Part shown: in pieces, positions 1-64,000 of the stretch
Position numbering within the stretch: the first letter of the stretch is position 1
How the letters are laid out: each line of letters starts with the position of its first letter
Assembly (NCBI RefSeq): GCF_026241135.1
Contig: NZ_JAPFGA010000001.1
Location: forward strand, 124,001-188,000
Origin: Galbibacter kalidii
GTDB taxonomy: Bacteria > Bacteroidota > Bacteroidia > Flavobacteriales > Flavobacteriaceae
Length of the DNA: 64,000 nucleotides
Reading direction: 5' to 3'
Translations under genes and position numbers: made by a program
The notes under the pieces: generated by a model
Told to the model about the DNA's origin: nothing
Seen by the model: the letters and a program-made list of their open reading frames with translations, nothing else
Database searches by the model: none

Positions 1-528
1 AGAGTTTACATCAACATTATATGGCGTGTTTTTAAAACTGTTGTACCAGTTAACATAGCGATCTCGTCCATCTGGATTGATACACGGATCAAAAATCACC
101 ACTGTATTTTCCAACCAGTCTTTTTTATTGGTCACTACCTCATAAATAGTCTGCATAGAAGCCTCGGTGCTCACACTCTCGTTGCCGTGTACGTTATAGC
201 TCAGCCATACCAAGGCCTTTTCAGGAATGTTCCCCTCGGTAGTGGATCGTATGTGTTCCTTACGGATGGACTCCAAATTGTTCATATTCTTAGGTGTAGA
301 AACAAAGGCCACCAGTAATTCCCGCCCTTCGTTGGTCGTTCCGTAGGATTTGATTTTAATTATCTCCGGCAATTCCGAAGCTAGATATTTGTAGTAATCA
401 ACAACCTGATGATGCCTCGAAAAATTCGTTCCGAGTTCGTGCCCTAAAAACTCCGAAGGCGATTTAACGCTCTGTGCAACAACGCAAAACGCCATAAAAA
501 AAGTAGCAAAAAAAAGTCTAAACTTCAT
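1..528 (-). CDS. M14-family zinc carboxypeptidase, C-terminal part beyond the window
   Basis: Only the first 176 residues are in the window; the frame is still open at base 1. The start at 526-528 is followed by a hydrophobic signal peptide (about residues 1-19, ending near FCVVAQS), so the protein is exported. The zinc-binding HxxE of the M14 family is seen as HGNES with His114 and Glu117, followed at about 151-156 by NPDGRD, the loop carrying substrate-binding residues in this family. The second zinc histidine and the catalytic Glu lie outside the window. By family it should cleave C-terminal residues from peptides in the periplasm or outside the cell. Large flavobacterial M14 proteins often have extra C-terminal domains, which cannot be checked here. 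Confidence 0.88.
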   Translation of the reverse strand, partial: MKFRLFFATFFMAFCVVAQSVKSPSEFLGHELGTNFSRHHQVVDYYKYLASELPEIIKIKSYGTTNEGRELLVAFVSTPKNMNNLESIRKEHIRSTTEGNIPEKALVWLSYNVHGNESVSTEASMQTIYEVVTNKKDWLENTVVIFDPCINPDGRDRYVNWYNSFKNTPYNVDVNS

Positions 529-582
529 ATGATTTTAATTGAATTAGCAGGTCTAAACTACAAATAAAATCCGTTCTCTTTA

Positions 583-909
583 TATCTTAGAACAATTCTG
601 TCCTAAATAAATTTTTATCTGTTCATTTTTTCCATTGATGAAAAAACGAACCAAAAAAATCTAGGCTGACGATAAAAACATAAGAAAATACTACGGAATC
701 CCCAGCCACAGATAAAAATAACTCATTCCGCCTTAGGGCGGAACTCAAACAGATTTTTATCTTTAACCCACCGCTGCTTCCTTGATTTTCAATATTTTTA
801 TCGTAGGCCGGAACCAAACCACAAACGTTGAAATTTCATCTAAACCTTAGCAAATTCAGTATGTTAAAAAAATTCAATAAAAACGTTTTGGACGCTATTT
901 ATCTTAGAA
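583..909 (+). mobile_element. MITE-like element, left copy, with flanking direct repeats
   Basis: The element body is 593-899. Its first 248 bases (593-840) match the reverse complement of the copy at 15471-15759 with only two substitutions, both in the central hairpin. A variable stretch of about 35 bases follows, then another identical end (876-899). The body is flanked immediately by the 10-base direct repeat TATCTTAGAA (583-592 and 900-909), as expected for a target-site duplication. The ends are imperfect inverted repeats sharing AAT-N3-GTCC and a TTTTTAT word. In the middle, 710-762 folds as a long hairpin with outer arms AGATAAAAAT/ATTTTTATCT and inner arms TTCCGCC/GGCGGAA (726-732, 737-743). 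There is no transposase, so it would be non-autonomous. Confidence 0.8.
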
Positions 910-1167
910 CTAATTTTAATCTTTTTTGATTGAAGCGAAAATTAGCTATTTTGAGCCAATTGAAAAAAATAAATGAGTTCTTAACGGTTTTTTTAGGAGA
1001 TGGAACCTCAAAGAATTTTATATTTACCATTTTATAATGACGCCTGAGGTTGTCTAAAAAGTAATATGAATTGGATATTGTCAGGTTGAGCATTGCTTGA
1101 AATGAAATATATTTTATTGGAAGCACATGGTATAACCATCGAAACCTATTAATTTCTAATGGTTATA

Positions 1168-1218
1168 TAGTTCTCGACCGCGCCTGTCTGCCGACAAAGG
1201 CAGGCTCGAACTGACAGA
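1168..1218. repeat. nested intergenic palindromic repeat
   Basis: The sequence TTCTCGACCGCG ... CTCGAACTGACAG resembles a common short flavobacterial intergenic palindrome, but it is interrupted by a second hairpin at 1182-1205 whose arms are GCCTGTC and GGCAGGC (one G-T pair). The rest of the 910-1380 spacer contains only degenerate remnants of similar type (for example a GTCAGGTTGAGC word near 1080) and no convincing gene. The family attribution is from memory of such genomes, not from a search. Confidence 0.45.
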
Positions 1219-1385
1219 AGACAACCTCACCGGGCTTTCCGCTGTATCTGTTTTGCCGATTCTCGGTTGCAGAAAGTATTTTTGAGTATTTTTATGTTAT
1301 GTAGGCCATTGATTCACGACTCACTCGTACAGCAAAACAGGATGCCGCTGCAATCCCTGGCGCGTTTATTACAGAAAGATTAACT

Positions 1386-2999
1386 ATGCCAACAAGCTAT
1401 ATTTCGTTTAAAGAAACCGGATATTTTTCTAATCTTATATGCGATTATCTCGATCAAAAAGAGTCGCTTCACCCGTTTTATAACAGGTTTCCGTCCATAG
1501 AAAATTTTAAAGCCCAGATAGAAGAAAAAAAAGCTGTGTTTCCACAGGAAAACAGAAATGTTTTGGTGGAAGTCCTGAAGGACCAATATCACGACATAGG
1601 CCCTTCAGAAATTACAAAAAACAATGTTGAACTGTTAAAGTCAACTTCTACTTTTACCGTGGTCACAGGGCATCAACTCAACCTTTTTACAGGACCGCTG
1701 TATTTTCTGTACAAGATCGTTTCGACCATCAATCTTACAAAACAACTGAAAGAAGCCTATCAGGACAGTGATTTTGTGCCAATATATTGGATGGCGACCG
1801 AAGATCACGATTTCGATGAGATCAATTACTTTAATTTCCACGGAAAGAAATTCCAGTGGCAGGGACCGGACACCAAAGAAAGCAGTGGAGCCGTAGGGGA
1901 ATTGCCAACAAAAGGTTTGGATCAGGTTTTCGAACTTTTCTGTCAGGATATTGGCATGGGGGCAGACGCACAGACACTGCGAACATGGTTTGAAGAAGCC
2001 TATCTAAAACACAACAACCTCACCGACGCCACCCGATACTTGGTCAACCGAATGTTCGGGGACGAAGGTTTGGTGATTATCGACGCGGCCGACAAGAGAC
2101 TGAAAAGTCTTTTTGTACCCTATATGAAGTCGGAATTGTTTGAGCAATCCTCACAAAAATATGTTGACGAGACCATCGAAGCTTTGAATGAAATTGATCC
2201 GTCCTACAAAATACAGGTTAATCCAAGGGCGATCAATTTGTTTTATCTGGATAAAGGACTGCGCGAACGCATTGTAGAAACCGATGGAAAGTTTTCCGTG
2301 AATGAAACCGATATTTTCTGGAATAAAAAAGAACTTCAACAGCATTTGGAGGAACATCCGGAGCGTTTTTCCCCCAATGTTATGACACGACCGCTCTATC
2401 AAGAGGTGATTTTGCCCAATTTGTGTTATATCGGTGGTGGGGGCGAACTGGCCTATTGGTTGGAACTGAAAAGCTTTTTCGATTCAGTTAAAGTACCTTT
2501 CCCGGCCTTATTGCTTCGCAATTCGGTACTGACAGTCACAGAAAAACAGGCTAAAAAGTTGGATAAATTGTCTATTACTTTTTCACAGCTCTTTTTAAAA
2601 CGTCATTCGTTCATCAATAGAAAAGTGCGTGAGATCAGCAATATCGATATCAATTTTAAAGATCAGAAAAAACACCTTGAAGAGCAATTTCAGGAAATGT
2701 ACCGCTTGGCAGAAGTGACGGACAAATCTTTTTTGGGTGCTGTAAAAGCACAAGAAGTGAAGCAGTTAAAAGGCTTGGACAAGCTGGAAAAACGCTTACT
2801 GAAAGCACAAAAACAAAAACTGTCCGACCAGGTTTCCAGAATAACCGATCTGCAAAACGAATTGTTTCCCAACGAATCCCTGCAAGAACGAACCGATAAT
2901 TTTGCCAATATTTATGAAGAATACGGCGAAACCTTCATCAAAACCCTTTTGAAGGAATTAGATCCGCTGAAAGCCAAATTTGTGATTTTGGTGGTTTGA
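1386..2999 (+). CDS. bshC: bacillithiol biosynthesis cysteine-adding enzyme BshC
   Basis: BshC is the putative cysteine ligase that adds Cys to glucosaminyl-malate in the last step of bacillithiol synthesis in the cytoplasm. The 537-residue length is typical. The N-terminal Rossmann-like part shows TGHQLNLFTGP at about residues 94-104 and YWMATEDHDFDEIN near 138-151, both characteristic of the family; residues about 400-500 are Lys/Glu/Gln-rich and predicted to form the coiled coil that dimerises BshC. The ATG at 1386 directly precedes the conserved start region. A GNAT gene follows about 40 bases downstream on the same strand. The bshA and bshB genes are not nearby, as is usual in flavobacteria. 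The 856-base spacer upstream contains the left MITE copy. Confidence 0.93.
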   Translation: MPTSYISFKETGYFSNLICDYLDQKESLHPFYNRFPSIENFKAQIEEKKAVFPQENRNVLVEVLKDQYHDIGPSEITKNNVELLKSTSTFTVVTGHQLNLFTGPLYFLYKIVSTINLTKQLKEAYQDSDFVPIYWMATEDHDFDEINYFNFHGKKFQWQGPDTKESSGAVGELPTKGLDQVFELFCQDIGMGADAQTLRTWFEEAYLKHNNLTDATRYLVNRMFGDEGLVIIDAADKRLKSLFVPYMKSELFEQSSQKYVDETIEALNEIDPSYKIQVNPRAINLFYLDKGLRERIVETDGKFSVNETDIFWNKKELQQHLEEHPERFSPNVMTRPLYQEVILPNLCYIGGGGELAYWLELKSFFDSVKVPFPALLLRNSVLTVTEKQAKKLDKLSITFSQLFLKRHSFINRKVREISNIDINFKDQKKHLEEQFQEMYRLAEVTDKSFLGAVKAQEVKQLKGLDKLEKRLLKAQKQKLSDQVSRITDLQNELFPNESLQERTDNFANIYEEYGETFIKTLLKELDPLKAKFVILVV

Positions 3000-3038
3000 T
3001 TTTTTAAGTATTTGCAAACAGGAAAAATGGTTGAAACC

Positions 3039-3494
3039 ATGAACTTCAGAAAAGCAAAATTGGATGACATACAAGAGTTAAATCAAATTAGCTTGAAATC
3101 AAAAAAGTATTGGGGATATCCGGATCAGTGGATTGAAAATTGGTCAGACGAATTGACCCTGACATCTGAAAAATTCGCAGAACAGGAAATTGTTGTCGGG
3201 GAAATAGAAACACAAGTTGTTGGATTTTGTTCGATTTCAGAAAATAAGGACAATTACGAAATACTTCATCTTTGGTTATTGCCAAACTTCATAGGAAAAG
3301 GCTATGGGAAGAAATTACTAACGCGGACAATAGAAGAGTTTGTAAAGACTGATAAACCAATAATTGTCGAAGCTGACCCAAATGCTGAACCATTTTACAA
3401 AAGTCAGGGATTTGTAACTTTTGATAGCATTGAAAGTGTACCATCAGGGCGATTTTTACCAGTAATGAAAAAAACTATTGCTGAACTTCGATGA
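3039..3494 (+). CDS. GNAT family N-acetyltransferase
   Basis: A small single-domain acetyltransferase of about 151 residues. The family start pattern (MNFRKAKLDDIQEL) begins at the ATG at 3039; an in-frame ATG at 3027 and a TTG at 3012 are also possible. The acetyl-CoA binding loop is visible as LPNFIGKGYGKKLL (Q/RxxGxG/A-like, here IGKGYG), followed by EADPNAEPFYKSQGF, the typical C-terminal motif with the FY...GF signature. The substrate cannot be deduced. It lies about 40 bases behind bshC and could be co-transcribed with it, but no functional link is implied. The downstream spacer to 3591 separates it from a convergent gene. Confidence 0.82.
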   Translation: MNFRKAKLDDIQELNQISLKSKKYWGYPDQWIENWSDELTLTSEKFAEQEIVVGEIETQVVGFCSISENKDNYEILHLWLLPNFIGKGYGKKLLTRTIEEFVKTDKPIIVEADPNAEPFYKSQGFVTFDSIESVPSGRFLPVMKKTIAELR

Positions 3495-3590
3495 GCGGAC
3501 AGTCGATTGCTGTGAAGCTCACACTATGTTTATACTTGATGGATTAACCGTCCAATCGCTGGGAAAAAATAAAATAATTTTTCATTCACA

Positions 3591-4136
3591 CTAAGGCACC
3601 AAAAAACTCCCTTCCCAACTATCATCTTCTCTTGAGAATAAAGCGCGTAGGTGTTCAGTCTTTTTTAATTGCAGATATTCGATCTTTTTGGGAATGATAT
3701 GGACAATGGAAAAGTAGTTTACACTTTCCAAACGCTCGATCATTTCAGGATCTTTTATTTTTGTCCCCGGAGCCATATCGGTAGTGTAGTCTTTTTTGGC
3801 TTCTGTTTTCGTCTGCTTCCACGCTTTCTTTATCAGTTTTTCATCCTGTTCCAAATAAGCTATTCCGTCAACCTTAAGTTGTAGCATTTGACTGTAGTCA
3901 AAAAATAGCAAGCCTACATTATTGTTCTCCCGAATATGCGTTACTTTTTTAGAGCGTTTGTCAGTATAAAAACTGATGGTAAGGTCGTCTTTGACATCAC
4001 GAAGCACGACAGTTCGCAAACGCGGACTGTTATTTATACCAGTGGTAGCCATGGTAAAATAACGAAACGGATGCGAATTCTCTTTGGCCGCTTTCAATAA
4101 AGCAGCTTTTGCAGTATGGAATAATTCGTTGGTCAC
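3591..4136 (-). CDS. pyridoxamine 5'-phosphate oxidase-family FMN-binding protein
   Basis: A protein of 181 residues with the split-barrel flavin-binding fold: the strand motif SPRLRTVVLRDV (about residues 36-47), then YTDKRSKKVTHI and NNNVGLLFFDY, match FMN phosphate-binding segments of PNPOx-like proteins. The length and the ending (SWEGSFLVP) fit the smaller pyridox_oxidase_2-type family better than canonical PdxH, so I do not call it pdxH. It may reduce or oxidise a small substrate with FMN. The start codon is GTG at 4134-4136 with no better ATG upstream. It converges on the GNAT gene and is divergent from the PLP decarboxylase at 4385. Confidence 0.78.
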   Translation of the reverse strand: MTNELFHTAKAALLKAAKENSHPFRYFTMATTGINNSPRLRTVVLRDVKDDLTISFYTDKRSKKVTHIRENNNVGLLFFDYSQMLQLKVDGIAYLEQDEKLIKKAWKQTKTEAKKDYTTDMAPGTKIKDPEMIERLESVNYFSIVHIIPKKIEYLQLKKTEHLRALFSREDDSWEGSFLVP

Positions 4137-4305
4137 AATTATAGCCTTTGTATAAAGATAATAATTTCTAATGAATTATTTCGGAGCTTCCTGCTATCGC
4201 AACTAGGAGCGTTAAGCGGAGACGAATAAGGAGAATGGATAAAGTAAAACAAAAAAAATATTTCAACGCCAACCTGAATGGAAAGGACAGACAAGCGTCG
4301 GGGTT

Positions 4306-4345
4306 CCCGATAATTATCGGGATAAAATCTCACTTAGTGAGTGAA
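4306..4345. repeat. double-hairpin intergenic repeat, copy 1
   Basis: Two back-to-back perfect hairpins: CCCGATAATTATCGGG (4306-4321) and, after a 7-base AT spacer, CTCACT-t-AGTGAG (4329-4341). The same arrangement with one substitution occurs at 12028-12066. This copy sits just upstream of the -7 box at 4361, between it and the divergent flavoprotein gene. Confidence 0.8.
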
Positions 4346-4360
4346 AACAGATCAAAAGCC

Positions 4361-4368
4361 TACCTTTG
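4361..4368 (+). promoter_or_regulatory. -7 promoter box of the PLP decarboxylase gene
   Basis: TACCTTTG matches the flavobacterial -7 consensus TAnnTTTG and ends 16 bases before the ATG at 4385. No clear -33 TTG is present at the usual distance. Confidence 0.6.
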
Positions 4369-4384
4369 CAAAAAATGATTTTCT

Positions 4385-5755
4385 ATGCACAATGTAGATA
4401 TAGATTCTGTAGAAATGACGATCGACGTCATGAAATATGTACTAAACAGAATAACAAGGGTTTCCCCTGAATTAGGGCATCCGAAAAAGGAAGAAGAGTT
4501 AAAAAAGCTGGTAGGTGAAACCATTACGGACAAGGGTATAGGAGGCGAAAAAGCCTTTCAGCTCTTTAGGGATGTTTTGGTAAAAGCGACTGTGCCTGTC
4601 GACCATCCCAGGAATTTAGCTTTTGTACCGGCAGCACCATCACGCTCGGCAGTAATGTTCGATTTGGTTACGTCGGCCTCCAGCATTCACGGAGCTTATT
4701 GGATGGAAGGAGCCGGTGGCATTTTCTGTGAAAATGAAGCCATGAAATGGCTTGTATCCTTTACAGGGCTACCCACCGGCGCGTTCGGCGTGTTTACAAG
4801 CGGCGGAACAGCAGCCAACCTTTCTGCAATGGTAACAGCACGCGAACATTGGCGTAAAGACGAAAAGAATATCGGAAAAAAAGGTTTGATCCTCACTTCT
4901 ATTGGAGCCCATGCTTCCATAAAATCTATGGCCAAGGTGATTGATGTAGATGTATTATTGGTCGATACCGAAGACCGTTTGGAGAAAGAAGACCTGCAAA
5001 ATAAGGTAGCATCGCTTACCCCGGAACAGCGGAAACGCTTGTTTGCCGTTGTGGCTACCGGGGGGACGACCAATGCCGGAATTATCGATGATCTAAGTGG
5101 TGCAGCTGATGTTTGTGAGGACGAAAATCTTTGGTTCCATGTCGATGCAGCTTATGGCGGTGGTGCCCTTGCAGCCGATTCAGTAAGACACCTTTTTACG
5201 GGGATTGAAAGAGCCGACAGTATCACCATTGATCCGCATAAATGGTTGTTTTCTCCCTATGATTGTGGGGCGGTGATCTATAAAAAACCGGAATTGGCCA
5301 AAGAAGCGCATGCACAAGAGGGTTCTTACCTCGAAATATTTAAAGATGAAGGTGCTCGAGGTTTTAATCCGTCCGATTATCAAATTCAGCTGACAAGAAG
5401 AGTACGCGGATTACCACTTTGGTTTTCTCTGGCGATGCATGGGATTGATAAATATAAAGCTGTGATAGAGCAAGGCATTAGTTTGGCACAATTGGCAGGA
5501 AGACTGATCACTGAAGATCCCAATGTGGAATTGGTGCGAGAACCAAGTCTGTCCTGTGTTTTGTTCAGAAGAAAAGGGTGGACACCGGAAGATTATCGCA
5601 ATTGGACCTATAAAAATCATAGCGATGGCTTTGCTTTGGTAACACCTACGAAATGGAAAACCGGCGATACGTTTGAAACCTGTGCCCGATTCTGTTTTAT
5701 CAATCCCGATACTACGGAAAAAGATATTTCAGATATTTTGGCTTCTATGAAATGA
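4385..5755 (+). CDS. PLP-dependent group II amino acid decarboxylase
   Basis: A fold-type I pyridoxal-phosphate enzyme of 456 residues related to aromatic amino acid, glutamate and diaminobutyrate decarboxylases. The cofactor-contacting HVDAAYGGG (about 244-252) and the Schiff-base lysine in DPHKW (Lys286) are present, as is the TSGGTAANL phosphate-binding loop near residue 139. The family removes the alpha-carboxylate from an amino acid to give an amine; the substrate cannot be told from sequence alone. It is monocistronic: a -7 box lies upstream and a strong intrinsic terminator immediately downstream. The ATG at 4385 fits the family start. Confidence 0.85.
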   Translation: MHNVDIDSVEMTIDVMKYVLNRITRVSPELGHPKKEEELKKLVGETITDKGIGGEKAFQLFRDVLVKATVPVDHPRNLAFVPAAPSRSAVMFDLVTSASSIHGAYWMEGAGGIFCENEAMKWLVSFTGLPTGAFGVFTSGGTAANLSAMVTAREHWRKDEKNIGKKGLILTSIGAHASIKSMAKVIDVDVLLVDTEDRLEKEDLQNKVASLTPEQRKRLFAVVATGGTTNAGIIDDLSGAADVCEDENLWFHVDAAYGGGALAADSVRHLFTGIERADSITIDPHKWLFSPYDCGAVIYKKPELAKEAHAQEGSYLEIFKDEGARGFNPSDYQIQLTRRVRGLPLWFSLAMHGIDKYKAVIEQGISLAQLAGRLITEDPNVELVREPSLSCVLFRRKGWTPEDYRNWTYKNHSDGFALVTPTKWKTGDTFETCARFCFINPDTTEKDISDILASMK

Positions 5756-5793
5756 TGTAGAAACATGAATAATGTTAATCAATCTCATACATT

Positions 5794-5827
5794 AACCGCA
5801 TTTTAATCGATGCGGTTTTCTTTTTTC
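5794..5827 (+). terminator. intrinsic terminator of the PLP decarboxylase gene
   Basis: Perfect 8-base stem AACCGCAT/ATGCGGTT (5794-5801, 5810-5817) with an 8-base loop, followed by a T-rich run to 5827. It isolates the decarboxylase from guaA. Confidence 0.85.
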
Positions 5828-5900
5828 GAGTGTTTTATCCCTAACAATAGGGGCCAAAAAAATATACAGGCAGCAGATGTTAAATTTCAAGCAAAATACT

Positions 5901-5908
5901 TAATTTTG
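5901..5908 (+). promoter_or_regulatory. -7 promoter box of guaA
   Basis: TAATTTTG fits TAnnTTTG and ends only three bases before the guaA ATG at 5912, so transcription would start at or next to the A of the start codon, suggesting a leaderless message. Confidence 0.55.
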
Positions 5909-5911
5909 CGC

Positions 5912-7441
5912 ATGCAAAACAACGTACTCATTTTAGATTTCGGTTCGCAGTACACCCAGTTGATCGCCAGACGCGTGAGGGAACTCAATATTTTCTGCGA
6001 GATTTATCCATACAATAACATACCAAAAGACCTTTCAGAATATAAGGCGGTAATTCTTTCGGGAAGTCCGTTTTCTGTTCGATCAGAAGATGCACCACAT
6101 CTAGATTTGTCACAAATCAGAGGGAAAATACCAATGTTGGGCGTATGTTACGGGGCTCAGTACCTGGCACATTTCGGTGGTGGCGAAGTGGCACCATCAA
6201 GCACCAGGGAATACGGCAGGGCGAACCTTTCTTTTATTGCTGAAAAAGAAGTGTTTTTTGAAAATATTTCAGAAGGTAGTCAGGTTTGGATGAGTCATAG
6301 TGATACCATGAAGGCTTTGCCGGAAGGCGGTGTGAAATTGGCAAGTACAAACGATGTTCAAAATGCAGCTTATAAAATTAATGGGGAAACTACCTATGGT
6401 ATTCAGTTTCACCCGGAAGTATATCATTCTACAGACGGAAAACAATTGCTGGAAAATTTCTTGGTAAAAATTGCAGGGGTTAAACAAACATGGACGCCTG
6501 ATAATTTTGTGGATATGACCGTAGCCAGCCTCAAAGAAAAATTGGGAGATGACAAAGTGGTTTTGGGACTTTCAGGAGGTGTAGATTCCAGTGTAGCAGC
6601 AGTTTTATTGCACAAAGCTATAGGAAAGAACTTGTACTGTATTTTTGTCAATAACGGATTGCTGCGTAAAAACGAGTTTGAAAGTGTGCTGAAGCAATAT
6701 GAAGGAATGGGGCTTAATGTAAAAGGTGTCGATGCTTCGGAACGATTTTTGAGCGCACTTGCAGGAGTAGATGATCCGGAATTGAAACGTAAAGCCATCG
6801 GAAGGGTCTTTATTGAAGTATTTGACGATGAGGCCCACGCGATCAAAGATGTGAAATGGTTAGGACAAGGAACGATTTATCCGGATGTGATCGAATCGGT
6901 TTCTGTAAATGGTCCGTCGGCAACTATAAAAAGTCACCACAACGTAGGGGGGTTGCCCGATTTTATGAAATTGAAAGTAGTGGAACCACTGAATATGTTG
7001 TTTAAAGATGAGGTAAGACGTGTAGGCGCTTCCATGGGAATGAATCCGGAATTATTGGGAAGACATCCTTTCCCGGGACCGGGATTGGCGATTCGTATCT
7101 TGGGGGACATTACTGCCGAAAAGGTTCGTATATTGCAGGAAGTTGATGATGTTTTTATCAGTGGATTGAAATCATGGGGACTTTACGACAAAGTATGGCA
7201 AGCTGGAGCTATATTGCTTCCGGTAAATTCCGTAGGGGTTATGGGAGATGAGCGGACTTATGAAAAATGTGTAGCTTTACGTGCTGTGGAAAGTACAGAC
7301 GGAATGACCGCAGATTGGGTGAATTTGCCGTATGAATTTTTGCAAAAAACGTCAAATGATATAATAAACAAGGTAAAAGGCGTTAATAGAGTAGTATACG
7401 ATATAAGTTCCAAACCACCTGCGACTATTGAATGGGAATAA
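5912..7441 (+). CDS. guaA: GMP synthase (glutamine-hydrolysing)
   Basis: Converts XMP to GMP using ATP and glutamine ammonia in the cytoplasm. At 509 residues it has the family length. The class I glutamine amidotransferase domain has its nucleophile in GVCYGAQ (Cys79) and the His-Glu pair in FHPEV (near 171). The ATP pyrophosphatase P-loop is SGGVDSS near residue 221, and the C-terminal dimerisation domain ends with the family signature KPPATIEWE. The frame extends 34 codons upstream, but the start is set at 5912 because [16 protein letters not shown] is the normal N terminus and the promoter box lies right before it. The downstream LysM/PBP1 gene begins 87 bases later. Confidence 0.97.
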
Positions 7442-7528
7442 TTATCCGTATCTCACCCTGATCGAGTTTATCCTCCAAAGTTTACGTAGGAAGGATCAAA
7501 GGGTTGAACTTGAACCAAAATACAATTT

Positions 7529-9514
7529 ATGAACAGTAAGAAGATCATTTTTATCATAGCAGTTCTTTTCTGTGTAACACTTCAGGCGCAGAAGTTTCAA
7601 ACTCATGCCGTTAAAGAAGGGGAGACATTGGAAAGTATTGCAAAAAAGTATAAGGTAACACCTTATTCCATTATAGAGTTGAACCCGGAGGTTAAAAATG
7701 GGGTAAAGAAAAACACAATTGTCATCATTCCGGTAGGCATGGAAGAGACACAAACCGGAGCTCCGGTACCCAATGTGGCCGCTGCTACTCAACAAGAAAA
7801 AGAAGTAGAACGGTTTATAAAGCACAAAGTTCGCCGTAAAGAAACCTTGTTCGGAATTTCCCAACAGTACGATATCTCGGTTGATGATATAAAGCGGTAC
7901 AACAAAGAACTATACAGCCGTCAGTTAAAGAGAAGGGAAAAGATCCAAATCCCGATTTTTAAGAAAGGAGCAGTTGCCGATTCCGGTTTACCGAAAATAA
8001 AAGAAGGATTTGTAACCTATAAGGTAGCACCAAAGGAAGGACCGTGGAGAATTGCTTATGAGCACGGTATTACAGTTGATTCCCTTAAAAAGTTGAATCC
8101 GCAGATGAGTGATGTGCTTCAGTTGGGAGATACTTTGATGGTGCCTTTTGTTCCCGGGAATGTAAAAAAAGCTATAGAAGTTGATCAGTACAACTATTAT
8201 ACGGTACTTCCTAAAGAAGGCTTTTACAGATTGAAAGTGAAACTGGGTGTTACTCAAGAAGAGATCGAACAATTGAACCCAGAGGTCAAAGATGGTGGAT
8301 TAAAGGTCGGGATGGTACTTAAATTACCCAAAGAAAAAATGGGAGACATGGCGGTAAACAACGGACAACTTATCGAGCGTTTCTCGTTGTTGGACAGCCT
8401 GAATTATGACGACAAGTCGGAAATAGCTCTCATGTTGCCTTTCAAATTGAATGAATTCGATTTTGAAAACCTGGAGAGCAATAGGACAAAAATAAAAAGG
8501 GACAAACTGCTTGGTGTTTCCATTGATTTTTATACCGGAGCGATGATGGCCATCGATTCTGCTAAACAAATGGGTTTGTCATTAGATTTGAAAGTGTTTG
8601 ACACCAGTATCGGAGAAGGTTCGGTATATCAATTGTTGTCAAGCAACGATATGGATGGGGTAAATGCAATAGTTGGACCTGTTATGCCTACAGCCTTCAA
8701 CAGGGTTTCAAGCTATGTAAAAACACGTAATATTCCTGTTTTTGCACCCTTTTCAAACAATGGAATACAATTGTATGACAATGTGTTCCAAACTTTGCCA
8801 CCGGAAAAACTTTTCCGTGAGAAGATGTATACTTTTCTAAAAACTAATGGAATGGATAAAAACATTATCATTATAGCAGATTTGAAACATGCCAACATTA
8901 GAGCGAAGTTGAAAGAGATCTTCCCCGGAGCAAAAATAATCAATCCTATAGATGATAAATATATCCGTTTGGATGAGATCAATCCGTTCTTGTCGTCTGA
9001 AAAAGAAAATTGGGTCATTGTGGAGACCAATGATATTCCACTACTTACCAATCTTATAGGAGTGGTGAATTCTGCCAAGACGGAAAAGTATGATATTACA
9101 CTTTTGACAACTATGAAAGGAAGTGCATATGAAAGTGAGAATATCTCAAACATGCATTTGTCCAATCTGAATTTTCACTTTTCTACTATCGATAAGATGT
9201 CGGATGCCGATTCTGGTTTCAACAAAAAGTATAAATCCAAATACGGTACGATACCCAATCGATATGCTGTTAGAGGCTTTGACTTGATGATGGATGTGAT
9301 TTTACGTTTGAGCTTCAATAAAAACCTGTATTATGGAGTTTCAAGGGTTAGTGAGACAGAGTATATTGAAAATAAATTTGACTATGTAAAAGATCTTTCC
9401 GGCGGTTATTACAATCAGGCGCTGTATATTGTGAAATATGATAATATGGAAATAAAAGAAGTAAAAGACAATGCCAACCTCTATAGTGACATATCTGGGA
9501 GCACTACGGACTAA
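7529..9514 (+). CDS. exported protein with four LysM repeats and a periplasmic-binding-protein-1-like domain
   Basis: A 661-residue protein with a signal peptide (about residues 1-20, ending VTLQAQ) followed by four LysM-like peptidoglycan-binding modules beginning near residues 25, 91, 165 and 222 (each with a G-E-T/G...I...Y.I/V...L..LN pattern; the last two are divergent). The rest, from about 290, resembles the type 1 periplasmic binding fold used by branched-chain amino acid receptors (IALMLPFKLNEF, VNAIVGPVMPTAFN). It probably sits on peptidoglycan; its ligand is unknown. It follows guaA and overlaps the OsmC gene by 44 bases in another frame, so the two are likely co-translated. Several flavobacterial genomes carry this architecture. 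Confidence 0.82.
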   Translation: MNSKKIIFIIAVLFCVTLQAQKFQTHAVKEGETLESIAKKYKVTPYSIIELNPEVKNGVKKNTIVIIPVGMEETQTGAPVPNVAAATQQEKEVERFIKHKVRRKETLFGISQQYDISVDDIKRYNKELYSRQLKRREKIQIPIFKKGAVADSGLPKIKEGFVTYKVAPKEGPWRIAYEHGITVDSLKKLNPQMSDVLQLGDTLMVPFVPGNVKKAIEVDQYNYYTVLPKEGFYRLKVKLGVTQEEIEQLNPEVKDGGLKVGMVLKLPKEKMGDMAVNNGQLIERFSLLDSLNYDDKSEIALMLPFKLNEFDFENLESNRTKIKRDKLLGVSIDFYTGAMMAIDSAKQMGLSLDLKVFDTSIGEGSVYQLLSSNDMDGVNAIVGPVMPTAFNRVSSYVKTRNIPVFAPFSNNGIQLYDNVFQTLPPEKLFREKMYTFLKTNGMDKNIIIIADLKHANIRAKLKEIFPGAKIINPIDDKYIRLDEINPFLSSEKENWVIVETNDIPLLTNLIGVVNSAKTEKYDITLLTTMKGSAYESENISNMHLSNLNFHFSTIDKMSDADSGFNKKYKSKYGTIPNRYAVRGFDLMMDVILRLSFNKNLYYGVSRVSETEYIENKFDYVKDLSGGYYNQALYIVKYDNMEIKEVKDNANLYSDISGSTTD

Positions 9515-9875
9515 GTGTGTTCATGTAAAAAGCAATAATTCTTTTATTACCGATGCCCCTGTTGATAATAACGGAAAAGGCGAAGCCTTTTCTCCGACTG
9601 ACACGGTCGCCACTGCTTTGGCGAGTTGTATGCTTACTGTTATGGGAATCAAAGCAAGGGATATGGACATAGACCTGACTGATGCAACAGCCTATGTGAC
9701 CAAAACAATGGCTGAAAACCCGCGACGGATTTCAAAAATCGAGGTCATTCTCGATATTCCCGCAAAAGTGGATGAAAAAAATAAAACTATCCTTGAGCGG
9801 ACAGCCAATACCTGCCCCGTACACCAAAGTTTACATCCCGATATCGAAAAAGAAATTGTGTTTAATTGGGCATAG
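9471..9875 (+). CDS. OsmC/Ohr family peroxiredoxin-like protein
   Basis: A protein of 134 residues with both redox cysteines of the OsmC family: ASCMLTVMG (near residue 53) and NTCPVHQSL (near residue 116). By family it reduces organic hydroperoxides in the cytoplasm through a cysteine pair. The start at 9471 lies within the end of the LysM gene (44-base overlap). It is retained because YLGALRTKCVHVKS gives the expected first strand and GEAFSPTDTVATALASC follows. The DUF3820 gene begins five bases after its stop, so three genes run as one unit. Confidence 0.88.
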   Translation: MPTSIVTYLGALRTKCVHVKSNNSFITDAPVDNNGKGEAFSPTDTVATALASCMLTVMGIKARDMDIDLTDATAYVTKTMAENPRRISKIEVILDIPAKVDEKNKTILERTANTCPVHQSLHPDIEKEIVFNWA

Positions 9876-9880
9876 ACTGC

Positions 9881-10102
9881 ATGGACATCACACAAAACAA
9901 GACTTTTCTACTGGAATTGGCAAAAGCGAAAATGCCCTTCGGAAAATATAAGGATCGATATCTTACTGATATTCCTGAGGCCTATTTTGTGTGGTTTAAA
10001 CAGAAAGGATTTCCAAAAGGAAAACTCGGACAACAACTAGAAGCCATGCACGAGATCAAGGTCAATGGATTGGAAGGGTTGGTGAGAAAGATCAGGGGTT
10101 AA
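9881..10102 (+). CDS. DUF3820 family small protein
   Basis: A small protein of 73 residues with the family signature MPFGKYKDRYLTDIPEAYFVWF and KGFPKGKLGQQL. The family is broad and has no established biochemical function; some members are annotated as putative quorum-sensing-regulated factors. I set the start at ATG 9881; an in-frame TTG at 9866 would overlap the OsmC stop. It ends the guaA-side transcription unit; about 200 bases of spacer with the pyrG promoter follow. Confidence 0.78.
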   Translation: MDITQNKTFLLELAKAKMPFGKYKDRYLTDIPEAYFVWFKQKGFPKGKLGQQLEAMHEIKVNGLEGLVRKIRG

Positions 10103-10240
10103 GATTGTAATACTGATAGCTTTTTTTGCCCTTTCCTACAAGAATGATAATAATAATTCTGATTATATAGAGATGGAGCAATGTATATCCGTTTCAACAA
10201 AAACGAAATGGTGAACTCCGTTTTTTTAAATTCAAATTTG

Positions 10241-10248
10241 TATTTTTG
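10241..10248 (+). promoter_or_regulatory. -7 promoter box of pyrG
   Basis: TATTTTTG (TAnnTTTG type) lies 59 bases before the pyrG ATG at 10308, giving a leader of about 55 nt. A T-rich stretch precedes it at the -33 distance, without a clean TTG. Confidence 0.55.
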
Positions 10249-10307
10249 CCGCGGTATTTTAATAGCCTGTTTTCAGTCGGGCAAGAAATCTATAAGGAGA
10301 TAAATAA

Positions 10308-11924
<1,617 letters not shown>

Positions 11925-11930
11925 TGCCAG

Positions 11931-11964
11931 TTTGACATGAATTGACGTTTTGGGCATATCTTTG
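11931..11964 (+). promoter_or_regulatory. yidC promoter with both elements
   Basis: The best promoter in the window: TTTGAC at 11931-11936 (containing the -33 TTG), a 20-base spacer, and TATCTTTG at 11957-11964. This fits the flavobacterial pattern TTG-N17-23-TAnnTTTG. The resulting leader of about 120 nt contains the double-hairpin repeat. Confidence 0.75.
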
Positions 11965-12027
11965 CACGTTAACAGCGCATAACGATAATTGCCCTTTTTG
12001 GCATACTGTAAATTACCTCGGGACAAG

Positions 12028-12066
12028 CCCGATAATTATCGAGATAAAATCTCACTTAGTGAGTAA
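12028..12066. repeat. double-hairpin intergenic repeat, copy 2, in the yidC leader
   Basis: Same unit as 4306-4345: CCCGATAATTATCGAG (one arm substitution) followed by ATAAAAT and CTCACT-t-AGTGAG (12051-12063). Here it lies downstream of the promoter and 24 bases before the yidC ATG, so it would be transcribed into the messenger leader. Confidence 0.8.
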
Positions 12067-12090
12067 AAGATATTTTTTAATTTAAATTAA

Positions 12091-13980
12091 ATGGAAGGAA
12101 AGAAGTTCGACATTAATTCAATTATAGGTTTTGTACTTATTTTTGGAATTTTATTGTGGTTTTTATACCAAAATCAACCTACAGAAGAAGAAATTGAAGC
12201 TGAAAAGGCCAAAACAGAACAGGTCGAAAAAGCAAAAGAAGAGCAAGAGAGCACTGCAACTCCTGTTGTTGAAGAAACTCCTACCGTCGATCTGACAGAT
12301 TCTACCGCTTTGGCTCAATATAAAGGAAGTCTGGGAGCTTTTGCCTATTCGGCTACAATCCCATCTGCAGGAGATGATATCACAACTTTTGAAAACGAGC
12401 TTGTCAAATTTAAAGTAAGTAATAAAGGAGGGCAGATCGTTGAAGCCGTTCTTAAAAAATATAGTACTTACGATTCTGTTCCGGTTTATTTGGTAAAAGA
12501 CGGAAATGCTTCCTTCAATTTAAATATAAGCACAACAGACAACAGAACACTCAATACAGAAAACCTGTATTTTGAACCTTCATTGTCAGAAAGTGGAGAA
12601 AACCAGATACTTTCCATGAAGTTGAAAGCGTCGGACAATCAATATCTTGAGTATCGATATGAGTTGAAACCCGATGGATATTTGGTAGATTTTACAATTC
12701 GTTCTCAAGGCTTGGACAATGTGTTGAACAGCTCGCAACCGGTTCAATTGGATTGGAAACAGAAAGGAATTCGTCATAGCAAGAGTATAGAGTATGAAAA
12801 CCGTTATACAAGGCTTACCTATATGCATGACGGAAAAACAAGTAAATTGGGTCAGGGTGATTCAGATGATGATACCGATAGCAATGTGTCTTGGATTTCA
12901 TACCGACAACACTTTTTCAGTACTATTTTGATCAATCCTGCTGAGTTTAGCAATGCTTCGTTTACCTCAGAAAAGTTGTTTGAAGAGGAGAGCAAAGAAG
13001 AAAAATACACTAAACAATATACTTCATCAATTCCTTTGGAAGTACAAGGCGGTGAGTTGAACTACAATATGCACTGGTATTACGGACCTACCGATGCTAG
13101 AGTCTTTAAAAAGTATAAAGATTTCAATTTAGCCGACTCTATACCTTTTGGGTGGGGAATTTTCGGTTTTATCAACAAACATGTGTTTACACCTTTATAC
13201 GATTTCTTAAGTTCTGTATTCCCTTACGGAATCGCTATTATCGTCATGACGATTCTTGTAAGATTGGTTATGTCCCCGGTGACCTACAAATCCTATTTGT
13301 CACAGGCAAAAATGAAGGTCATCAAACCTGAGGTTACGGAGATTAGCCAAAAATACAAGGACAATGCGATGAAGAAGCAGCAGGAGACCATGAAGTTGTA
13401 CAGAAAAGCAGGGGTGAGCCCAATGAGCGGATGTATTCCGGCATTGATGCAATTGCCTATTTTTTACGCTTTGTTCATGTTCTTCCCAACGGCATTTATG
13501 CTAAGGCAGAAACCGTTTTTATGGGCAAAAGACCTTTCTTCTTATGATACGATCTATGAATTCCCAGAAGGATTTAGTATACCGTTTTATGGAGATCACG
13601 TGAGTTTGTTCCCGATTTTGGCTTCAGTAGCTATATTTTTCTACATGAGAATGACCACCGGACAACAACAGGCCATGCAGCAGCCAACACAAGAAGGAAT
13701 GCCGGATATGGGCAAAATGATGAAAGTGATGATCTATATTTCACCACTAATGATGCTGTTTTTCTTCAACAATTATGCGAGTGGTTTGAGTTTGTATTAT
13801 TTTATTTCAAACTTGATTACGATCGTGATCATGTTGGTCATCAAGAATTATATCATTGATGAGGATAAAATTCATGCTAAAATTCAGGAAAATAAAAAGA
13901 AACCTAAAAAAGAGAGTAAGTTTCAGCGAAAAATGCGTGAAATGATGGAGCAGGCAGAAGCTCAGAAAAAGAAAAAATAA
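12091..13980 (+). CDS. yidC: membrane protein insertase YidC
   Basis: Inserts and folds inner-membrane proteins, alone or with the Sec translocon. A 629-residue protein with the long Bacteroidota/Gram-negative layout: an N-terminal membrane anchor (about residues 8-25), an acidic linker, a large periplasmic beta domain (about 60-350), then the conserved five-segment core starting near YGIAIIVMTILVRLVMSPV (about 380). MSGCIPALMQLPIFYALF and the NNYASGLSLYYFISN end segment are typical. The tail is very basic (KKPKKESKFQRKMREMM...), as in ribosome-contacting YidC proteins. It has its own promoter and a downstream terminator. Confidence 0.96.
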   Translation: MEGKKFDINSIIGFVLIFGILLWFLYQNQPTEEEIEAEKAKTEQVEKAKEEQESTATPVVEETPTVDLTDSTALAQYKGSLGAFAYSATIPSAGDDITTFENELVKFKVSNKGGQIVEAVLKKYSTYDSVPVYLVKDGNASFNLNISTTDNRTLNTENLYFEPSLSESGENQILSMKLKASDNQYLEYRYELKPDGYLVDFTIRSQGLDNVLNSSQPVQLDWKQKGIRHSKSIEYENRYTRLTYMHDGKTSKLGQGDSDDDTDSNVSWISYRQHFFSTILINPAEFSNASFTSEKLFEEESKEEKYTKQYTSSIPLEVQGGELNYNMHWYYGPTDARVFKKYKDFNLADSIPFGWGIFGFINKHVFTPLYDFLSSVFPYGIAIIVMTILVRLVMSPVTYKSYLSQAKMKVIKPEVTEISQKYKDNAMKKQQETMKLYRKAGVSPMSGCIPALMQLPIFYALFMFFPTAFMLRQKPFLWAKDLSSYDTIYEFPEGFSIPFYGDHVSLFPILASVAIFFYMRMTTGQQQAMQQPTQEGMPDMGKMMKVMIYISPLMMLFFFNNYASGLSLYYFISNLITIVIMLVIKNYIIDEDKIHAKIQENKKKPKKESKFQRKMREMMEQAEAQKKKK

Positions 13981-14005
13981 GGGCGATTCCCTTAAAAATA
14001 TCAAT

Positions 14006-14040
14006 GACCTGTTGGATTTTAGTATCTGGCAGGTCTTTTT
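14006..14040 (+). terminator. probable intrinsic terminator of yidC
   Basis: Stem GACCTG/CAGGTC (14006-14011 and 14030-14035) closing an 18-base loop, followed by TTTTT and more T-rich sequence. Confidence 0.6.
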
Positions 14041-14099
14041 GGTTTGTAACTGAAAGAAAAACCGCTTTTTTACGACCAAAACGTTCCAAATCAATTTTG

Positions 14100-14107
14100 T
14101 AATTTTG
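14100..14107 (+). promoter_or_regulatory. -7 promoter box of mnmA
   Basis: TAATTTTG lies 41 bases before the mnmA ATG at 14149 and fits TAnnTTTG. Confidence 0.5.
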
Positions 14108-14148
14108 CAAAAGTTTTATTTACGTTGATTTTTCGATCGTATAAAGAA

Positions 14149-15339
14149 ATGAAGAGAGTAATAGTAGGATTATCAGGAGGAGTAGATTCCAGTGTGACGG
14201 CATACTTGTTGAAAGAGCAGGGTTATGACGTGATAGGCCTTTTTATGAAAAATTGGCACGATGATTCGGTGACCATATCCAACGAATGTCCTTGGCTGGA
14301 AGACAGTAACGATGCCATGATGGTAGCCGATAAACTGGGGATTCCTTTTCAAACGGTTGATTTGAGCGAACAATATAAAGAACGTATCGTGGATTATATG
14401 TTTAACGAATACGAAAGAGGGCGAACGCCCAATCCGGATGTGTTGTGCAATCGTGAGATCAAATTTGATGTTTTTATGAAGATTGCACTGAGTTTGGGCG
14501 CCGATTATGTTGCTACAGGCCACTATTGTAGAAAAGACACCATTGAGATCGATGGAAAACCGGTACATCGCCTGTTGGCAGGAAAAGACAACAACAAAGA
14601 CCAATCCTATTTCCTTTGCCAGTTATCACAAGAACAATTGAGTAAAACTTTATTTCCGATAGGGGAATTGACAAAACCGGAAGTTAGAAAAATAGCTTCT
14701 GAAAACAACCTCGTTACTGCCGAAAAGAAAGATTCACAAGGGCTTTGTTTTATCGGGAAAGTAAGGCTTCCTGATTTTCTTCAGCAAAAACTGAAACCGG
14801 AAGAAGGTTCTATCATAGAAGTGGCACCCGAAAAAGTGCTCGCTAAAAAAAATGGGGAAATGACTTTTGCTTCAAAAGAAGAAGAATTGGCTTTCAACGC
14901 TCGAAAAGTGAGCTACACAGCTGCGGACGGAAAAGAGGTAGGAAAACACCAAGGTGCACATTATTTTACCAAAGGTCAACGAAAAGGCTTGGCGGTGGGT
15001 GGAACTCCCGAACCCTTGTTCGTGATTGAAACTGATGTGGACGAAAACATTATTTATACCGGACAGGGAAAAAAACATCCGGGGCTCTTCAGAAAAGCGC
15101 TTTTTGTTACTAATGATGAATTGCATTGGGTGCGAGAAGATCTGACCTTAAAAGTTGATGAAACCATGGATGTCACAGCGCGGATTCGTTACAGACAACC
15201 TCTGCAAAAAGCGACTTTATACCAAGTAGATGGTGGTCTGTATGTGGATTTTGAACAGCCGCAAAGTGCCATCACCGAAGGACAGTTCGTCGCCTTTTAT
15301 CAAGGTGATGAGTTGATCGGTTCAGGGGTTATTGCTTAG
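14149..15339 (+). CDS. mnmA: tRNA-specific 2-thiouridylase MnmA
   Basis: Adds sulfur to the wobble uridine (U34) of Lys, Glu and Gln tRNAs. Length 396 residues. The PP-loop SGGVDSSV is at about residues 8-15; the first catalytic cysteine lies in [14 protein letters not shown] (near 102) and the second in [10 protein letters not shown] (near 200); the sequence [11 protein letters not shown] and the C-terminal beta barrel complete the family layout. An in-frame TTG at 14125 gives a longer frame, but [15 protein letters not shown] at 14149 is the family start. It is the last gene of the block between the two MITE copies. Confidence 0.96.
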
Positions 15340-15356
15340 ATAAATTTCATTTTTTC

Positions 15357-15418
15357 AACCATTAAGAAGTTAAGAGTCATTAAGGTAGAAATACAAAACT
15401 TAATGCTCCTTAATGGTT
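15357..15418. repeat. short inverted repeat made of TTAAG words
   Basis: Arms AACCATTAAG (15357-15366) and CTTAATGGTT (15409-15418) are perfectly complementary over 10 bases, with a second nested CATTAAG/CTTAATG pair inside. It lies directly after mnmA and could also act as a weak terminator, though no T run follows. The word style resembles the flanks of the four-helix-bundle cassettes near 19.5 and 21.2 kb. Confidence 0.6.
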
Positions 15419-15460
15419 TCCCCTCAATTTTTATATTTCCCAACAATAGCCTATTTTTAT

Positions 15461-15769
15461 CTTTAGAACTAATAGCGTCCAAAACGTTTTTATTTAATTT
15501 TTTGAGATTTTGATGAAATTTCAACGTTTGTGGTTTGGTTCCGGCCTACGATAAAAATATTGAAAATCAAGGAAGCAGCGGTGGGTTAAAGATAAAAATC
15601 TGTTTGAGTTTCGCCCCAAGGCGGAATGAGTTATTTTTATCTGTGGCTGGGGATTCCGTAGTATTTTCTTATGTTTTTATCGTCAGCCTAGATTTTTTTG
15701 GTTCGTTTTTTCATCAATGGAAAAAATGAACAGATAAAAATTTATTTAGGACAGAATTGCTTTAGAACC
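15461..15769 (-). mobile_element. MITE-like element, right copy, inverted relative to the left copy
   Basis: Element body 15471-15759, on the opposite strand to 593-899. Direct repeats CTTTAGAAC-T (15461-15470) and CTTTAGAAC-C (15760-15769) abut it on each side, 9 of 10 bases equal, as for a target-site duplication. The sequence of its duplication differs from that of the left copy, although both contain a CTT(T)AGAA word, so the two copies inserted separately. One central hairpin arm is mutated (GGCGAAA instead of GGCGGAA in element orientation). A 64-codon open frame spans both copies but has no protein-like features. Confidence 0.8.
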
Positions 15770-15782
15770 TTAATATATAATT

Positions 15783-15938
15783 ATGCCATCTAGTAAGGGT
15801 CATACAAAACAAGTTCAATACGCCAAATCCTTTAAAGAGGCCTCACAAGATTCAGATGTAATGCTTATGGCTGAAAAAGGCATGGGCTACTACTTTAAGA
15901 TAATTCAAGAATTTGAACAAGGCTTCAATGCAAAATAA
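15783..15938 (+). CDS. small hypothetical protein coupled to nitronate monooxygenase
   Basis: A 51-codon frame from ATG 15783 to TAA 15936-15938, not recognised as any named family. It begins MPSSKGHTKQVQYAKSFK, contains an acidic middle (EASQDSD) and ends in an aromatic helix-like YYFKIIQEFEQGF. Support comes from the 11-base overlap with the next gene (its ATG at 15928 lies inside the end of this frame), a typical translational-coupling arrangement. It starts 23 bases after the right MITE copy, so its promoter must lie in or next to that element. The composition looks like a soluble charged protein; no function is proposed. Confidence 0.55.
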   Translation: MPSSKGHTKQVQYAKSFKEASQDSDVMLMAEKGMGYYFKIIQEFEQGFNAK

Positions 15939-16875
15939 AACGACCCAACTATTTAACATACAATACCCCATTGTCCAAGCCGGTATGGTGTGGGCCAGTG
16001 GTTGGAAATTGGCATCAGCGGCAGCAAATTCGGGGATACTCGGACTTATTGGTGCCGGTTCGATGTATCCTGAAGTGTTACGGGAGCATATTCAAAAATG
16101 TAAAAAGGCAACGGATAAGCCCTTTGGGGTGAATGTTCCGCTTTTATATCCTGATATCGACAAGATCATACAGATTCTTATTGAAGAGGAGGTGAAAATT
16201 GTTTTTACCTCTGCCGGAAATCCGAAGACATGGACTTCCCATTTGAAATCACACGGAATTATGGTGGTACACGTGGTTAGTAGTGTGAAGTTTGCTTTAA
16301 AAGCACAAGAATCTGGAGTTGATGCTGTTGTAGCCGAAGGTTTTGAGGCCGGAGGTCATAACGGAAGGGATGAAACCACCACTTTTACCTTGATTCCGAT
16401 GGTGAAAGAAAAAATAGAAATCCCTTTGATTGCTGCGGGGGGCATAGCCACTGGAAGTGGAATGCTGGCAGCGATGGTGCTCGGGGCTGATGGGGTGCAG
16501 GTGGGAAGCAGATTTGTCGCTAGCGAGGAGGCTTCATCCCATATTAATTTTAAGCAGAAAGTTGTTGAAGCCAAAGAGGGCGACACACAACTCACCTTGA
16601 AGGAATTGGCGCCGGTACGCTTAATAAAAAATAAATTCTACGACGATATTCAGGCGCTTTATGCTAAAGGAACGACCAAGGAGGAATTAGTAGCACTCTT
16701 GGGTAGGGCAAGAGCCAAAAAAGGAATGTTTGAAGGGGATCTTGACGAAGGCGAATTGGAAATCGGACAAATATCCGGATTGATTAGTGATATTAAACCG
16801 GTTCAGGAGATTGTAGCAGATATGATTTCTGAATTTAAAACGGCAAAAGCCAAAGTTGCCAATTTAGATACTTAA
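15928..16875 (+). CDS. nitronate monooxygenase / 2-nitropropane dioxygenase-family flavoprotein
   Basis: A 315-residue TIM-barrel FMN protein. The N terminus (FNIQYPIVQAGMVWASG), the central AEGFEAGGHNGRDE and the FMN phosphate-binding loop AAGGIATGSGMLAAMVLGADGVQVGSRF define the NMO family. These enzymes oxidise alkyl nitronates such as propionate-3-nitronate. FabK-type enoyl reductases share the fold, but there is no fab gene context here. The start is ATG 15928, inside the small upstream frame; a TTG at 15913 is possible but less likely. Its stop overlaps the stop of the convergent DUF1456 gene. Confidence 0.85.
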   Translation: MQNKTTQLFNIQYPIVQAGMVWASGWKLASAAANSGILGLIGAGSMYPEVLREHIQKCKKATDKPFGVNVPLLYPDIDKIIQILIEEEVKIVFTSAGNPKTWTSHLKSHGIMVVHVVSSVKFALKAQESGVDAVVAEGFEAGGHNGRDETTTFTLIPMVKEKIEIPLIAAGGIATGSGMLAAMVLGADGVQVGSRFVASEEASSHINFKQKVVEAKEGDTQLTLKELAPVRLIKNKFYDDIQALYAKGTTKEELVALLGRARAKKGMFEGDLDEGELEIGQISGLISDIKPVQEIVADMISEFKTAKAKVANLDT

Positions 16876-17123
16876 TTTTTCTTAGGCTTTTCTTTCTTTT
16901 CCATAGGACCACGAAGGTGGATAATGAGTCCGTTTAAAAAATTACGAAGGATTTGATCGCCGCATTCCATGTATTTGGGATGGTTTTCATTTCTAAAGAA
17001 GGCTCCCAATTCACTTTTACTGATTTTGAAATCGACAAGAGCCAGAATTTCTACGATTTGATCATCCCTTAGTTTGTGTGCTACCCTAAGCTTTTTAAAA
17101 ATATCGTTGTTCGTTAGTCCCAT
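16872..17123 (-). CDS. DUF1456 family protein (YehS-like, single repeat)
   Basis: A protein of 83 residues beginning MGLTNNDIFKKLRVAHKLRD and containing KSELGAFFRNENHPKYMECGDQILRNFLNGL, the DUF1456 signature. Enterobacterial YehS proteins have two such repeats (about 155 residues); this has one, as is common in flavobacteria. The function is unknown. The frame continues 35 codons upstream, but a TACCTTTG box at 17129-17136 and the family start favour 17123. It overlaps the nitronate monooxygenase stop by four bases in convergent orientation. Confidence 0.8.
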   Translation of the reverse strand: MGLTNNDIFKKLRVAHKLRDDQIVEILALVDFKISKSELGAFFRNENHPKYMECGDQILRNFLNGLIIHLRGPMEKKEKPKKN

Positions 17124-17128
17124 AATCA

Positions 17129-17136
17129 CAAAGGTA
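17129..17136 (-). promoter_or_regulatory. -7 promoter box of the DUF1456 gene
   Basis: On the minus strand TACCTTTG, ending five bases before the ATG at 17123. It falls within the end of the preceding GNAT region, and the short distance suggests a leaderless or nearly leaderless transcript. Confidence 0.45.
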
Positions 17137-17145
17137 GGGAATGTT

Positions 17146-17577
17146 TTAAATCTTCTTTTGAAAATGGTAGCCAATAATTTCAAAGCCCTGATTAAAGTAG
17201 AACTTGTGGGATCTGCCGTTGTCCACATAAGAGTTTAGCTCCAGGGTTTTAAATTTATTTTGTTTGGCCCATTTTTCTATATGTGAGAGAAATTGCCTTC
17301 CAAGACCTTTGGATTGGATGCTGCTGTCTATAATGACATTATCCAGTTCCAGTTGTTTTCCGCTGTAGAGTTTTATACTGATCCACCCAGATGACATCCC
17401 AACAAGTTTACTGTCGATGACAAAGCCAAAACAGCGGTAGTTTTCAAGCTTAAACATCTCCCTGAGCAGTTGCCTTAACTCAGCCTCTGTTTTATTTGGG
17501 TTCAATTGGGCGGCAAGGGGAATGATCTCTTCAATATTGTCTTCAGAAAGAAAAGTAAAATGAATGTTTGCTTCCAT
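17146..17577 (-). CDS. GNAT family N-acetyltransferase
   Basis: A single-domain protein of 143 residues. Acetyl-CoA binding is indicated by the loop SIQSKGLGRQFLSHIEKWA (Q-S-K-G-L-G at about residues 88-93), and the C-terminal ELNSYVDNGRSHKFYFNQGFEIIGYHF fits the family end. The substrate is unknown. A TAATTTTG box lies four bases upstream of its ATG. It is separated from the beta-oxidation operon by that operon's terminator and from DUF1456 by about 20 bases. Confidence 0.85.
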   Translation of the reverse strand: MEANIHFTFLSEDNIEEIIPLAAQLNPNKTEAELRQLLREMFKLENYRCFGFVIDSKLVGMSSGWISIKLYSGKQLELDNVIIDSSIQSKGLGRQFLSHIEKWAKQNKFKTLELNSYVDNGRSHKFYFNQGFEIIGYHFQKKI

Positions 17578-17581
17578 AGCC

Positions 17582-17589
17582 CAAAATTA
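17582..17589 (-). promoter_or_regulatory. -7 promoter box of the GNAT gene
   Basis: TAATTTTG on the minus strand, four bases upstream of the ATG at 17577. Confidence 0.45.
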
Positions 17590-17604
17590 CAAATTTCAAC
17601 CAAT

Positions 17605-17636
17605 CAAAAACGCCCTGCAATTGCAAGGCGTTTTCA
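17605..17636 (-). terminator. terminator of the beta-oxidation operon
   Basis: Perfect 8-base stem AAAACGCC/GGCGTTTT (17607-17614 and 17627-17634) with a 12-base loop, followed on the minus strand by further T residues. It lies about 50 bases after the acyl-CoA dehydrogenase stop. Confidence 0.8.
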
Positions 17637-17684
17637 ACAACAACTAAATTCTAAAATCTAAAAGAATTCAAGAGTAATACTGTT

Positions 17685-19487
17685 TTAGAAACAGTATTTG
17701 TTTTCAGCCGTCACTTTTTCGGCTATGGTATTTCTAAGGGCTACCACATTGGGAAGGTTGGTGTATTTGGTGAAGCGTTTAAGCCCCATCAGCATCATTT
17801 TTTGTTCATCCCCTTCAGCAAACGAAGAAATCCCTTCTTTTCCTTTGGTATTGATCTTCTCAACAGCGTGGAACAAGTTGAGTTTTGCCATGGCGATCTG
17901 TTCTTTCTGACTTTTTTCGCCAAAGCGTTTGGCATTTTTCTCCGTTCGAAGAATAGCAGATTCCGCCATATAGATTTCGATTAAAATATCGGAAGCTGCC
18001 ATTAATAACTGCTGATGTTCTTCCAATTCCGGACCATATTTCTGTACCCCGGCTCCGGCTACCATTAAAAAAGCTTTTTTGAGCTTGGCTAGCATTTCCT
18101 TTTCCTCGGCAAACAACTGAGAATAGTCGGGCATATCAAAAGAAGGAATACCCATGAGTTCATCTTTTACTGCTGCAGCCGGTCCGAGAAGGTCTACATG
18201 TCCTTTCATCGCTTTTTTGATCAGCATACCTACTGATAGCATACGGTTAATCTCATTGGTCCCTTCATAGATCCTGGAAATACGGGCATCTCTCCATGCT
18301 GATTCCATTGGAGTGTCAGCAGAGAAGCCCATCCCTCCAAAAATCTGAATTCCTTCATCTGTACAGTCCTGACAATATTCAGAAACAGCTACCTTTAGAA
18401 TGGAACACTCTATGGCGTATTCTTCTACACCTTTTAATTCGGCTTCCTGATGGGATTCTCCTTCGGATTGGCGAATGGCAATACGATTTTCAATATCCTT
18501 AGCTCCGCGATAAACGGCAGATTCACCTACATAACAGGCTGTGGCCATTTCTGCAATCTTTGATTTGATCGCTCCGAATTTGGCAATCGGTGTTTTAAAC
18601 TGTATGCGGTCATTGGCATATTTTACAGCTTCTGTGATGACTCTTCGTTGAGCATCTAAACAAGCACCTGCTAGTTTGATCCGTCCGATGTTCAAGGCAT
18701 TCATCGCAATTTTAAATCCGTTGCCTCTTTCTGAAAGCATATTTTCAACCGGCACCTTGGTTTCGTTAAAGAATACCTGACGGGTAGAAGAGGAGTGGAT
18801 TCCTAATTTGTGCTCTTCCTCGCCCAGGGTAATGCCATTTTCGGGATCGTTTTCCACAATAAACCCGGTGATGTATTTGTCGTCTTCAATACGGGCAAAC
18901 ACGATAAACAAGTTGGCAAAGCCTGCATTGGAGATCCACATTTTTTGTCCGCTGATGAGGTAGTGTTTACCATCTTCAGAAAGGACAGCCTTGGTTTTTC
19001 CGCTATTGGCATCCGATCCGGCTCCGGGCTCTGTTAAACAGTAAGAACCGAACCATTCTCCGGTGGCCAGTTTAGGTACGTATTTCTTTTTTTGCTCTTC
19101 AGTTCCGTAAAGGGTAATCGGCATAGTTCCTATCCCGGTATGCGCTCCGAAGGCAGTGGCAACAGAGCCTGTGGCTCCCGAGATATAATCACACACCAAC
19201 ATGGTAGTTACAAATCCCATTCCGAGTCCGTCATATTCTTCAGGTACAGCCACTCCCAAAAGACCAAGTTCACCAGCCTTACGCATGATCTCTTCGGTAA
19301 AAGCATAGTCTTTCTTCTCGAAACGCTCTTTGTTAGGCCATATCTCACGATCAACAAATTCCTTGACCGAGTCACGCATCATTTTTTGTTCCTCCGAAAA
19401 ATCTTCAGGAGTAAACACGTCTTCAGCTTTGGTTTCTTTGACCAAAAACTGACCGCCTCTTGTTATGTCTTTTTCTGTTGTTTCCAT
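17685..19487 (-). CDS. acyl-CoA dehydrogenase (long-chain type)
   Basis: FAD enzyme that forms the trans-2 double bond of acyl-CoA, the first step of beta-oxidation. At 600 residues it is longer than short-chain enzymes (about 380) and resembles VLCAD-type enzymes with an added C-terminal helical domain (about residues 440-600). The substrate/FAD segments YCLTEPGAGSDANSGKTKA and WISNAG are present, and RISRIYEGTNEINR holds the expected catalytic glutamate. It is the last gene of the operon and ends before a strong terminator. A 460-base gap with a four-helix-bundle gene separates it from the thiolase gene. Confidence 0.93.
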   Translation of the reverse strand: METTEKDITRGGQFLVKETKAEDVFTPEDFSEEQKMMRDSVKEFVDREIWPNKERFEKKDYAFTEEIMRKAGELGLLGVAVPEEYDGLGMGFVTTMLVCDYISGATGSVATAFGAHTGIGTMPITLYGTEEQKKKYVPKLATGEWFGSYCLTEPGAGSDANSGKTKAVLSEDGKHYLISGQKMWISNAGFANLFIVFARIEDDKYITGFIVENDPENGITLGEEEHKLGIHSSSTRQVFFNETKVPVENMLSERGNGFKIAMNALNIGRIKLAGACLDAQRRVITEAVKYANDRIQFKTPIAKFGAIKSKIAEMATACYVGESAVYRGAKDIENRIAIRQSEGESHQEAELKGVEEYAIECSILKVAVSEYCQDCTDEGIQIFGGMGFSADTPMESAWRDARISRIYEGTNEINRMLSVGMLIKKAMKGHVDLLGPAAAVKDELMGIPSFDMPDYSQLFAEEKEMLAKLKKAFLMVAGAGVQKYGPELEEHQQLLMAASDILIEIYMAESAILRTEKNAKRFGEKSQKEQIAMAKLNLFHAVEKINTKGKEGISSFAEGDEQKMMLMGLKRFTKYTNLPNVVALRNTIAEKVTAENKYCF

Positions 19488-19505
19488 TTTGGATTATAGT
19501 ATTAT

Positions 19506-19930
19506 GTACAAAGTATCAAGTATTAAGACTTTGCACTGTTATTTTATAATAATGATTTTTGAAGTGAATAATTCATTTTACAAACTTCAAAAAGTTCTTT
19601 TATAAGTTGTATTCTTTTTCTACTTGAAAGATTAAGCCTTTCCGTAAGATATAATTGAGTAAGAAGTTCGAATGAAGAACCATTGGAAATTCCTAAAAAT
19701 TGTTTGAATTCCCCGTCAGAATTTCGTCCAGCTCCTTCAGCAATATTTGAGGGAATGGAAGTCGCACTACGTCTTATTTGAGAGGTTAAATTGTATTTTT
19801 CCTCTTTAGGAAATTCAGCTGTTAAAATGTAGCAATTTTCAGTAACATTCATTGCTTTTTGCCATATTTTAAGTTCTTCAAATCGATGCATATTTATAAG
19901 TTTTAAAAATCCATACTTAATACTTTGTAC
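19506..19930 (-). mobile_element. candidate four-helix-bundle cassette A
   Basis: The gene at 19544-19891 is framed by inverted short words: GTACAAAGTATCAAGTATTAAG-type at 19506-19527 and CTTAATACTTTGTAC at 19916-19930, followed by CAATACTCAATAC. The entire gap between thiolase and acyl-CoA dehydrogenase is 460 bases, nearly identical to the 463-base gap of cassette B. The boundary is inferred and no target duplication was identified. Confidence 0.45.
19544..19891 (-). CDS. four-helix-bundle protein (23S rRNA intervening-sequence family)
   Basis: A protein of 115 residues with the family signature SQIRRSATSIPSNIAEGAGR (about residues 37-56) preceded by LKIWQKAM and FPKEEKY. Members (S23/IVP, PF05635-like) form a four-helix bundle; they were first seen in rRNA intervening sequences, and the related Avd protein assists diversity-generating retroelements, but stand-alone versions have no proven role. 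It lies in the same direction as the operon, between thiolase and acyl-CoA dehydrogenase, flanked by inverted short repeats. Those flanks suggest it arrived as a cassette. A second homologue lies about 1.6 kb upstream. Confidence 0.9.
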   Translation of the reverse strand: MHRFEELKIWQKAMNVTENCYILTAEFPKEEKYNLTSQIRRSATSIPSNIAEGAGRNSDGEFKQFLGISNGSSFELLTQLYLTERLNLSSRKRIQLIKELFEVCKMNYSLQKSLL

Positions 19931-19947
19931 TCAATACTCAATACTTT

Positions 19948-21135
19948 TTAATTTATAAACTCATAAACTCCCGCTGCTCCTTGTCCGGTTCCGACACACA
20001 TGGTCACGATACCGTATTTGTTTTTTCGTTTTCGCATTTCATCAAAAAGTTGAACAGAAAGTTTTGCTCCGGTACAACCCAGTGGGTGACCCAGAGCAAT
20101 AGCTCCTCCGTTTACGTTAACGATATCCGAATTTAAGCCTAATTCGCGAATCACAGCTACAGATTGTGAAGCAAAAGCTTCATTGAGTTCGATTAGTTCA
20201 ATCTGATCGAGTTTCATCCCGGCTTGTTTTAAAGCTTTTGGAACGGCTTTAACCGGACCTATACCCATGATTCTCGGTTCTACTCCCACAGCGGCATAAG
20301 ACACCAATCGGGCAATGGGTTCGAGATTTAATTCTTTGACCATCTCTTCGCTCATCACCAATGTAAATGCTGCACCATCACTCATTTGCGATGAATTTCC
20401 GGCGGTCACACTTCCCCCTTGTGCGAAGACGGGTTTTAATTTAGCCAGTACCTCTTTTGAGGTATCGGCACGCGGACCTTCATCGGTATCAACTGTGTAT
20501 GATTTTATAGCCTTTTTACCCTCGCCATTCACATAGGTCTGGTCGATCTTGATAGGAAGAATCTGTTCTTTAAATTTTTCATCTTTGATGGCTTTTAGCG
20601 CCTTTATATGCGAGTTGTAAGCAAATTCATCCTGATCTTCCCTAGATACTTTGAACTGTTCTGCTACAGCTTCAGCGGTGAGCCCCATTCCCCAATAATA
20701 ATCTTCGTTGCCTTCTTTAGCTACTTGATAGTCCGGTACAGGTTTATAACCTCCCATGGGGATATAGCTCATGCTTTCGGCGCCTCCGGCAATGATACAA
20801 TCGGCCATTCCGGATTGGATTTTTGCCGTTGCAATACCTATGGTTTCCAAGCCCGATGCACAATAACGATTGACGGTCACTCCGGGAACGTCTTCGATCT
20901 TCAATCCCATCAAAGAGATCAGGCGTCCCATATTAAGACCTTGTTCTGCTTCCGGCATGGCGTTTCCTACGATCACATCGTCAATGCGTTTTTTGTCCAA
21001 TTCCCGAACCTCTCCCAACATGTGCTGGATGACTTCCGCAGCCAGTTCGTCCGGTCTTTTAAATCTGAATAGCCCACGAGGCGCTTTCCCTACGGCTGTT
21101 CTGTATGCTTTTACTATGTATGCTGTTTTACTCAT
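19948..21135 (-). CDS. acetyl-CoA C-acyltransferase (thiolase)
   Basis: Cleaves 3-ketoacyl-CoA to acetyl-CoA and a shortened acyl-CoA, the last beta-oxidation step. It has 395 residues, a normal thiolase length. The nucleophilic cysteine is in [12 protein letters not shown] (Cys92); the His of GHPLGCTGA (near 350) and the second Cys of [10 protein letters not shown] (near 380) complete the active site. The gene lies between the HAD/hydratase fusion and acyl-CoA dehydrogenase, and both junctions are interrupted by four-helix-bundle genes. It is equivalent to FadA/FadI by function. Confidence 0.94.
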
Positions 21136-21150
21136 TTTATGACGATTTAA

Positions 21151-21597
21151 GACTTCATGACTTAAGACGTAAGACTAATTTGTAGTCAGATTGTCTATAA
21201 ATTTTGAAATCATAGATTGTATTTTGTGAATTTTAGTTTCTAAATGTTTATATGTTTTTTCAGAAAGATATTCTATTTTGTAAGAAATAATGAGTTGAGT
21301 TTCCCATTCATAGGCTGAACCAAGTGCATTTTCCAAATATTGAATAAAATGTTTGTCTGAACTTTTAGCAGTTCCTTCAGCAATATTGGAAGGAATAGAC
21401 ACTGCTGACCGTTGTATTTGACTACTTAGGCCATATTTTTCTGATTTTGGAAAAATTTTAGTTGTTGCATAGGTTTCTTTAGCTAAATCAATACCATCTT
21501 TCCAAATGGTTAACTTTCTAAAGTTATGTTTTGATGCCATTTAATTTAAATTTTAAGTTATTATAGAGTCCTATGTCTTACGTCCTACAGTCTTACA
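21151..21597 (-). mobile_element. candidate four-helix-bundle cassette B
   Basis: The gene at 21175-21540 is framed by oppositely oriented TAAGAC words: GACGTAAGAC at 21166-21175 and GTCTTACGTC at 21575-21584, with further AAGACT/AGTCTT copies on each side. The word set differs from that of cassette A, but the design is alike. Boundaries are approximate. Confidence 0.45.
21175..21540 (-). CDS. four-helix-bundle protein (23S rRNA intervening-sequence family)
   Basis: A protein of 121 residues. It shares FRKLTIWKDGIDLA, FPKSEKYGLSSQIQRSAVSIP and SNIAEGTA with the homologue at 19544-19891, but the rest differs strongly, so the pair is not a recent tandem duplication. The gene lies in the 463-base gap between the HAD/hydratase fusion and thiolase in the operon direction. 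The flanks are dense in TTAAGAC-type words in both orientations. The function is unknown; mobility is inferred from its position and flanks. Confidence 0.9.
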   Translation of the reverse strand: MASKHNFRKLTIWKDGIDLAKETYATTKIFPKSEKYGLSSQIQRSAVSIPSNIAEGTAKSSDKHFIQYLENALGSAYEWETQLIISYKIEYLSEKTYKHLETKIHKIQSMISKFIDNLTTN

Positions 21598-21598
21598 T

Positions 21599-24004
21599 CT
21601 AATTCCTTAGCGGTTTCCCCGTCTTCAACATATGTTGAATGCGTTCTAGCGTTTTTTTCTCTGTACAGAGGCTTAAAAAAGCTTCTCTTTCCAAGTCCAA
21701 TAAGTATTGCTCTGTTACCAATGTTGGTTCAGAGAGGTCACCTCCGGCCATAACGTAAGCCAGTTTGTTGGCGATCTTTTTATCGTGATCAGAGATATAA
21801 TGTCCAGCTTCCATGGAGTCGGTTCCAACGAGGAACATACCCAAAGCTTGTTTTCCCAGTACTTTTACATCTTTTCGTTTCGGTGGTTGTGTATATCCAG
21901 CTTCAGCCATTAACAAAGCGTGTTTTTTGGCTTCGGCTATCTGTCGATCTTTGTTGACCACCACTATGTCTTTTCCTTTTTGGAGGATTCCGCTATCAAA
22001 AGCCTCATAGGCAGAAGTGGCAACTTTGGCCATTCCGATGGTAAGGAAATACTCTTGGAGCACATTCAGTTCTACATCATTTTTATGGAAAGTATCCGCA
22101 GCTCTCAAGGTCATTTCTTTTGAACCACCACCACCGGGGATCACTCCAACACCAAATTCTACCAATCCGATATAAGTTTCAGCAGCAGCGACCACCTTAT
22201 CGGCATGCATGGAAAGCTCACAACCACCACCGAGTGCCATTCCGTGGGGAGCGGCAACGGTTGGTATGGATGAATAGCGCATGCGCATCATCGTATCCTG
22301 AAACGCCTTGATAGCCATGTGTAACTCGTCATACTCCTGTTCAACAGCCATCATAAAGATCATCCCGATATTGGCACCTACGGAAAAGTTGGTCGCTTGG
22401 TTTCCGATGACCAAGCCTTCAAAATCTTTTTCAGCAAGATCAATAGCTTTGTTGAGTCCGGCAATCACATCACCGCCAATGGTGTTCATCTTGCTTTGGA
22501 ACTCACAATTGAGGATACCGTCACCCAAGTCTTCAATAACAACCCCGCTGTTCTTCCATACTTCATTTGATTTTCTGATGTTATCGAGAATGATAAAGGA
22601 GTCTTGTCCTGGTTTTTTTACTTGAGATCGAGACGGAATATCGTAATAATAAGTAGCTCCGTCTTTTACGGTATAGAAGGAAGTATTTCCTTTGGAAAGC
22701 ATATCAGTCACCCATTTTTCGGGTTGTTTACCCTCGGCTTTGATCAGTTCCACGCCTTTTTCAACTCCGATGGCATCCCATATTTCAAAGGGACCGTGTT
22801 CCCATCCAAAACCGGCTTTCATGGCATCGTCGATGCGGTAAAGTTCGTCGGAAATCTCAGGAATACGGTTCTGTACATAGGCAAAAAGCGCAGCAAAGTT
22901 TTTACGATAAAATTCACCTGCTTTGTCCTTTCCGTCAACAAGGATGGAGAAGCGGTCTTTTACTTTATCCACTGTTTTAGTGAGCTCCAGGGTAGCAAAT
23001 TTTGCTTTTTTGTTTGCTGAATACTCCATAGTATCGAGGTCCAGGGAAAGAATTTTACTCTTTCCGTCATCTGATTTTACCTTTTTATAAAAGCCTTGTC
23101 CTGATTTGCTACCCAACCATTTGTTGTCCATCATGGTTTGGATGAAACCGGGAAGTTTAAAAAGATCGTGGGCTTCGTCATCCGGGCAATTTTCATAAAT
23201 CCCATTGGCAACGTGTACCAAGGTGTCCAATCCCACAACATCAACAGTACGGAAGGTAGCTGATTTTGGTCTACCGATAACAGGACCGGTAAGTTTATCG
23301 ACTTCCTCAACGGAAAGCCCCATTTCTTTTACCTGATGAAAAAGACTTTGAATACCGAAGATACCGATTCTATTCCCGATAAATGCGGGAGTATCTTTGG
23401 CCAAGACTGATGTTTTACCAAGGAATTTTTCGCCGTACATCATTAGGAAGTCAACAACATCTTTCTTACAGTCCGGACCGGGTACAACCTCAAAGAGTTT
23501 AAGGTATCGGGGCGGATTGAAAAAGTGGGTTACGGCAAAATGTTCTTGGAAATCCTTACTTCTTCCTTCGTTCATAAATTGAATCGGAATTCCCGAGGTG
23601 TTTGAGGTGATCAAAGTTCCGGGTGAACGGTATTTTTCAACCTTTTCAAAAACACTTTTTTTAATATCAAGCCTTTCAACAACAACCTCAATAATCCAAT
23701 CTACATCCTTGATTCTTGAAAGGTCATCGTCCAGATTTCCGGTTGAGATACGATTAGCAAATTTTTTGCTGTAAATAGGAGAGGGGTTCGATTTTAAAGC
23801 ACTTTTAAGATTGCTGTCTACAATCCTATTTCTCACAGCTTTATCTTCCAAGGTGAGCCCCTTTTTCTTTTCTTTATCGTTGAGTTCTCTAGGTACGATA
23901 TCGAGCAATAAAACTTCAGCTCCTATATTGGCAAAGTGGCATGCTATACCGCTTCCCATAATACCGGAACCTATAACTGCAACTTTCTTAATTCTTCTGT
24001 TCAT
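21599..24004 (-). CDS. 3-hydroxyacyl-CoA dehydrogenase / enoyl-CoA hydratase fusion
   Basis: A bifunctional beta-oxidation enzyme of 801 residues. Unlike E. coli FadB/FadJ, the dehydrogenase comes first: the NAD fold begins VAVIGSGIMGSGIACHF (about residues 8-24), its HAD C-terminal domains cover about 190-430 with the catalytic-type ...AVTHFFNPPRYLKLFEVVPG, and the crotonase-like hydratase domain follows from about 480 with APHGMALGGGCELSMHADKV (oxyanion loop) and GLVEFGVGVIPGGGGSKEM. It hydrates enoyl-CoA and oxidises the 3-hydroxy product for the downstream thiolase. It lies 35 bases after the marR gene, so the regulator and enzyme are co-transcribed. Confidence 0.94.
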   Translation of the reverse strand: MNRRIKKVAVIGSGIMGSGIACHFANIGAEVLLLDIVPRELNDKEKKKGLTLEDKAVRNRIVDSNLKSALKSNPSPIYSKKFANRISTGNLDDDLSRIKDVDWIIEVVVERLDIKKSVFEKVEKYRSPGTLITSNTSGIPIQFMNEGRSKDFQEHFAVTHFFNPPRYLKLFEVVPGPDCKKDVVDFLMMYGEKFLGKTSVLAKDTPAFIGNRIGIFGIQSLFHQVKEMGLSVEEVDKLTGPVIGRPKSATFRTVDVVGLDTLVHVANGIYENCPDDEAHDLFKLPGFIQTMMDNKWLGSKSGQGFYKKVKSDDGKSKILSLDLDTMEYSANKKAKFATLELTKTVDKVKDRFSILVDGKDKAGEFYRKNFAALFAYVQNRIPEISDELYRIDDAMKAGFGWEHGPFEIWDAIGVEKGVELIKAEGKQPEKWVTDMLSKGNTSFYTVKDGATYYYDIPSRSQVKKPGQDSFIILDNIRKSNEVWKNSGVVIEDLGDGILNCEFQSKMNTIGGDVIAGLNKAIDLAEKDFEGLVIGNQATNFSVGANIGMIFMMAVEQEYDELHMAIKAFQDTMMRMRYSSIPTVAAPHGMALGGGCELSMHADKVVAAAETYIGLVEFGVGVIPGGGGSKEMTLRAADTFHKNDVELNVLQEYFLTIGMAKVATSAYEAFDSGILQKGKDIVVVNKDRQIAEAKKHALLMAEAGYTQPPKRKDVKVLGKQALGMFLVGTDSMEAGHYISDHDKKIANKLAYVMAGGDLSEPTLVTEQYLLDLEREAFLSLCTEKKTLERIQHMLKTGKPLRN

Positions 24005-24038
24005 ATTTCTGTGTTGAAATTAATGGGTTGAATATATT

Positions 24039-24473
24039 TTATTTAAATATCTTTTTTTCTGAAATAAGTTCGTTGATCACTTCAGCAACTTTAAAAAAGT
24101 TTTCAAGCTCAGTTTCACTTACATGATTCTTTACCGTTTCATTAAATTTTAAAACCACTTCCTTGGAAGTTTCCCTTTTTTCCTTACCGAAAGAAGTGAG
24201 GTAGATTAAAACACCTCTGCCGTCTTTGGGATTTGGCTTTCTGATAATAAGCCCTTTTTCTTCCATATTCTTTAAAGTCCTGGAGAGACTTGTGCCTTCC
24301 ATGCCCATTTTGGGTCCTAATGCAGTTGAAGGAGTGCCTTTTTCCGGGTCTAAAGACAATAGTGTAAAACCTGTAGCCATGGTGCTATCAAACTTTCCGG
24401 CTTCTTCGTTATACATCTTGGCAACAGCTTGCCATGTAGCCCGCAGTATGTAATCTATTGTTTTGTACTTCAT
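24039..24473 (-). CDS. MarR family transcriptional regulator
   Basis: A protein of 144 residues with the winged-helix core of MarR: LGPKMGMEGTSLSRTLKNMEEKGLIIRKPNPKDGRGVLIYLTSFGKE covers the recognition helix and wing (about residues 52-100). MarR dimers bind palindromes and release them on binding a ligand; in this position an acyl-CoA or fatty acid is a reasonable guess but is not shown. It is the first gene of the beta-oxidation operon, and the perfect palindrome TATGCATGCATA at 24513-24524 lies just upstream of its -7 box, the expected place for an autoregulatory operator. Confidence 0.9.
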   Translation of the reverse strand: MKYKTIDYILRATWQAVAKMYNEEAGKFDSTMATGFTLLSLDPEKGTPSTALGPKMGMEGTSLSRTLKNMEEKGLIIRKPNPKDGRGVLIYLTSFGKEKRETSKEVVLKFNETVKNHVSETELENFFKVAEVINELISEKKIFK

Positions 24474-24492
24474 TTTTTATTGGTGGTGTGCT

Positions 24493-24500
24493 CAAATATA
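24493..24500 (-). promoter_or_regulatory. -7 promoter box of the marR beta-oxidation operon
   Basis: TATATTTG on the minus strand, 19 bases upstream of the marR ATG at 24473. It fits TAnnTTTG. Confidence 0.6.
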
Positions 24501-24512
24501 CAAATAATTTTC

Positions 24513-24524
24513 TATGCATGCATA
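24513..24524. promoter_or_regulatory. candidate MarR operator
   Basis: Perfect 12-base palindrome TATGCATGCATA, separated by 12 bases from the -7 box, which places it in the -20 to -33 zone of the operon promoter. Binding would block transcription; the assignment is by position and symmetry only. Confidence 0.5.
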
Positions 24525-24582
24525 ATAAATAAAGGTAAAAAATTGTTAAATGATAATACAGTTAGGGATTAACTGATAAGAT

Positions 24583-24613
24583 AATAAAAAAACTCCCCAA
24601 AAATGAGGAGTTT
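24583..24613 (-). terminator. terminator of the acyl-CoA ligase gene
   Basis: Arms AAACTCC/GGAGTTT (24590-24596, 24607-24613) with a 10-base loop. On the minus strand the stem is followed by a run of T residues (complement of the A run at 24586-24590), just after the ligase stop at 24637. Confidence 0.8.
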
Positions 24614-24636
24614 GTATAAAAGTATGTTGTGATTTT

Positions 24637-26412
24637 TTATTTGTGTTCGTAGATTTTGTTGTAGAGATCGATATATTTTTCCTTGATGATACGTCTTTTT
24701 AATTTTAGTGTTGGAGTAAGGTGACCTTCTTCTATACTCCATTCGTCCGGAGTGAGTTCAAAACGTTTTATTTGTTCCCAGTGACCAAACTTTTTATTAT
24801 ACAGGTCGACCTCTTCTTGTATTCTTTCTATGAGTTTTGGGTTAGCAATCATTTCTTTTTGACTGTCTCCCAATGCTACACCATGTCTTTTTGCCCATTC
24901 CTGAATAAATTCAAAATTGGGTTGGATCAGGGCTGTTGGCATTTTCTCTCCTTCTCCCATGACCATGATTTGTTCTATAAAACGGGATTGTTTCATTAGG
25001 TTTTCAATAAGCTGTGGGGCTATATATTTACCTCCCGAAGTTTTAAACATTTCTTTTTTACGGTCGGTAATCTTTAAAAAGCCTTCATTGTCGATCTCAC
25101 CGATATCTCCGGTGTGGAAATAACCATCGTTAACTACTTCTTTGGTTTTTTCTTCGTTTTTATAATAACCAATCATAACATTGGGACCTTTACAAAGAAT
25201 TTCACCATCTTGGGCGATCTTTACATCAACACCGGGAAGCATTTTACCTACAGTTCCTATTTTCCAACCGCGATTGTTTTGGTCATTTACCGCTATAACG
25301 GGAGAGGTCTCTGTGAGTCCGTAGCCTTCCATAACCGGGATATTGGCAGCACCAAATACTCTAGAAAGTCTAGGTTGTAGTGCTGCACTTCCGGAAACCA
25401 TGATTTTCAGGTTGCCTCCCAATCCTTTTTGCCATTTACTGAATACCAGTTTTCTGGCAATACCCAATTTAAATTTATACCAACCTCCGTTGGCATCATA
25501 AGGTTGAAATTTATGTCCGAGTTCGATGGCCCAAAAGAAAAGTTTCTTTTTGATGCCGCTTAGTTCGGCTCCTTTAGCATATATTTTGTCATACACTTTT
25601 TCCAGAAGTCGGGGGACGACGGTCATGACGTGAGGTTTTACCTCTTTCAGGTTATCACTGATCTTATCGATGGATTCTGCAAAGTAAATCTTGATGCCAC
25701 AGTATTGGTACAGATAAACAACCATCCGTTCAAAAATATGGCAGATAGGGAGGAAACTCAGCGCTTTGTCTCCTGAATCAAGCGGAACACGTTCTTCACT
25801 TGCCAATACATTGGATACGATATTGTCGTGGGACAACATCACACCTTTAGGTCTTCCTGTGGTTCCGGAGGTATAAATGATGGTTGCCAGATCATCAGGT
25901 TTTACGGCTTCTTTTCTTTTTTCAACTTCATTCTGATTGGAATCGTCTTTTCCTAGTTCTAAAACTTCATTCCAGTTTTTGACACCTTTTAGGTCTTTAA
26001 AGCTATAAACTTCCTTGAGGTTTGGAATGTTTTGTTTGACTGCATTTAGTTTCTCTAAAATATCATCATCAGAAACAAAACAATATGACGCTCCTGAATG
26101 ATTCAAGATATATTCATAATCTTCTTCAGAAATCGTAGGGTAGATAGGAACATTTTGTGCTCCTGTCTGTAAGATACCGATATCGGCAATATGCCATTCG
26201 GTTCTATTGGTGTTGGTGATAGCGGCTATCTTGTCGTTGGGTTGAATACCAAGACGCAACAATCCTCTACTGAATTGATTCACTTTATCAACATATTCTT
26301 GAGAAGATGTGTTCACCCATTCATTTCCATATTTAGTAGAAAAGGCAATGTCTAAATTAAATTTTTCCAATTGATAATATGGAAAATCGAACAAACGGGT
26401 TACTTTACTCAT
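24637..26412 (-). CDS. long-chain fatty acid-CoA ligase (AMP-binding)
   Basis: Activates fatty acids to acyl-CoA through an acyl-adenylate, feeding the beta-oxidation genes next door. It has 591 residues, typical of the ACSL/FAA type. Motifs: ATP/AMP loop TIIYTSGTTGRPKGVMLSHD (about 171-190), GYGLTETSP, the adenosine-binding YFHTGDIGEID, and the hinge DRKKEMFKTSGGKYIAP. Its own terminator and about 95 bases of upstream spacer suggest a separate transcription unit from the marR operon, though they may be co-regulated. Confidence 0.93.
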   Translation of the reverse strand: MSKVTRLFDFPYYQLEKFNLDIAFSTKYGNEWVNTSSQEYVDKVNQFSRGLLRLGIQPNDKIAAITNTNRTEWHIADIGILQTGAQNVPIYPTISEEDYEYILNHSGASYCFVSDDDILEKLNAVKQNIPNLKEVYSFKDLKGVKNWNEVLELGKDDSNQNEVEKRKEAVKPDDLATIIYTSGTTGRPKGVMLSHDNIVSNVLASEERVPLDSGDKALSFLPICHIFERMVVYLYQYCGIKIYFAESIDKISDNLKEVKPHVMTVVPRLLEKVYDKIYAKGAELSGIKKKLFFWAIELGHKFQPYDANGGWYKFKLGIARKLVFSKWQKGLGGNLKIMVSGSAALQPRLSRVFGAANIPVMEGYGLTETSPVIAVNDQNNRGWKIGTVGKMLPGVDVKIAQDGEILCKGPNVMIGYYKNEEKTKEVVNDGYFHTGDIGEIDNEGFLKITDRKKEMFKTSGGKYIAPQLIENLMKQSRFIEQIMVMGEGEKMPTALIQPNFEFIQEWAKRHGVALGDSQKEMIANPKLIERIQEEVDLYNKKFGHWEQIKRFELTPDEWSIEEGHLTPTLKLKRRIIKEKYIDLYNKIYEHK

Positions 26413-26506
26413 AAGGTTGAATGCTAATTATCAGATTTGCAAAATATGAAATTTACGGACTATTTTCAAAAGAACTCATAAAAAAAGGATAGTTACATTG
26501 AAAATA

Positions 26507-27268
26507 TCAGAAAACATTTTCCATAGCTTTTAAGAAATCATCTTTTTTAGTCCGTGATAGGCTTACTGGTTGTCCACCGTTCATTAAAATATAACCACCG
26601 TCGGTTTTTATGTATTTTTTTACTTCGGATAGATTGATGAGATAACTATTGTGCACCCGCATAAAAGGTGGGTAGGGTAGTAATTTTTCGTATTCTTTTA
26701 AGTGCTTGCTCACCAAAATAGTGGTATTATCAGTTAGGATAAATTGGGTGTAAGACCCCTCGGATTTGCAGAAGGCAATGTTTTGTACAGGTAAAAATTC
26801 GATGCCATCTGTTGTGCTAAGGCAGATATTTTGCTGTTTATGTTTGGCTTGTGTTACTTTTAAGTTTTGTAGCAGGGTTTCAAGTTGTTTTTTATAATCG
26901 GTTTTGTTCTTGATATGTTTTGCCTTTTCTACAGCTTCGATGAGTTCGTCTATGTCAATGGGTTTTAACAGGTAATCCAGTGAACTCATTTTTAAAGCCT
27001 TGATGGCGTACTGCTCGAAAGCGGTGGTGAAAATCACTTCAAAATGTTGGTCGGACAGCTGCTCCAACACATCAAAACCGGTACCTGTTTGTAATTCGAT
27101 ATCCAAGAAAACCAAATCGGGTCGATGTGCTTTTATAGTGGCAACGGCTTCTTTTACATTGGAGGCCGTGGCCAGCACCTCAATGTCTTCACAAAATTCG
27201 AATATGAGTTTTTTAAGGGTTTCTCGACTGTGTTTTTCGTCATCTATGATGATGGATGTTAGTATCAT
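26507..27268 (-). CDS. LytTR-type response regulator
   Basis: A protein of 253 residues with a CheY-like receiver domain (acidic pair Asp9/Asp10, phospho-acceptor Asp56 in LVFLDIELQ, Thr in TTAFE and Lys in LLKPID) and a C-terminal LytTR DNA-binding domain (about 150-250, FLPVQNIAFCKSEGSYTQF and FMRVHNSYLINLSEVKKY). It follows the sensor kinase gene by 11 bases and is very likely its partner. LytTR regulators bind paired direct repeats upstream of extracellular or envelope genes; the targets could include the lipoprotein genes upstream in this cluster, which is inference only. Confidence 0.93.
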   Translation of the reverse strand: MILTSIIIDDEKHSRETLKKLIFEFCEDIEVLATASNVKEAVATIKAHRPDLVFLDIELQTGTGFDVLEQLSDQHFEVIFTTAFEQYAIKALKMSSLDYLLKPIDIDELIEAVEKAKHIKNKTDYKKQLETLLQNLKVTQAKHKQQNICLSTTDGIEFLPVQNIAFCKSEGSYTQFILTDNTTILVSKHLKEYEKLLPYPPFMRVHNSYLINLSEVKKYIKTDGGYILMNGGQPVSLSRTKKDDFLKAMENVF

Positions 27269-27279
27269 ATCGCTAGCTA

Positions 27280-29091
27280 TTATTCTTGTAAAGGGATTTT
27301 TAAAACTACGGTGGTACCTGTAGGGTTTCCTTTGGCATCAGTTTTATCGGTTATCGTTAGTAATTTTTTATCTGTTTGATCATAAAACAGGCTACTTATA
27401 CGTTTTTGAGTAACTTCCATGCCACGAGATTTTCTGTTTTTTTGAAACCGTTTTAATTGCCCCGAAGCTTTTCGGCCTATACCGTTATCGTCTATGATGC
27501 ATTCCAAGAAGATGCCTTTTTCACTAAAGGAGATATCCAAATGTTTTTCAACTTCCTTTTTGTTGAGCAGTCCATGAAGGATTGCGTTTTCAACAAAGGG
27601 CTGAATCATTAATTGGGGAACTTCGATATGGTTAGGGCGGATGTTCTTATCTACTGAAATTTTGTACTTAAACGAATTGTCAAATCGCAGGGATTCGAGC
27701 TGGATATAGGTGTTGAGGAACTGGATTTCTTCGGAGAGTAAGATATTGTTTTCTATAGAATTTTCCATGGTTTGTCGCATCAGCCTGCTAAATTTATTGA
27801 GGTATTTTATGGCTGAAACTCGCTTGTTCGTGGTGATTAAATGCTGAATGGAATTGAGGGAATTGAAGATAAAATGCGGGTCTAATTGGGAGCGTAATAA
27901 CTTGCGGTAGTTTTGGATAGCCACTTCCTGAAGCTGTGTTTTTTCTTCGTTTTCCATTCTGATTTTGTAACCCAAACCAAGCAGAAATATGGTGATTTCG
28001 GCTAGCACTCCCATTTTTAGGTAATCCCCGTTAGCAAAAGCGTACAGTAGCATGGAGCCCAGTCCATACAAAAATGAACCCACCACGATAAACCAGTTGA
28101 GGTTGGTTTTTCGGTTAATTATCAAATAAACCATACCAAACAACACCAAGACCGAGAGGAAACTGGCCCGAACATCTAGCAGTGTTAGGTGCCAGCTATA
28201 CCGTGCTATCATAATCGAAGTACTTTCAACTATGATAAGTACCACTAGTATGACAATGGCATAACTTATCACCTTGTTGAGAAGCGGGTATTTATTTTTG
28301 GTATCTAAAAAATAGCGTACAAACAACAGGTAGAAAATATTTGAAAGCATTTCAAGTACGGCATTGAGTACAAACGACGTTTTGGAATAGAGGCCAATAA
28401 CGGTATCGTAAAAATCCCATACCCCACGAAGTAAATACAGCCCAACACCTATAATGTAAAGTATGTAAAAAAGGTATTCGCGCCTTCTGTGAGTGGCATA
28501 AAAAACCAGTGCCATGAGTACGCCCATAATTGCTCCGCCCAAAAACAGGTGTGATATGTTAGTGTTGGACAAATACCGTTTTGAAACAAATTGCTCTCGG
28601 AACTGTGAGAGAGTTTCGGGGTAAAAAACAAACCCTTTTTTTGCCAAAGAAGATCGGACGGTTGATATGGAAAACTTCAGGTAAAGGTAGCGACCGTCAA
28701 TCAGACTTTTTTTAGTGAAAGGGAATTGACCCGTAAAATTTTTGTTGAGCTGAAAGCTACCCATGATTTTAGACTGGATACCGTTTTCGGTTTGATAAAA
28801 AATCACGCCTTTGTTGAGATAGCCCGTTCGCAGGATCCAGTTGTTTCGGGATAGTAGAGAACTGTGTTCAAAAAAATCCAGTTTTACCCAGTAAATATCA
28901 TCGGGATGGGTTTTGGTAAAGTGCGATTTGTCTTGATAAGATAAGGTACTTGCTTCTTTAATAGTAATGGTGTCTTGAGTGGTTTTGTACAGTAAAAAAG
29001 ACACTTGATACAAAGGATTGAGCTGTTTGTCTTGTGTAAATCCAAAGCAAGTAAAAAGCAGGAATAAAAGAAGGGTTGGTTTTGATTTCAT
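27280..29091 (-). CDS. membrane sensor histidine kinase, LytS/YehU type (7TMR-DISM)
   Basis: A protein of 603 residues: signal peptide (1-19, ending FGFTQ), an extracytoplasmic 7TMR-DISM sensory domain (about 30-170), seven predicted membrane helices (about 182-378), then His_kinase and ATPase domains. The phospho-accepting His is His406 in LDPHFIFNSLN. The ATPase domain is intact: N-box PFVENAILHGL (near 495) and G1 box DDNGIGRKASG (near 535). It signals to the adjacent LytTR regulator. The ligand is unknown; such DISM domains often bind carbohydrates. It lies about 40 bases downstream of a small membrane protein gene. Confidence 0.92.
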   Translation of the reverse strand: MKSKPTLLLFLLFTCFGFTQDKQLNPLYQVSFLLYKTTQDTITIKEASTLSYQDKSHFTKTHPDDIYWVKLDFFEHSSLLSRNNWILRTGYLNKGVIFYQTENGIQSKIMGSFQLNKNFTGQFPFTKKSLIDGRYLYLKFSISTVRSSLAKKGFVFYPETLSQFREQFVSKRYLSNTNISHLFLGGAIMGVLMALVFYATHRRREYLFYILYIIGVGLYLLRGVWDFYDTVIGLYSKTSFVLNAVLEMLSNIFYLLFVRYFLDTKNKYPLLNKVISYAIVILVVLIIVESTSIMIARYSWHLTLLDVRASFLSVLVLFGMVYLIINRKTNLNWFIVVGSFLYGLGSMLLYAFANGDYLKMGVLAEITIFLLGLGYKIRMENEEKTQLQEVAIQNYRKLLRSQLDPHFIFNSLNSIQHLITTNKRVSAIKYLNKFSRLMRQTMENSIENNILLSEEIQFLNTYIQLESLRFDNSFKYKISVDKNIRPNHIEVPQLMIQPFVENAILHGLLNKKEVEKHLDISFSEKGIFLECIIDDNGIGRKASGQLKRFQKNRKSRGMEVTQKRISSLFYDQTDKKLLTITDKTDAKGNPTGTTVVLKIPLQE

Positions 29092-29130
29092 CTGTCTTAT
29101 AAAGATATAAAGATAGGCTTTAACCGGTCG

Positions 29131-29424
29131 CTATTTTTTACAAAAAACACTTATTTTATAGCCTATCCAATAGAATGTCAGGCAATTCAAGATAAATGAG
29201 GGGATGTAAATCGATAGATCGTTCACAAAAATGCCAAGCAGTTCAAAACTCATACCCAAAACATAGGCCCAAGGAATAAAGGCAAAAAGAAGCAAGATAC
29301 CACAAAATGAGTCATTGCAAGTTTTGGAATTCACGTAAAAACCAATGACCAGTAATACATAGAGTATTAAAAACAAACTGCCTAAACGGTTTGGTTTATT
29401 ATGTTTTAAAAAATGATTCAGCAT
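29131..29424 (-). CDS. small hypothetical membrane protein
   Basis: A protein of 97 residues, not matched to a known family. Three hydrophobic stretches (about 15-33, 42-62 and 66-88) suggest a three-helix membrane protein; cysteines at about 36 and 41 lie in a short loop between the first two helices (SKTCNDSFCG). It lies in the same-strand cluster between the collagen-like lipoprotein and the sensor kinase, with spacers of about 35-40 bases, so it could be co-transcribed. Confidence 0.55.
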   Translation of the reverse strand: MLNHFLKHNKPNRLGSLFLILYVLLVIGFYVNSKTCNDSFCGILLLFAFIPWAYVLGMSFELLGIFVNDLSIYIPSFILNCLTFYWIGYKISVFCKK

Positions 29425-29458
29425 AATTTAAAAGACCGGCCGGCAGCTTTTTAAGGTA

Positions 29459-30037
29459 TTAATTATCCAATCCAAAAAGGGTAGAGGCTTGGTCGAAAGT
29501 TTTCGGAATACCACCATTATTAAAGTTGAAGGCTTGTGCCATGGTAGCAGGGACCAATACATAGCGCAAGGTGTAATCAGGGTTGTTCTGCACTTCTACA
29601 TAAACGCCATTGGCACCGGGATCCTCTAATCTTACTAAAATTCCTACCTTATTCTCGCTGGGGGCATTGACCGTAAGGTATTTAAACACGATGTCGTCAT
29701 CGGCATCAAATGGCAAGGGATGTATTATAGAATTATCGTTTCCAAAGTCTGTTTTTAAATACATCAATACCATACCGCCGTTATCGACTAGATCGGTAAT
29801 TTCCGGTATATCAACATACATCTCGCTTAGTGTAGGGATGGCATTGTCCCACTCAATGGTAAACCAGTTAGATGCTGTCACGTTGGCGTTACCATCTTGT
29901 CCGTCAGGGCCTTGCGGTCCCATTTCACCATCTACCCCATCGAGGCCGTCTTCGCTCGAGCAGGAGGTTAGAGTCAAGCTGAAGCCCAGAAAAGCAAAGA
30001 AGGCTAGTTTTACAAAATTCAAAGTTTGTGTTTTCAT
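29459..30037 (-). CDS. lipoprotein with a short collagen-like repeat
   Basis: A protein of 192 residues with a lipoprotein signal (hydrophobic 11-25, lipobox LTLTSC with the modified Cys near residue 26). Immediately after it comes a Gly-X-Y run of about seven triplets (GLDGVDGEMGPQGPDGQDG), then a globular beta-rich domain without a recognised family. Such Gly-X-Y stems are frequent at the start of Bacteroidota surface lipoproteins. It probably sits on the outer membrane. The function is unknown. Confidence 0.75.
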   Translation of the reverse strand: MKTQTLNFVKLAFFAFLGFSLTLTSCSSEDGLDGVDGEMGPQGPDGQDGNANVTASNWFTIEWDNAIPTLSEMYVDIPEITDLVDNGGMVLMYLKTDFGNDNSIIHPLPFDADDDIVFKYLTVNAPSENKVGILVRLEDPGANGVYVEVQNNPDYTLRYVLVPATMAQAFNFNNGGIPKTFDQASTLFGLDN

Positions 30038-30066
30038 AGTTTTAATGTTTAAATGAATAAAAAATG

Positions 30067-31287
30067 TTAAGTTGTACTTGCTTTTAAGTTGGGCAGCTCT
30101 ATCAGTATGGTATTTTGATTGCCGTTGAGAACTGCCTTCTTTTTTATGTTATAACCTTTTATGCGGTTCATCAATCGTATTTGGTCTTGCCATTTAAGCA
30201 TTTGTGTCCTGTATTTTGGGTTGTTTTGCAAGTTGTTTTTTATGCTGAAATAACTGCCGGCTTCAATTTTTATCAAAACGGTGTTTGGTTTGGACTTTAT
30301 GTACAGTTGTATTTTAAAACCTTTGGGGGTATTGCTGGGTGTATTTTCAATAAGGTTTTCCAGAAGGGGTTGTAACACAAAAGCTGGTATTATGCCTGCT
30401 GTATTGTCTATTGTTTTTGGGATTATTTTAAAACTAAACTTGCCTTGATAGCGCATATTCTGCAAGCTTAAGTAATGCCCTAACATTTTAACTTCACTGT
30501 TGAGCGCTACGGTGTCAGAGCCTAAGTGTCCGAGATAAAACCGTACCAATCGGCTAAATGTGGTTAAGTATCGCAAGGCTGTGGTTTTTTTTTCAGAAAG
30601 GATAAAATGCTGAATGGCATTTAAGGTATTGAACACAAAATGTGGGTTCAGTTGGTTGCTCAATACCCTTATTTTTAGATCCAGAAATTCTTTTTGAAGC
30701 AAAAACCGCTTTTTTTGTTCTTCTCTAATACGGTTGTTTACCCTCAAGTTTTGTATGCTAACAGCGCACAGGTTGGCAATGCCGGTTAGTATGCGCAGAT
30801 GCTGGTCGGTAAAGAAATCTTGTTCGGGGTGCTCGCAATCTATAACACCTATTACCCTGTTTTCTATTACAAAGGGTACGGCAATTTCAGACAGCCTTAC
30901 ATCGTCGTCGGTAATGTAGAGTGGTTCTTTACGGGTATCTTTTATAATTTTAGCCTTGCCGATTTTGGCCACATGGCCCGATATGCCTTTTCCAAGTGGG
31001 ATTTCAATAGGGTTGTACACCCTGTAATCTTTTGGGTTTTTTGGTCCATAGGCCGCTTTTTGCATCAGTACGCCCCGCTTGGCATCTAATAGGTAAATAA
31101 CACAATCCACAAGGTTTAGTTGCGAAATGCAGTTTTTAGCAACGTCCCAAAGCAGTTCTTCTTCAGTTTCCTTTTTTAAGGTTGAAACCGAAAAATGAAG
31201 CAAAATCTCTTCAAAACGTTTATTGCTAAATACTTTATGTGTGCGGTGTGGTTGCATACGTTTTTTTAAAAGCCACATCATAGACAA
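30067..31287 (-). CDS. GAF-domain LytS-type histidine kinase with degenerate ATPase domain
   Basis: A cytoplasmic protein of 406 residues with no membrane helix. A GAF domain spans about residues 30-180 (IPLGKGISGHVAKIG, VIGVIDCEHPEQDFF), then a helix leads to the phospho-acceptor motif NPHFVFNTLNAIQHF (His216). The ATPase part looks damaged: the N-box is LLENLIENTPSN and the place of the usual DxGxG G1 box is occupied by IEAGSYFS (about 341-348). It may therefore be unable to bind ATP and act as a receptor or scaffold for the neighbouring LytTR pair. No own regulator is adjacent. Confidence 0.8.
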   Translation of the reverse strand: MSMMWLLKKRMQPHRTHKVFSNKRFEEILLHFSVSTLKKETEEELLWDVAKNCISQLNLVDCVIYLLDAKRGVLMQKAAYGPKNPKDYRVYNPIEIPLGKGISGHVAKIGKAKIIKDTRKEPLYITDDDVRLSEIAVPFVIENRVIGVIDCEHPEQDFFTDQHLRILTGIANLCAVSIQNLRVNNRIREEQKKRFLLQKEFLDLKIRVLSNQLNPHFVFNTLNAIQHFILSEKKTTALRYLTTFSRLVRFYLGHLGSDTVALNSEVKMLGHYLSLQNMRYQGKFSFKIIPKTIDNTAGIIPAFVLQPLLENLIENTPSNTPKGFKIQLYIKSKPNTVLIKIEAGSYFSIKNNLQNNPKYRTQMLKWQDQIRLMNRIKGYNIKKKAVLNGNQNTILIELPNLKASTT

Positions 31288-31331
31288 TGCGCCTGTTTGC
31301 TAGCGTAACTTATTCTAATCAATTCACTGTT

Positions 31332-32285
31332 TTATTGCGTAATGTAAATGTCCAGTTTAACCCAAGATTCAGGTGAGGCAGTGTGTTGGTCCGTAACTTT
31401 TACCAAACCAATACGGTCATCATCAGTTTTGAAACTGAATATTTTTCCTACTGTGTTGGCACTTTCCAGTTTTTGCTCATGCGAGTTAAAATCAGCTTCG
31501 TCGTAGGCATTCATAACCAAAAAAGTCTCGTATGCGCTTATATCGCTCCAGTCAATATTTTCCTGGACTTTAAACTGGGTGGTGGCGAGTGTGTTTAGGC
31601 CGTTTGTTACATTGTCTTCCAGGCCGTTGACAACTGTCGGAGAACCCAAGTAAAAACCGGAACCATCATTAACGCTGTAAACCATGGCTATTTTGTCATC
31701 GTAGCCCAAATCGTAGAACTGACCAAGGCTGGTAGCTTGACAAGTGTTATCTTCAATATGAAGGAAGCAAGATGTGTCTGCATTAAAACCGGTTATCGGG
31801 AAACTTTGTTTTAATTCCACACTTGCGAAGTGCAACAGGGGGTTTTTAACCTTGGCAGCACCAAAGGATATTTCGGCTGTGGCATCGTTTTGATCAGTAA
31901 CCACTGCTTTAAATCCTAAAGCCTTATCTACATCGTCGTTGCTGAAAATGTAGTTTAGCGTATAGGTTTGCACATTGCCTTCTACATAATCGGGCGAATT
32001 GGCATCTAAAGACTCGTACTGGTTTTCACTTCCGTTTTCAATTTTGATTATTTCAAGCGATTTAAACCCTTCTTCGGCCGTGCCTTCTATGGTATAGATC
32101 ATGGCGCCGCTTTGTGGTGCACCTACTACACCGTGAAGGGTTTCGTTGTAGCCCGATTCTTGTACTTCTACTGTTGGTAGTACGACTTCGGGGGGTGGAG
32201 TGGGCGTGCTGCCACCATCGTCTTTGCTACAGCTGAATACTGCCATAGCCATAAATGTGTAAATACATGTTAGTTTTTTCATCAC
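31332..32285 (-). CDS. hypothetical lipoprotein
   Basis: A protein of 317 residues with a lipoprotein signal (lipobox FSCSKDD, Cys near residue 19) and a Gly/Ser/Thr/Pro linker. The remainder is beta-rich with cysteines near 168 and 175; no family was recognised. It is part of the same-strand cluster from 27 to 33.5 kb and likely surface exposed. Confidence 0.65.
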   Translation of the reverse strand: MMKKLTCIYTFMAMAVFSCSKDDGGSTPTPPPEVVLPTVEVQESGYNETLHGVVGAPQSGAMIYTIEGTAEEGFKSLEIIKIENGSENQYESLDANSPDYVEGNVQTYTLNYIFSNDDVDKALGFKAVVTDQNDATAEISFGAAKVKNPLLHFASVELKQSFPITGFNADTSCFLHIEDNTCQATSLGQFYDLGYDDKIAMVYSVNDGSGFYLGSPTVVNGLEDNVTNGLNTLATTQFKVQENIDWSDISAYETFLVMNAYDEADFNSHEQKLESANTVGKIFSFKTDDDRIGLVKVTDQHTASPESWVKLDIYITQ

Positions 32286-32450
32286 TAGATGTTTTTTAAA
32301 TGATTAAACAGGACAAACTTATAATGAAGCCATCGGTTTATATGGGTAAGATTGATCAATGGTGGCTCTAAATTGATAGATGGAAAAAAAGAACCCTGAC
32401 CTTAAAGAAAATTAAGGTGTTTCAATAGGTACCTTACCCTTAATTAACTT

Positions 32451-33491
32451 CTATTGAACTGTAACTATGGACGTCAACGACGATTTGGCCATGCCGGTGT
32501 ATTCAACTTCTCCGTTTTTCCATACGGTAGCTATGTTGGTGTTTGCTTCTGTGGTGGTGTAACCAACCACATATACATCGTTGCCCAAAACTGAAACATC
32601 TAACGCATAGGCACTGGCAACACCGGTGGTTAGGTCTTGACCCACACCGTTTTTCCAAAGCTTTGCAATGGTTTTTTCTTGGGCGTTTTCTTCGTATCCT
32701 GCAACATAAATATCGCCATTGTTAACGGTTATAGCGTAAGCCCAAGCGTTGGTGTTGCCATTTGTAAAGGGTTCTGCTACACCATTTTTCCATATTTGGG
32801 CCACCCAAGTACTGTTTATGCGTTCGTAACCCGCAATGTACACATCGGTGTTTGCTTTATCTATAACAATATCGCGGGCAACTGCATTGTTGTTGCCATC
32901 GGAGAGTTCTTGTGCTGTTCCGTTTTTCCAGAGTTTGGCTACGTTGGCGCCGTTGCCATTGCGTTCCCTTCCTACTACATAAACATCGTTTTTAAAAACC
33001 GTAATGGCTTGTGCGTTGGCATCAAGAGAGCCATCTGTAAGGTGTTGTGGAATGCCGTTTTTCCAGACAGTTGCCATATAATTTTCAGCCTCGGCACTAC
33101 TGCTTATGCCTGTTGCATACACATCGTTTACGGAAACTGCCACACCTTTGACATAAGCGCTATGTAAACCGTCTGAGAGCTCTTGTGCTGTACCGTTTTT
33201 CCAAAGTTTAGCCACCATGGCTGTGCCGTTGGATTCGTTTCCAGCTACGTACACATCATTTTCCGAAACTGCCACGCCCCAAGCATAGGCGTTCTTTTCA
33301 CCAGAACTTAAGTCTTCGGTAATGCCATTGTCTATTATTTGTGAAACATTGGCCATGCCGTTGTCAGTATGACCTGCCATAAAAATTCCTGTTTTAGTAA
33401 CAGTAGGGATTGGTGTCGGACTATCGTCGTTACTACAATTTAGCGTTAATAACGCGATACCTAGTAATGGTAAATATTTTAGTGTTTTCAT
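32451..33491 (-). CDS. lipoprotein with seven-blade repeat, probable beta-propeller
   Basis: A protein of 346 residues with a lipoprotein signal (TLNCSNDD, Cys near 19). The mature part is built of about seven repeats of 45-48 residues, each with an xLWKNGxxxxLxxG box (six clear WKNG copies plus one DNG variant) followed by NAxAxxIxVxxNDVYVAGYExN. Seven blades of that length fit a closed beta-propeller. The high similarity between blades suggests recent internal duplication or selection. The ligand is unknown. It is the first gene of the accessory cluster; a 9-base inverted repeat lies just upstream of its start. Confidence 0.72.
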   Translation of the reverse strand: MKTLKYLPLLGIALLTLNCSNDDSPTPIPTVTKTGIFMAGHTDNGMANVSQIIDNGITEDLSSGEKNAYAWGVAVSENDVYVAGNESNGTAMVAKLWKNGTAQELSDGLHSAYVKGVAVSVNDVYATGISSSAEAENYMATVWKNGIPQHLTDGSLDANAQAITVFKNDVYVVGRERNGNGANVAKLWKNGTAQELSDGNNNAVARDIVIDKANTDVYIAGYERINSTWVAQIWKNGVAEPFTNGNTNAWAYAITVNNGDIYVAGYEENAQEKTIAKLWKNGVGQDLTTGVASAYALDVSVLGNDVYVVGYTTTEANTNIATVWKNGEVEYTGMAKSSLTSIVTVQ

Positions 33492-33494
33492 TAA

Positions 33495-33517
33495 ATTTTG
33501 TTTTGATTAAACAAAAT
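33495..33517. promoter_or_regulatory. inverted repeat next to the propeller lipoprotein start
   Basis: Arms ATTTTGTTT (33495-33503) and AAACAAAAT (33509-33517) with a 5-base spacer, ending four bases before the start codon at 33491. It could be an operator or a leader hairpin; a promoter box was not identified with it. Confidence 0.4.
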
Positions 33518-33587
33518 CAATGTATGATGAAACCGTCTATTTATAGGTAGTGGATTGACAAATGGTAGGTTTCAATTGACGGTTTAC

Positions 33588-33627
33588 AAAAAAAAGCCGC
33601 TTGGTGTATGACAACCAAACGACTTTT
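33588..33627 (-). terminator. intrinsic terminator of purL
   Basis: On the minus strand a 14-pair stem (with three G-T pairs) is formed by 33614-33627 and 33593-33606, closing a loop of about 7 bases and followed by eight T residues. It lies just after the purL stop at 33653. Confidence 0.85.
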
Positions 33628-33652
33628 GAGGTTAATGTTTTAAATGTAAAAG

Positions 33653-36600
33653 CTATTTTGAAGACTTCTCTAGCCACTTTCGTGCATTGACAAAAGCTTC
33701 TAACCAAGGCGATACCTCGTCTTTGCGACCCTGCGGATAGTGCGCCCAGTTCCATTGGAAGATAGAACGCTCAAAATGTGGCATGGTCACCAAATGCCTT
33801 CCATTGTCAGATACTATCATGGCTGTGTTGTAATCGGAGCCATTCGGGTTGGCAGGATAACCTTCATAACCGTATTTAGCAACGATATTGTATTTGTTCT
33901 CTTCGTAAGGGAAACTGAATTTTCCTTCTCCGTGAGATACCCAGATCCCCAGTTTACTACCTGCTAAAGACGACAACATCACCGAATTATTTTCCTGGAT
34001 TTCTACGGAAGTGAAGATGCTTTCGTGCTTGTTACTTTCGTTGTGAAGCATTTTCGGTTTTTCACTATGATTAGGATTGATAAGCCCTAATTCTACAAAA
34101 AGCTGACATCCGTTACAGATTCCCACAGAAAGGGTATCCTCTCGTTTGAAAAAGTTCTCCAGTACTGTTTTGGCCTTTTCGTTGTAAAGGAAAGCTCCTG
34201 CCCATCCTTTGGCGGATCCTAAAACATCAGAGTTGGAAAAACCACCCACAGCACCGATAAATTGAATGTCTTCCAGTGTTTCACGCCCGGAGATCAGGTC
34301 GGTCATATGTACATCTTTTACATCAAAACCAGCCAAATACATGGCGTTGGCCATTTCCCTTTCTGAATTGGAGCCTTTTTCCCTTAAAATTGCGGCTTTG
34401 GGTTTAGCCCCCCCTTCTTTTGGAAGGGGGTTGGGGGGTAAGACTCCTGTAAAATGTTCTGGAAAGTTGTATTGTAGCGGCTGATTCTTATAATTCTGAT
34501 AGCGTGCTTCAGCTCGTCCGTTTTTGCTTTGCTTTTGATCGAGTAGGAATGAGGTTTTGTACCAAACATCCCTCAGCTGACTAATACTGAATGAGAAATT
34601 GTCGTTGTTATTTTTCATCTGAAGACGATCGCCTTCAACCGGTTTCCCGATTTTGTGGAATGTAATTCCGGCTTCGGAAAGTGTATTTTCAATAACATTA
34701 TCATCTTTACTTTGGAAAACAATTCCGGCATTTTCATTGAATAATAACTTGACAGAATCTTCCTCATTGATACTTGAAAGGTCGAGTAGTGCTCCCAGAT
34801 TCACATCGGCAAAACACATTTCGAGCAGGGTGGTGATCAATCCTCCACTGGCGACATCGTGTCCAGCAAGAACCTGACCTTGGTTGATCAATTTTTGAAT
34901 TGTATTGAAGGTGTTTTTTAATCCGGCTGCACTTTTGATTGTCGGAACTTCACTACCTATCATGTTCAAAATCTGACCAAATGAAGAACCACCTAATTTT
35001 AACTGATCTTCAGTAAGATTGATATAGTAGATGCTTCCACCGTTTCTTTGCAGTACGGGTTCAACCACCTTGTTGATATCGTTACAATGTCCCGCTGCAG
35101 AAATAATGACCGTTCCCGGAGCAATCACTTCTTCGTTGGGGTATTTTTGTTTCATGGAAAGTGAATCCTTTCCGGTAGGGATATTGATTCCCAATGCCAC
35201 CGCAAAATCGGAACATCCCTTTACTGCTTCATATAATCGGGCATCTTCCCCTTCATTTTTACAGGGCCACATCCAGTTTGCCGAAAGCGATACCGATGTT
35301 AATCCATCCGCTAGTGGAGCCCAAATAATATTGGTCAGTGCCTCAGCAATGGAGTTTTTACTTCCTTCCACGGGATCAATCAAGGCGGATACCGGAGCAT
35401 GTCCGATAGAGGTAGCGATCCCCTGTTTTCCCTTAAAATCCAAAGCCATGACACCGCAGTTGTTAAGTGGTAGTTGTAAAGGTCCGGCACATTGTTGCTT
35501 TGCCACACGCCCTCCAACACATCGGTCCACCTTATTGGTCAGCCAATCTTTACAGGCAACAGCTTCCAGTTGTAAAAGCTGTTCCAAATAGCTGTGTATT
35601 TTATCACTGTTGTAATCCGTATTTTTATAGTTGCGTATTACAGTTTTATCTGCCATAATGGTTTTGGGTGAACTCCCAAACATATCGGAAAGATCCATGT
35701 CCATAGGTTTGTCCCCTTTGGTAGCCGATTCAAAAGAGAAATGGTCGTCTCCGGTTACCTCGCCAACTTCATATATGGGAGCACGTTCACGCTCAGCGAT
35801 TCTTTTTAGTTTCTCGGTATGTTCTTTGGCAATGACCAGTCCCATACGTTCCTGACTTTCGTTACCGATGATTTCCTTGGTCGATAGGGTAGGGTCACCG
35901 ACGGGAAGTTTATCAAGGTCTATTTTTCCTCCGGTGTCTTCTACCAATTCAGAAAGACAGTTTAAATGTCCACCGGCACCATGATCGTGAATAGAAACAA
36001 TATCGTTTTCTTCATTTTCTACCATTCCGCGTATCGCATTGGCCACTCGTTTTTGCATTTCGGGATTGGAACGTTGTACAGCATTCAATTCAATTCCGCT
36101 GCTGAATTCCCCAGTGTCTGCAGACGATACCGCAGCACCGCCCATTCCGATTCTGTAATTTTCACCACCCATGACAACGATTTTATCACTGGTTTTAGGG
36201 GTGTCTTTTTTGGCTTGTTCCTCTTTTCCATATCCAATACCTCCGGCTAGCATGATGACTTTGTCATAGCCTAGCTTTCGGGTGTCCCTGTCCCCCTCCA
36301 ACTCCCCCAAATGTGAAGTGTCAAGATGTTTCCCCTCTTGGGGGGGATTAATGGGGGATTCTGTATGTTCAAATGTCAGTACAGATCCCGCAATCAATGG
36401 TTGTCCAAATTTATTTCCAAAGTCCGATGCCCCATTAGAGGCTTTGATAAGAATGTCGATAGGAGTTTGATAGAGCCAATCTCTTTCGTTCATGGCTTTT
36501 TCCCACGGACGGTTTTCTTCCAGACGGGAATAGGAAGTCATATAGACCGCAGTTCCGGCGAGCGGTAAAGAACCTTTCCCACCAGCAAGACGGTCGCGAA

Positions 36601-37405
36601 TTTCCCCTCCTGAACCCGTTGCAGCTCCGTTGAATGGCTCTACCGTAGTTGGGAAGTTATGGGTTTCCGCTTTTAATGAAATAACGGAATTAAAATCTTT
36701 GGTTTGATAAAAGTCAGGGATGTCGGCACGCTTTGGGGCAAACTGTTCCACTTTTGGTCCTTTTAAAAAGGCAACATTGTCTTTGTATGCAGAAACAATA
36801 GTGTTTGGATGCTCCTTTGAGGTTTTTTTGATCATTTTAAAGAGCGATGTTGGCTTTTCCTCTCCATCGATCACAAAAGTACCGTTGAAAATCTTATGGC
36901 GACAGTGTTCTGAATTCACTTGGGCAAAACCGTAAACTTCGGAGTCGGTGAGTTTTCGTCCCAGTTTTTCAGAAAGCCCGTTCAAATAACTTACTTCTTC
37001 TTCATTGAGCGCCAAGCCTTCCTCTTGGTTGTAGGCTTTTATATCATTAATTTCCCTGATCCCTTCGGGCTGGATATCGATTTTGAAAATATCCTGATTT
37101 AACACAGCGTATTTTTGGGAAAGCATAGGATCATAACTCTTGTCGTCTTTGCTGCTGGCATAAAACTCCTCGATCCTGATGATTCCAGAAATGGCCATGT
37201 TCTGTGTGATTTCGACCGCATTGGTACTCCACGGGGTGATCATCGCTGCACGCGGACCAATAAAAAAATCCGCTAAAGCGGACTGTTCGATTTGTGGTTG
37301 GTTGCCAAACAGCCACGTTAATTTTGCTATGTTTTCCTGAGAAATTTGATTGTCCGTTTGAACGGCGAAGATTTTGTTTTCCGGGTTTCCGAAGAAAAGG
37401 ATCAT
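33653..37405 (-). CDS. purL: phosphoribosylformylglycinamidine synthase
   Basis: Large single-chain FGAM synthase of the purine pathway (ATP, glutamine and FGAR to FGAM). It has 1250 residues, of the long PurL type found in E. coli. The N-terminal PurS-like and linker domains (about 1-215), duplicated ATP-binding AIR-synthase halves (HNFPTTVEPFNGAATGSGGEIRD; PTGKDSLSMKQ) and the C-terminal class I amidotransferase (VGGFSNSDVLGSAKGWAG; nucleophile in GICNGCQ) are all present. Two segments look foreign and match palindromic DNA inserts: about residues 348-375 (36280-36364) and 987-1004 (34394-34446), both in frame and located in surface linkers. It has its own promoter box and terminator. Confidence 0.95.
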   Translation of the reverse strand: MILFFGNPENKIFAVQTDNQISQENIAKLTWLFGNQPQIEQSALADFFIGPRAAMITPWSTNAVEITQNMAISGIIRIEEFYASSKDDKSYDPMLSQKYAVLNQDIFKIDIQPEGIREINDIKAYNQEEGLALNEEEVSYLNGLSEKLGRKLTDSEVYGFAQVNSEHCRHKIFNGTFVIDGEEKPTSLFKMIKKTSKEHPNTIVSAYKDNVAFLKGPKVEQFAPKRADIPDFYQTKDFNSVISLKAETHNFPTTVEPFNGAATGSGGEIRDRLAGGKGSLPLAGTAVYMTSYSRLEENRPWEKAMNERDWLYQTPIDILIKASNGASDFGNKFGQPLIAGSVLTFEHTESPINPPQEGKHLDTSHLGELEGDRDTRKLGYDKVIMLAGGIGYGKEEQAKKDTPKTSDKIVVMGGENYRIGMGGAAVSSADTGEFSSGIELNAVQRSNPEMQKRVANAIRGMVENEENDIVSIHDHGAGGHLNCLSELVEDTGGKIDLDKLPVGDPTLSTKEIIGNESQERMGLVIAKEHTEKLKRIAERERAPIYEVGEVTGDDHFSFESATKGDKPMDMDLSDMFGSSPKTIMADKTVIRNYKNTDYNSDKIHSYLEQLLQLEAVACKDWLTNKVDRCVGGRVAKQQCAGPLQLPLNNCGVMALDFKGKQGIATSIGHAPVSALIDPVEGSKNSIAEALTNIIWAPLADGLTSVSLSANWMWPCKNEGEDARLYEAVKGCSDFAVALGINIPTGKDSLSMKQKYPNEEVIAPGTVIISAAGHCNDINKVVEPVLQRNGGSIYYINLTEDQLKLGGSSFGQILNMIGSEVPTIKSAAGLKNTFNTIQKLINQGQVLAGHDVASGGLITTLLEMCFADVNLGALLDLSSINEEDSVKLLFNENAGIVFQSKDDNVIENTLSEAGITFHKIGKPVEGDRLQMKNNNDNFSFSISQLRDVWYKTSFLLDQKQSKNGRAEARYQNYKNQPLQYNFPEHFTGVLPPNPLPKEGGAKPKAAILREKGSNSEREMANAMYLAGFDVKDVHMTDLISGRETLEDIQFIGAVGGFSNSDVLGSAKGWAGAFLYNEKAKTVLENFFKREDTLSVGICNGCQLFVELGLINPNHSEKPKMLHNESNKHESIFTSVEIQENNSVMLSSLAGSKLGIWVSHGEGKFSFPYEENKYNIVAKYGYEGYPANPNGSDYNTAMIVSDNGRHLVTMPHFERSIFQWNWAHYPQGRKDEVSPWLEAFVNARKWLEKSSK
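34394..34446. repeat. palindromic repeat unit inside purL (insert 2)
   Basis: A C-rich/G-rich palindrome (CCCCCC-TTCTTTT-GGAAGGGGG-TTGGGGGG) within the reading frame. It encodes PPNPLPKEGG in the linker just before the amidotransferase domain. Confidence 0.6.
36280..36364. repeat. palindromic repeat unit inside purL (insert 1)
   Basis: About 85 bases with opposing TCCCCC/GGGGGA words at both ends, translated in frame as TESPINPPQEGK...GDRDT. The neighbouring residues (SVLTFEH and KLGYDKVIMLAGGIG) join naturally if the insert is removed. Confidence 0.6.
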
Positions 37406-37461
37406 ACTGTGTTGTGTTTGTGCCTTATTTGATATTAAGACATATTGTTTGATACAAAGCG

Positions 37462-37469
37462 CAAATTTA
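37462..37469 (-). promoter_or_regulatory. -7 promoter box of purL
   Basis: TAAATTTG on the minus strand, 56 bases upstream of the purL start at 37405. No purine riboswitch-like structure was recognised in the leader. Confidence 0.45.
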
Positions 37470-37569
37470 ATGAATTACTCCTTATTTTTTGATAGAGAAT
37501 TCGTTTAAATAATTTAAAAACCTAAAGAGTGTAAAAAATATGGTTATTTAAGTTTTGTGTTCAGTTTTC

Positions 37570-38256
37570 TTAGCGATTCAAGGCTTGTTTAATACCAGCT
37601 TTTACCAAAGGTTCCATGATTTTATATCCTTTAGAGGTAGGGTGTACACCATCTTCTGCAAGGTCTTTGCCCAATCCTTTTTTGTCGTTTACCATGGCGT
37701 TGTAATAGTCTACATATACAATATTGTTCTCCCCACAATACTGCTGCATCATTGTGTTTAATGCTATGACTTTATCAGCCGGTTTTATGGATTTTCGCCA
37801 AGGGAAATTATTGGCCGGAACGACAGAACAGACTACTACCTTTATTTGGTTTGCTTGTGCTAGATCTACCATGGAAATAATGTTACCGAATACGTCTTTG
37901 AGCTCAACAGGACCTGTGTTTTCAGCAATATCATTGATTCCGGCAAGAAGAACAACTACTTTTGGTTGCAAATCAATCACATCCCTACGAAAACGCAATA
38001 GCATTTGGGAAGTGGTTTGTCCGCTGATACCTCGATCGATATACGGATTCTCTTCAAAGAAATAGGGGTGTGTATTCTTCCACCCTTCAGTAATGGAATT
38101 TCCCATAAATACAACCCGGTCTTGATCAGGCTGAGGGATGGGTAAAGCTGTGTTTTCAGCTTCGTATTTACTGAAATCAGCAAACGCTACAGCCGTTTGT
38201 TGTGCAAAGAGTTTTAAAAAGCTTAGCATGATAATGACAAGGATATATTTTTTCAT
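37570..38256 (-). CDS. exported SGNH/GDSL hydrolase
   Basis: A protein of 228 residues with a signal peptide (1-18, ending KLFAQ). SGNH blocks are visible: VVFMGNSITEGW (Ser nucleophile; GNSIT in place of the more common GDS), the Gly of the oxyanion hole in ISGQTTSQ, LLAGINDIAE (Asn) and AEDGVHPTSKGY (Asp-x-x-His). The family includes lipases, acyl-esterases and sugar acetylesterases; the substrate is not determined. It stands alone between purL and a VOC gene with its own -7 box. Confidence 0.88.
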   Translation of the reverse strand: MKKYILVIIMLSFLKLFAQQTAVAFADFSKYEAENTALPIPQPDQDRVVFMGNSITEGWKNTHPYFFEENPYIDRGISGQTTSQMLLRFRRDVIDLQPKVVVLLAGINDIAENTGPVELKDVFGNIISMVDLAQANQIKVVVCSVVPANNFPWRKSIKPADKVIALNTMMQQYCGENNIVYVDYYNAMVNDKKGLGKDLAEDGVHPTSKGYKIMEPLVKAGIKQALNR

Positions 38257-38287
38257 AATAATGAAATGATGTTTGAAAAATGATACC

Positions 38288-38295
38288 CAAATATA
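38288..38295 (-). promoter_or_regulatory. -7 promoter box of the SGNH hydrolase gene
   Basis: TATATTTG on the minus strand, 31 bases upstream of the start at 38256. Confidence 0.5.
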
Positions 38296-38442
38296 AATAA
38301 AGCATTGTAAACTTTGATCTATTTAGTATTACAAATCAAGGGTTGAAATATTAAAGTTATAACGGCAGCTTCCAATCTTCTGTATGTATGGAGGGTGAGC
38401 CCTTTAGTGGATCGAACCCTAGTTGCCTTTTTCATTGAAATT

Positions 38443-38832
38443 CTAATTTGTTTGTGTACTTACGGCCCAATAGTTACCTGCAAAATCGTAAAACGAGCCT
38501 CTTGTGTCAGGGTCGCCTTCTTTGTTTACAGGTTTTTCAATTATTTCGCAACCACTCTTAATTGCCAAGTCGAAAGTTTTGAATACATCTGGCACATAAA
38601 TATGTAGCATTGTGGTGTTTGCAGGATAATTTTCTGTGCTATTGCTAATCATTAGGATACTGTCATCCAATTCCAGTTCTATATGTGCAATGATTCCATT
38701 TTCACGATCAAACCGCCTCAATTCCTTTGCTCCGAATATTGTTTTTAGTAAGTCTACTAATTTTTGGGCATTATTGGTAATTAAATATGGTGACAGTGCG
38801 TTATAATCTTTTGGTTTGTAGTCTGTTTTCAT
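38443..38832 (-). CDS. VOC family (glyoxalase-like) protein
   Basis: A protein of 129 residues of the PhnB-like VOC type: YNALSPYLITNNAQKLVDLLKTIFGAKELRRF at the N terminus, GIIAHIELELDDSILMISN in the middle and GSFYDFAGNYWAVSTQ at the end. These proteins bind a metal at a paired beta-alpha-beta-beta-beta site and act as lyases, dioxygenases or resistance proteins; here the role is unknown. A GTG at 38859 extends the frame, but the ATG at 38832 gives the usual N terminus. Confidence 0.82.
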   Translation of the reverse strand: MKTDYKPKDYNALSPYLITNNAQKLVDLLKTIFGAKELRRFDRENGIIAHIELELDDSILMISNSTENYPANTTMLHIYVPDVFKTFDLAIKSGCEIIEKPVNKEGDPDTRGSFYDFAGNYWAVSTQTN

Positions 38833-39195
38833 TTTCTTGATGTATTGATTTAATCTCACTTTTACTAATGACCGCTAATGTGTTTGCACACAGAGTAGTT
38901 GCGTGTAAATGAGCGCAAATTTTTCGATTAATTGCTAAGCTACAAAATACGAAAAATCCAATGAATTAAGAGCGTATAAACAATTTTTTACAAGGATGCT
39001 ATTGCTGAATTTGACCACGACCACACTCGTCATATATCCAGCAACTGGGTAGGCGAAGTTGCTTTTGCCTATCCCGTCGCATGAGGTACTCAAAAGCAGG
39101 AAGAGGAGCTGTTAAGTTCATTAACCAAAAACTGCGCAATTGTTTGCACAAAAATGCGGCCTATTGCCACAAACATTACAAGAAGGTTTATTAGC
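38833..39195. other. spacer without a convincing gene
   Basis: About 360 bases between two minus-strand genes. A 31-codon plus-strand stretch near 38992-39084 reads DAIAEFDHDHTRHISSNWVGEVAFAYPVA without a start codon, and may be a decayed fragment. No hairpin with a T run was found. Confidence 0.4.
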
Positions 39196-39984
39196 CTATT
39201 TCCATCGATTTTCTGCTTTTTCCCCTCCCCAGATCAAGGTGGCCAGATATGGATTGTCTATAAACGGGTTTCTGTTGCCTTGTGCTTTTTGAATATACTT
39301 GTTGCGTTGTTCTTCAAAAGGGGAAACAGGGTCTTCAGCATTCCATTTTAAAAATAAAGCAATGCCTCCCATGTCTTCAAACGATTCATTGTAACGTAAA
39401 TTCAAATACATGATCATTCGCGCCACATCACCTTTCCACTCATCGCCCGGATACCAACTGTTGTGTTTCAATTTATAAAAACCTTTCCCTTTCGTAAACG
39501 GATTGTTACTACGGCGTGTGTTGGTTCTTTGATCGCACACCCTAAGATGATGAAGATCGCCTTTGACTGTGTTTTCAATGAATGATTGCGGATAGACGTG
39601 TTCTGTGTTGAAGGTTTGTTTTTTGTATGGATTTCTTGACGACACATATTCTTTCCAATACCTAACCTCCCCTGAATACATTAGAATTACACTGTCCTTA
39701 TGTTTCGGATGGGCGTCTATTCGATATAGATATTTATGACGTTCGCCATAGCTGAGAATATTAGTGTGTTTGGCAATGGTATTCACTGCCAGATTTTCAT
39801 ACAACGGAATGCTCCTCAGGCTAAAATCAACATCTTTATAATATTCTTTTAACTCTTTAGGGACTTTAAGTACTGTAGAATCTTGTTGAGGGTTAACAAT
39901 ATTTGCTGAAGCCGTTTCCTTGGTATTGATTTTACAGCTTAGACTGAGAATGATGAATATGAAAAAAGCAAGTTTTTGAAACAT
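39196..39984 (-). CDS. endonuclease I family lipoprotein
   Basis: A protein of 262 residues in the EndA/NucM-type family. The His-Glu catalytic segment FNTEHVYPQSF (about 147-157), GDLHHLRVCDQRTNTRRSN (with the Asn of the metal site) and PGDEWKGDVARMIMYLNLRY are family features. The start is set at ATG 39984, which gives a lipoprotein-like signal (hydrophobic FFIFIILSLSC, Cys near residue 17). A 15-codon extension upstream is less likely. It probably degrades extracellular DNA for nutrient use. Confidence 0.88.
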   Translation of the reverse strand: MFQKLAFFIFIILSLSCKINTKETASANIVNPQQDSTVLKVPKELKEYYKDVDFSLRSIPLYENLAVNTIAKHTNILSYGERHKYLYRIDAHPKHKDSVILMYSGEVRYWKEYVSSRNPYKKQTFNTEHVYPQSFIENTVKGDLHHLRVCDQRTNTRRSNNPFTKGKGFYKLKHNSWYPGDEWKGDVARMIMYLNLRYNESFEDMGGIALFLKWNAEDPVSPFEEQRNKYIQKAQGNRNPFIDNPYLATLIWGGEKAENRWK

Positions 39985-40040
39985 GTTATGGGTTATAAAA
40001 TGAAACAACGGTCTTTCTGAATAACACAAATAGTGTAATC

Positions 40041-41255
40041 TTATTGTTTTTTTGCTAAAAGTGCCATATAAAATCCATCAAAACCGGATGTTGAAGCCAA
40101 CACTTTTTTGTCTTTCACCAAGCCGAAATCTTTTCCATTTTCCGATTGCAAGAAAGCCTTCACTTGATCTTGGTTTTCTGAAGGAAGGATAGAGCAGGTG
40201 GCATACACCATTTTACCGCCCGGTTTTACCATTTTTGAATAATCGCGGAGGATCTCCTGCTGTGTTTTTTTGATATTGTCGATAAACTCCGGCTTTAGTT
40301 TCCATTTGGCATCCGGATTTCTGCGTAAAACCCCCAGACCGCTACAGGGTGCGTCTATTAAGACCCTATCCATTTGGTTGTGCAGTTTTTTGATGGTCTT
40401 GGTAGAAGTGATTTCCCGGGGTTCTATGTTGTGCGCACCATTTCTTTTGGCTCTTCGTTTTAGCTCTTTCAACTTAAAACCGTAGATGTCCATCGCAATA
40501 ATCTGCCCTTTGTTGTCCATTTTGGCAGCCAGGTGTAGTGATTTCCCACCGGCTCCGGCGCAGGCATCCGCTATGCGCATTCCGGGTTTCACATCCAGAA
40601 AATCTGCAATCAGTTGGGAAGAAGCGTCCTGAACCTCAAAAAGCCCGTTCTTAAAGGCTTCGGTTTTAAAGACATTGCTACGTTCTTTCAATTGGAGGGC
40701 ATCCGGATAGTTTTTTATAGCGATGGTAGCAATATCTTCATCGATCAAAAGGGCTTGTAAGGCTTTTTTGTTTGTTTTTAGGGTGTTAACGCGAATAACA
40801 ACTTCCGCTTGCTGATTGAGCGCTTTTAGTTCCTTTTCCCAAGTAGCTTCTCCCAGCTCTTTACTCCCCATATCATCCAACCAATCGGGAATGGATTCTC
40901 GGCATTTTCTGATTTTTGAAAGCTCATCAAATCGTCCTTTGATTCTACGTGATGGTGTTCCTTCCAATTGTTTCCAATCGGGGAGTTGAATACCTTTTAG
41001 TGTTGCCCATACGGCAAAAATACGCCATAGGTTTTCTCTTGAAAAAGGTTCCTTTACTTCGGCAATTTCGCCGTAGAGACGTTTCCATCTCACAATATCA
41101 TAGGTGGTTTCGGCAATAAATCCTCTGTCTCGAGAGCCCCATCTTTTGTCGCGTTTGAGTAGTTGTTGAACTACCTTGTCGGCATATTTGTCTTCATTGA
41201 AAATTAGGTTTAACCCATCAATAACAGCGTAAACGAGATTTCTGTGCAGTCGCAT
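40041..41255 (-). CDS. RsmB/NOP2/Sun-family rRNA (cytosine-C5) methyltransferase
   Basis: A protein of 404 residues. An N-terminal NusB-like or RNA-binding region precedes the SAM-dependent core: DACAGAGGKSLHLAAKM (SAM loop, about 229-245), the first catalytic cysteine motif DAPCSGLGVLRRNPD (about 304-318) and the second YATCSILPSEN (about 355-365). The pair of cysteines defines the RNA m5C methyltransferase mechanism. The start at 41255 gives MRLHRNLV, and the promoter box at 41277 agrees. It is likely a homologue of the 16S rRNA enzyme RsmB, but the target site is not proven. Confidence 0.9.
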   Translation of the reverse strand: MRLHRNLVYAVIDGLNLIFNEDKYADKVVQQLLKRDKRWGSRDRGFIAETTYDIVRWKRLYGEIAEVKEPFSRENLWRIFAVWATLKGIQLPDWKQLEGTPSRRIKGRFDELSKIRKCRESIPDWLDDMGSKELGEATWEKELKALNQQAEVVIRVNTLKTNKKALQALLIDEDIATIAIKNYPDALQLKERSNVFKTEAFKNGLFEVQDASSQLIADFLDVKPGMRIADACAGAGGKSLHLAAKMDNKGQIIAMDIYGFKLKELKRRAKRNGAHNIEPREITSTKTIKKLHNQMDRVLIDAPCSGLGVLRRNPDAKWKLKPEFIDNIKKTQQEILRDYSKMVKPGGKMVYATCSILPSENQDQVKAFLQSENGKDFGLVKDKKVLASTSGFDGFYMALLAKKQ

Positions 41256-41276
41256 AGTTAAAAAAATAATTGGGTG

Positions 41277-41284
41277 CAAAGGTA
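41277..41284 (-). promoter_or_regulatory. -7 promoter box of the RNA methyltransferase gene
   Basis: TACCTTTG on the minus strand, 21 bases upstream of the ATG at 41255. It lies in the divergent spacer before 41332. Confidence 0.55.
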
Positions 41285-41331
41285 TTGCTTTGTAAGAGAT
41301 TAAACTTATTTTTAGGGCAAATTATATTGTT

Positions 41332-42366
41332 TTGAAAAAAATAGGCATTATTTGTTTGTTGGTATTGATTTCCTGCGGAAAGGAAAAATTCGAACCACAT
41401 AATTATACTGAAGTTTTTGTTGATCAGGTGTATAGTGATTCGGTTAGCATCAGGGCGATTACCCTCATGGATGGAAATCTGGGTTTTGCCGGGTCTAAAA
41501 ATACCTATGGGATTTACAATGCTGCCCAGAAAAGTGTGGTCACCCAACAGATGGAACAGGATTCCTTGGCCATGGAATTCAGGGCGGTTGCCAGCACAAA
41601 TACCGATTTTTACATGTTGACGGTCGCTAGTCCGGCCTTGTTGTACAAAACAGGGGATCAGGGAAAAATGGAACTAGTATATCGGGAAGAGCATGAAAAG
41701 GTGTTTTACGACGCCATGGAGTTTTGGAACAATCAGGAGGGTATTGCCATGGGCGATCCTACCGATGGTTGCCTATCGGTTATTGTAACCCGTGACGGAG
41801 GGCAGCACTGGAATAAACTCTCCTGTGATGTTTTACCTGAGGGTGTTGAGGGAGAAGCTGCTTTCGCCGCCAGTGATACCAACATAGCTGTTGTTGGTGA
41901 TCATACGTGGATTGTAACCGGAGGGAAAAAAGCGTGTGTTTTTTATTCCCCTGACAAGGCTGTGACATGGCAAATTTTTGAAACGCCAATAATACAGGGT
42001 GAGCCGACACAAGGCATCTATTCGGTAGATTTTTATGACAAGGACAACGGTTTTATCATCGGGGGTGATTATACGAAGCCGAATGGGAATACTGCTAATA
42101 AAGCCATAACCAGTGACGGGGGTAAAACTTGGCAGCTGGTAGGCCAAGGGCAAGATCCCGGATATCGATCTTGTGTACAATACCTGCCGGGGAGAAAAGC
42201 AGAGGAATTGGTAGCTGTAGGATTTAAAGGGATTTCGTTTTCAAATAACAAAGGGAAAGATTGGAAACAAATTTCCGAAGAACCATTCTATACTATCCGA
42301 TTTATAAATGACAGTACGGCTTTTGCTGCCGGGAAGAACCGTATTGCTAAATTGACTTTCCGATAG
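41332..42366 (+). CDS. lipoprotein with BNR/photosystem-stability-like beta-propeller
   Basis: A protein of 344 residues, in the group often annotated as oxidoreductase or Ycf48/HCF136-like. BNR-type Asp-box features recur: VTRDGGQHWNKL, YSPDKAVTWQIF, SDGGKTWQLV and NNKGKDWKQI, spaced 45-70 residues apart, fitting a propeller. The N terminus (KKIGIICLLVLISCGKE) is a clear lipoprotein signal with lipobox LISC, yet the only codon available at that position is TTG at 41332, so the gene probably starts with TTG. It diverges from the RNA methyltransferase. Confidence 0.8.
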   Translation: MKKIGIICLLVLISCGKEKFEPHNYTEVFVDQVYSDSVSIRAITLMDGNLGFAGSKNTYGIYNAAQKSVVTQQMEQDSLAMEFRAVASTNTDFYMLTVASPALLYKTGDQGKMELVYREEHEKVFYDAMEFWNNQEGIAMGDPTDGCLSVIVTRDGGQHWNKLSCDVLPEGVEGEAAFAASDTNIAVVGDHTWIVTGGKKACVFYSPDKAVTWQIFETPIIQGEPTQGIYSVDFYDKDNGFIIGGDYTKPNGNTANKAITSDGGKTWQLVGQGQDPGYRSCVQYLPGRKAEELVAVGFKGISFSNNKGKDWKQISEEPFYTIRFINDSTAFAAGKNRIAKLTFR

Positions 42367-42411
42367 AATTTAGTATTTGGAATTTGTTTTTTTGCCAACT
42401 ACCAACTGATT

Positions 42412-42870
42412 TCAGTCTTTTTTATCATGGGATGCTTTACGAAGTCTGCGTAAGAGTTCCCTGTTGAAATCGTGTTCCAGTTTTTTCAAGTGAATGATTT
42501 TTTTGGCGGAGATGATACCGTCCAATTTCTTCACCAACTCCTTATCGTTTTTCAAAAGGTTTTCATCAATGGTTTCTATTTCCCGGATTAAGGATTTCGC
42601 TTTAGCTTCAGAAAGTGAGCTCAAGTTTTCGTTTGAGAGTTGATGTTTTATTATCCCTTTGTACTGTACATATTTCAGCTGAAATAATTTTTCTTCATAT
42701 TCATTATAGATAGGCCAAAATTTTTGTGCTTCTTCTGTAGTTAAGTGAAGATTTTCAGTTAAATAAGCAATTTTCAGTGATTTTATATGATCCCTCTTGC
42801 TCTTTTTCTGTGCTTCAACATGGATAAAGCAACCGAGCATTAGTATCAGGAGAATATATTTTTTCATCAT
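42412..42870 (-). CDS. periplasmic sensor-like protein of the ECF sigma locus
   Basis: A protein of 152 residues with a signal peptide (ending CFIHVEAQ). The rest is helical and rich in Lys/Glu (LTTEEAQKFWPIYNEYEEKLFQL), resembling the Spy/CpxP-like LTxxQ proteins often named sensor of ECF-type sigma factor in flavobacteria. It is the third gene of the sigma operon, 9 bases after the membrane protein gene. It may sense envelope stress; this is inferred. Confidence 0.7.
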   Translation of the reverse strand: MMKKYILLILMLGCFIHVEAQKKSKRDHIKSLKIAYLTENLHLTTEEAQKFWPIYNEYEEKLFQLKYVQYKGIIKHQLSNENLSSLSEAKAKSLIREIETIDENLLKNDKELVKKLDGIISAKKIIHLKKLEHDFNRELLRRLRKASHDKKD

Positions 42871-42879
42871 TTTGTTTTT

Positions 42880-43404
42880 TTATTGTTCATTATCGGATGA
42901 CTCATCATAGTAAGGATCCATATTAGTATTGCTCAGGTAATCTATGATTTCATTCTCGTCGATGGATTCTGCAAAGAGAACATTATCGAGCGGTACATCG
43001 TTGAAGGTTTCTACAATATCATAGGAATTTGGCGTAAAATATCCTTCTTCGATATAGGTGTCTATTTCTGAAATGGCTAATGTTTCAAATCCACTTGTTC
43101 CGTTTTGTGGGTTATTTTTAAAGACAAACAAACCAATAATGAACAAGGCGGCTATTCCGGCAGCAGGTAAGGCCCATTTTCTGAATTCATGCAATGAAAT
43201 AACCTTAGTTTCCTGTCTTTGTATTTTGCTGTCCAGCCTTTGCTGAAAAGTTTTAAAATAGTTGTCGGGAACTTTAAAACCTTCCTGATTAGGGATAAAT
43301 TGATCGGCTTTTATTTTTTCAGATAAACGATCGTCAAATTCCGAGAAATAATCCTTCGGAACTTTAAAACCATCTTTTTTAATATCTGTTAATTTTTGTT
43401 TCAT
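42880..43404 (-). CDS. single-pass membrane protein, probable anti-sigma factor
   Basis: A protein of 174 residues with repeated cytoplasmic segments (KDGFKVPKDYFSEFDDRL and QEGFKVPDNYFKTFQQRL, two copies of a GFKVPxxYF motif at about 11-44), one transmembrane helix (about 74-92, ALPAAGIAALFIIGLFVF) and an acidic periplasmic tail. The topology and location between an ECF sigma gene and a periplasmic sensor fit an anti-sigma factor, but no canonical ZAS or RsiW domain is seen. Confidence 0.65.
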   Translation of the reverse strand: MKQKLTDIKKDGFKVPKDYFSEFDDRLSEKIKADQFIPNQEGFKVPDNYFKTFQQRLDSKIQRQETKVISLHEFRKWALPAAGIAALFIIGLFVFKNNPQNGTSGFETLAISEIDTYIEEGYFTPNSYDIVETFNDVPLDNVLFAESIDENEIIDYLSNTNMDPYYDESSDNEQ

Positions 43405-43448
43405 TGTTATTTAGACCTATTTTTTTTAAAAAGGTTTAATGGGTTTAC

Positions 43449-43988
43449 TCATTCTGTTGTCAAATAACGTTCTATTTTTTTTACCGCATGGTGATACGAA
43501 GCTTTTAAACCTCCCACAGAGGTATCCAAAACGGTCGAAATATCTTCGTATTTCATATCCTCAAAATATTTCATATTAAAAACCAAGCGCTGTTTTTCCG
43601 GTAGGGTTGCAATGGCTTTTTGTAGCTTCAACTGAATTTCCTCGCCTTCAAAATAAACATCGGCCCTGAGGTTTTCTATCATGGATGCTTGTAATTCCTC
43701 ATCAGAAATTTGGGATTCCCTGGCTCTTTTCTTTAAAAAACTCAGCGATTCATTGGTTGCAATGCGATACATCCATGTGTAGATGGAGCTATCCTCATTA
43801 AAAGACTGTATATTTTTATAAATTTTGACAAAAGTGTTTTGTAAAACATCATCTGTATCATCGTGATTCATCACAATGCGTCGAATGTGCCAATACAAAC
43901 GCTCCTTGTATGTGGATACAAGTTTTTTGAATGCCCGCTCTTGAGTACCACGGTTTTTCAGGTCTTTGATTAAAGTGTCTCCCTGCAA
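43449..43988 (-). CDS. ECF-type RNA polymerase sigma factor
   Basis: A protein of 179 residues with region 2 (DTDDVLQNTFVKIYKNIQSFNEDSSIYTWMYRIATNESL, about 42-80) and region 4 (ATLPEKQRLVFNMKYFEDMKYEDISTVLDTSVGGLKASYHHAVKKI, about 126-171). It directs polymerase to a small stress regulon. The only codon at the expected N terminus is TTG at 43988 (MQGDTLIKDL), since no ATG lies nearby upstream. First gene of the sigma/membrane protein/sensor trio on the minus strand. Confidence 0.9.
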   Translation of the reverse strand: MQGDTLIKDLKNRGTQERAFKKLVSTYKERLYWHIRRIVMNHDDTDDVLQNTFVKIYKNIQSFNEDSSIYTWMYRIATNESLSFLKKRARESQISDEELQASMIENLRADVYFEGEEIQLKLQKAIATLPEKQRLVFNMKYFEDMKYEDISTVLDTSVGGLKASYHHAVKKIERYLTTE

Positions 43989-44069
43989 TGAATGTCTTTG
44001 TTTACAAATGTTAGACTCTAATTTATGAAAAAAGTTTTATCCCACTGTGGATGCTAGTCTTCAAAGAGG

Positions 44070-44540
44070 TTAATTAATCTCAACAGTTGGGTAATGTTTT
44101 ACCTCAAAGTTCAATGAATTGGCGATAAAACAATATTCGCTGGCCTTGTGATGAAGCTTTTTGGCAAGATCAATTTTGTCTTTTTCCACAATTTTGACTA
44201 TCGGATGTAAGATAACTTCAGTAAAATGACCTTTACCATTACTTTCTTCAACCATAACTCCTTCCGCAGTGTCATGATAACTTACAACCATTATCTTGGC
44301 TTGTGAACAAAAATGTAAATACCAAAGCATGTGGCAGGAAGAAATAGAAGAGAGAAACATATCTTCCGGGTTGTGTTTGGTGGGGTCACCACGGAAGGCA
44401 GGATCTGCTGAACCTTCTATAACTGCTTTATTGTTTACCACAATCCGGTGTGATCTTTCATAGCTTTTGTAGTTTGTCGTTCCTTCACCGGTATTTCCGG
44501 TCCATTCTAGGGATAACTTATAATGATGTTTGCGTTCCAT
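44070..44540 (-). CDS. OsmC family protein
   Basis: A protein of 156 residues with the OsmC cysteines: SSISSCHMLWYLHFC (first Cys near 77) and ASEYCFIANSLNFEVKHYP (near 142), plus NPEDMFLSSIS before them. It likely reduces organic peroxides, and is a different subgroup from the OsmC at 9471, being longer and carrying a long N-terminal beta hairpin. A TATTTTTG box lies four bases upstream of its ATG at 44540; a TTG start one codon earlier is possible. Confidence 0.85.
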   Translation of the reverse strand: MERKHHYKLSLEWTGNTGEGTTNYKSYERSHRIVVNNKAVIEGSADPAFRGDPTKHNPEDMFLSSISSCHMLWYLHFCSQAKIMVVSYHDTAEGVMVEESNGKGHFTEVILHPIVKIVEKDKIDLAKKLHHKASEYCFIANSLNFEVKHYPTVEIN

Positions 44541-44544
44541 CAAT

Positions 44545-44552
44545 CAAAAATA
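44545..44552 (-). promoter_or_regulatory. -7 promoter box of the OsmC gene
   Basis: TATTTTTG on the minus strand, four bases before the ATG at 44540. Confidence 0.45.
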
Positions 44553-44620
44553 CAAAGGAATATGTAGAGAAGACATAAATCATAACATTTTATGTTCCAT
44601 TCGTCGAGAATATGTAATTT

Positions 44621-44628
44621 TAAATTTG
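44621..44628 (+). promoter_or_regulatory. -7 promoter box of the esterase-ABC operon
   Basis: TAAATTTG, 29 bases before the ATG at 44658. Confidence 0.45.
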
Positions 44629-44657
44629 ATTTTGAGATGGTAAATAATTTTTAACAG

Positions 44658-45542
44658 ATGAAAGATATAGTTTTATGTACTTTGGCATTGCTGAGCAGTT
44701 TGTCATTATTCGCACAACACAAAGAGACATTCACCTATGCAGTCAAAGGAGGGGAGAGTTTGAAAATGGATGTTTACTCCCCTGAAAAGATAGCAAAAGA
44801 CCAAAAACTACCGGTGTTGTTGTGGATTCATGGCGGTGGGTTTTCCGGTGGGTCAAGAGATAATAAAAACGAAGTGGAGTTGTGCAAATATGTCACTGGG
44901 AAAGGTTATATCGGGGTTTCTATTTCCTATCGCTTATTGCGAAAAGGAACAACCACGGCATTTGGATGCGATTGTACTAAAGAAGAGAAACTGGAAACTT
45001 TTAAACAAGCGACAATCGATTATATGGATGCTGCTGAGTATCTGGTAAAATACGCTGATGAATTACAAATAGACACTACTAAAATTATTGCCGGAGGGAG
45101 TAGTGCAGGTGCCGAAACGGTGCTCAGTGCAGTTTTTATGAAGGAATATTATATAGATGAAGCCAATAAATATAGCGATATCAACTTCGCTGGTATTTTC
45201 TCTTTGGCAGGGGCTATGATAAATGCAGATTATATCACAAAGGAAAATGCAGTGCCGGGAGTGTTTTTCCACGGAACGGATGATAATTTGGTACCTTTTG
45301 CTAATGCGCCGCACCATTATTGTGAGAAAGACAAAGCGGGGTATTTAATGTTGGACGGATCAGCAGTGATTGCTGAGAAATTGGAAAAACTGGAAATGCC
45401 GTATTATTTTCAGGTGGTTAAAAATGCTAAACACGAGGTTTCGGGAATTCCATTTACTGCATTGGATGAGGTCTTTGGATTTTTTGATCGGACACTTTTT
45501 AAAAACGAAATTGTGCAAACCAAAGTGATAAGCACCAAATAG
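44658..45542 (+). CDS. exported alpha/beta hydrolase (carboxylesterase, HSL-like)
   Basis: A protein of 294 residues with a signal peptide (1-20, ending SLFAQ). The oxyanion motif HGGGFSGGSRD (about 56-66), nucleophile elbow GGSSAGAETVL (Ser near 149) and a late His (AKHEV near 258) give a catalytic triad typical of the esterase/lipase superfamily. The substrate is unknown. The ABC protein gene starts nine bases after its stop, so the two are co-transcribed. Confidence 0.85.
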   Translation: MKDIVLCTLALLSSLSLFAQHKETFTYAVKGGESLKMDVYSPEKIAKDQKLPVLLWIHGGGFSGGSRDNKNEVELCKYVTGKGYIGVSISYRLLRKGTTTAFGCDCTKEEKLETFKQATIDYMDAAEYLVKYADELQIDTTKIIAGGSSAGAETVLSAVFMKEYYIDEANKYSDINFAGIFSLAGAMINADYITKENAVPGVFFHGTDDNLVPFANAPHHYCEKDKAGYLMLDGSAVIAEKLEKLEMPYYFQVVKNAKHEVSGIPFTALDEVFGFFDRTLFKNEIVQTKVISTK

Positions 45543-45551
45543 TAGCGAAGA

Positions 45552-47057
45552 ATGACACTCAAAACAGCGGAGCGACAATTAGTATTGGACCATATTGATT
45601 TATTGGCCGAAGGGCATAGTATACTCAAAGATATTAAACTGAAAATAGTTAATGGGCAAGCCATGGCCATTACCGGAAGATCGGGGAGTGGCAAAACTTC
45701 ACTGGCCAAGATCATTTCCGAAGCGATAAAACCCTCTTCAGGAACACTTGAGAACCCGTTTAAAACAGTGTTTGTTAGCCAACAAGATTATTTCAGTGAA
45801 CTCGCAGGTTTGGCGAGTACCTATTACAGTAAGCGTTATGAATTCCATGAGTACGAAAAGCAAATGGGGGTAGGAGAATACTTGGCTCAGGTGAACCACA
45901 AATGTCAATACACCGATTTGCATTTGGAAGAGGTTCCGATCCTGGAAACTTTTCAGATAAAGCATTTGCTAAGCAGTAACTTGATGCAATTGAGCAATGG
46001 TGAAAGAAAGCGATTGCAGTTGGTACAGGCCTTTTTTGAGCGGCCGGAAATGCTGATTATGGATCAGCCGTTCACGGGTTTGGATGTTGATTCCCGAAAA
46101 TTGCTGACAAAACATTTACAAAAAGTATCCTCAATGGGAGTCACATTGGTTCTGATCTGCGGAATTGGTGAAATCCCCGATTTTATTAAAAAGGCCATCA
46201 CTTTGGAAAAAGGGGAAATTGTATATCAAGGTACTCCTTCCACAATTTCCGACGTAATTATTTCTGAAGAAAGTATCAATAGTGAGATTGATGTAGATGC
46301 TCTTTTTCATAAGTCTGAGGATGCACATGAGACGATCATTAAAATGAAGGATGTCAATGTGAGTATGAAAGAAAAACCTATCCTGAAAGCCATCAATTGG
46401 GAAGTAAAATCCGGGGAGTGTTGGGCGCTTTTGGGACATAACGGTGCCGGAAAATCAACTTTATTGAGTTTGGTAACGGCTGATAATCCGCAGGGATACA
46501 CCAACGATCTTACCTTGTTTGGACGAAAAAGGGGAAGTGGCGAAAGTATTTGGGACATCAAAAAGAAGATTGGGTTTTTATCACCTGAATTACATCTGTA
46601 TTTTATGCGGGGAAAAGGTGTATTGAACACCGTTCCCGGAATGCAAGCTGACATCCCTGTGTATAGTACTATCAGTTGTTTGGATGTGATTATCTCCGGA
46701 TTTAATGATGAGGTGGGGACGATTTCTATTCCGTCTGAAGGACAAATAGAATTGGCAAAAAAATGGTTGGAACTGGTAAAACTGTCCCATTTAGAAGATG
46801 TTTTGTTTGTACACGCGTCCTTGGGGGAACAACGCGTATTACTTTTACTGCGGGCATTGATAAAATCTCCTGCTTTGTTGATCCTTGACGAACCCAGTCA
46901 GGGAATGGATGCCCAACAGGTAGACTATTTCAAAAAATTATTGGATCACATTTGTAGTTCGAGACATATCACCATGGTTTATGTGTCTCACCGTAAGGAA
47001 GAGATTCCCGATGTTGTGACTAAAGTACTCAGACTAGAAAATGGAAGCGTAATCTAA
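45552..47057 (+). CDS. ABC protein with two ATPase domains (ModF-like)
   Basis: A protein of 501 residues with two nucleotide-binding domains and no membrane helices. Domain 1: Walker A GRSGSGKTSL (about 37-46), signature LSNGERKR, Walker B LIMDQPFTGLD, where the catalytic Glu position is Gln. Domain 2: Walker A GHNGAGKSTL (about 295-304), signature-like ASLGEQRV, Walker B LILDEPSQGMD with Glu. Soluble double ABC proteins of the ModF/PhrA type resemble this layout. No permease gene is adjacent, so a transport role is not established. It follows an esterase gene by nine bases; its stop overlaps the convergent gene. Confidence 0.85.
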   Translation: MTLKTAERQLVLDHIDLLAEGHSILKDIKLKIVNGQAMAITGRSGSGKTSLAKIISEAIKPSSGTLENPFKTVFVSQQDYFSELAGLASTYYSKRYEFHEYEKQMGVGEYLAQVNHKCQYTDLHLEEVPILETFQIKHLLSSNLMQLSNGERKRLQLVQAFFERPEMLIMDQPFTGLDVDSRKLLTKHLQKVSSMGVTLVLICGIGEIPDFIKKAITLEKGEIVYQGTPSTISDVIISEESINSEIDVDALFHKSEDAHETIIKMKDVNVSMKEKPILKAINWEVKSGECWALLGHNGAGKSTLLSLVTADNPQGYTNDLTLFGRKRGSGESIWDIKKKIGFLSPELHLYFMRGKGVLNTVPGMQADIPVYSTISCLDVIISGFNDEVGTISIPSEGQIELAKKWLELVKLSHLEDVLFVHASLGEQRVLLLLRALIKSPALLILDEPSQGMDAQQVDYFKKLLDHICSSRHITMVYVSHRKEEIPDVVTKVLRLENGSVI

Positions 47058-47479
47058 TTTTGATTGCACAGGTGTATGGCCCATCTGCTTTGCAGTTGTC
47101 CGAACTTTTTCACCTCTTTTCGCAATAATTCCAAAAACTCCTTACCGTGTTCATGGTTGAGCTCCAATTTTTCACAATAGTGCAACAAAGCTGCTGTTGT
47201 TTTTTCAAGTGAAGAAACCGACTGCATTTTTACAGCAGGATCGGCTGTACTTTCGGCTATGGCAATTTTAGGAGCCAAACCCAGGGAAGCCATGATCAAT
47301 TTATCAGAGAACTGATCAGCAACAAAAGAAGAGCGATTGAGTTCCAAAATACTTTTATCTCCCCTTAAATAGTTGGAAATTTGTCTACTGAGTTTAAAAA
47401 TGTGTATCGCCTTTCTGTAAATGGGCGATTTGCTCACATTTCTTTTTTTGTGGCGATAGGATTGGTAATTCTTTTTCAT
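47054..47479 (-). CDS. hypothetical helical protein
   Basis: A protein of 141 residues, not recognised. The N terminus is strongly basic (MKKNYQSYRHKKRN), followed by amphipathic helices: YRKAIHIFKLSRQISNYL, DKLIMASLGLAPKIAIAE, SLEKTTAALLHYCEKLE and KEFLELLRKEVKKF. Four helices suggest a bundle, and the pattern is faintly like the four-helix-bundle proteins at 19.5 and 21.2 kb, but without their SIPSNIAEG core, so I do not assign it to that family. The start is ATG 47479, supported by a TAATTTTG box at 47495; a TTG at 47497 would overlap that box. It is divergent from the Lrp gene. Confidence 0.65.
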   Translation of the reverse strand: MKKNYQSYRHKKRNVSKSPIYRKAIHIFKLSRQISNYLRGDKSILELNRSSFVADQFSDKLIMASLGLAPKIAIAESTADPAVKMQSVSSLEKTTAALLHYCEKLELNHEHGKEFLELLRKEVKKFGQLQSRWAIHLCNQN

Positions 47480-47494
47480 CAAAGCTTCTTTTTT

Positions 47495-47502
47495 CAAAAT
47501 TA
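47495..47502 (-). promoter_or_regulatory. -7 promoter box of the hypothetical gene at 47054-47479
   Basis: TAATTTTG on the minus strand, 15 bases upstream of ATG 47479, within the divergent spacer shared with the Lrp gene. Confidence 0.5.
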
Positions 47503-47545
47503 CTACAGAATAAGCAAAGGTTTATTTTGATTTTAAAGTGAAAGT

Positions 47546-47568
47546 CGTATTTTACAATAAAAAATACG
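47546..47568. promoter_or_regulatory. candidate Lrp operator in a divergent spacer
   Basis: Perfect 8-base arms CGTATTTT (47546-47553) and AAAATACG (47561-47568) separated by 7 bases. AT-rich dyads of about this size are usual Lrp-family sites, and this one lies between the hypothetical gene and the Lrp gene. Confidence 0.45.
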
Positions 47569-47593
47569 GCATTAATCTTATTTTGATTTAAAA

Positions 47594-48043
47594 ATGAAAA
47601 CAGATAAACTTAACTGGGATATTTTGAAGCTTTTACAACAAAATGCACGCTATACCAATGCAGAAATCGGAAGGAAAATAGGATTGTCATCACCAGCAGT
47701 TGCAGAGCGGATCAAAAAGTTGGAAGACCTCGGGGTGATTAATGGATATAGGGCAGAGGTGAGCCATATCGAAACCGGGTATCAGTTAAAAGCATTTGTG
47801 AGTTTACGTGCTTTTATGGGGAAATTGAAACCTTTTTTGGAGAAGGTAGTGGAGTTTAAAGAAGTACTGAACTGCTATCGTATCACAGGAAATGAAAATT
47901 TGTTGATGGAAGTGGTTTTATCCGATCAATTTCACTTGGAAGAGTTTATCGACAAGCTGATTACCTATGGTGAGGTACGTACTCATATCGTACTTTCCAA
48001 TGTGGTGGAGAATAATCCTATTGGGAGGAAGTTACCGAGATAG
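47594..48043 (+). CDS. Lrp/AsnC family transcriptional regulator
   Basis: A protein of 149 residues with an N-terminal winged helix (KLNWDILKLLQQNARYTNAEIGRKIGLSSPAVAERIKKLEDLGVINGYRAEV) and a C-terminal RAM ligand domain (about 65-140, AFVSLRAFMGKLKPFLEKVVEF and RITGNENLLMEVVL). Members sense amino acids and often regulate their own gene and a neighbour. It is divergent from 47479 with a 23-base dyad between them. It converges with the TPR kinase gene. Confidence 0.92.
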   Translation: MKTDKLNWDILKLLQQNARYTNAEIGRKIGLSSPAVAERIKKLEDLGVINGYRAEVSHIETGYQLKAFVSLRAFMGKLKPFLEKVVEFKEVLNCYRITGNENLLMEVVLSDQFHLEEFIDKLITYGEVRTHIVLSNVVENNPIGRKLPR

Positions 48044-48062
48044 AAATATAAAGTACGTTAGC

Positions 48063-48078
48063 CCCGATAGTTATCGGG
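48063..48078. repeat. CCCGATA-type hairpin, third relative of the dispersed repeat
   Basis: CCCGATA-GT-TATCGGG, arms of 7 bases. It is the first hairpin of the 4306/12028 unit without its second hairpin, lying between two convergent genes, where it may help end transcription even without a T run. Confidence 0.6.
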
Positions 48079-48102
48079 ATACGAAGGTAGAAGTAATACT
48101 GT

Positions 48103-50148
48103 TTATTTTTTAGGCAATGTGAAAAAGAAACTCGTTCCACTGGCTAATGTAGAGGTGATGGATAGTTTTCCGTTATTTTTATCTATCATTTCTTTGCAGA
48201 GTTTCAGCCCAAGACCGGTTCCTTTTTCATTATTAGTGCCGTAAGTTGAGTTGAAATGTGTTTTTTTATAAAGGATGTTGTCGATATCTTTCTGGTTCAT
48301 GCCAATTCCACTGTCTTTTATTTCAACCTGAAATGAATCTTCTTTTTCTGTGGCGAGAATGGCGATAGCACCGTTTTCGGGGGTAAATTTAATGGCATTG
48401 TCAATCAGGTTTCTAAAAACCAAGGTAATCTGGTCAGCATCAACATATACAATAGTATCATCTTGAATCTTGTTGGTGATATTGATATGTTTTTTGAGTG
48501 CTAATTCATTAAGTAATTTCAAGGTTTCGTCACTTATTTGTTTCAAATCAATCTTTGAAGGGCGGGTAATGGCTCCACTTTTCATTTGAGCTTGTCCCCA
48601 AACCAGTAAGTTGTTCAGTGTAAAGGAAATATTTTTTACCTGCTCACTTAAATTGGATGTGAATTGCATAAAATCATCAGCATCTATTTCATTGTTTTTC
48701 AGCAGATCGATCAATGAATTTAAAGAAGCGATAGGCGTCCGCAAATCGTGAGCTATAATGGAAAAGAGTTTATTTTTTGTATCGTTGAGCTCTTCTAATT
48801 CATTTTCCCTCTTTTCCAGATCGGCATTCTTTTTAGCGAGGAGATTGTTCAGTTTTTTTTCCAGTTTTCTACTGCGTTGTGTAAAAAACAATACGGTAAG
48901 CAAGATGATTACTCCACCGCTGGATAAATAGATCAACAGACGTTGTTTGTTGAGCTTTTTTTCATTCCCCAGCACCAGTTGGTTTTCCTTTTCAATATAA
49001 TTCATTTGAGCCTCGTGGGCAGCCAAACCTTTGGTGTTGTCGCTGTTGAAAATACTATCGGTGTAATTTTTGAATTGCTCGTGATAAGTCAAGGCTTTTT
49101 CATAGTCCCGGGTTTGTTTGTAGATATAGGAGAGGATTTCAGCGCTTTGCTTTATTTCTTCAAATGAATTTAATGCTTTGCCAGCGGTTAATGCTTCTTC
49201 GGCATAGGTTTTTGCGAGATCAAATTCATTCAGGTGGCAATACGCTTCGGCAATCCCATTCAGTAAAGAGGTTTTTCCTCTGGGATCATCAATTTTTTCA
49301 TAGAGCGAGAGCGATTCCATAAAAGTTTTCAAGGCTTCTTCGTGCCGCTCCGTTTCGACAAACAATTTTGCTTTGACCATCAAAGCAAAAGCTAACCAGT
49401 CATTATACCCCAACTCTTTGAAAATGGAAATACTTTTTTCAATATTCTCAAACCCTTTATCAAATTCTTTTACCCTCAGTTGAAAATCAGCCAAATTACT
49501 CAAGGTTTGCCCCTGAGCCAGAACATGACCTGTTTGTTCATTGATCTTTTGGGTTTTTTCAAGGAGGTTTAATGCTTTATGATATTCTTTTTGAGTACCG
49601 TAGGTGAGCCCGAGGTTTTCATAGGCCATTCCCAGGTATAAAAGCTCATCTTTTGTTTTGTCTTTTGCTTTTTCACCAATGTTGATGGCTGTTAGACTAG
49701 CTTCAACAGAATTTTTGATGTCCCCGTCATAATCATAAAAAATAGAGAGACTGTTGTAGCATGTCAGTATATATTGCAGATTGTTTATTTCCAGGGCTTT
49801 TTCAAGTGCTTTTTTGACCAGGGGAATTGACTTTTTATATTCGCCAAGTTCACTGTAATAAAATCCTAAATTATTATTTGCTTCAATAATACCTTTGGGA
49901 TAATCAATTTCGTTTGCCAATTGTAGGGACTTTTCTGCATATAGCTTTACCGTATCGTTGTTTACGTAGTAATGCCATTGAGCATAAGCATTAAGCAGAT
50001 TGATGTATGCAGTATCTTTTGTCTTCCCGGGAATATTCCTAAAACGCTCAATCTCTTTGGAAAGGCTGTCTATTTTCCGTGTTTGTCCATAGGCAAGATT
50101 GCCAAAAAGCAGACATAACAGTAAAATATAAAGTAGTTTAAACTTCAT
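48103..50148 (-). CDS. TPR sensor histidine kinase
   Basis: A protein of 681 residues: signal peptide (1-21, ending LAYGQ), an extracytoplasmic TPR array of about eight repeats (about 60-370, with A-Y-N-N-L-G, Y-x-x-Y type motifs), one transmembrane helix (about 402-420), a coiled coil, then HisKA (FSIIAHDLRTPIASL, His near 467) and an intact ATPase domain (FRNLIDNAIKF, DSGIGMNQKD, GTGLGLKLCKEM). This is a classical Bacteroidota kinase architecture. No response regulator gene is adjacent, so it is an orphan. The ligand is unknown. Confidence 0.92.
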   Translation of the reverse strand: MKFKLLYILLLCLLFGNLAYGQTRKIDSLSKEIERFRNIPGKTKDTAYINLLNAYAQWHYYVNNDTVKLYAEKSLQLANEIDYPKGIIEANNNLGFYYSELGEYKKSIPLVKKALEKALEINNLQYILTCYNSLSIFYDYDGDIKNSVEASLTAINIGEKAKDKTKDELLYLGMAYENLGLTYGTQKEYHKALNLLEKTQKINEQTGHVLAQGQTLSNLADFQLRVKEFDKGFENIEKSISIFKELGYNDWLAFALMVKAKLFVETERHEEALKTFMESLSLYEKIDDPRGKTSLLNGIAEAYCHLNEFDLAKTYAEEALTAGKALNSFEEIKQSAEILSYIYKQTRDYEKALTYHEQFKNYTDSIFNSDNTKGLAAHEAQMNYIEKENQLVLGNEKKLNKQRLLIYLSSGGVIILLTVLFFTQRSRKLEKKLNNLLAKKNADLEKRENELEELNDTKNKLFSIIAHDLRTPIASLNSLIDLLKNNEIDADDFMQFTSNLSEQVKNISFTLNNLLVWGQAQMKSGAITRPSKIDLKQISDETLKLLNELALKKHINITNKIQDDTIVYVDADQITLVFRNLIDNAIKFTPENGAIAILATEKEDSFQVEIKDSGIGMNQKDIDNILYKKTHFNSTYGTNNEKGTGLGLKLCKEMIDKNNGKLSITSTLASGTSFFFTLPKK

Positions 50149-50292
50149 TTAGGGACTAATATTGCTGCAAAATTTAATATAAATTCCATTAAATGGGCTA
50201 TTTTTTCGATGTTCTGCTCGAAAATGTGTTAAGTTCTATTTGAAAATATCTATTATTTTGTTGATGTTTAAAAGTTGATCACAATCTCACTC

Positions 50293-52245
50293 CTAATCCA
50301 TGTTCTTCAATTTTTTCAGCTTTGCTTTCCACAAATTAAGATCTTCTACGTGTTTTTCTATATTTTTTTGAACCTCTTTTACTATCGGGTTTGATTCATC
50401 GGCATTGATAAACTGAAGGTTGTTTTCCAATTGACGTATTTCTGATTTCACCTCGTCAATCTTTCTTCTGATATATATTCTTTCGTTACTGATTAACGAA
50501 TCATTGTCTGAATTGGCCAATTGATCCAGTTTGTTGCCATATTTGATAAGTTCAGCCTTTTGTTTGTCAAGATCCAGCTTTTTGAACAGGGCATCCAAAA
50601 TTTTATTGAACTTACCCTCGATATTCTTTTTGTTGTACGGAACCCTACCTATTTTTTTCCAATCGGCAATAAAACTTTTTATTTGCTCAAGGTCTTTTTC
50701 CTTGTCGCCCGACAGTTGATATTCTTTTAAATCATCCAAAAAGGCTTTTTTCTGTTCAAAAGCATCCATTTCTTCTTTGAAATGTTCGTTCTTTCTGGCG
50801 TGAAGTCTGTCAAAATAATGATTACAAGCCGTTTTGAATCTGTTCCAAATCTTGTCGGAATGCTTTCTGGGCACATGACCTATCTTTTTCCAGTCAGCTT
50901 GTATTTTTTTCATGATAGGAGTGGTGCTGTCCCAATCATCACTGTCTTTCAGGGATTCGGCCGTGTTAACCAGCTCCATTTTCTTATCAAGATTCTTTTG
51001 TTGCTCCTTTTTCAGGTTTTTGTAATAGGCATTTTTATTTCGGTTGAATTTCCGTACCGTTTCTTTAAAAGATGCCCAGGTTTGTTCATTCACTTTGTAG
51101 GGAACCCTTCCGGCATTGAAAAAATCCTCCCGCAGGGCTTCCACTTCCTTGATCTGTTTCTGCCATCCACTATGGTTACTGGCAGGTTTTAGGGTGATAA
51201 TCTCGATCTTTTTGATGATGTCCTGTTTTACAACCAGATTAGCTTCATGAATGGCATCCTGATTTTTAAAATATTCCTGACGCTTTTGATGGATTGCCTT
51301 GGTTGCGGCACTAAATCGGTTCCAAATATCTTCGCGGTGTTCGCGGTCAACCGGACCAAGATCTTCTTTCCATTTTTTGTGAAGTAATTGCAACTCTCTA
51401 AAAGCTTTGTTTACATCCCTTATTTCGGCGAGGGCTTCTGCCTGTGTTATAAGTTTTTCTTTCTCTTCCAGGTTGTGTTTAAAGTCTAAGTCACGCAAAT
51501 CTCTGTTGAGATCCAGGAAGTCATAAAAAATTTCCACATGATGATGGTAAGTGCGCCAAACATCGTTGTAGTTTACTCGAGGAACAGGTCCTGCGTTACG
51601 CCAGCGGTCTTGCAACTCCTTGAAGTGCTTATAGGTGTCGTTGATGTTTTCTTCAACATTGATAAGCCCTTTCAACTCTTCAATAATTTCCAATCTGTTT
51701 TCCAAACTGGATTTTAAGCGATGTTCTAGATTTTTGTAGTATTGGTTGCGTTTGTCTTTGTATTCAGAATAGACCGTGTTGAAACGCTTTTTGGTAGCCG
51801 AGGTGTAGTTGAAATCAATCTCATTGCCGCCATCGTTTATAAAATCTTCTTTTTTCTGTTCGAGTAGCTCTTGATATTTTAAATCGAATTCAGATTTAAT
51901 CTGATCGACATGATTTTTAATGGCTTGAATTTTTTCTTTTCTGACCAGCTTTTCAAGTTCATCGACCAATTTGTCCATACTTATGGCATGGTAGTCGAGC
52001 ATAGGGATCTTATGCCTGTCCTTATGTCCGTCATCTTCAGCATCTTCAGCATTCGATTCGTCGATCTCATCCTGTGGATCATCTTCCTCTCCTTCTTTTT
52101 CTGAAGTGGGATGCTCATTTTCTTCATCTTTTGAGGCCGGTGAAGCAGCGGTTTCTTTGGTTTCTACTAGGGATGTGTCTTTATTAGTATCATTCTCACT
52201 TCCATCTGCAGCCGGCTGCAGGTTATCGTCTTTTTCTGCTAACAT
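50293..52245 (-). CDS. DUF349 repeat protein
   Basis: A protein of 650 residues with an acidic N-terminal region (about 1-75, rich in Asp and Glu) followed by about six helical DUF349 repeats, each with a W-x-x-x-G-x-V-P-R-x4-x-x-W-x-x-F core (for example DRWRNAGPVPRVNYNDVWRTY, KWKEDLGPVDREHREDIW, DWKKIGHVPRKHSDKIWNRF). It is highly charged and probably a soluble coiled protein. The function is not established in flavobacteria. Confidence 0.82.
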   Translation of the reverse strand: MLAEKDDNLQPAADGSENDTNKDTSLVETKETAASPASKDEENEHPTSEKEGEEDDPQDEIDESNAEDAEDDGHKDRHKIPMLDYHAISMDKLVDELEKLVRKEKIQAIKNHVDQIKSEFDLKYQELLEQKKEDFINDGGNEIDFNYTSATKKRFNTVYSEYKDKRNQYYKNLEHRLKSSLENRLEIIEELKGLINVEENINDTYKHFKELQDRWRNAGPVPRVNYNDVWRTYHHHVEIFYDFLDLNRDLRDLDFKHNLEEKEKLITQAEALAEIRDVNKAFRELQLLHKKWKEDLGPVDREHREDIWNRFSAATKAIHQKRQEYFKNQDAIHEANLVVKQDIIKKIEIITLKPASNHSGWQKQIKEVEALREDFFNAGRVPYKVNEQTWASFKETVRKFNRNKNAYYKNLKKEQQKNLDKKMELVNTAESLKDSDDWDSTTPIMKKIQADWKKIGHVPRKHSDKIWNRFKTACNHYFDRLHARKNEHFKEEMDAFEQKKAFLDDLKEYQLSGDKEKDLEQIKSFIADWKKIGRVPYNKKNIEGKFNKILDALFKKLDLDKQKAELIKYGNKLDQLANSDNDSLISNERIYIRRKIDEVKSEIRQLENNLQFINADESNPIVKEVQKNIEKHVEDLNLWKAKLKKLKNMD

Positions 52246-52370
52246 TTCTATAAATGTTTAAGGTTCATCAATGCTTTGGACTTGAAAGATACTAACAAGT
52301 ATGAAATTAGCCAAGTTTTTAAAGGTTTCAGCGCGAAATATTTACGTGGAGTAGTAGGGCTATCTGGTTG

Positions 52371-53498
52371 TTAAGCTACAAAACTCAATAAATAGCCCAA
52401 TAAAGCCCCACCAATCACTGTCCACATGGAATTTACTTTTTTAAGGCCAAAGAGTAAGCCTATACTGATGAGGGCGATAACAATTGCTTTCCAATCGGTT
52501 AGGGTGTCTTTACTCATTTCAATCAATACGGCTATCATAACGGCTACTGCTGCGATATTCACACAGTCGAGGAAATAACCGAGTAGTTTGGATTGCCTCA
52601 TTTTTGGAACAAGCGGGTTGAGCACCAAAACAAAAAGAAAAGAAGGGAGGAATATTCCCAATGTAGCCATAATAGCTCCCCAAAACCCGGTCATTTGATA
52701 TCCGATAAAAGTTGCGGTTGATAACACAGGCCCGGGCGTGAACTGACCAACAGCTACCGCATCGATGAGTTCTTGTCTCGTGAGCCAACCTTTGGTCACT
52801 AATTCAGCATCAAGATAGGCAAAAAGCACATAACCACTTCCGTATAAAACGGCACCCACTTTAAGGAAGGTCCAAAACACTTTTAGGGTGGTTACAGTCG
52901 TGACGCTCGCTGTAGAAACCTGAAGCAATAGCAATGGAGAAATAGTTTTTAAGTTAGCTGAAAGCTTGTATCGTGTGTAGAAATACAAGGCACCGATAAT
53001 ACCTGCACTTAAAAGTGCAATAACTTCATTGACTCCCAGCAGGCTTACGATAAGGACAAGGGCTCCTAAAACACCAAGCTCCCAACTTTTTAAGGCTTTT
53101 TTACCCAATCTTAAAATTGCTGAAGCGATAATAGCCAACACAGCAGGTTTTATACCAAAAATAAAAGGTTCCACTTGTGGTAATTGTCCATATTCGGCAT
53201 AAAGCCATGCAAAAACTCCGGTAATAACCACCGCCGGAAAAACAAAAGAGATACCGGCAACAAAGAGGCCGGGAATCCCGCCACGTTCGTGTCCACAGTG
53301 CATGGTCATTTCAGTTGAATTGGGACCGGGGATTAAATTGGTGGCGCCTATCAAGTCCAAAAAATGTTGCCTGTCCATCCACTGTCGTTTGTTTACAACC
53401 TCTTCCTCCATCATGGCAATATGAGCTGCAGGCCCGCCAAAGGAGATACAACCTAATTTGAAAAAGAGTAGGGCAATTTCTTTTAAGTGTATTGTCAT
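52371..53498 (-). CDS. chrA: chromate transporter (CHR) family protein
   Basis: A protein of 375 residues with two homologous halves of about six membrane helices each, as in long-chain CHR proteins. The half-1 signature GCISFGGPAAHIAMME (FGGP motif, about 14-29) and PGPNSTEMTMHCG are present; half 2 begins GAVLYGSGYVLFAYLD (about 212-227) with FTPGPVLSTATF. Known members export chromate with sulfate-like exchange, but many homologues have no tested substrate. It starts 3 bases after the DoxX stop; the two form an operon. Confidence 0.86.
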   Translation of the reverse strand: MTIHLKEIALLFFKLGCISFGGPAAHIAMMEEEVVNKRQWMDRQHFLDLIGATNLIPGPNSTEMTMHCGHERGGIPGLFVAGISFVFPAVVITGVFAWLYAEYGQLPQVEPFIFGIKPAVLAIIASAILRLGKKALKSWELGVLGALVLIVSLLGVNEVIALLSAGIIGALYFYTRYKLSANLKTISPLLLLQVSTASVTTVTTLKVFWTFLKVGAVLYGSGYVLFAYLDAELVTKGWLTRQELIDAVAVGQFTPGPVLSTATFIGYQMTGFWGAIMATLGIFLPSFLFVLVLNPLVPKMRQSKLLGYFLDCVNIAAVAVMIAVLIEMSKDTLTDWKAIVIALISIGLLFGLKKVNSMWTVIGGALLGYLLSFVA

Positions 53499-53501
53499 TT
53501 T

Positions 53502-53945
53502 TTATTCAGTTTCACGGTGGTTTTGTCGGGTTAGCCATTTGTCGATAGACCAGAGACCTCCTCCTTTTATAAAAAGGAAAATGCTACCGAGAAGCATCGC
53601 CCAATCGGTTCTGCTGCTGTGCATCATTTGCCAAAAGCCGTCAATAGATAAGATTTTCATCTTTGTAGTCGCTATGGCTGTAAGCATGATGGTTATAAGC
53701 GGAATAGAAGCCAGTCGTGTAAATAGCCCAAGAAGAATGAACAAGCCACATAGAATTTCAAAGAAACCGACAAACGAACTTAAGAAATCCGCAGCCGGGA
53801 GACCGATTTTTTCAAATCTTCCCGCACCTCTGACAGCAGGAAATAAAAATTTTTGAATCCCTTCTGAAAGGAAAACCACACTAACCATCAAACGGATAAT
53901 GAAAGTCGTTGTGGAAGGGTCTGTTTTTAATATTCTTTGAAACAT
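53502..53945 (-). CDS. DoxX family membrane protein
   Basis: A protein of 147 residues with four predicted helices and the family pattern IRLMVSVVFLSEGIQKFLFPAVRGAGRFEKIGLPAADFLSSFVGFFEILCGLFILLGLFTRLASIPL. DoxX proteins are linked to quinone or thiosulfate oxidation and redox balance in some bacteria; here the role is unknown. It is the first gene of the DoxX-ChrA pair, with a TATCTTTG box at 53966. Confidence 0.85.
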   Translation of the reverse strand: MFQRILKTDPSTTTFIIRLMVSVVFLSEGIQKFLFPAVRGAGRFEKIGLPAADFLSSFVGFFEILCGLFILLGLFTRLASIPLITIMLTAIATTKMKILSIDGFWQMMHSSRTDWAMLLGSIFLFIKGGGLWSIDKWLTRQNHRETE

Positions 53946-53965
53946 AATGAGGCTTTTGTTTCAAT

Positions 53966-53973
53966 CAAAGATA
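53966..53973 (-). promoter_or_regulatory. -7 promoter box of the DoxX-ChrA operon
   Basis: TATCTTTG on the minus strand, 20 bases upstream of the DoxX ATG at 53945. Confidence 0.6.
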
Positions 53974-54015
53974 AATAAAAATTTTGTGGAGGGCTGATGT
54001 CTAAAAGCCGAAAAA

Positions 54016-54750
54016 CTAATCATTCCATATCTCCCAAGCTTTTTCTGCTTGCAATTTTAGCATTTTGTGTCCATTTACAGCCGTGGCCCCTTGTTTTTTG
54101 GCATGGGCCATAAAGCTGGTTTCAGACGGATTATAAATAAGGTCGTATACCAAGTGTTGATCGCTTAAAAACTCATAGGGAATGGCAGGTTTTTGCTCTA
54201 CATTTGGAAAGGTGCCCAAGGGTGTACAGTTCACAATTACAGTATATTCAGAAATTACATCTTTGCTCAATTCATCATAAGTAAATCGGTCTTCTTTGGC
54301 AGTCCTTGAAACAAATTTAATGTCGATTCCCAATGTTTTTAGTGCATGGGCCACCGCTTTGGAAGCTCCGCCCGTACCGAGGATCAAAGCTTTTTTATGG
54401 GATGGTTTTATGAATGGAGCGATCGATTTTTCAAAACCGTGAACATCAGTATTGTATCCGGTGAGTTTACTATCGCTTACTTTTACAACATTTACGGCGC
54501 CAATTTCAGCAGCTTTGCTATCCATTTCCGTTAAAAAAGGAATGATAGCTTCTTTATACGGAATAGTAATATTAAACCCGACGAGATTCGTGTTCTTCTG
54601 TAAAACCGCTTTTATTTCTTTTATATCCTGAAGGTCAAAATTGACGTAGGAGTGATCATCCAGCCCTAATTCTTTGAATTTTTCAGTGAAATATCCCTGA
54701 GAGAAGGAGTAGGAGATGTTTTTGCCTACGAGTCCGAAAAGTTTATCCAT
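54016..54750 (-). CDS. aroE: shikimate dehydrogenase
   Basis: Reduces 3-dehydroshikimate to shikimate with NADPH. It has 244 residues, near the short end of the family. The shikimate-binding SYSFSQGYF (SxS motif) and NITIPYKEAI (catalytic Lys near 67), the NADPH loop LGTGGASKAVAHAL (about 124-137) and NTDVHGFEKS (Asp) are present. The start at 54750 lies in the overlap with the DUF368 gene stop (8 bases), so the two are translationally coupled; a longer frame from 54792 is not supported by the family. Confidence 0.92.
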   Translation of the reverse strand: MDKLFGLVGKNISYSFSQGYFTEKFKELGLDDHSYVNFDLQDIKEIKAVLQKNTNLVGFNITIPYKEAIIPFLTEMDSKAAEIGAVNVVKVSDSKLTGYNTDVHGFEKSIAPFIKPSHKKALILGTGGASKAVAHALKTLGIDIKFVSRTAKEDRFTYDELSKDVISEYTVIVNCTPLGTFPNVEQKPAIPYEFLSDQHLVYDLIYNPSETSFMAHAKKQGATAVNGHKMLKLQAEKAWEIWND

Positions 54751-55762
54751 TTTTGATCGTTTTTTTACCATACCAGTCCAGTGCCAAAACAATAAGCACC
54801 CCTAAAATAATAAATCCGATAGAAATCCAGGTTTGGGTATCTTTTATATGTGGAATGAACCGCTGATAGTTGACGATGATTTTTTCTCCGGCTGAATCTA
54901 TCATGATTTCGCCTTGAGTGTCTAGTTTGTATATGGTCTTTTTCCACGGCCATACAACGCCTAGTGAACCACCGATAAATCCAAGGATAATGGCAGTGGT
55001 GATATATTTAAAATGTTTTAAAACGTAACTCAGCAAATGGGAAAGTGTAACCAGTCCGGTCACAGATCCCAGTGTGAAAACCCCTAAGATTTTCAGCATT
55101 TTTATGCGTTCGGAATTCTTTACAAAACTGAAATCCTTGCGAAAAACTTCCGCCAGGGTATCGTATAAAGCATTAACCGAATCAACCAAAAGCAGGACGT
55201 AATTTCCCAAAAGAATAAGGATAAAAGAACCGGACAATCCAGGGAGTGTCATTCCTGAAACGCTAATAATTCCGCAGAAAAAAACAAAGATGAGGTTGTC
55301 GTTTTGTTTTGCCGGACTAAGAAAACTGAGCGAGATTCCGATAAGCACACCCAAGAGGCAAAACGAAACAGTTTTTCGGTTCCAATGGTCATAATCCTTG
55401 GCGATGTAATAAATAGAACCGAGAATCATCCCGAAGAAAGTGGCCCAGACATAGAGCTCGTTTTTTGCGATAAAAAAATCGAGTAATTTGGAAACACTGA
55501 AATAGCTCACTAACATTCCGAGGAGAAGCAAACCTAAAAACCGTCCGTTGATGTATCTGTAGAAACTTACAAAGCGACCGTTCAAGATCAATTTCAGGGC
55601 TTTAAGGTTGATTTTTTGAAGCGAATAGATAAATTCCTCGTAAAATCCGGCAACAAATGCGACCACACCTCCTGAGACCCCGGGCACCTTGTTGGCAGCA
55701 CCCATGGCCAATCCTTTTATAAAAAGGAAAAATTTATCGAGAAGTGTTCGCGTTGGCTGCAT
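54743..55762 (-). CDS. DUF368 membrane protein, PopT-type undecaprenyl-phosphate transporter
   Basis: A protein of 339 residues with about eight or more hydrophobic helices. The family signature appears twice in inverted halves: GLAMGAANKVPGVSGGVVAF (about 15-34) with FYEEFIYSL, and LPGLSGSFILILLGNYVLLLVD (about 175-196). DUF368 proteins, named PopT, carry polyprenyl phosphate back across the membrane for cell-wall and surface polymer synthesis. Compared with the next gene it has a longer C-terminal extension (DTQGEIMIDSAGEKIIV). It lies 4 bases after the preceding DUF368 gene. Confidence 0.88.
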   Translation of the reverse strand: MQPTRTLLDKFFLFIKGLAMGAANKVPGVSGGVVAFVAGFYEEFIYSLQKINLKALKLILNGRFVSFYRYINGRFLGLLLLGMLVSYFSVSKLLDFFIAKNELYVWATFFGMILGSIYYIAKDYDHWNRKTVSFCLLGVLIGISLSFLSPAKQNDNLIFVFFCGIISVSGMTLPGLSGSFILILLGNYVLLLVDSVNALYDTLAEVFRKDFSFVKNSERIKMLKILGVFTLGSVTGLVTLSHLLSYVLKHFKYITTAIILGFIGGSLGVVWPWKKTIYKLDTQGEIMIDSAGEKIIVNYQRFIPHIKDTQTWISIGFIILGVLIVLALDWYGKKTIKNG

Positions 55763-55766
55763 AAAT

Positions 55767-56681
55767 TTATGCTTTTTTTGTTGCTATTTTTTCAAGCAGA
55801 AAGATGACTAAAAAACCGATAAACGCAAAAATTATTGCCCACAATATTTTAGGATCACCTTCATATTTAAACGGGGAGGTGCTTTGGCTTAGTGTAATGG
55901 TTTTATCCCCTATCTTTTTTATTTCAGTCACCAGTTTCCACGGCCATATTTTATTGAGCGATCCGAGGATAAATCCGGTCAACACCGCTAGGGTAGTATT
56001 TTTGTAATTGTTGAAAAGGAATTTGAGCAGTTTGGAAAAACTCAGGAGGCCAAAAACAGCTCCCAAAGCTATAATTGAAAGGGTCTTGATATCTCGAGTG
56101 TTTACAGCACCCAAAACAGTTTCGTAGGCACCTAAGAGTACCAAAATAAAGGCGCCGGAAATCCCGGGTAGTATCATCGCACAAATTGCAAGGGCACCTG
56201 CAAAAAACAGAAAAACGTTACCGCCCGATCCGTGTAGGGGAGGGAGGATGGTGATGTAATATGCAACAGCTGCCCCAAGGATGAATCCGATAATGGTGAT
56301 TGCTTTCCAACGGGTGATTTGTTTACCCACAAAAAAAATACTGGCAATGACAAGACCAAAGAAAAAGGACCAAAGCAAGACAGGTTCGTTCTCCAAAAGC
56401 CATTTTAATAGTTTGGCAAGGGATAAGATACTGATGATTATACCGAGAAAAAGGGCAGCCAAAAAATTCCCGTTGATATGTTTCCAGGCCTTTTTGATGC
56501 CTTCCTTTCTGAGAATGGAAAAGGTTTCCAGACTGATGTTATTAATAGAAGTTATAAGCTCTTCGTAAATCCCCGAGATAAAAGCGATAGTTCCTCCGGA
56601 CACCCCAGGAACAACATCGGCAGCGCCCATGGCAATTCCTTTAAGTGTGATGATGAGGTAGTCTAAAAATGATCTTTGCAT
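55767..56681 (-). CDS. DUF368 membrane protein, second PopT-type paralogue
   Basis: A protein of 304 residues with the same fold signatures: KGIAMGAADVVPGVSGGTIAF (about 14-34), GIYEELITSINN, and LPGISGAFILVLLGAYETVLGAV (about 174-196). It is the first gene of a three-gene operon with the second DUF368 gene and aroE; the promoter box lies at 56700. Having two paralogues side by side could reflect different pH or ion dependence of the transporters, which is known for other polyprenyl-phosphate transporters; this is inference here. Confidence 0.88.
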   Translation of the reverse strand: MQRSFLDYLIITLKGIAMGAADVVPGVSGGTIAFISGIYEELITSINNISLETFSILRKEGIKKAWKHINGNFLAALFLGIIISILSLAKLLKWLLENEPVLLWSFFFGLVIASIFFVGKQITRWKAITIIGFILGAAVAYYITILPPLHGSGGNVFLFFAGALAICAMILPGISGAFILVLLGAYETVLGAVNTRDIKTLSIIALGAVFGLLSFSKLLKFLFNNYKNTTLAVLTGFILGSLNKIWPWKLVTEIKKIGDKTITLSQSTSPFKYEGDPKILWAIIFAFIGFLVIFLLEKIATKKA

Positions 56682-56699
56682 ACTTTGTTCTTAGGCGAA

Positions 56700-56707
56700 C
56701 AAAAATA
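56700..56707 (-). promoter_or_regulatory. -7 promoter box of the DUF368-DUF368-aroE operon
   Basis: TATTTTTG on the minus strand, 18 bases upstream of the first DUF368 start at 56681. Confidence 0.5.
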
Positions 56708-56713
56708 GCAATT

Positions 56714-58114
56714 TTAAATCGATGAATTTTTAAAACTATGTATTATATTTTTTACGGTTTTTCTGTTGTAAACTCCCGGGAACAATACCTCCATGGTGTC
56801 ATGTTCTTCATAATTGTGCATTAAGGCATTTTTAAGGTGATATGTGCCTTTTAAAGCGTCGGATGACAGATAATACATTCCCGCCAATCGGTATTCGAGA
56901 TCTGCGTGTTCCGGATAGAATTCCAAAGCCTGTAACAAGGCGTGAATAGCGCTGTCATATTCCCCAAGTTTTAATAGGATATCAGACCAAGAGATCCATG
57001 TTTCCAACTCATAATTGCCCAATTCTATTGTTTTTTGATAAGATAAATCTGCTTCTTCATAAAAATGAAGGAGTTCGTTGATCTTGGCACTGCGTTTCCA
57101 ATACAACACATTTTCACTATCAATATTGATCGCCTTGTTGATATAATAAAGCGCTTTTTGATAGTTGCGTTGTTTGAAATAAAAATCGGTTATGGCCAAC
57201 CAACCCTTGTCTAAGAGTGGATCTTCATGAACCGTTCTGTAGTAGAATTTTTTGGCAAGGTCGTAATTGCCCAATTTATCATGACATTTTCCTATTCTCA
57301 GATAAGCAAAAGAAGTAGGGTCGTCCAAACCGAGGGTAATCTCATAATTTTCGATGGCCTCGTTATATCTTTTCAAACGTTCCAAGACCCGCCCTTTTTC
57401 TAAGTATGCCCCTATAAAAGTGTCATCGGAATAGATAGCGAAATCGAAACTCGAAAGCGCTTCTTTATACATCTTTTTACTTACAAATTGCTTTCCAAGC
57501 TGATGCCAGGCCACTTCACAATACGGATTTTGATCCAGATATGAGTTCAGGAAAGTAATGGCACCATCGTAGTCTTCCAAAAAATCAAAACAATAAATCA
57601 CATTATAAAGCGCCGCATAATCTTGATAATCTTCGTTCAGACATTGAATAAAAGCATCTTTGGCTGATTCATAATCGTCAAGGAACAAATATTCCATTCC
57701 GAGGAGGGAATAGATGTCTGAATTGTTATCAGTCATAGATAGCGCTTCGTACAACAGTTCTATGGCTTTTTGATGATTGTCTTGTTTTGAGTAAATGTTA
57801 GCTTTTTGAATATAGATCTCTTCATTTGAAACTTCAATAGCTTCAATTTCATTTAGAATGGTTTCCGCTGTTTCAAATCGATTTTCAAAAACCAAAATCT
57901 CTACATGCAAGAGCTTGAGTTCTGATGATGTAGGGTGTTGTTGGAGACCGATCTGTATGGCTTTTTTTGCCAAAGCGACCTTTGCGGAATCTAAATAGTG
58001 ATGAACGATCTGTTGAAAATCCTCTGAATCAAAGAAATAAACATCGTTGGTTTTTAGCATTGATTCAAATTTTGCTAACGGGAGGTTATGGTCTTCGTGA
58101 GCACTAAATGGCAT
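56714..58114 (-). CDS. tetratricopeptide repeat protein
   Basis: A protein of 466 residues made of about eleven TPR-like helical hairpins from residue 30 to 420 (for example SKQDNHQKAIELLYEALSMTDNNSDIYSLLGMEYL and GRVLERLKRYNEAIENYEITLGLDDP), without signal peptide or other domain. It probably serves as a cytoplasmic scaffold. It lies close to, and on the same strand as, the operon with DUF368 and the aminotransferase, but has about 85-base spacers on one side. Confidence 0.85.
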   Translation of the reverse strand: MPFSAHEDHNLPLAKFESMLKTNDVYFFDSEDFQQIVHHYLDSAKVALAKKAIQIGLQQHPTSSELKLLHVEILVFENRFETAETILNEIEAIEVSNEEIYIQKANIYSKQDNHQKAIELLYEALSMTDNNSDIYSLLGMEYLFLDDYESAKDAFIQCLNEDYQDYAALYNVIYCFDFLEDYDGAITFLNSYLDQNPYCEVAWHQLGKQFVSKKMYKEALSSFDFAIYSDDTFIGAYLEKGRVLERLKRYNEAIENYEITLGLDDPTSFAYLRIGKCHDKLGNYDLAKKFYYRTVHEDPLLDKGWLAITDFYFKQRNYQKALYYINKAINIDSENVLYWKRSAKINELLHFYEEADLSYQKTIELGNYELETWISWSDILLKLGEYDSAIHALLQALEFYPEHADLEYRLAGMYYLSSDALKGTYHLKNALMHNYEEHDTMEVLFPGVYNRKTVKNIIHSFKNSSI

Positions 58115-58201
58115 AGGCGATGCGTTTTTAGATTTCTACGTTAATAAATTTAGGGTTTGAAGCTTTATAATTGAACCAAAAACCGTATTGTTATTAACAA
58201 A

Positions 58202-59395
58202 TTAGTTAACATTATGGTTGTTCCATGCATTCAATAGTTCCAGAATGATGTTGCAACCTTTTTCAATTTCTTCATTGGAAATGGTCAATGGAGGTGTTAT
58301 TCTAACGGCTTTTGACTCGAAAAGCAACCAAAATAGAATAAGCCCTTTTTTCATGGCTTCTACTACTATAAAATTGGCGATTTCGGGTTTTTCTGTAATC
58401 ATTGCCAACATTAAACCTTTTCCTCTCATTTCTTTAATCAAAGGGTGTACCAAAAGCGAACGGAAAAGCTTTTCTTTTTTGAGTGTCAGTGCCATTAAAT
58501 CCGATTCGGTCAACTCTTTAAGGGTAGTCAGTGCGGCGGCGGCAATAACAGGGTGACCCCCAAAGGTGGTGATATGCCCCATTTTAGGCGATTCCTTTAG
58601 TAGTGCCATAGTGTCATGAGAAGCGGTAAAAGCCCCAACGGGCATACCGCCGGCCATGCCTTTGCCCATAACGAGTATGTCGGGAGTAATCCCGTAGTTC
58701 ATAAAACCAAACAGTTTCCCGGTGCGCCCGAATCCTGGCTGTATTTCATCTAAAATCAACAAAGCACCGACTTCTTCACAGCGCTGTTTTACTTTTTTTA
58801 GGTAATCGTTCTCAGGTTCGATAAATCCGGCTCCCCCTTGAATGGTTTCTAAAATGACTCCCGCTGTTTCCGTTGTTATCTTTTGTAGGTCAGCCTTATT
58901 GTTGAACTCTATAAAACTGATCCCAGGCAGTAACGGACGAAAAGCTTGTTTGCGTTCCTCAAAGTCCATTAAACTCATGGAGCCTTGTGTGTTGCCGTGA
59001 TAGGCATGTTTTGCTGCAATAAGTTGTCCTCTTCCAGTGGCGCGTTTGGCCAATTTCATGGCACCTTCGATAGCTTCCGTTCCCGAGTTGACTAAATAGG
59101 TGGTCTTCAAAGATTCAGGAAGTTGTTTTGCCAGAAGTTTTGTAAACGCTACGGCCGGTTTTTGAATGTATTCCCCATACACCATGACATGCATATAGGA
59201 GGCAGCCTGCTCTTGAACGGCTTTTACAACCCGTGGATGGCTGTGACCTAAAGTATTGGCAGAGACCCCTGCGACAAAATCCAAGTATTTTTTTCCGGAG
59301 GTGTCATAGATGTACGACCCTTTGGCATGAGATACTTCTACACCCAGCGGACTGGGACCGGTTTGCGCTTGATATTTTAAAAAATCCTCTTTCAC
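58202..59395 (-). CDS. class III aminotransferase (ornithine/acetylornithine-type)
   Basis: A PLP enzyme of 397 residues. The phosphate loop NSGTEAIEGAMKLA (about 107-120), ILDEIQPGFGRTGKLFGFMNYG (cofactor Asp) and the Schiff-base lysine in LVMGKGMAGGMP (near 257) define the class. The substrate could be ornithine, acetylornithine or another omega-amino acid; context does not decide. It starts with GTG at 59393-59395, overlapping the OstA-like gene stop by four bases (GTGA), so translation is coupled to it. Confidence 0.87.
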   Translation of the reverse strand: MKEDFLKYQAQTGPSPLGVEVSHAKGSYIYDTSGKKYLDFVAGVSANTLGHSHPRVVKAVQEQAASYMHVMVYGEYIQKPAVAFTKLLAKQLPESLKTTYLVNSGTEAIEGAMKLAKRATGRGQLIAAKHAYHGNTQGSMSLMDFEERKQAFRPLLPGISFIEFNNKADLQKITTETAGVILETIQGGAGFIEPENDYLKKVKQRCEEVGALLILDEIQPGFGRTGKLFGFMNYGITPDILVMGKGMAGGMPVGAFTASHDTMALLKESPKMGHITTFGGHPVIAAAALTTLKELTESDLMALTLKKEKLFRSLLVHPLIKEMRGKGLMLAMITEKPEIANFIVVEAMKKGLILFWLLFESKAVRITPPLTISNEEIEKGCNIILELLNAWNNHNVN

Positions 59396-61173
59396 TGCTT
59401 CGCTTCTTCTTTTGAAGATTTTTTAGGTACAGTAGCTTTGGCTTTTGAAGTGGTTTCCTTGGGTTTGGGCTTTTCCTTTTCCGGTTTTTCTATGGTTTCT
59501 TCTTTCGGGGCAAGATTAGGATTGTCTAAGTCGATAGGATTGTTAACGCCTTTTATCACCGGAAGTTCCAGGTTGTTGTCTTCTTCACTGTACAGGTCTT
59601 CCTTACTGCGGATCATTTCGTCTCCCCGCCAGTAAAAACCTCTGAATTTACGTCCGTTTACCGGTAATTCATCATCTGGGTAGATATTACCTTCAACATT
59701 GATAAAAGATGTGGTATTGTCAATTTCATCATTTTCCAGAGTCATCTGAATGAGCCCGCACTTACGCTTGTCAATCCCTACAAACTCATCATTGTCATTC
59801 CAAAGATAGTAGATGAGTTCGGCGTTTTTCACAATATCGACAACCCGCAATTCGTTTTCTTCAAACAAACCATAAAGGGATTTTCCTTTGATCTGGTTGT
59901 ACCCCTGCTTTAAGGAATCTTTAAATTTCACCCCACTAAGTGAGTCCTTTTGGATAATAAATGCACTTTCCCATACTTTTAAGGAGTCTATCTTTTCTGT
60001 TTCCATATCAGATATAATATGGATGCTGTCGCCCGTCATCTGTGTCTCCCCACTCCATAATATCGGCTGGTATGCGGGAATTTTGTTTTCCGGAATGTTT
60101 TGGGGTATGGTGGTAATCAGTTGTGTAACGCCGGTCTTTTCGCTGGAATGAATGGAATCAGATTTTCCGCTGAGGTCAGTCTTATAAAAACGGGCATCCC
60201 TGTACCCTCTAATGACACGTTCATTTTCCTTTCCGGTAACCATCAGGGTGTCGGCATGGATGTACATAGAATCTTTCTCAAAAAGACTCACAGCAACGGC
60301 TCTCTTTGTCACAAGCACCGAGTCTTTCGCCTTGTACACTTCAGCATAATGTCCTCTTAAAACCCCGTTGTTTACAGTATCTATCACTTTGATGTTGTTG
60401 GTGGCTGAAGCAAATTCTGTTGCCTTGTCAAAATAAAGACTGTCACCATAGATAATACGGTCACTATAATCTATTCGGGTGTTTTTCACACCATAACCGG
60501 TTTCATCCGTGGTGTTGTAATAACCGCGTTCACAATACATTTTGTAATCCTCACCAGTCACTGTTGAAGGCCCATACATATAGGCGTTTTTAGTGCCGGT
60601 ATAATAGTCCATTCGAGCTGAATTGATCACATAATCAGGATTGGTGATTTTGACATCGCTTTTGAATTCATATTTGTCAATCTCCATATAAAACCTACCC
60701 CTGTTGCTTGTCAGGACATTGACACTGTCTTTTACGGTACCAAAATTATCGTAATAAGCTTCTTGGGTATTTCTGTCAAGTTCGAGTTCTTCAGTGGTGA
60801 GGGTCATATTGTTATTCCGTAGGACCACTTTTTCTTTGGCGATAGCAATTTTGGTCGTACCATCATATTCCACATATTCACTGTTCATTTTGATGGAATC
60901 ACCTTGCTGAAAGAACACATTTCCATGGGCTTTAATACGATTGTCTTCTTGATAATAGATGGCGAGATCACACCAAAGGTCAATACCTTGATGTTCAAAC
61001 TGCACTTGCCTGTCGTCTTTACTGAAAATGGCCGCACCCGGATATTTATTTTCGTCTTTGTTGAAGTCCCCTCCGTGTACAATGGTGATCTCTTTCTTTT
61101 CCTGTGCATAGACAGTAGAGGATGTCACAACGAGAATGAGGCAGATATATTTAAATAAGTTGTTCAAAAGCAT
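59392..61173 (-). CDS. OstA/LptA-like periplasmic protein with long C-terminal tail
   Basis: A protein of 593 residues with a signal peptide (about 1-24, VVTSSTVYAQ). The region from about 40 to 300 has the repetitive OstA/LptA beta-jellyroll pattern (GNVFFQQGDSIKMNSEYVEYDG, AKEKVVLRNNNMTLTTEELELDRNT), suggesting binding or bridging of lipopolysaccharide to the outer membrane. The C-terminal about 70 residues are low complexity (Lys/Glu/Pro-rich). I chose ATG 61173 because the -7 box TATTTTTG lies just upstream at 61186-61193; a 23-codon longer frame from 61242 would span that box. Confidence 0.85.
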   Translation of the reverse strand: MLLNNLFKYICLILVVTSSTVYAQEKKEITIVHGGDFNKDENKYPGAAIFSKDDRQVQFEHQGIDLWCDLAIYYQEDNRIKAHGNVFFQQGDSIKMNSEYVEYDGTTKIAIAKEKVVLRNNNMTLTTEELELDRNTQEAYYDNFGTVKDSVNVLTSNRGRFYMEIDKYEFKSDVKITNPDYVINSARMDYYTGTKNAYMYGPSTVTGEDYKMYCERGYYNTTDETGYGVKNTRIDYSDRIIYGDSLYFDKATEFASATNNIKVIDTVNNGVLRGHYAEVYKAKDSVLVTKRAVAVSLFEKDSMYIHADTLMVTGKENERVIRGYRDARFYKTDLSGKSDSIHSSEKTGVTQLITTIPQNIPENKIPAYQPILWSGETQMTGDSIHIISDMETEKIDSLKVWESAFIIQKDSLSGVKFKDSLKQGYNQIKGKSLYGLFEENELRVVDIVKNAELIYYLWNDNDEFVGIDKRKCGLIQMTLENDEIDNTTSFINVEGNIYPDDELPVNGRKFRGFYWRGDEMIRSKEDLYSEEDNNLELPVIKGVNNPIDLDNPNLAPKEETIEKPEKEKPKPKETTSKAKATVPKKSSKEEAKQ

Positions 61174-61185
61174 GGAATTTTGCTC

Positions 61186-61193
61186 CAAAAATA
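61186..61193 (-). promoter_or_regulatory. -7 promoter box of the OstA-aminotransferase operon
   Basis: TATTTTTG on the minus strand, 12 bases before ATG 61173. It decides between two candidate starts. Confidence 0.55.
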
Positions 61194-61320
61194 AAGTTTT
61201 TTCGTTTAGTGGGCGGTTTGTTATGAAGAATTTATCAAACATAGATTAAGTGCGTTATCGTAGAATAAAATAAATGATAATGAAATGAAAATTTATTTTT
61301 TGTGAATTAGCTATTAGTAA

Positions 61321-61334
61321 AAAAGCATGCTTTT
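61321..61334. promoter_or_regulatory. 14-base palindrome in the OstA/SusC divergent spacer
   Basis: AAAAGCATGCTTTT is a perfect palindrome about 144 bases upstream of the SusC start and 148 bases upstream of the OstA start. The rest of the 304-base spacer is AT-rich. It contains a possible SusC -7 box TACATTCG at 61442-61449 (one mismatch to TAnnTTTG) and nothing else recognisable. Confidence 0.4.
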
Positions 61335-61477
61335 ACATAAATGATTCATATTATAAAGGTGTATGAATTTAAAATTTAAGAAAAATTAAGCTTTTTTAAC
61401 AAAAAATTATTGTTTAGTATAGATTCTTAACATTTATTTTTTACATTCGCCGGAGTTAATCTCAAACTAAATTCATA

Positions 61478-64000
61478 ATGAAAACAAAGTTACATGTATT
61501 TCTAATGCTTATTACAGCATTGATTGTGCAGTTTACTTTCGCACAAGAAAAAACCGTGACAGGAGTGGTAACCGATCAAGATGGTTTACCATTACCTGGA
61601 GCGAATGTGGTGGTGAAAGGAACTACCAATGGAACACAAACAGACTTTGATGGGAATTATTCCATCAAGGCCAACGCAGGAGACATTTTGGTGTTTTCTT
61701 TTGTTGGGCAAAAAACAGAAGAGCGTACCATAGGTGCTTCCAGTACTATTGACATTTCACTTGCGCAAGATGCGCAAGCATTGGATGAAGTGGTTGTGAC
61801 TGGATTGGGAATCAAAAGGGAGAAAAAAGCTCTTGGATATTCACAACAATCCGTAGGTGGAGACCAATTGGTTCAGGCTAGGGAAACCGATGTTGCCAAT
61901 GCACTTGCAGGTAAAATATCCGGGGTGCAGATCGTAGGTAACAGTAGTTCTACCTTCGGGCAATCCAGTATTAGATTAAGAGGGAATGATGATCTTTTGT
62001 ATGTTGTGGATGGTATTAGAATCTATTCATCAAGTGATATCAATACCGATAATGTGGCTGATATATCAATTCTTAAAGGTGCATCGGCAACCGCTATTTA
62101 TGGTCCTGAAGGAAGAAATGGAGTTGTGATTATAACTTCAAAACAAGGAACACCTGGGGCAGCAAAATTTGAGATAGATCACTCTTTGGCAATGAACACA
62201 GTATCTGCTTTACCTGACTTTCAAAATGAATATGGCGGTGGTTATAGTCAAGAATTTAATGTTTTTAATTATGACCCCGCTACAGATCCTGCATCATGGG
62301 CTTCGTTCGACGGAGATTTATACCCTGATTTTTGGGCTGATGAAAGTTGGGGGCCGAGATTAGACGGACAAATGATTAGGCATTGGGACAGTTGGATTCC
62401 AGGAACACCTGAGTTTGGGGAAAAGCGAGCTTGGACTCAATCGCCTAACGATGTAAGAAGTTTTTACGATACAGCTCTGACAACTAACACCACACTGGCT
62501 TTTTCTAAAGCCGGGGAAAAGTACAACGTTAGAAGTACAGTGTCTTATATAGATCAAAACGGGGTGATACCTAATTCGGGGAATAAATCGACTAAAATTT
62601 CGATTAATGCAGTTTATAATGCCACTGAACGGTTGAAATTTATTGCTAACCTTAATATAGAGGATAGGGATAGGGTAAACAATCCAGATCAAAATTACGG
62701 GAACCTAGGATCTAACTTTAATCAGTGGTGGCAAAGACAGCTTGACTTTAATAGGTTACAAAACTACGTTCGTAATGCACAGGTAGTTTCCTGGAATATT
62801 CGTGGGCCTAGAGATCCGAGACCACTTTATTGGGATATGCCTTATTTTCATTCTTATGAAAATGAAAGACATTGGTCTAAAAACACTTATTTTGGAAAAG
62901 TTGGAATTCAATATGAGATCAATGATCAACTGAGTTTTAATTTTGACGTTAGAAAAACTTTCCATTCCTGGATGGAAGATGACAGGGCGACAACCATTAG
63001 TTTGTTAGACCCTGCATGGTATGATGAGTTTCACCAAAGACATGAAAGACAAGATTTCTTTGCTATGCTTAACTATAGCAACCGTTTTATGAACGATAAC
63101 TTAGATGTTGATGTTTCTGTAGGTGGAGAAAAGGTAGAAAAAGATTGGAGAAGACTTTATGCGACTACCAATGGAGATTTGACCATTCCTGATTTTTATA
63201 ACCTATCCGGTTCTCAGGATCCTATAACAGCAGTAAATAGAAGAGAACAAGAAAAAAGAGATGCCTTGTTTGCAAAAGGGTCGATAGGTTATAAAGGCAC
63301 CTTGTATTTAGATGGTTCTTATAGGATGGACTGGTCTTCAACGGCAAGAGCTGAAGCTAACCGAGTGGATACTTACGGAGCTTCATTGAGTTTCTTAGTG
63401 CACAACATCCTTCCTGATAATGACTTTTTATCTTTTGCCAAGCTTAGAGGGGGATTTGCAAGTGCTCCATTTTTCCCGGATCCTTATTTAACAAAGAATG
63501 TGTATAATGTAAATGCATTGTACCAAGGATATGGGCGTCTTTCGGTATCAAACAATCAGGAGAACCCGATTTTAGAAGGAGGTATTAGGGATGAAATTGA
63601 AGTAGGAGCTGAATTACAGTTTCTTAGAAATCGAATTGCACTAGATTTGACATACTTTAATAGAGTAGACAAAGGTCTTCCTATCAATGTGCCACTGGAT
63701 GGTGCCACAGGTTATTCAAACATTACCGTTAACAGTGGAAAACAAACCACTAAAGGATATGAACTAGCTCTGGTTGGTGATGTTATAGCTTCTGAAAATG
63801 TAACTTGGTCACTTGGAGTGAACTTTGCTACTTTAGAACGCGTAGTTGATGAATTATACCCGGGGATTGATGCCAGGGATTTAAGTACATATACCTCAAA
63901 CATGAGGCTACAGGAAAGAGTAGGAGAAGAATGGGGACTTTTTTACGGAACCGGATTTGCTACTGATGATAACGGAAACATTATGTTTACCGAAAATGAT
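61478..64000 (+). CDS. SusC/RagA-family TonB-linked outer membrane receptor, C-terminal part beyond the window
   Basis: 841 codons are visible and the frame is open at the right edge; full-length members are about 950-1100 residues. Signal peptide (1-22, VQFTFAQEK), a carboxypeptidase-regulatory-like domain (VTGVVTDQDGLPLPGANVVVKGTTNGTQTDFDGNYSI, about 26-62), the SusC box (ALDEVVVTGLGIKREKKALGYSQQ, about 104-127), then the plug domain with DVANALAGKISGVQI and LRGNDDLLYVVDGI, and the beta-barrel start. It imports a glycan or other large nutrient with a SusD partner, expected downstream. The nutrient cannot be told. Confidence 0.93.
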   Translation, partial: MKTKLHVFLMLITALIVQFTFAQEKTVTGVVTDQDGLPLPGANVVVKGTTNGTQTDFDGNYSIKANAGDILVFSFVGQKTEERTIGASSTIDISLAQDAQALDEVVVTGLGIKREKKALGYSQQSVGGDQLVQARETDVANALAGKISGVQIVGNSSSTFGQSSIRLRGNDDLLYVVDGIRIYSSSDINTDNVADISILKGASATAIYGPEGRNGVVIITSKQGTPGAAKFEIDHSLAMNTVSALPDFQNEYGGGYSQEFNVFNYDPATDPASWASFDGDLYPDFWADESWGPRLDGQMIRHWDSWIPGTPEFGEKRAWTQSPNDVRSFYDTALTTNTTLAFSKAGEKYNVRSTVSYIDQNGVIPNSGNKSTKISINAVYNATERLKFIANLNIEDRDRVNNPDQNYGNLGSNFNQWWQRQLDFNRLQNYVRNAQVVSWNIRGPRDPRPLYWDMPYFHSYENERHWSKNTYFGKVGIQYEINDQLSFNFDVRKTFHSWMEDDRATTISLLDPAWYDEFHQRHERQDFFAMLNYSNRFMNDNLDVDVSVGGEKVEKDWRRLYATTNGDLTIPDFYNLSGSQDPITAVNRREQEKRDALFAKGSIGYKGTLYLDGSYRMDWSSTARAEANRVDTYGASLSFLVHNILPDNDFLSFAKLRGGFASAPFFPDPYLTKNVYNVNALYQGYGRLSVSNNQENPILEGGIRDEIEVGAELQFLRNRIALDLTYFNRVDKGLPINVPLDGATGYSNITVNSGKQTTKGYELALVGDVIASENVTWSLGVNFATLERVVDELYPGIDARDLSTYTSNMRLQERVGEEWGLFYGTGFATDDNGNIMFTEND

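Follow-up and report, generated by a model that had tools for sequence, protein, structure and literature searches.

The window, by which we mean the whole stretch of 64,000 nt of Galbibacter kalidii DNA analysed here, carries upstream of bshC a short element with a body of 308 bp on the plus strand (593–900), bordered on both sides by the same 9 bp, ATCTTAGAA (584–592 and 901–909). On base composition alone, an exact 9-bp match would be expected by chance with a probability of 5.7e-6. The element is multicopy in the genome and its end motifs are common to other copies: the left end, CAATTCTGTCC (593–603, plus strand), resembles CAATCCTGTCC of related IS at two other loci (L072 and L167), and the right end, GGACGCTATT(T) (890–900, plus strand), matches the ends of an IS in the same genome. 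The preliminary description had correctly seen that the flanking repeat is exact and that the body begins at 593. It had taken the repeat as 10 bp, TATCTTAGAA, and the body as ending at 899, but comparison with other copies and with the IS gives a repeat of 9 bp, the tenth base, a T, belonging to the body, whose final position is variable and which ends at 900. Both ends share the motif AAT-N3-GTCC as described, and five GATAAAAA-type words are found in the body, at 671 and 711 on the plus strand and at 612, 754 and 795 on the minus strand. As stop-free frames in this copy reach 70 codons at most, the element encodes no transposase, in agreement with the first reading. Between the ends lies a structured region, core element A (620–809, plus strand), composed of hairpin 1, a spacer and a long imperfect two-level hairpin 2. 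The stability of the central hairpin corresponds to z = −3.6 for plus-strand DNA, −4.3 for plus-strand RNA and −4.7 for minus-strand RNA, and no shuffled sequence was equally stable. Its presence is thereby borne out; it is not specific to this element, however, but is part of a distinct structured repeat with a much wider distribution.

A second copy with a body of 290 bp lies inverted at 15470–15759 (minus strand) and has its own 9-bp duplication, CTTTAGAAC, on either side (15461–15469 and 15760–15768). The earlier account of an inverted, near-identical copy holds except for its start, which is 15470 and not 15471. Within the first 248 bases the two bodies differ by two substitutions (positions 143 and 149), followed by a variable patch and then by ends that are again alike, as had been described. 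Core element A of this copy occupies 15543–15732 on the minus strand.

The preliminary description had proposed searching the genome and its relatives for further copies and examining these for duplications, and the outcome is a multicopy element with 9-bp duplications. At least 46 pieces of the element were detected by blastn in the G. kalidii genome at 72–100% identity (40 of 102 first-look candidates scored), and at least 32 of 99 relatives contain a blastn match at E ≤0.001 (seven candidates scored per genome), most of these matches covering the hairpin-1 part only. No match was obtained in a plasmid collection searched with the element. Pairing of end motifs at 42 loci of the own genome and 11 loci of sister species yielded 42 end pairs, 36 of them from the own genome. 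After removal of seven alternatives that overlapped others and of a weak pair (L012, 2882–3117, with eight end mismatches and 2 of 9 matching duplication bases), 28 own-genome elements with both ends paired remained. The duplication is exact (9/9) in 12 of them, matches in at least eight of nine bases in 18 and in at least seven in 21; in the remaining seven elements 2 to 6 bases match. As a control, the same flanks were shifted against each other for all 42 end pairs, and among 1890 such comparisons none reached 8 or 9 matches and one reached 7. Pairing the flanks of different elements gave 9 matches in 0.2%, 8 in 0.9% and 7 in 2.5% of the cases, which exceeds the offset control owing to the likeness of the targets to each other. 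A palindromic target, TTTAK-GTTTWAAAC-CTAAA (TTTAKGTTTWAAACCTAAA), emerges from the 25 end pairs in which seven or more bases match, a set that includes sister species and counts L095 in both orientations. Two-ended elements are also present in the sister species G003 and G006 (L032 with 8/9, L102 with 9/9, L100 with 8/9, and L031, whose duplication is exact once shifted by one base).

Several loci deserve a separate remark. At L007 (1490–1825), one of the seven elements with 2 to 6 matches, the flanking repeat TATTTCTTAATTCCTTCC exceeds 9 bp and extends into the left end. L093 (289–521) and L095 (about 304–521, on either strand), with duplications of 8/9 and 7/9 and both counted among the 28 elements, represent a second short family that has IS4-like ends and, judged by eye, another core. 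Runs of a degenerate CCTAAA..TTTAGG palindrome, which resemble the target palindrome, occur around the IS in L060 (about 1100–1250 and 2590–2700) and around one copy of the short element, in the flanks of L015.

The search for a transposase gene with similar ends, likewise proposed beforehand, led to an intact IS in the same genome. The right end, used as query, pointed to contig C19, where a DDE_Tnp_1 gene lies between two copies of AAACGTTTTGGACGCTATT that face each other at a distance of 1.3 kb. The IS (G000:C19:31323-32658, within L060) is 1336 bp long, runs from CAATAGCGTCC to GGACGCTATTG, is flanked by the 9-bp duplication CTAAATAAC and contains a single intact frame for a transposase of 389 aa with the domains DDE_Tnp_1 and DUF4372. 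This protein scores 262.7 bits against the NCBIfam IS4 model NF033592 (cut-off 115) and contains D127, D193 and E298 together with Y-(2)-R-(3)-E-(6)-K; these DDE residues and the YREK motif agree with the IS4 hallmarks given in PMC2266710. The family, which the preliminary description had left unnamed, is thus IS4. The right end of the short element is identical over 20 bp to one end of the IS and in 19 of 20 positions to the other, and both have a target-site duplication of 9 bp. One copy of this IS was found in the own genome, both ends of which are of the CAATAGCGTCC type and neither of the left-end type of the short element. Among the 99 relatives, six have IS matches at E ≤1e-30, the nearest being G046 with 69–74% identity and an interrupted frame.

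With respect to the description of the IS4Sa subgroup in PMC2266710, the IS is alike in its single-frame DDE transposase, its YREK motif and its ends (CA------T). The spacing D(60-110)D(100-150)E given there compares with 65 and 104 residues in the transposase, and the tabulated size of 1150–1750 bp and duplication of 8–10 bp compare with 1336 bp and 9 bp; a palindromic target like that of the short element is not mentioned for IS4Sa in the part of that source covered here. Judged by ends, size and repeat length, the IS probably belongs to IS4Sa.

The unequal ends of the short element can be compared with related IS in other genomes. Ten loci were scanned for ends, and seven of these possess an exact 9-bp duplication (L071, L072 of G046, L074, L075, L078, L079 and L080); L074, L075, L078, L079 and L080 are more distant IS with other ends, and the scan found none at L073, L076 and L077. 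In a scan of the titled genome contigs, 32 loci were recorded, including one of Salegentibacter agarivorans (L167). Ten of the 32 were checked for ends besides L060: six show a credible element, with an exact duplication in L166, L169, L172 and the more distant L176 and with 7/9 in L165 and L167, and no credible element was seen at L168, L171, L173 and L175. Relatives with 69–74% transposase identity match in 7 to 9 of 9 duplication bases, and their CAATAGCGTCC end is partnered by CAATCCTGTCC (L072, L167), by CAATAGTGTCC (L165, L166, L169) or by CAATAGCGTCC itself (L172). In L072 and L167, which are from other genera, the two ends accordingly differ, being CAATAGCGTCC and CAATCCTGTCC, the latter situated 3′ of the transposase gene, and the short element has CAATAGCGTCC and CAATTCTGTCC. 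From this two-ended pattern it follows that the unequal ends of the short element correspond to both ends of such an IS. Since the one IS copy found in the own genome has no end of the left-end type, the short element may have arisen from a different IS copy that has since been lost.

We then considered core element A on its own. Covariance model R1 matches the left copy in the window with 218.4 bits, this copy being among the 21 used to build the model, and the second copy with 216.5 bits. In a sequence-based alignment of the 21 copies, 94.6% of the cells pair and 19 pairs are changed on both sides, compared to 11.1 in shuffles; the covariation score is 0.245 versus 0.084 in shuffles (0 of 500 as high), for a structure partly derived from the same alignment. 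In total, R1 gave 104 matches, 96 of them distinct, in 71 loci. In an alignment of these matches that is fitted to the model, both sides have changed in a compensatory way at 46 of 48 pairs, with a covariation score of 0.518 versus 0.131 in shuffles. Rfam 15 gave no match at the short element or at A, either in the window at the gathering threshold or in 20 loci at E ≤0.5. The cores of L015, L019, L020 and L028 contain at the same place a self-complementary insert of 20 nt, CCTGCCTGCCGGCAGGCAGG or one base off, and in a subfamily made up of L009, L012, L022, L030, L086, L092 and L094, hairpin 1 carries an insert that consists of all or part of GTTCATGATTGCTGTGCAATTCATTGAT. A comparable variant of hairpin 1 in other genera (L041, L043) hints at an exchange of core modules. 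By eye, some copies also allow a pairing of the loop with downstream sequence (CTTGAT with ATCAAG).

Copies of A without IS4 ends occur in other Flavobacteriales, as read by eye, and in many Bacteroidota. At E ≤1e-4 we found A in at least 59 of 149 genomes of the family and in at least 33 of 296 genomes of the phylum (23 of 140 genera), the own genome included in both; the counts are lower bounds because only 17 and 8 candidates, respectively, were scored per genome, and the searches covered Bacteroidota genomes, with E-values that are rough. The phylum matches listed score at least 37 bits each. As background, the top score in 42.5 kb of loci selected because of other genes was 11.5 bits, and in 91 kb of such loci it was 19.5 bits (E 0.019). 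Of the 96 distinct copies, five coincide in part with an ORF of 100 aa. Similarity between copies is 0.78 within a genome, a figure raised by the inclusion of tandem copies, and 0.56 between genomes, and 0 of 1000 label shuffles gave a value as high. In some genomes A is clustered on the same strand, in operons or in tandem arrays (L141, L142 of G020, L145 of G027 and L153 of G107) with a period of about 330–500 bp; no ORF of 100 aa is found between the copies in the arrays L142 and L145. The close same-strand copies prompted a reading of the clusters as integron-like gene cassettes, which we rejected: there is no 100-aa frame in the L142 arrays, and a further two clusters turned out to be ordinary operons (methionine/sulfite and sugar metabolism).

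One alternative assumes that A is a cis-acting RNA, a leader or attenuator, and that the short element spreads a regulatory RNA. The strong covariation described above is in favor of this, and so is the location of several copies inside operons, among them those for methionine/sulfite and sugar genes, but the genes looked up next to A have unrelated functions and Rfam gave no match at A. Where both neighboring genes agree in direction (n = 49, with 33 mixed cases), A is antisense to them in 38 cases and sense in 11 (binomial p 1.4e-4); counted once per genome, however, the bias is reduced to 19 antisense versus 9 (one tie, p = 0.087). In paired cells, a total of 159 G-U and 93 A-C mismatches would agree with an RNA, but 74 of the G-U come from one constant U-G column, and without it 85 G-U stand against 93 A-C. 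In a control with 31 tRNAs of the own genome, for which the register was chosen for maximal pairing and which is thereby favored, we counted 25 G-U and 0 A-C. The near equality of G-U and A-C with the constant column left out suggests folding as DNA rather than RNA. Our findings therefore suggest, in a way that hinges on the omission of that column, that A is constrained for DNA folding, or by correction during palindrome repair, and not as one RNA strand. Altogether we regard a cis-acting RNA as unlikely.

A further possibility is that A is a REP moved by a resident RAYT (Y1 transposase). The own genome carries Y1_Tnp genes, and no target duplication of A is clearly apparent: a shared word of at least 6 nt was present in the flanks of 31 of 94 pairs, which include some copies of A borne by the short element, compared to about 20.5 among pairs that had been shuffled, an excess too small to define a duplication. 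Against this, Y1_Tnp matched in ten of 14 A-bearing genomes and in none of the other four, and the 13 Y1_Tnp loci in these ten, taken together with some 1.5 kb of flanking DNA at either end, contain no match to A better than E 0.49. The resident gene (L081) is flanked, as seen by eye, by a different REP-like palindrome of the GCTCCGTAGGAGCG type. An involvement of RAYT thus appears highly improbable.

It could also be argued that the mobile unit is A itself, in the manner of ERIC or REP sequences and with an enzyme acting on single-stranded hairpins, so that the IS4-like ends would be secondary. The distribution of A over the family, the lack of IS4 ends in the copies examined outside the genus, the greater likeness of copies within genomes and the sharp ends of A, at hairpin 1 and at TAGGCC, would all fit. 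For the two copies in the window, however, the 9-bp duplications sit exactly at the IS4-type ends and not at the ends of A, and L093 and L095 have similar IS4 ends without, by eye, an A core. We therefore give this explanation hardly any credence.

Empty orthologous sites bear on insertion directly. The bshC gene (TIGR03998) is present in all seven genomes of the genus, the own included, and the comparison of its upstream regions proposed in the preliminary description revealed a single-copy site in two of them. The sequence in the window is ATCTTAGAA-element-ATCTTAGAACTAATTTT, and at the corresponding place the sister species G003 and G002 have ACATCTTAACTAATTTTT once. In G003 (L109), the joined window flanks align cleanly through the junction, with a single ATCTT--AACTAATTTT. 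The same empty site in G002 (L105) was read by eye because the program alignment puts the gaps elsewhere. G004 and G005 have no element near bshC and a junction too diverged to read, G006 contains a different core copy just upstream of bshC, and G001 shows no apparent synteny there; the program alignment of the joined flanks did not resolve the junction in G002, G004, G005 and G006. The site of the second copy, between mnmA on the left and a gene on the right that resembles fabK below the cut-off of the model, was compared with five fetched stretches and L105. Both flanking genes were found in the stretch of G001 only, where they match stretches about 70 bp apart without an element, compared to 573 bp in the window. 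Given the empty sites and the independent duplications, and with no point found in its favor, conserved ancestral intergenic DNA without any insertion is an explanation with practically no remaining probability.

Like ends, a 9-bp duplication, an IS4-family transposase and the two-ended relatives of the IS make the short element a MITE of the IS4 family. The reading that we prefer, to which we assign a probability of roughly 0.92 on the basis of sequence comparisons, is a non-autonomous IS4-family MITE that a transposase like the one of the IS on contig C19 would mobilize and that has element A between its ends. The multicopy 9-bp duplications, the empty sites and the intact IS with the same end support the earlier assumption of an enzyme encoded elsewhere, and mobilization in trans by the IS transposase is probable. 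In this mechanism the DDE transposase would recognize both MITE ends in trans, excise the MITE and paste it into the palindromic target, leaving the 9-bp duplication; cut-and-paste is here carried over from what PMC2266710 reports for the IS4 family. A copy of element A was probably captured between IS4 ends and multiplied as cargo, and the many copies of the MITE differ in divergence. More tentatively, and with the odds rather against it, A may be an undescribed, phylum-wide mobile or self-propagating structured DNA repeat that is conserved for its folding as DNA and not as RNA, is spread within genomes by an enzyme of its own and was captured by IS4-type ends in one genus. If so, one mobile element would ride the machinery of another, and if A has its own mobility enzyme, this enzyme would be a target for discovery. 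For the MITE, an orphan so far, a probable enzyme, an exact duplication and a target palindrome are now at hand, so that mobilization in trans by an IS4 transposase is directly testable in Flavobacteriaceae. The cargo is likewise isolated as a two-hairpin repeat without an Rfam match that is present in many Bacteroidota genomes and whose covariation resembles a constraint on DNA folding.

Titles and the openings of abstracts in the literature, with subscription journals mostly outside the search, contained no description of the MITE or of A; for papers on candidate structured RNAs, the search for A covered part of PMC2864571. Compared to bacterial MITEs as portrayed in parts of PMC10969869 and to BrickBuilt of Porphyromonas gingivalis (PMC4596501, likewise in part), the element is similarly short, AT-rich and transposase-less, with IS-like ends, multiple intergenic copies and a stable hairpin. 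It differs from what these sources describe by its IS4-type ends, 'IS4' being absent from the main text of PMC10969869, and by its core, which is a structured repeat in its own right and is widely distributed as such. Element A for its part resembles, by description, ERIC-type palindromes: it is also an imperfect palindrome, of about 165–235 bp, intergenic, multicopy and more alike within a genome. ERIC sequences are large imperfect intergenic palindromes; A, unlike these, consists of two distinct hairpins and occurs across Bacteroidota. Flavo-1 RNA (RF01705) is another structured element of Bacteroidota, and its model matched neither the MITE nor A. A Flavo-1 RNA-like element is located nearby in the window, between the MITE and bshC (1224–1366, minus strand), with 39.2 bits against a gathering score of 42, and by eye a similar Flavo-1-like sequence lies upstream of bshC in the sister species.
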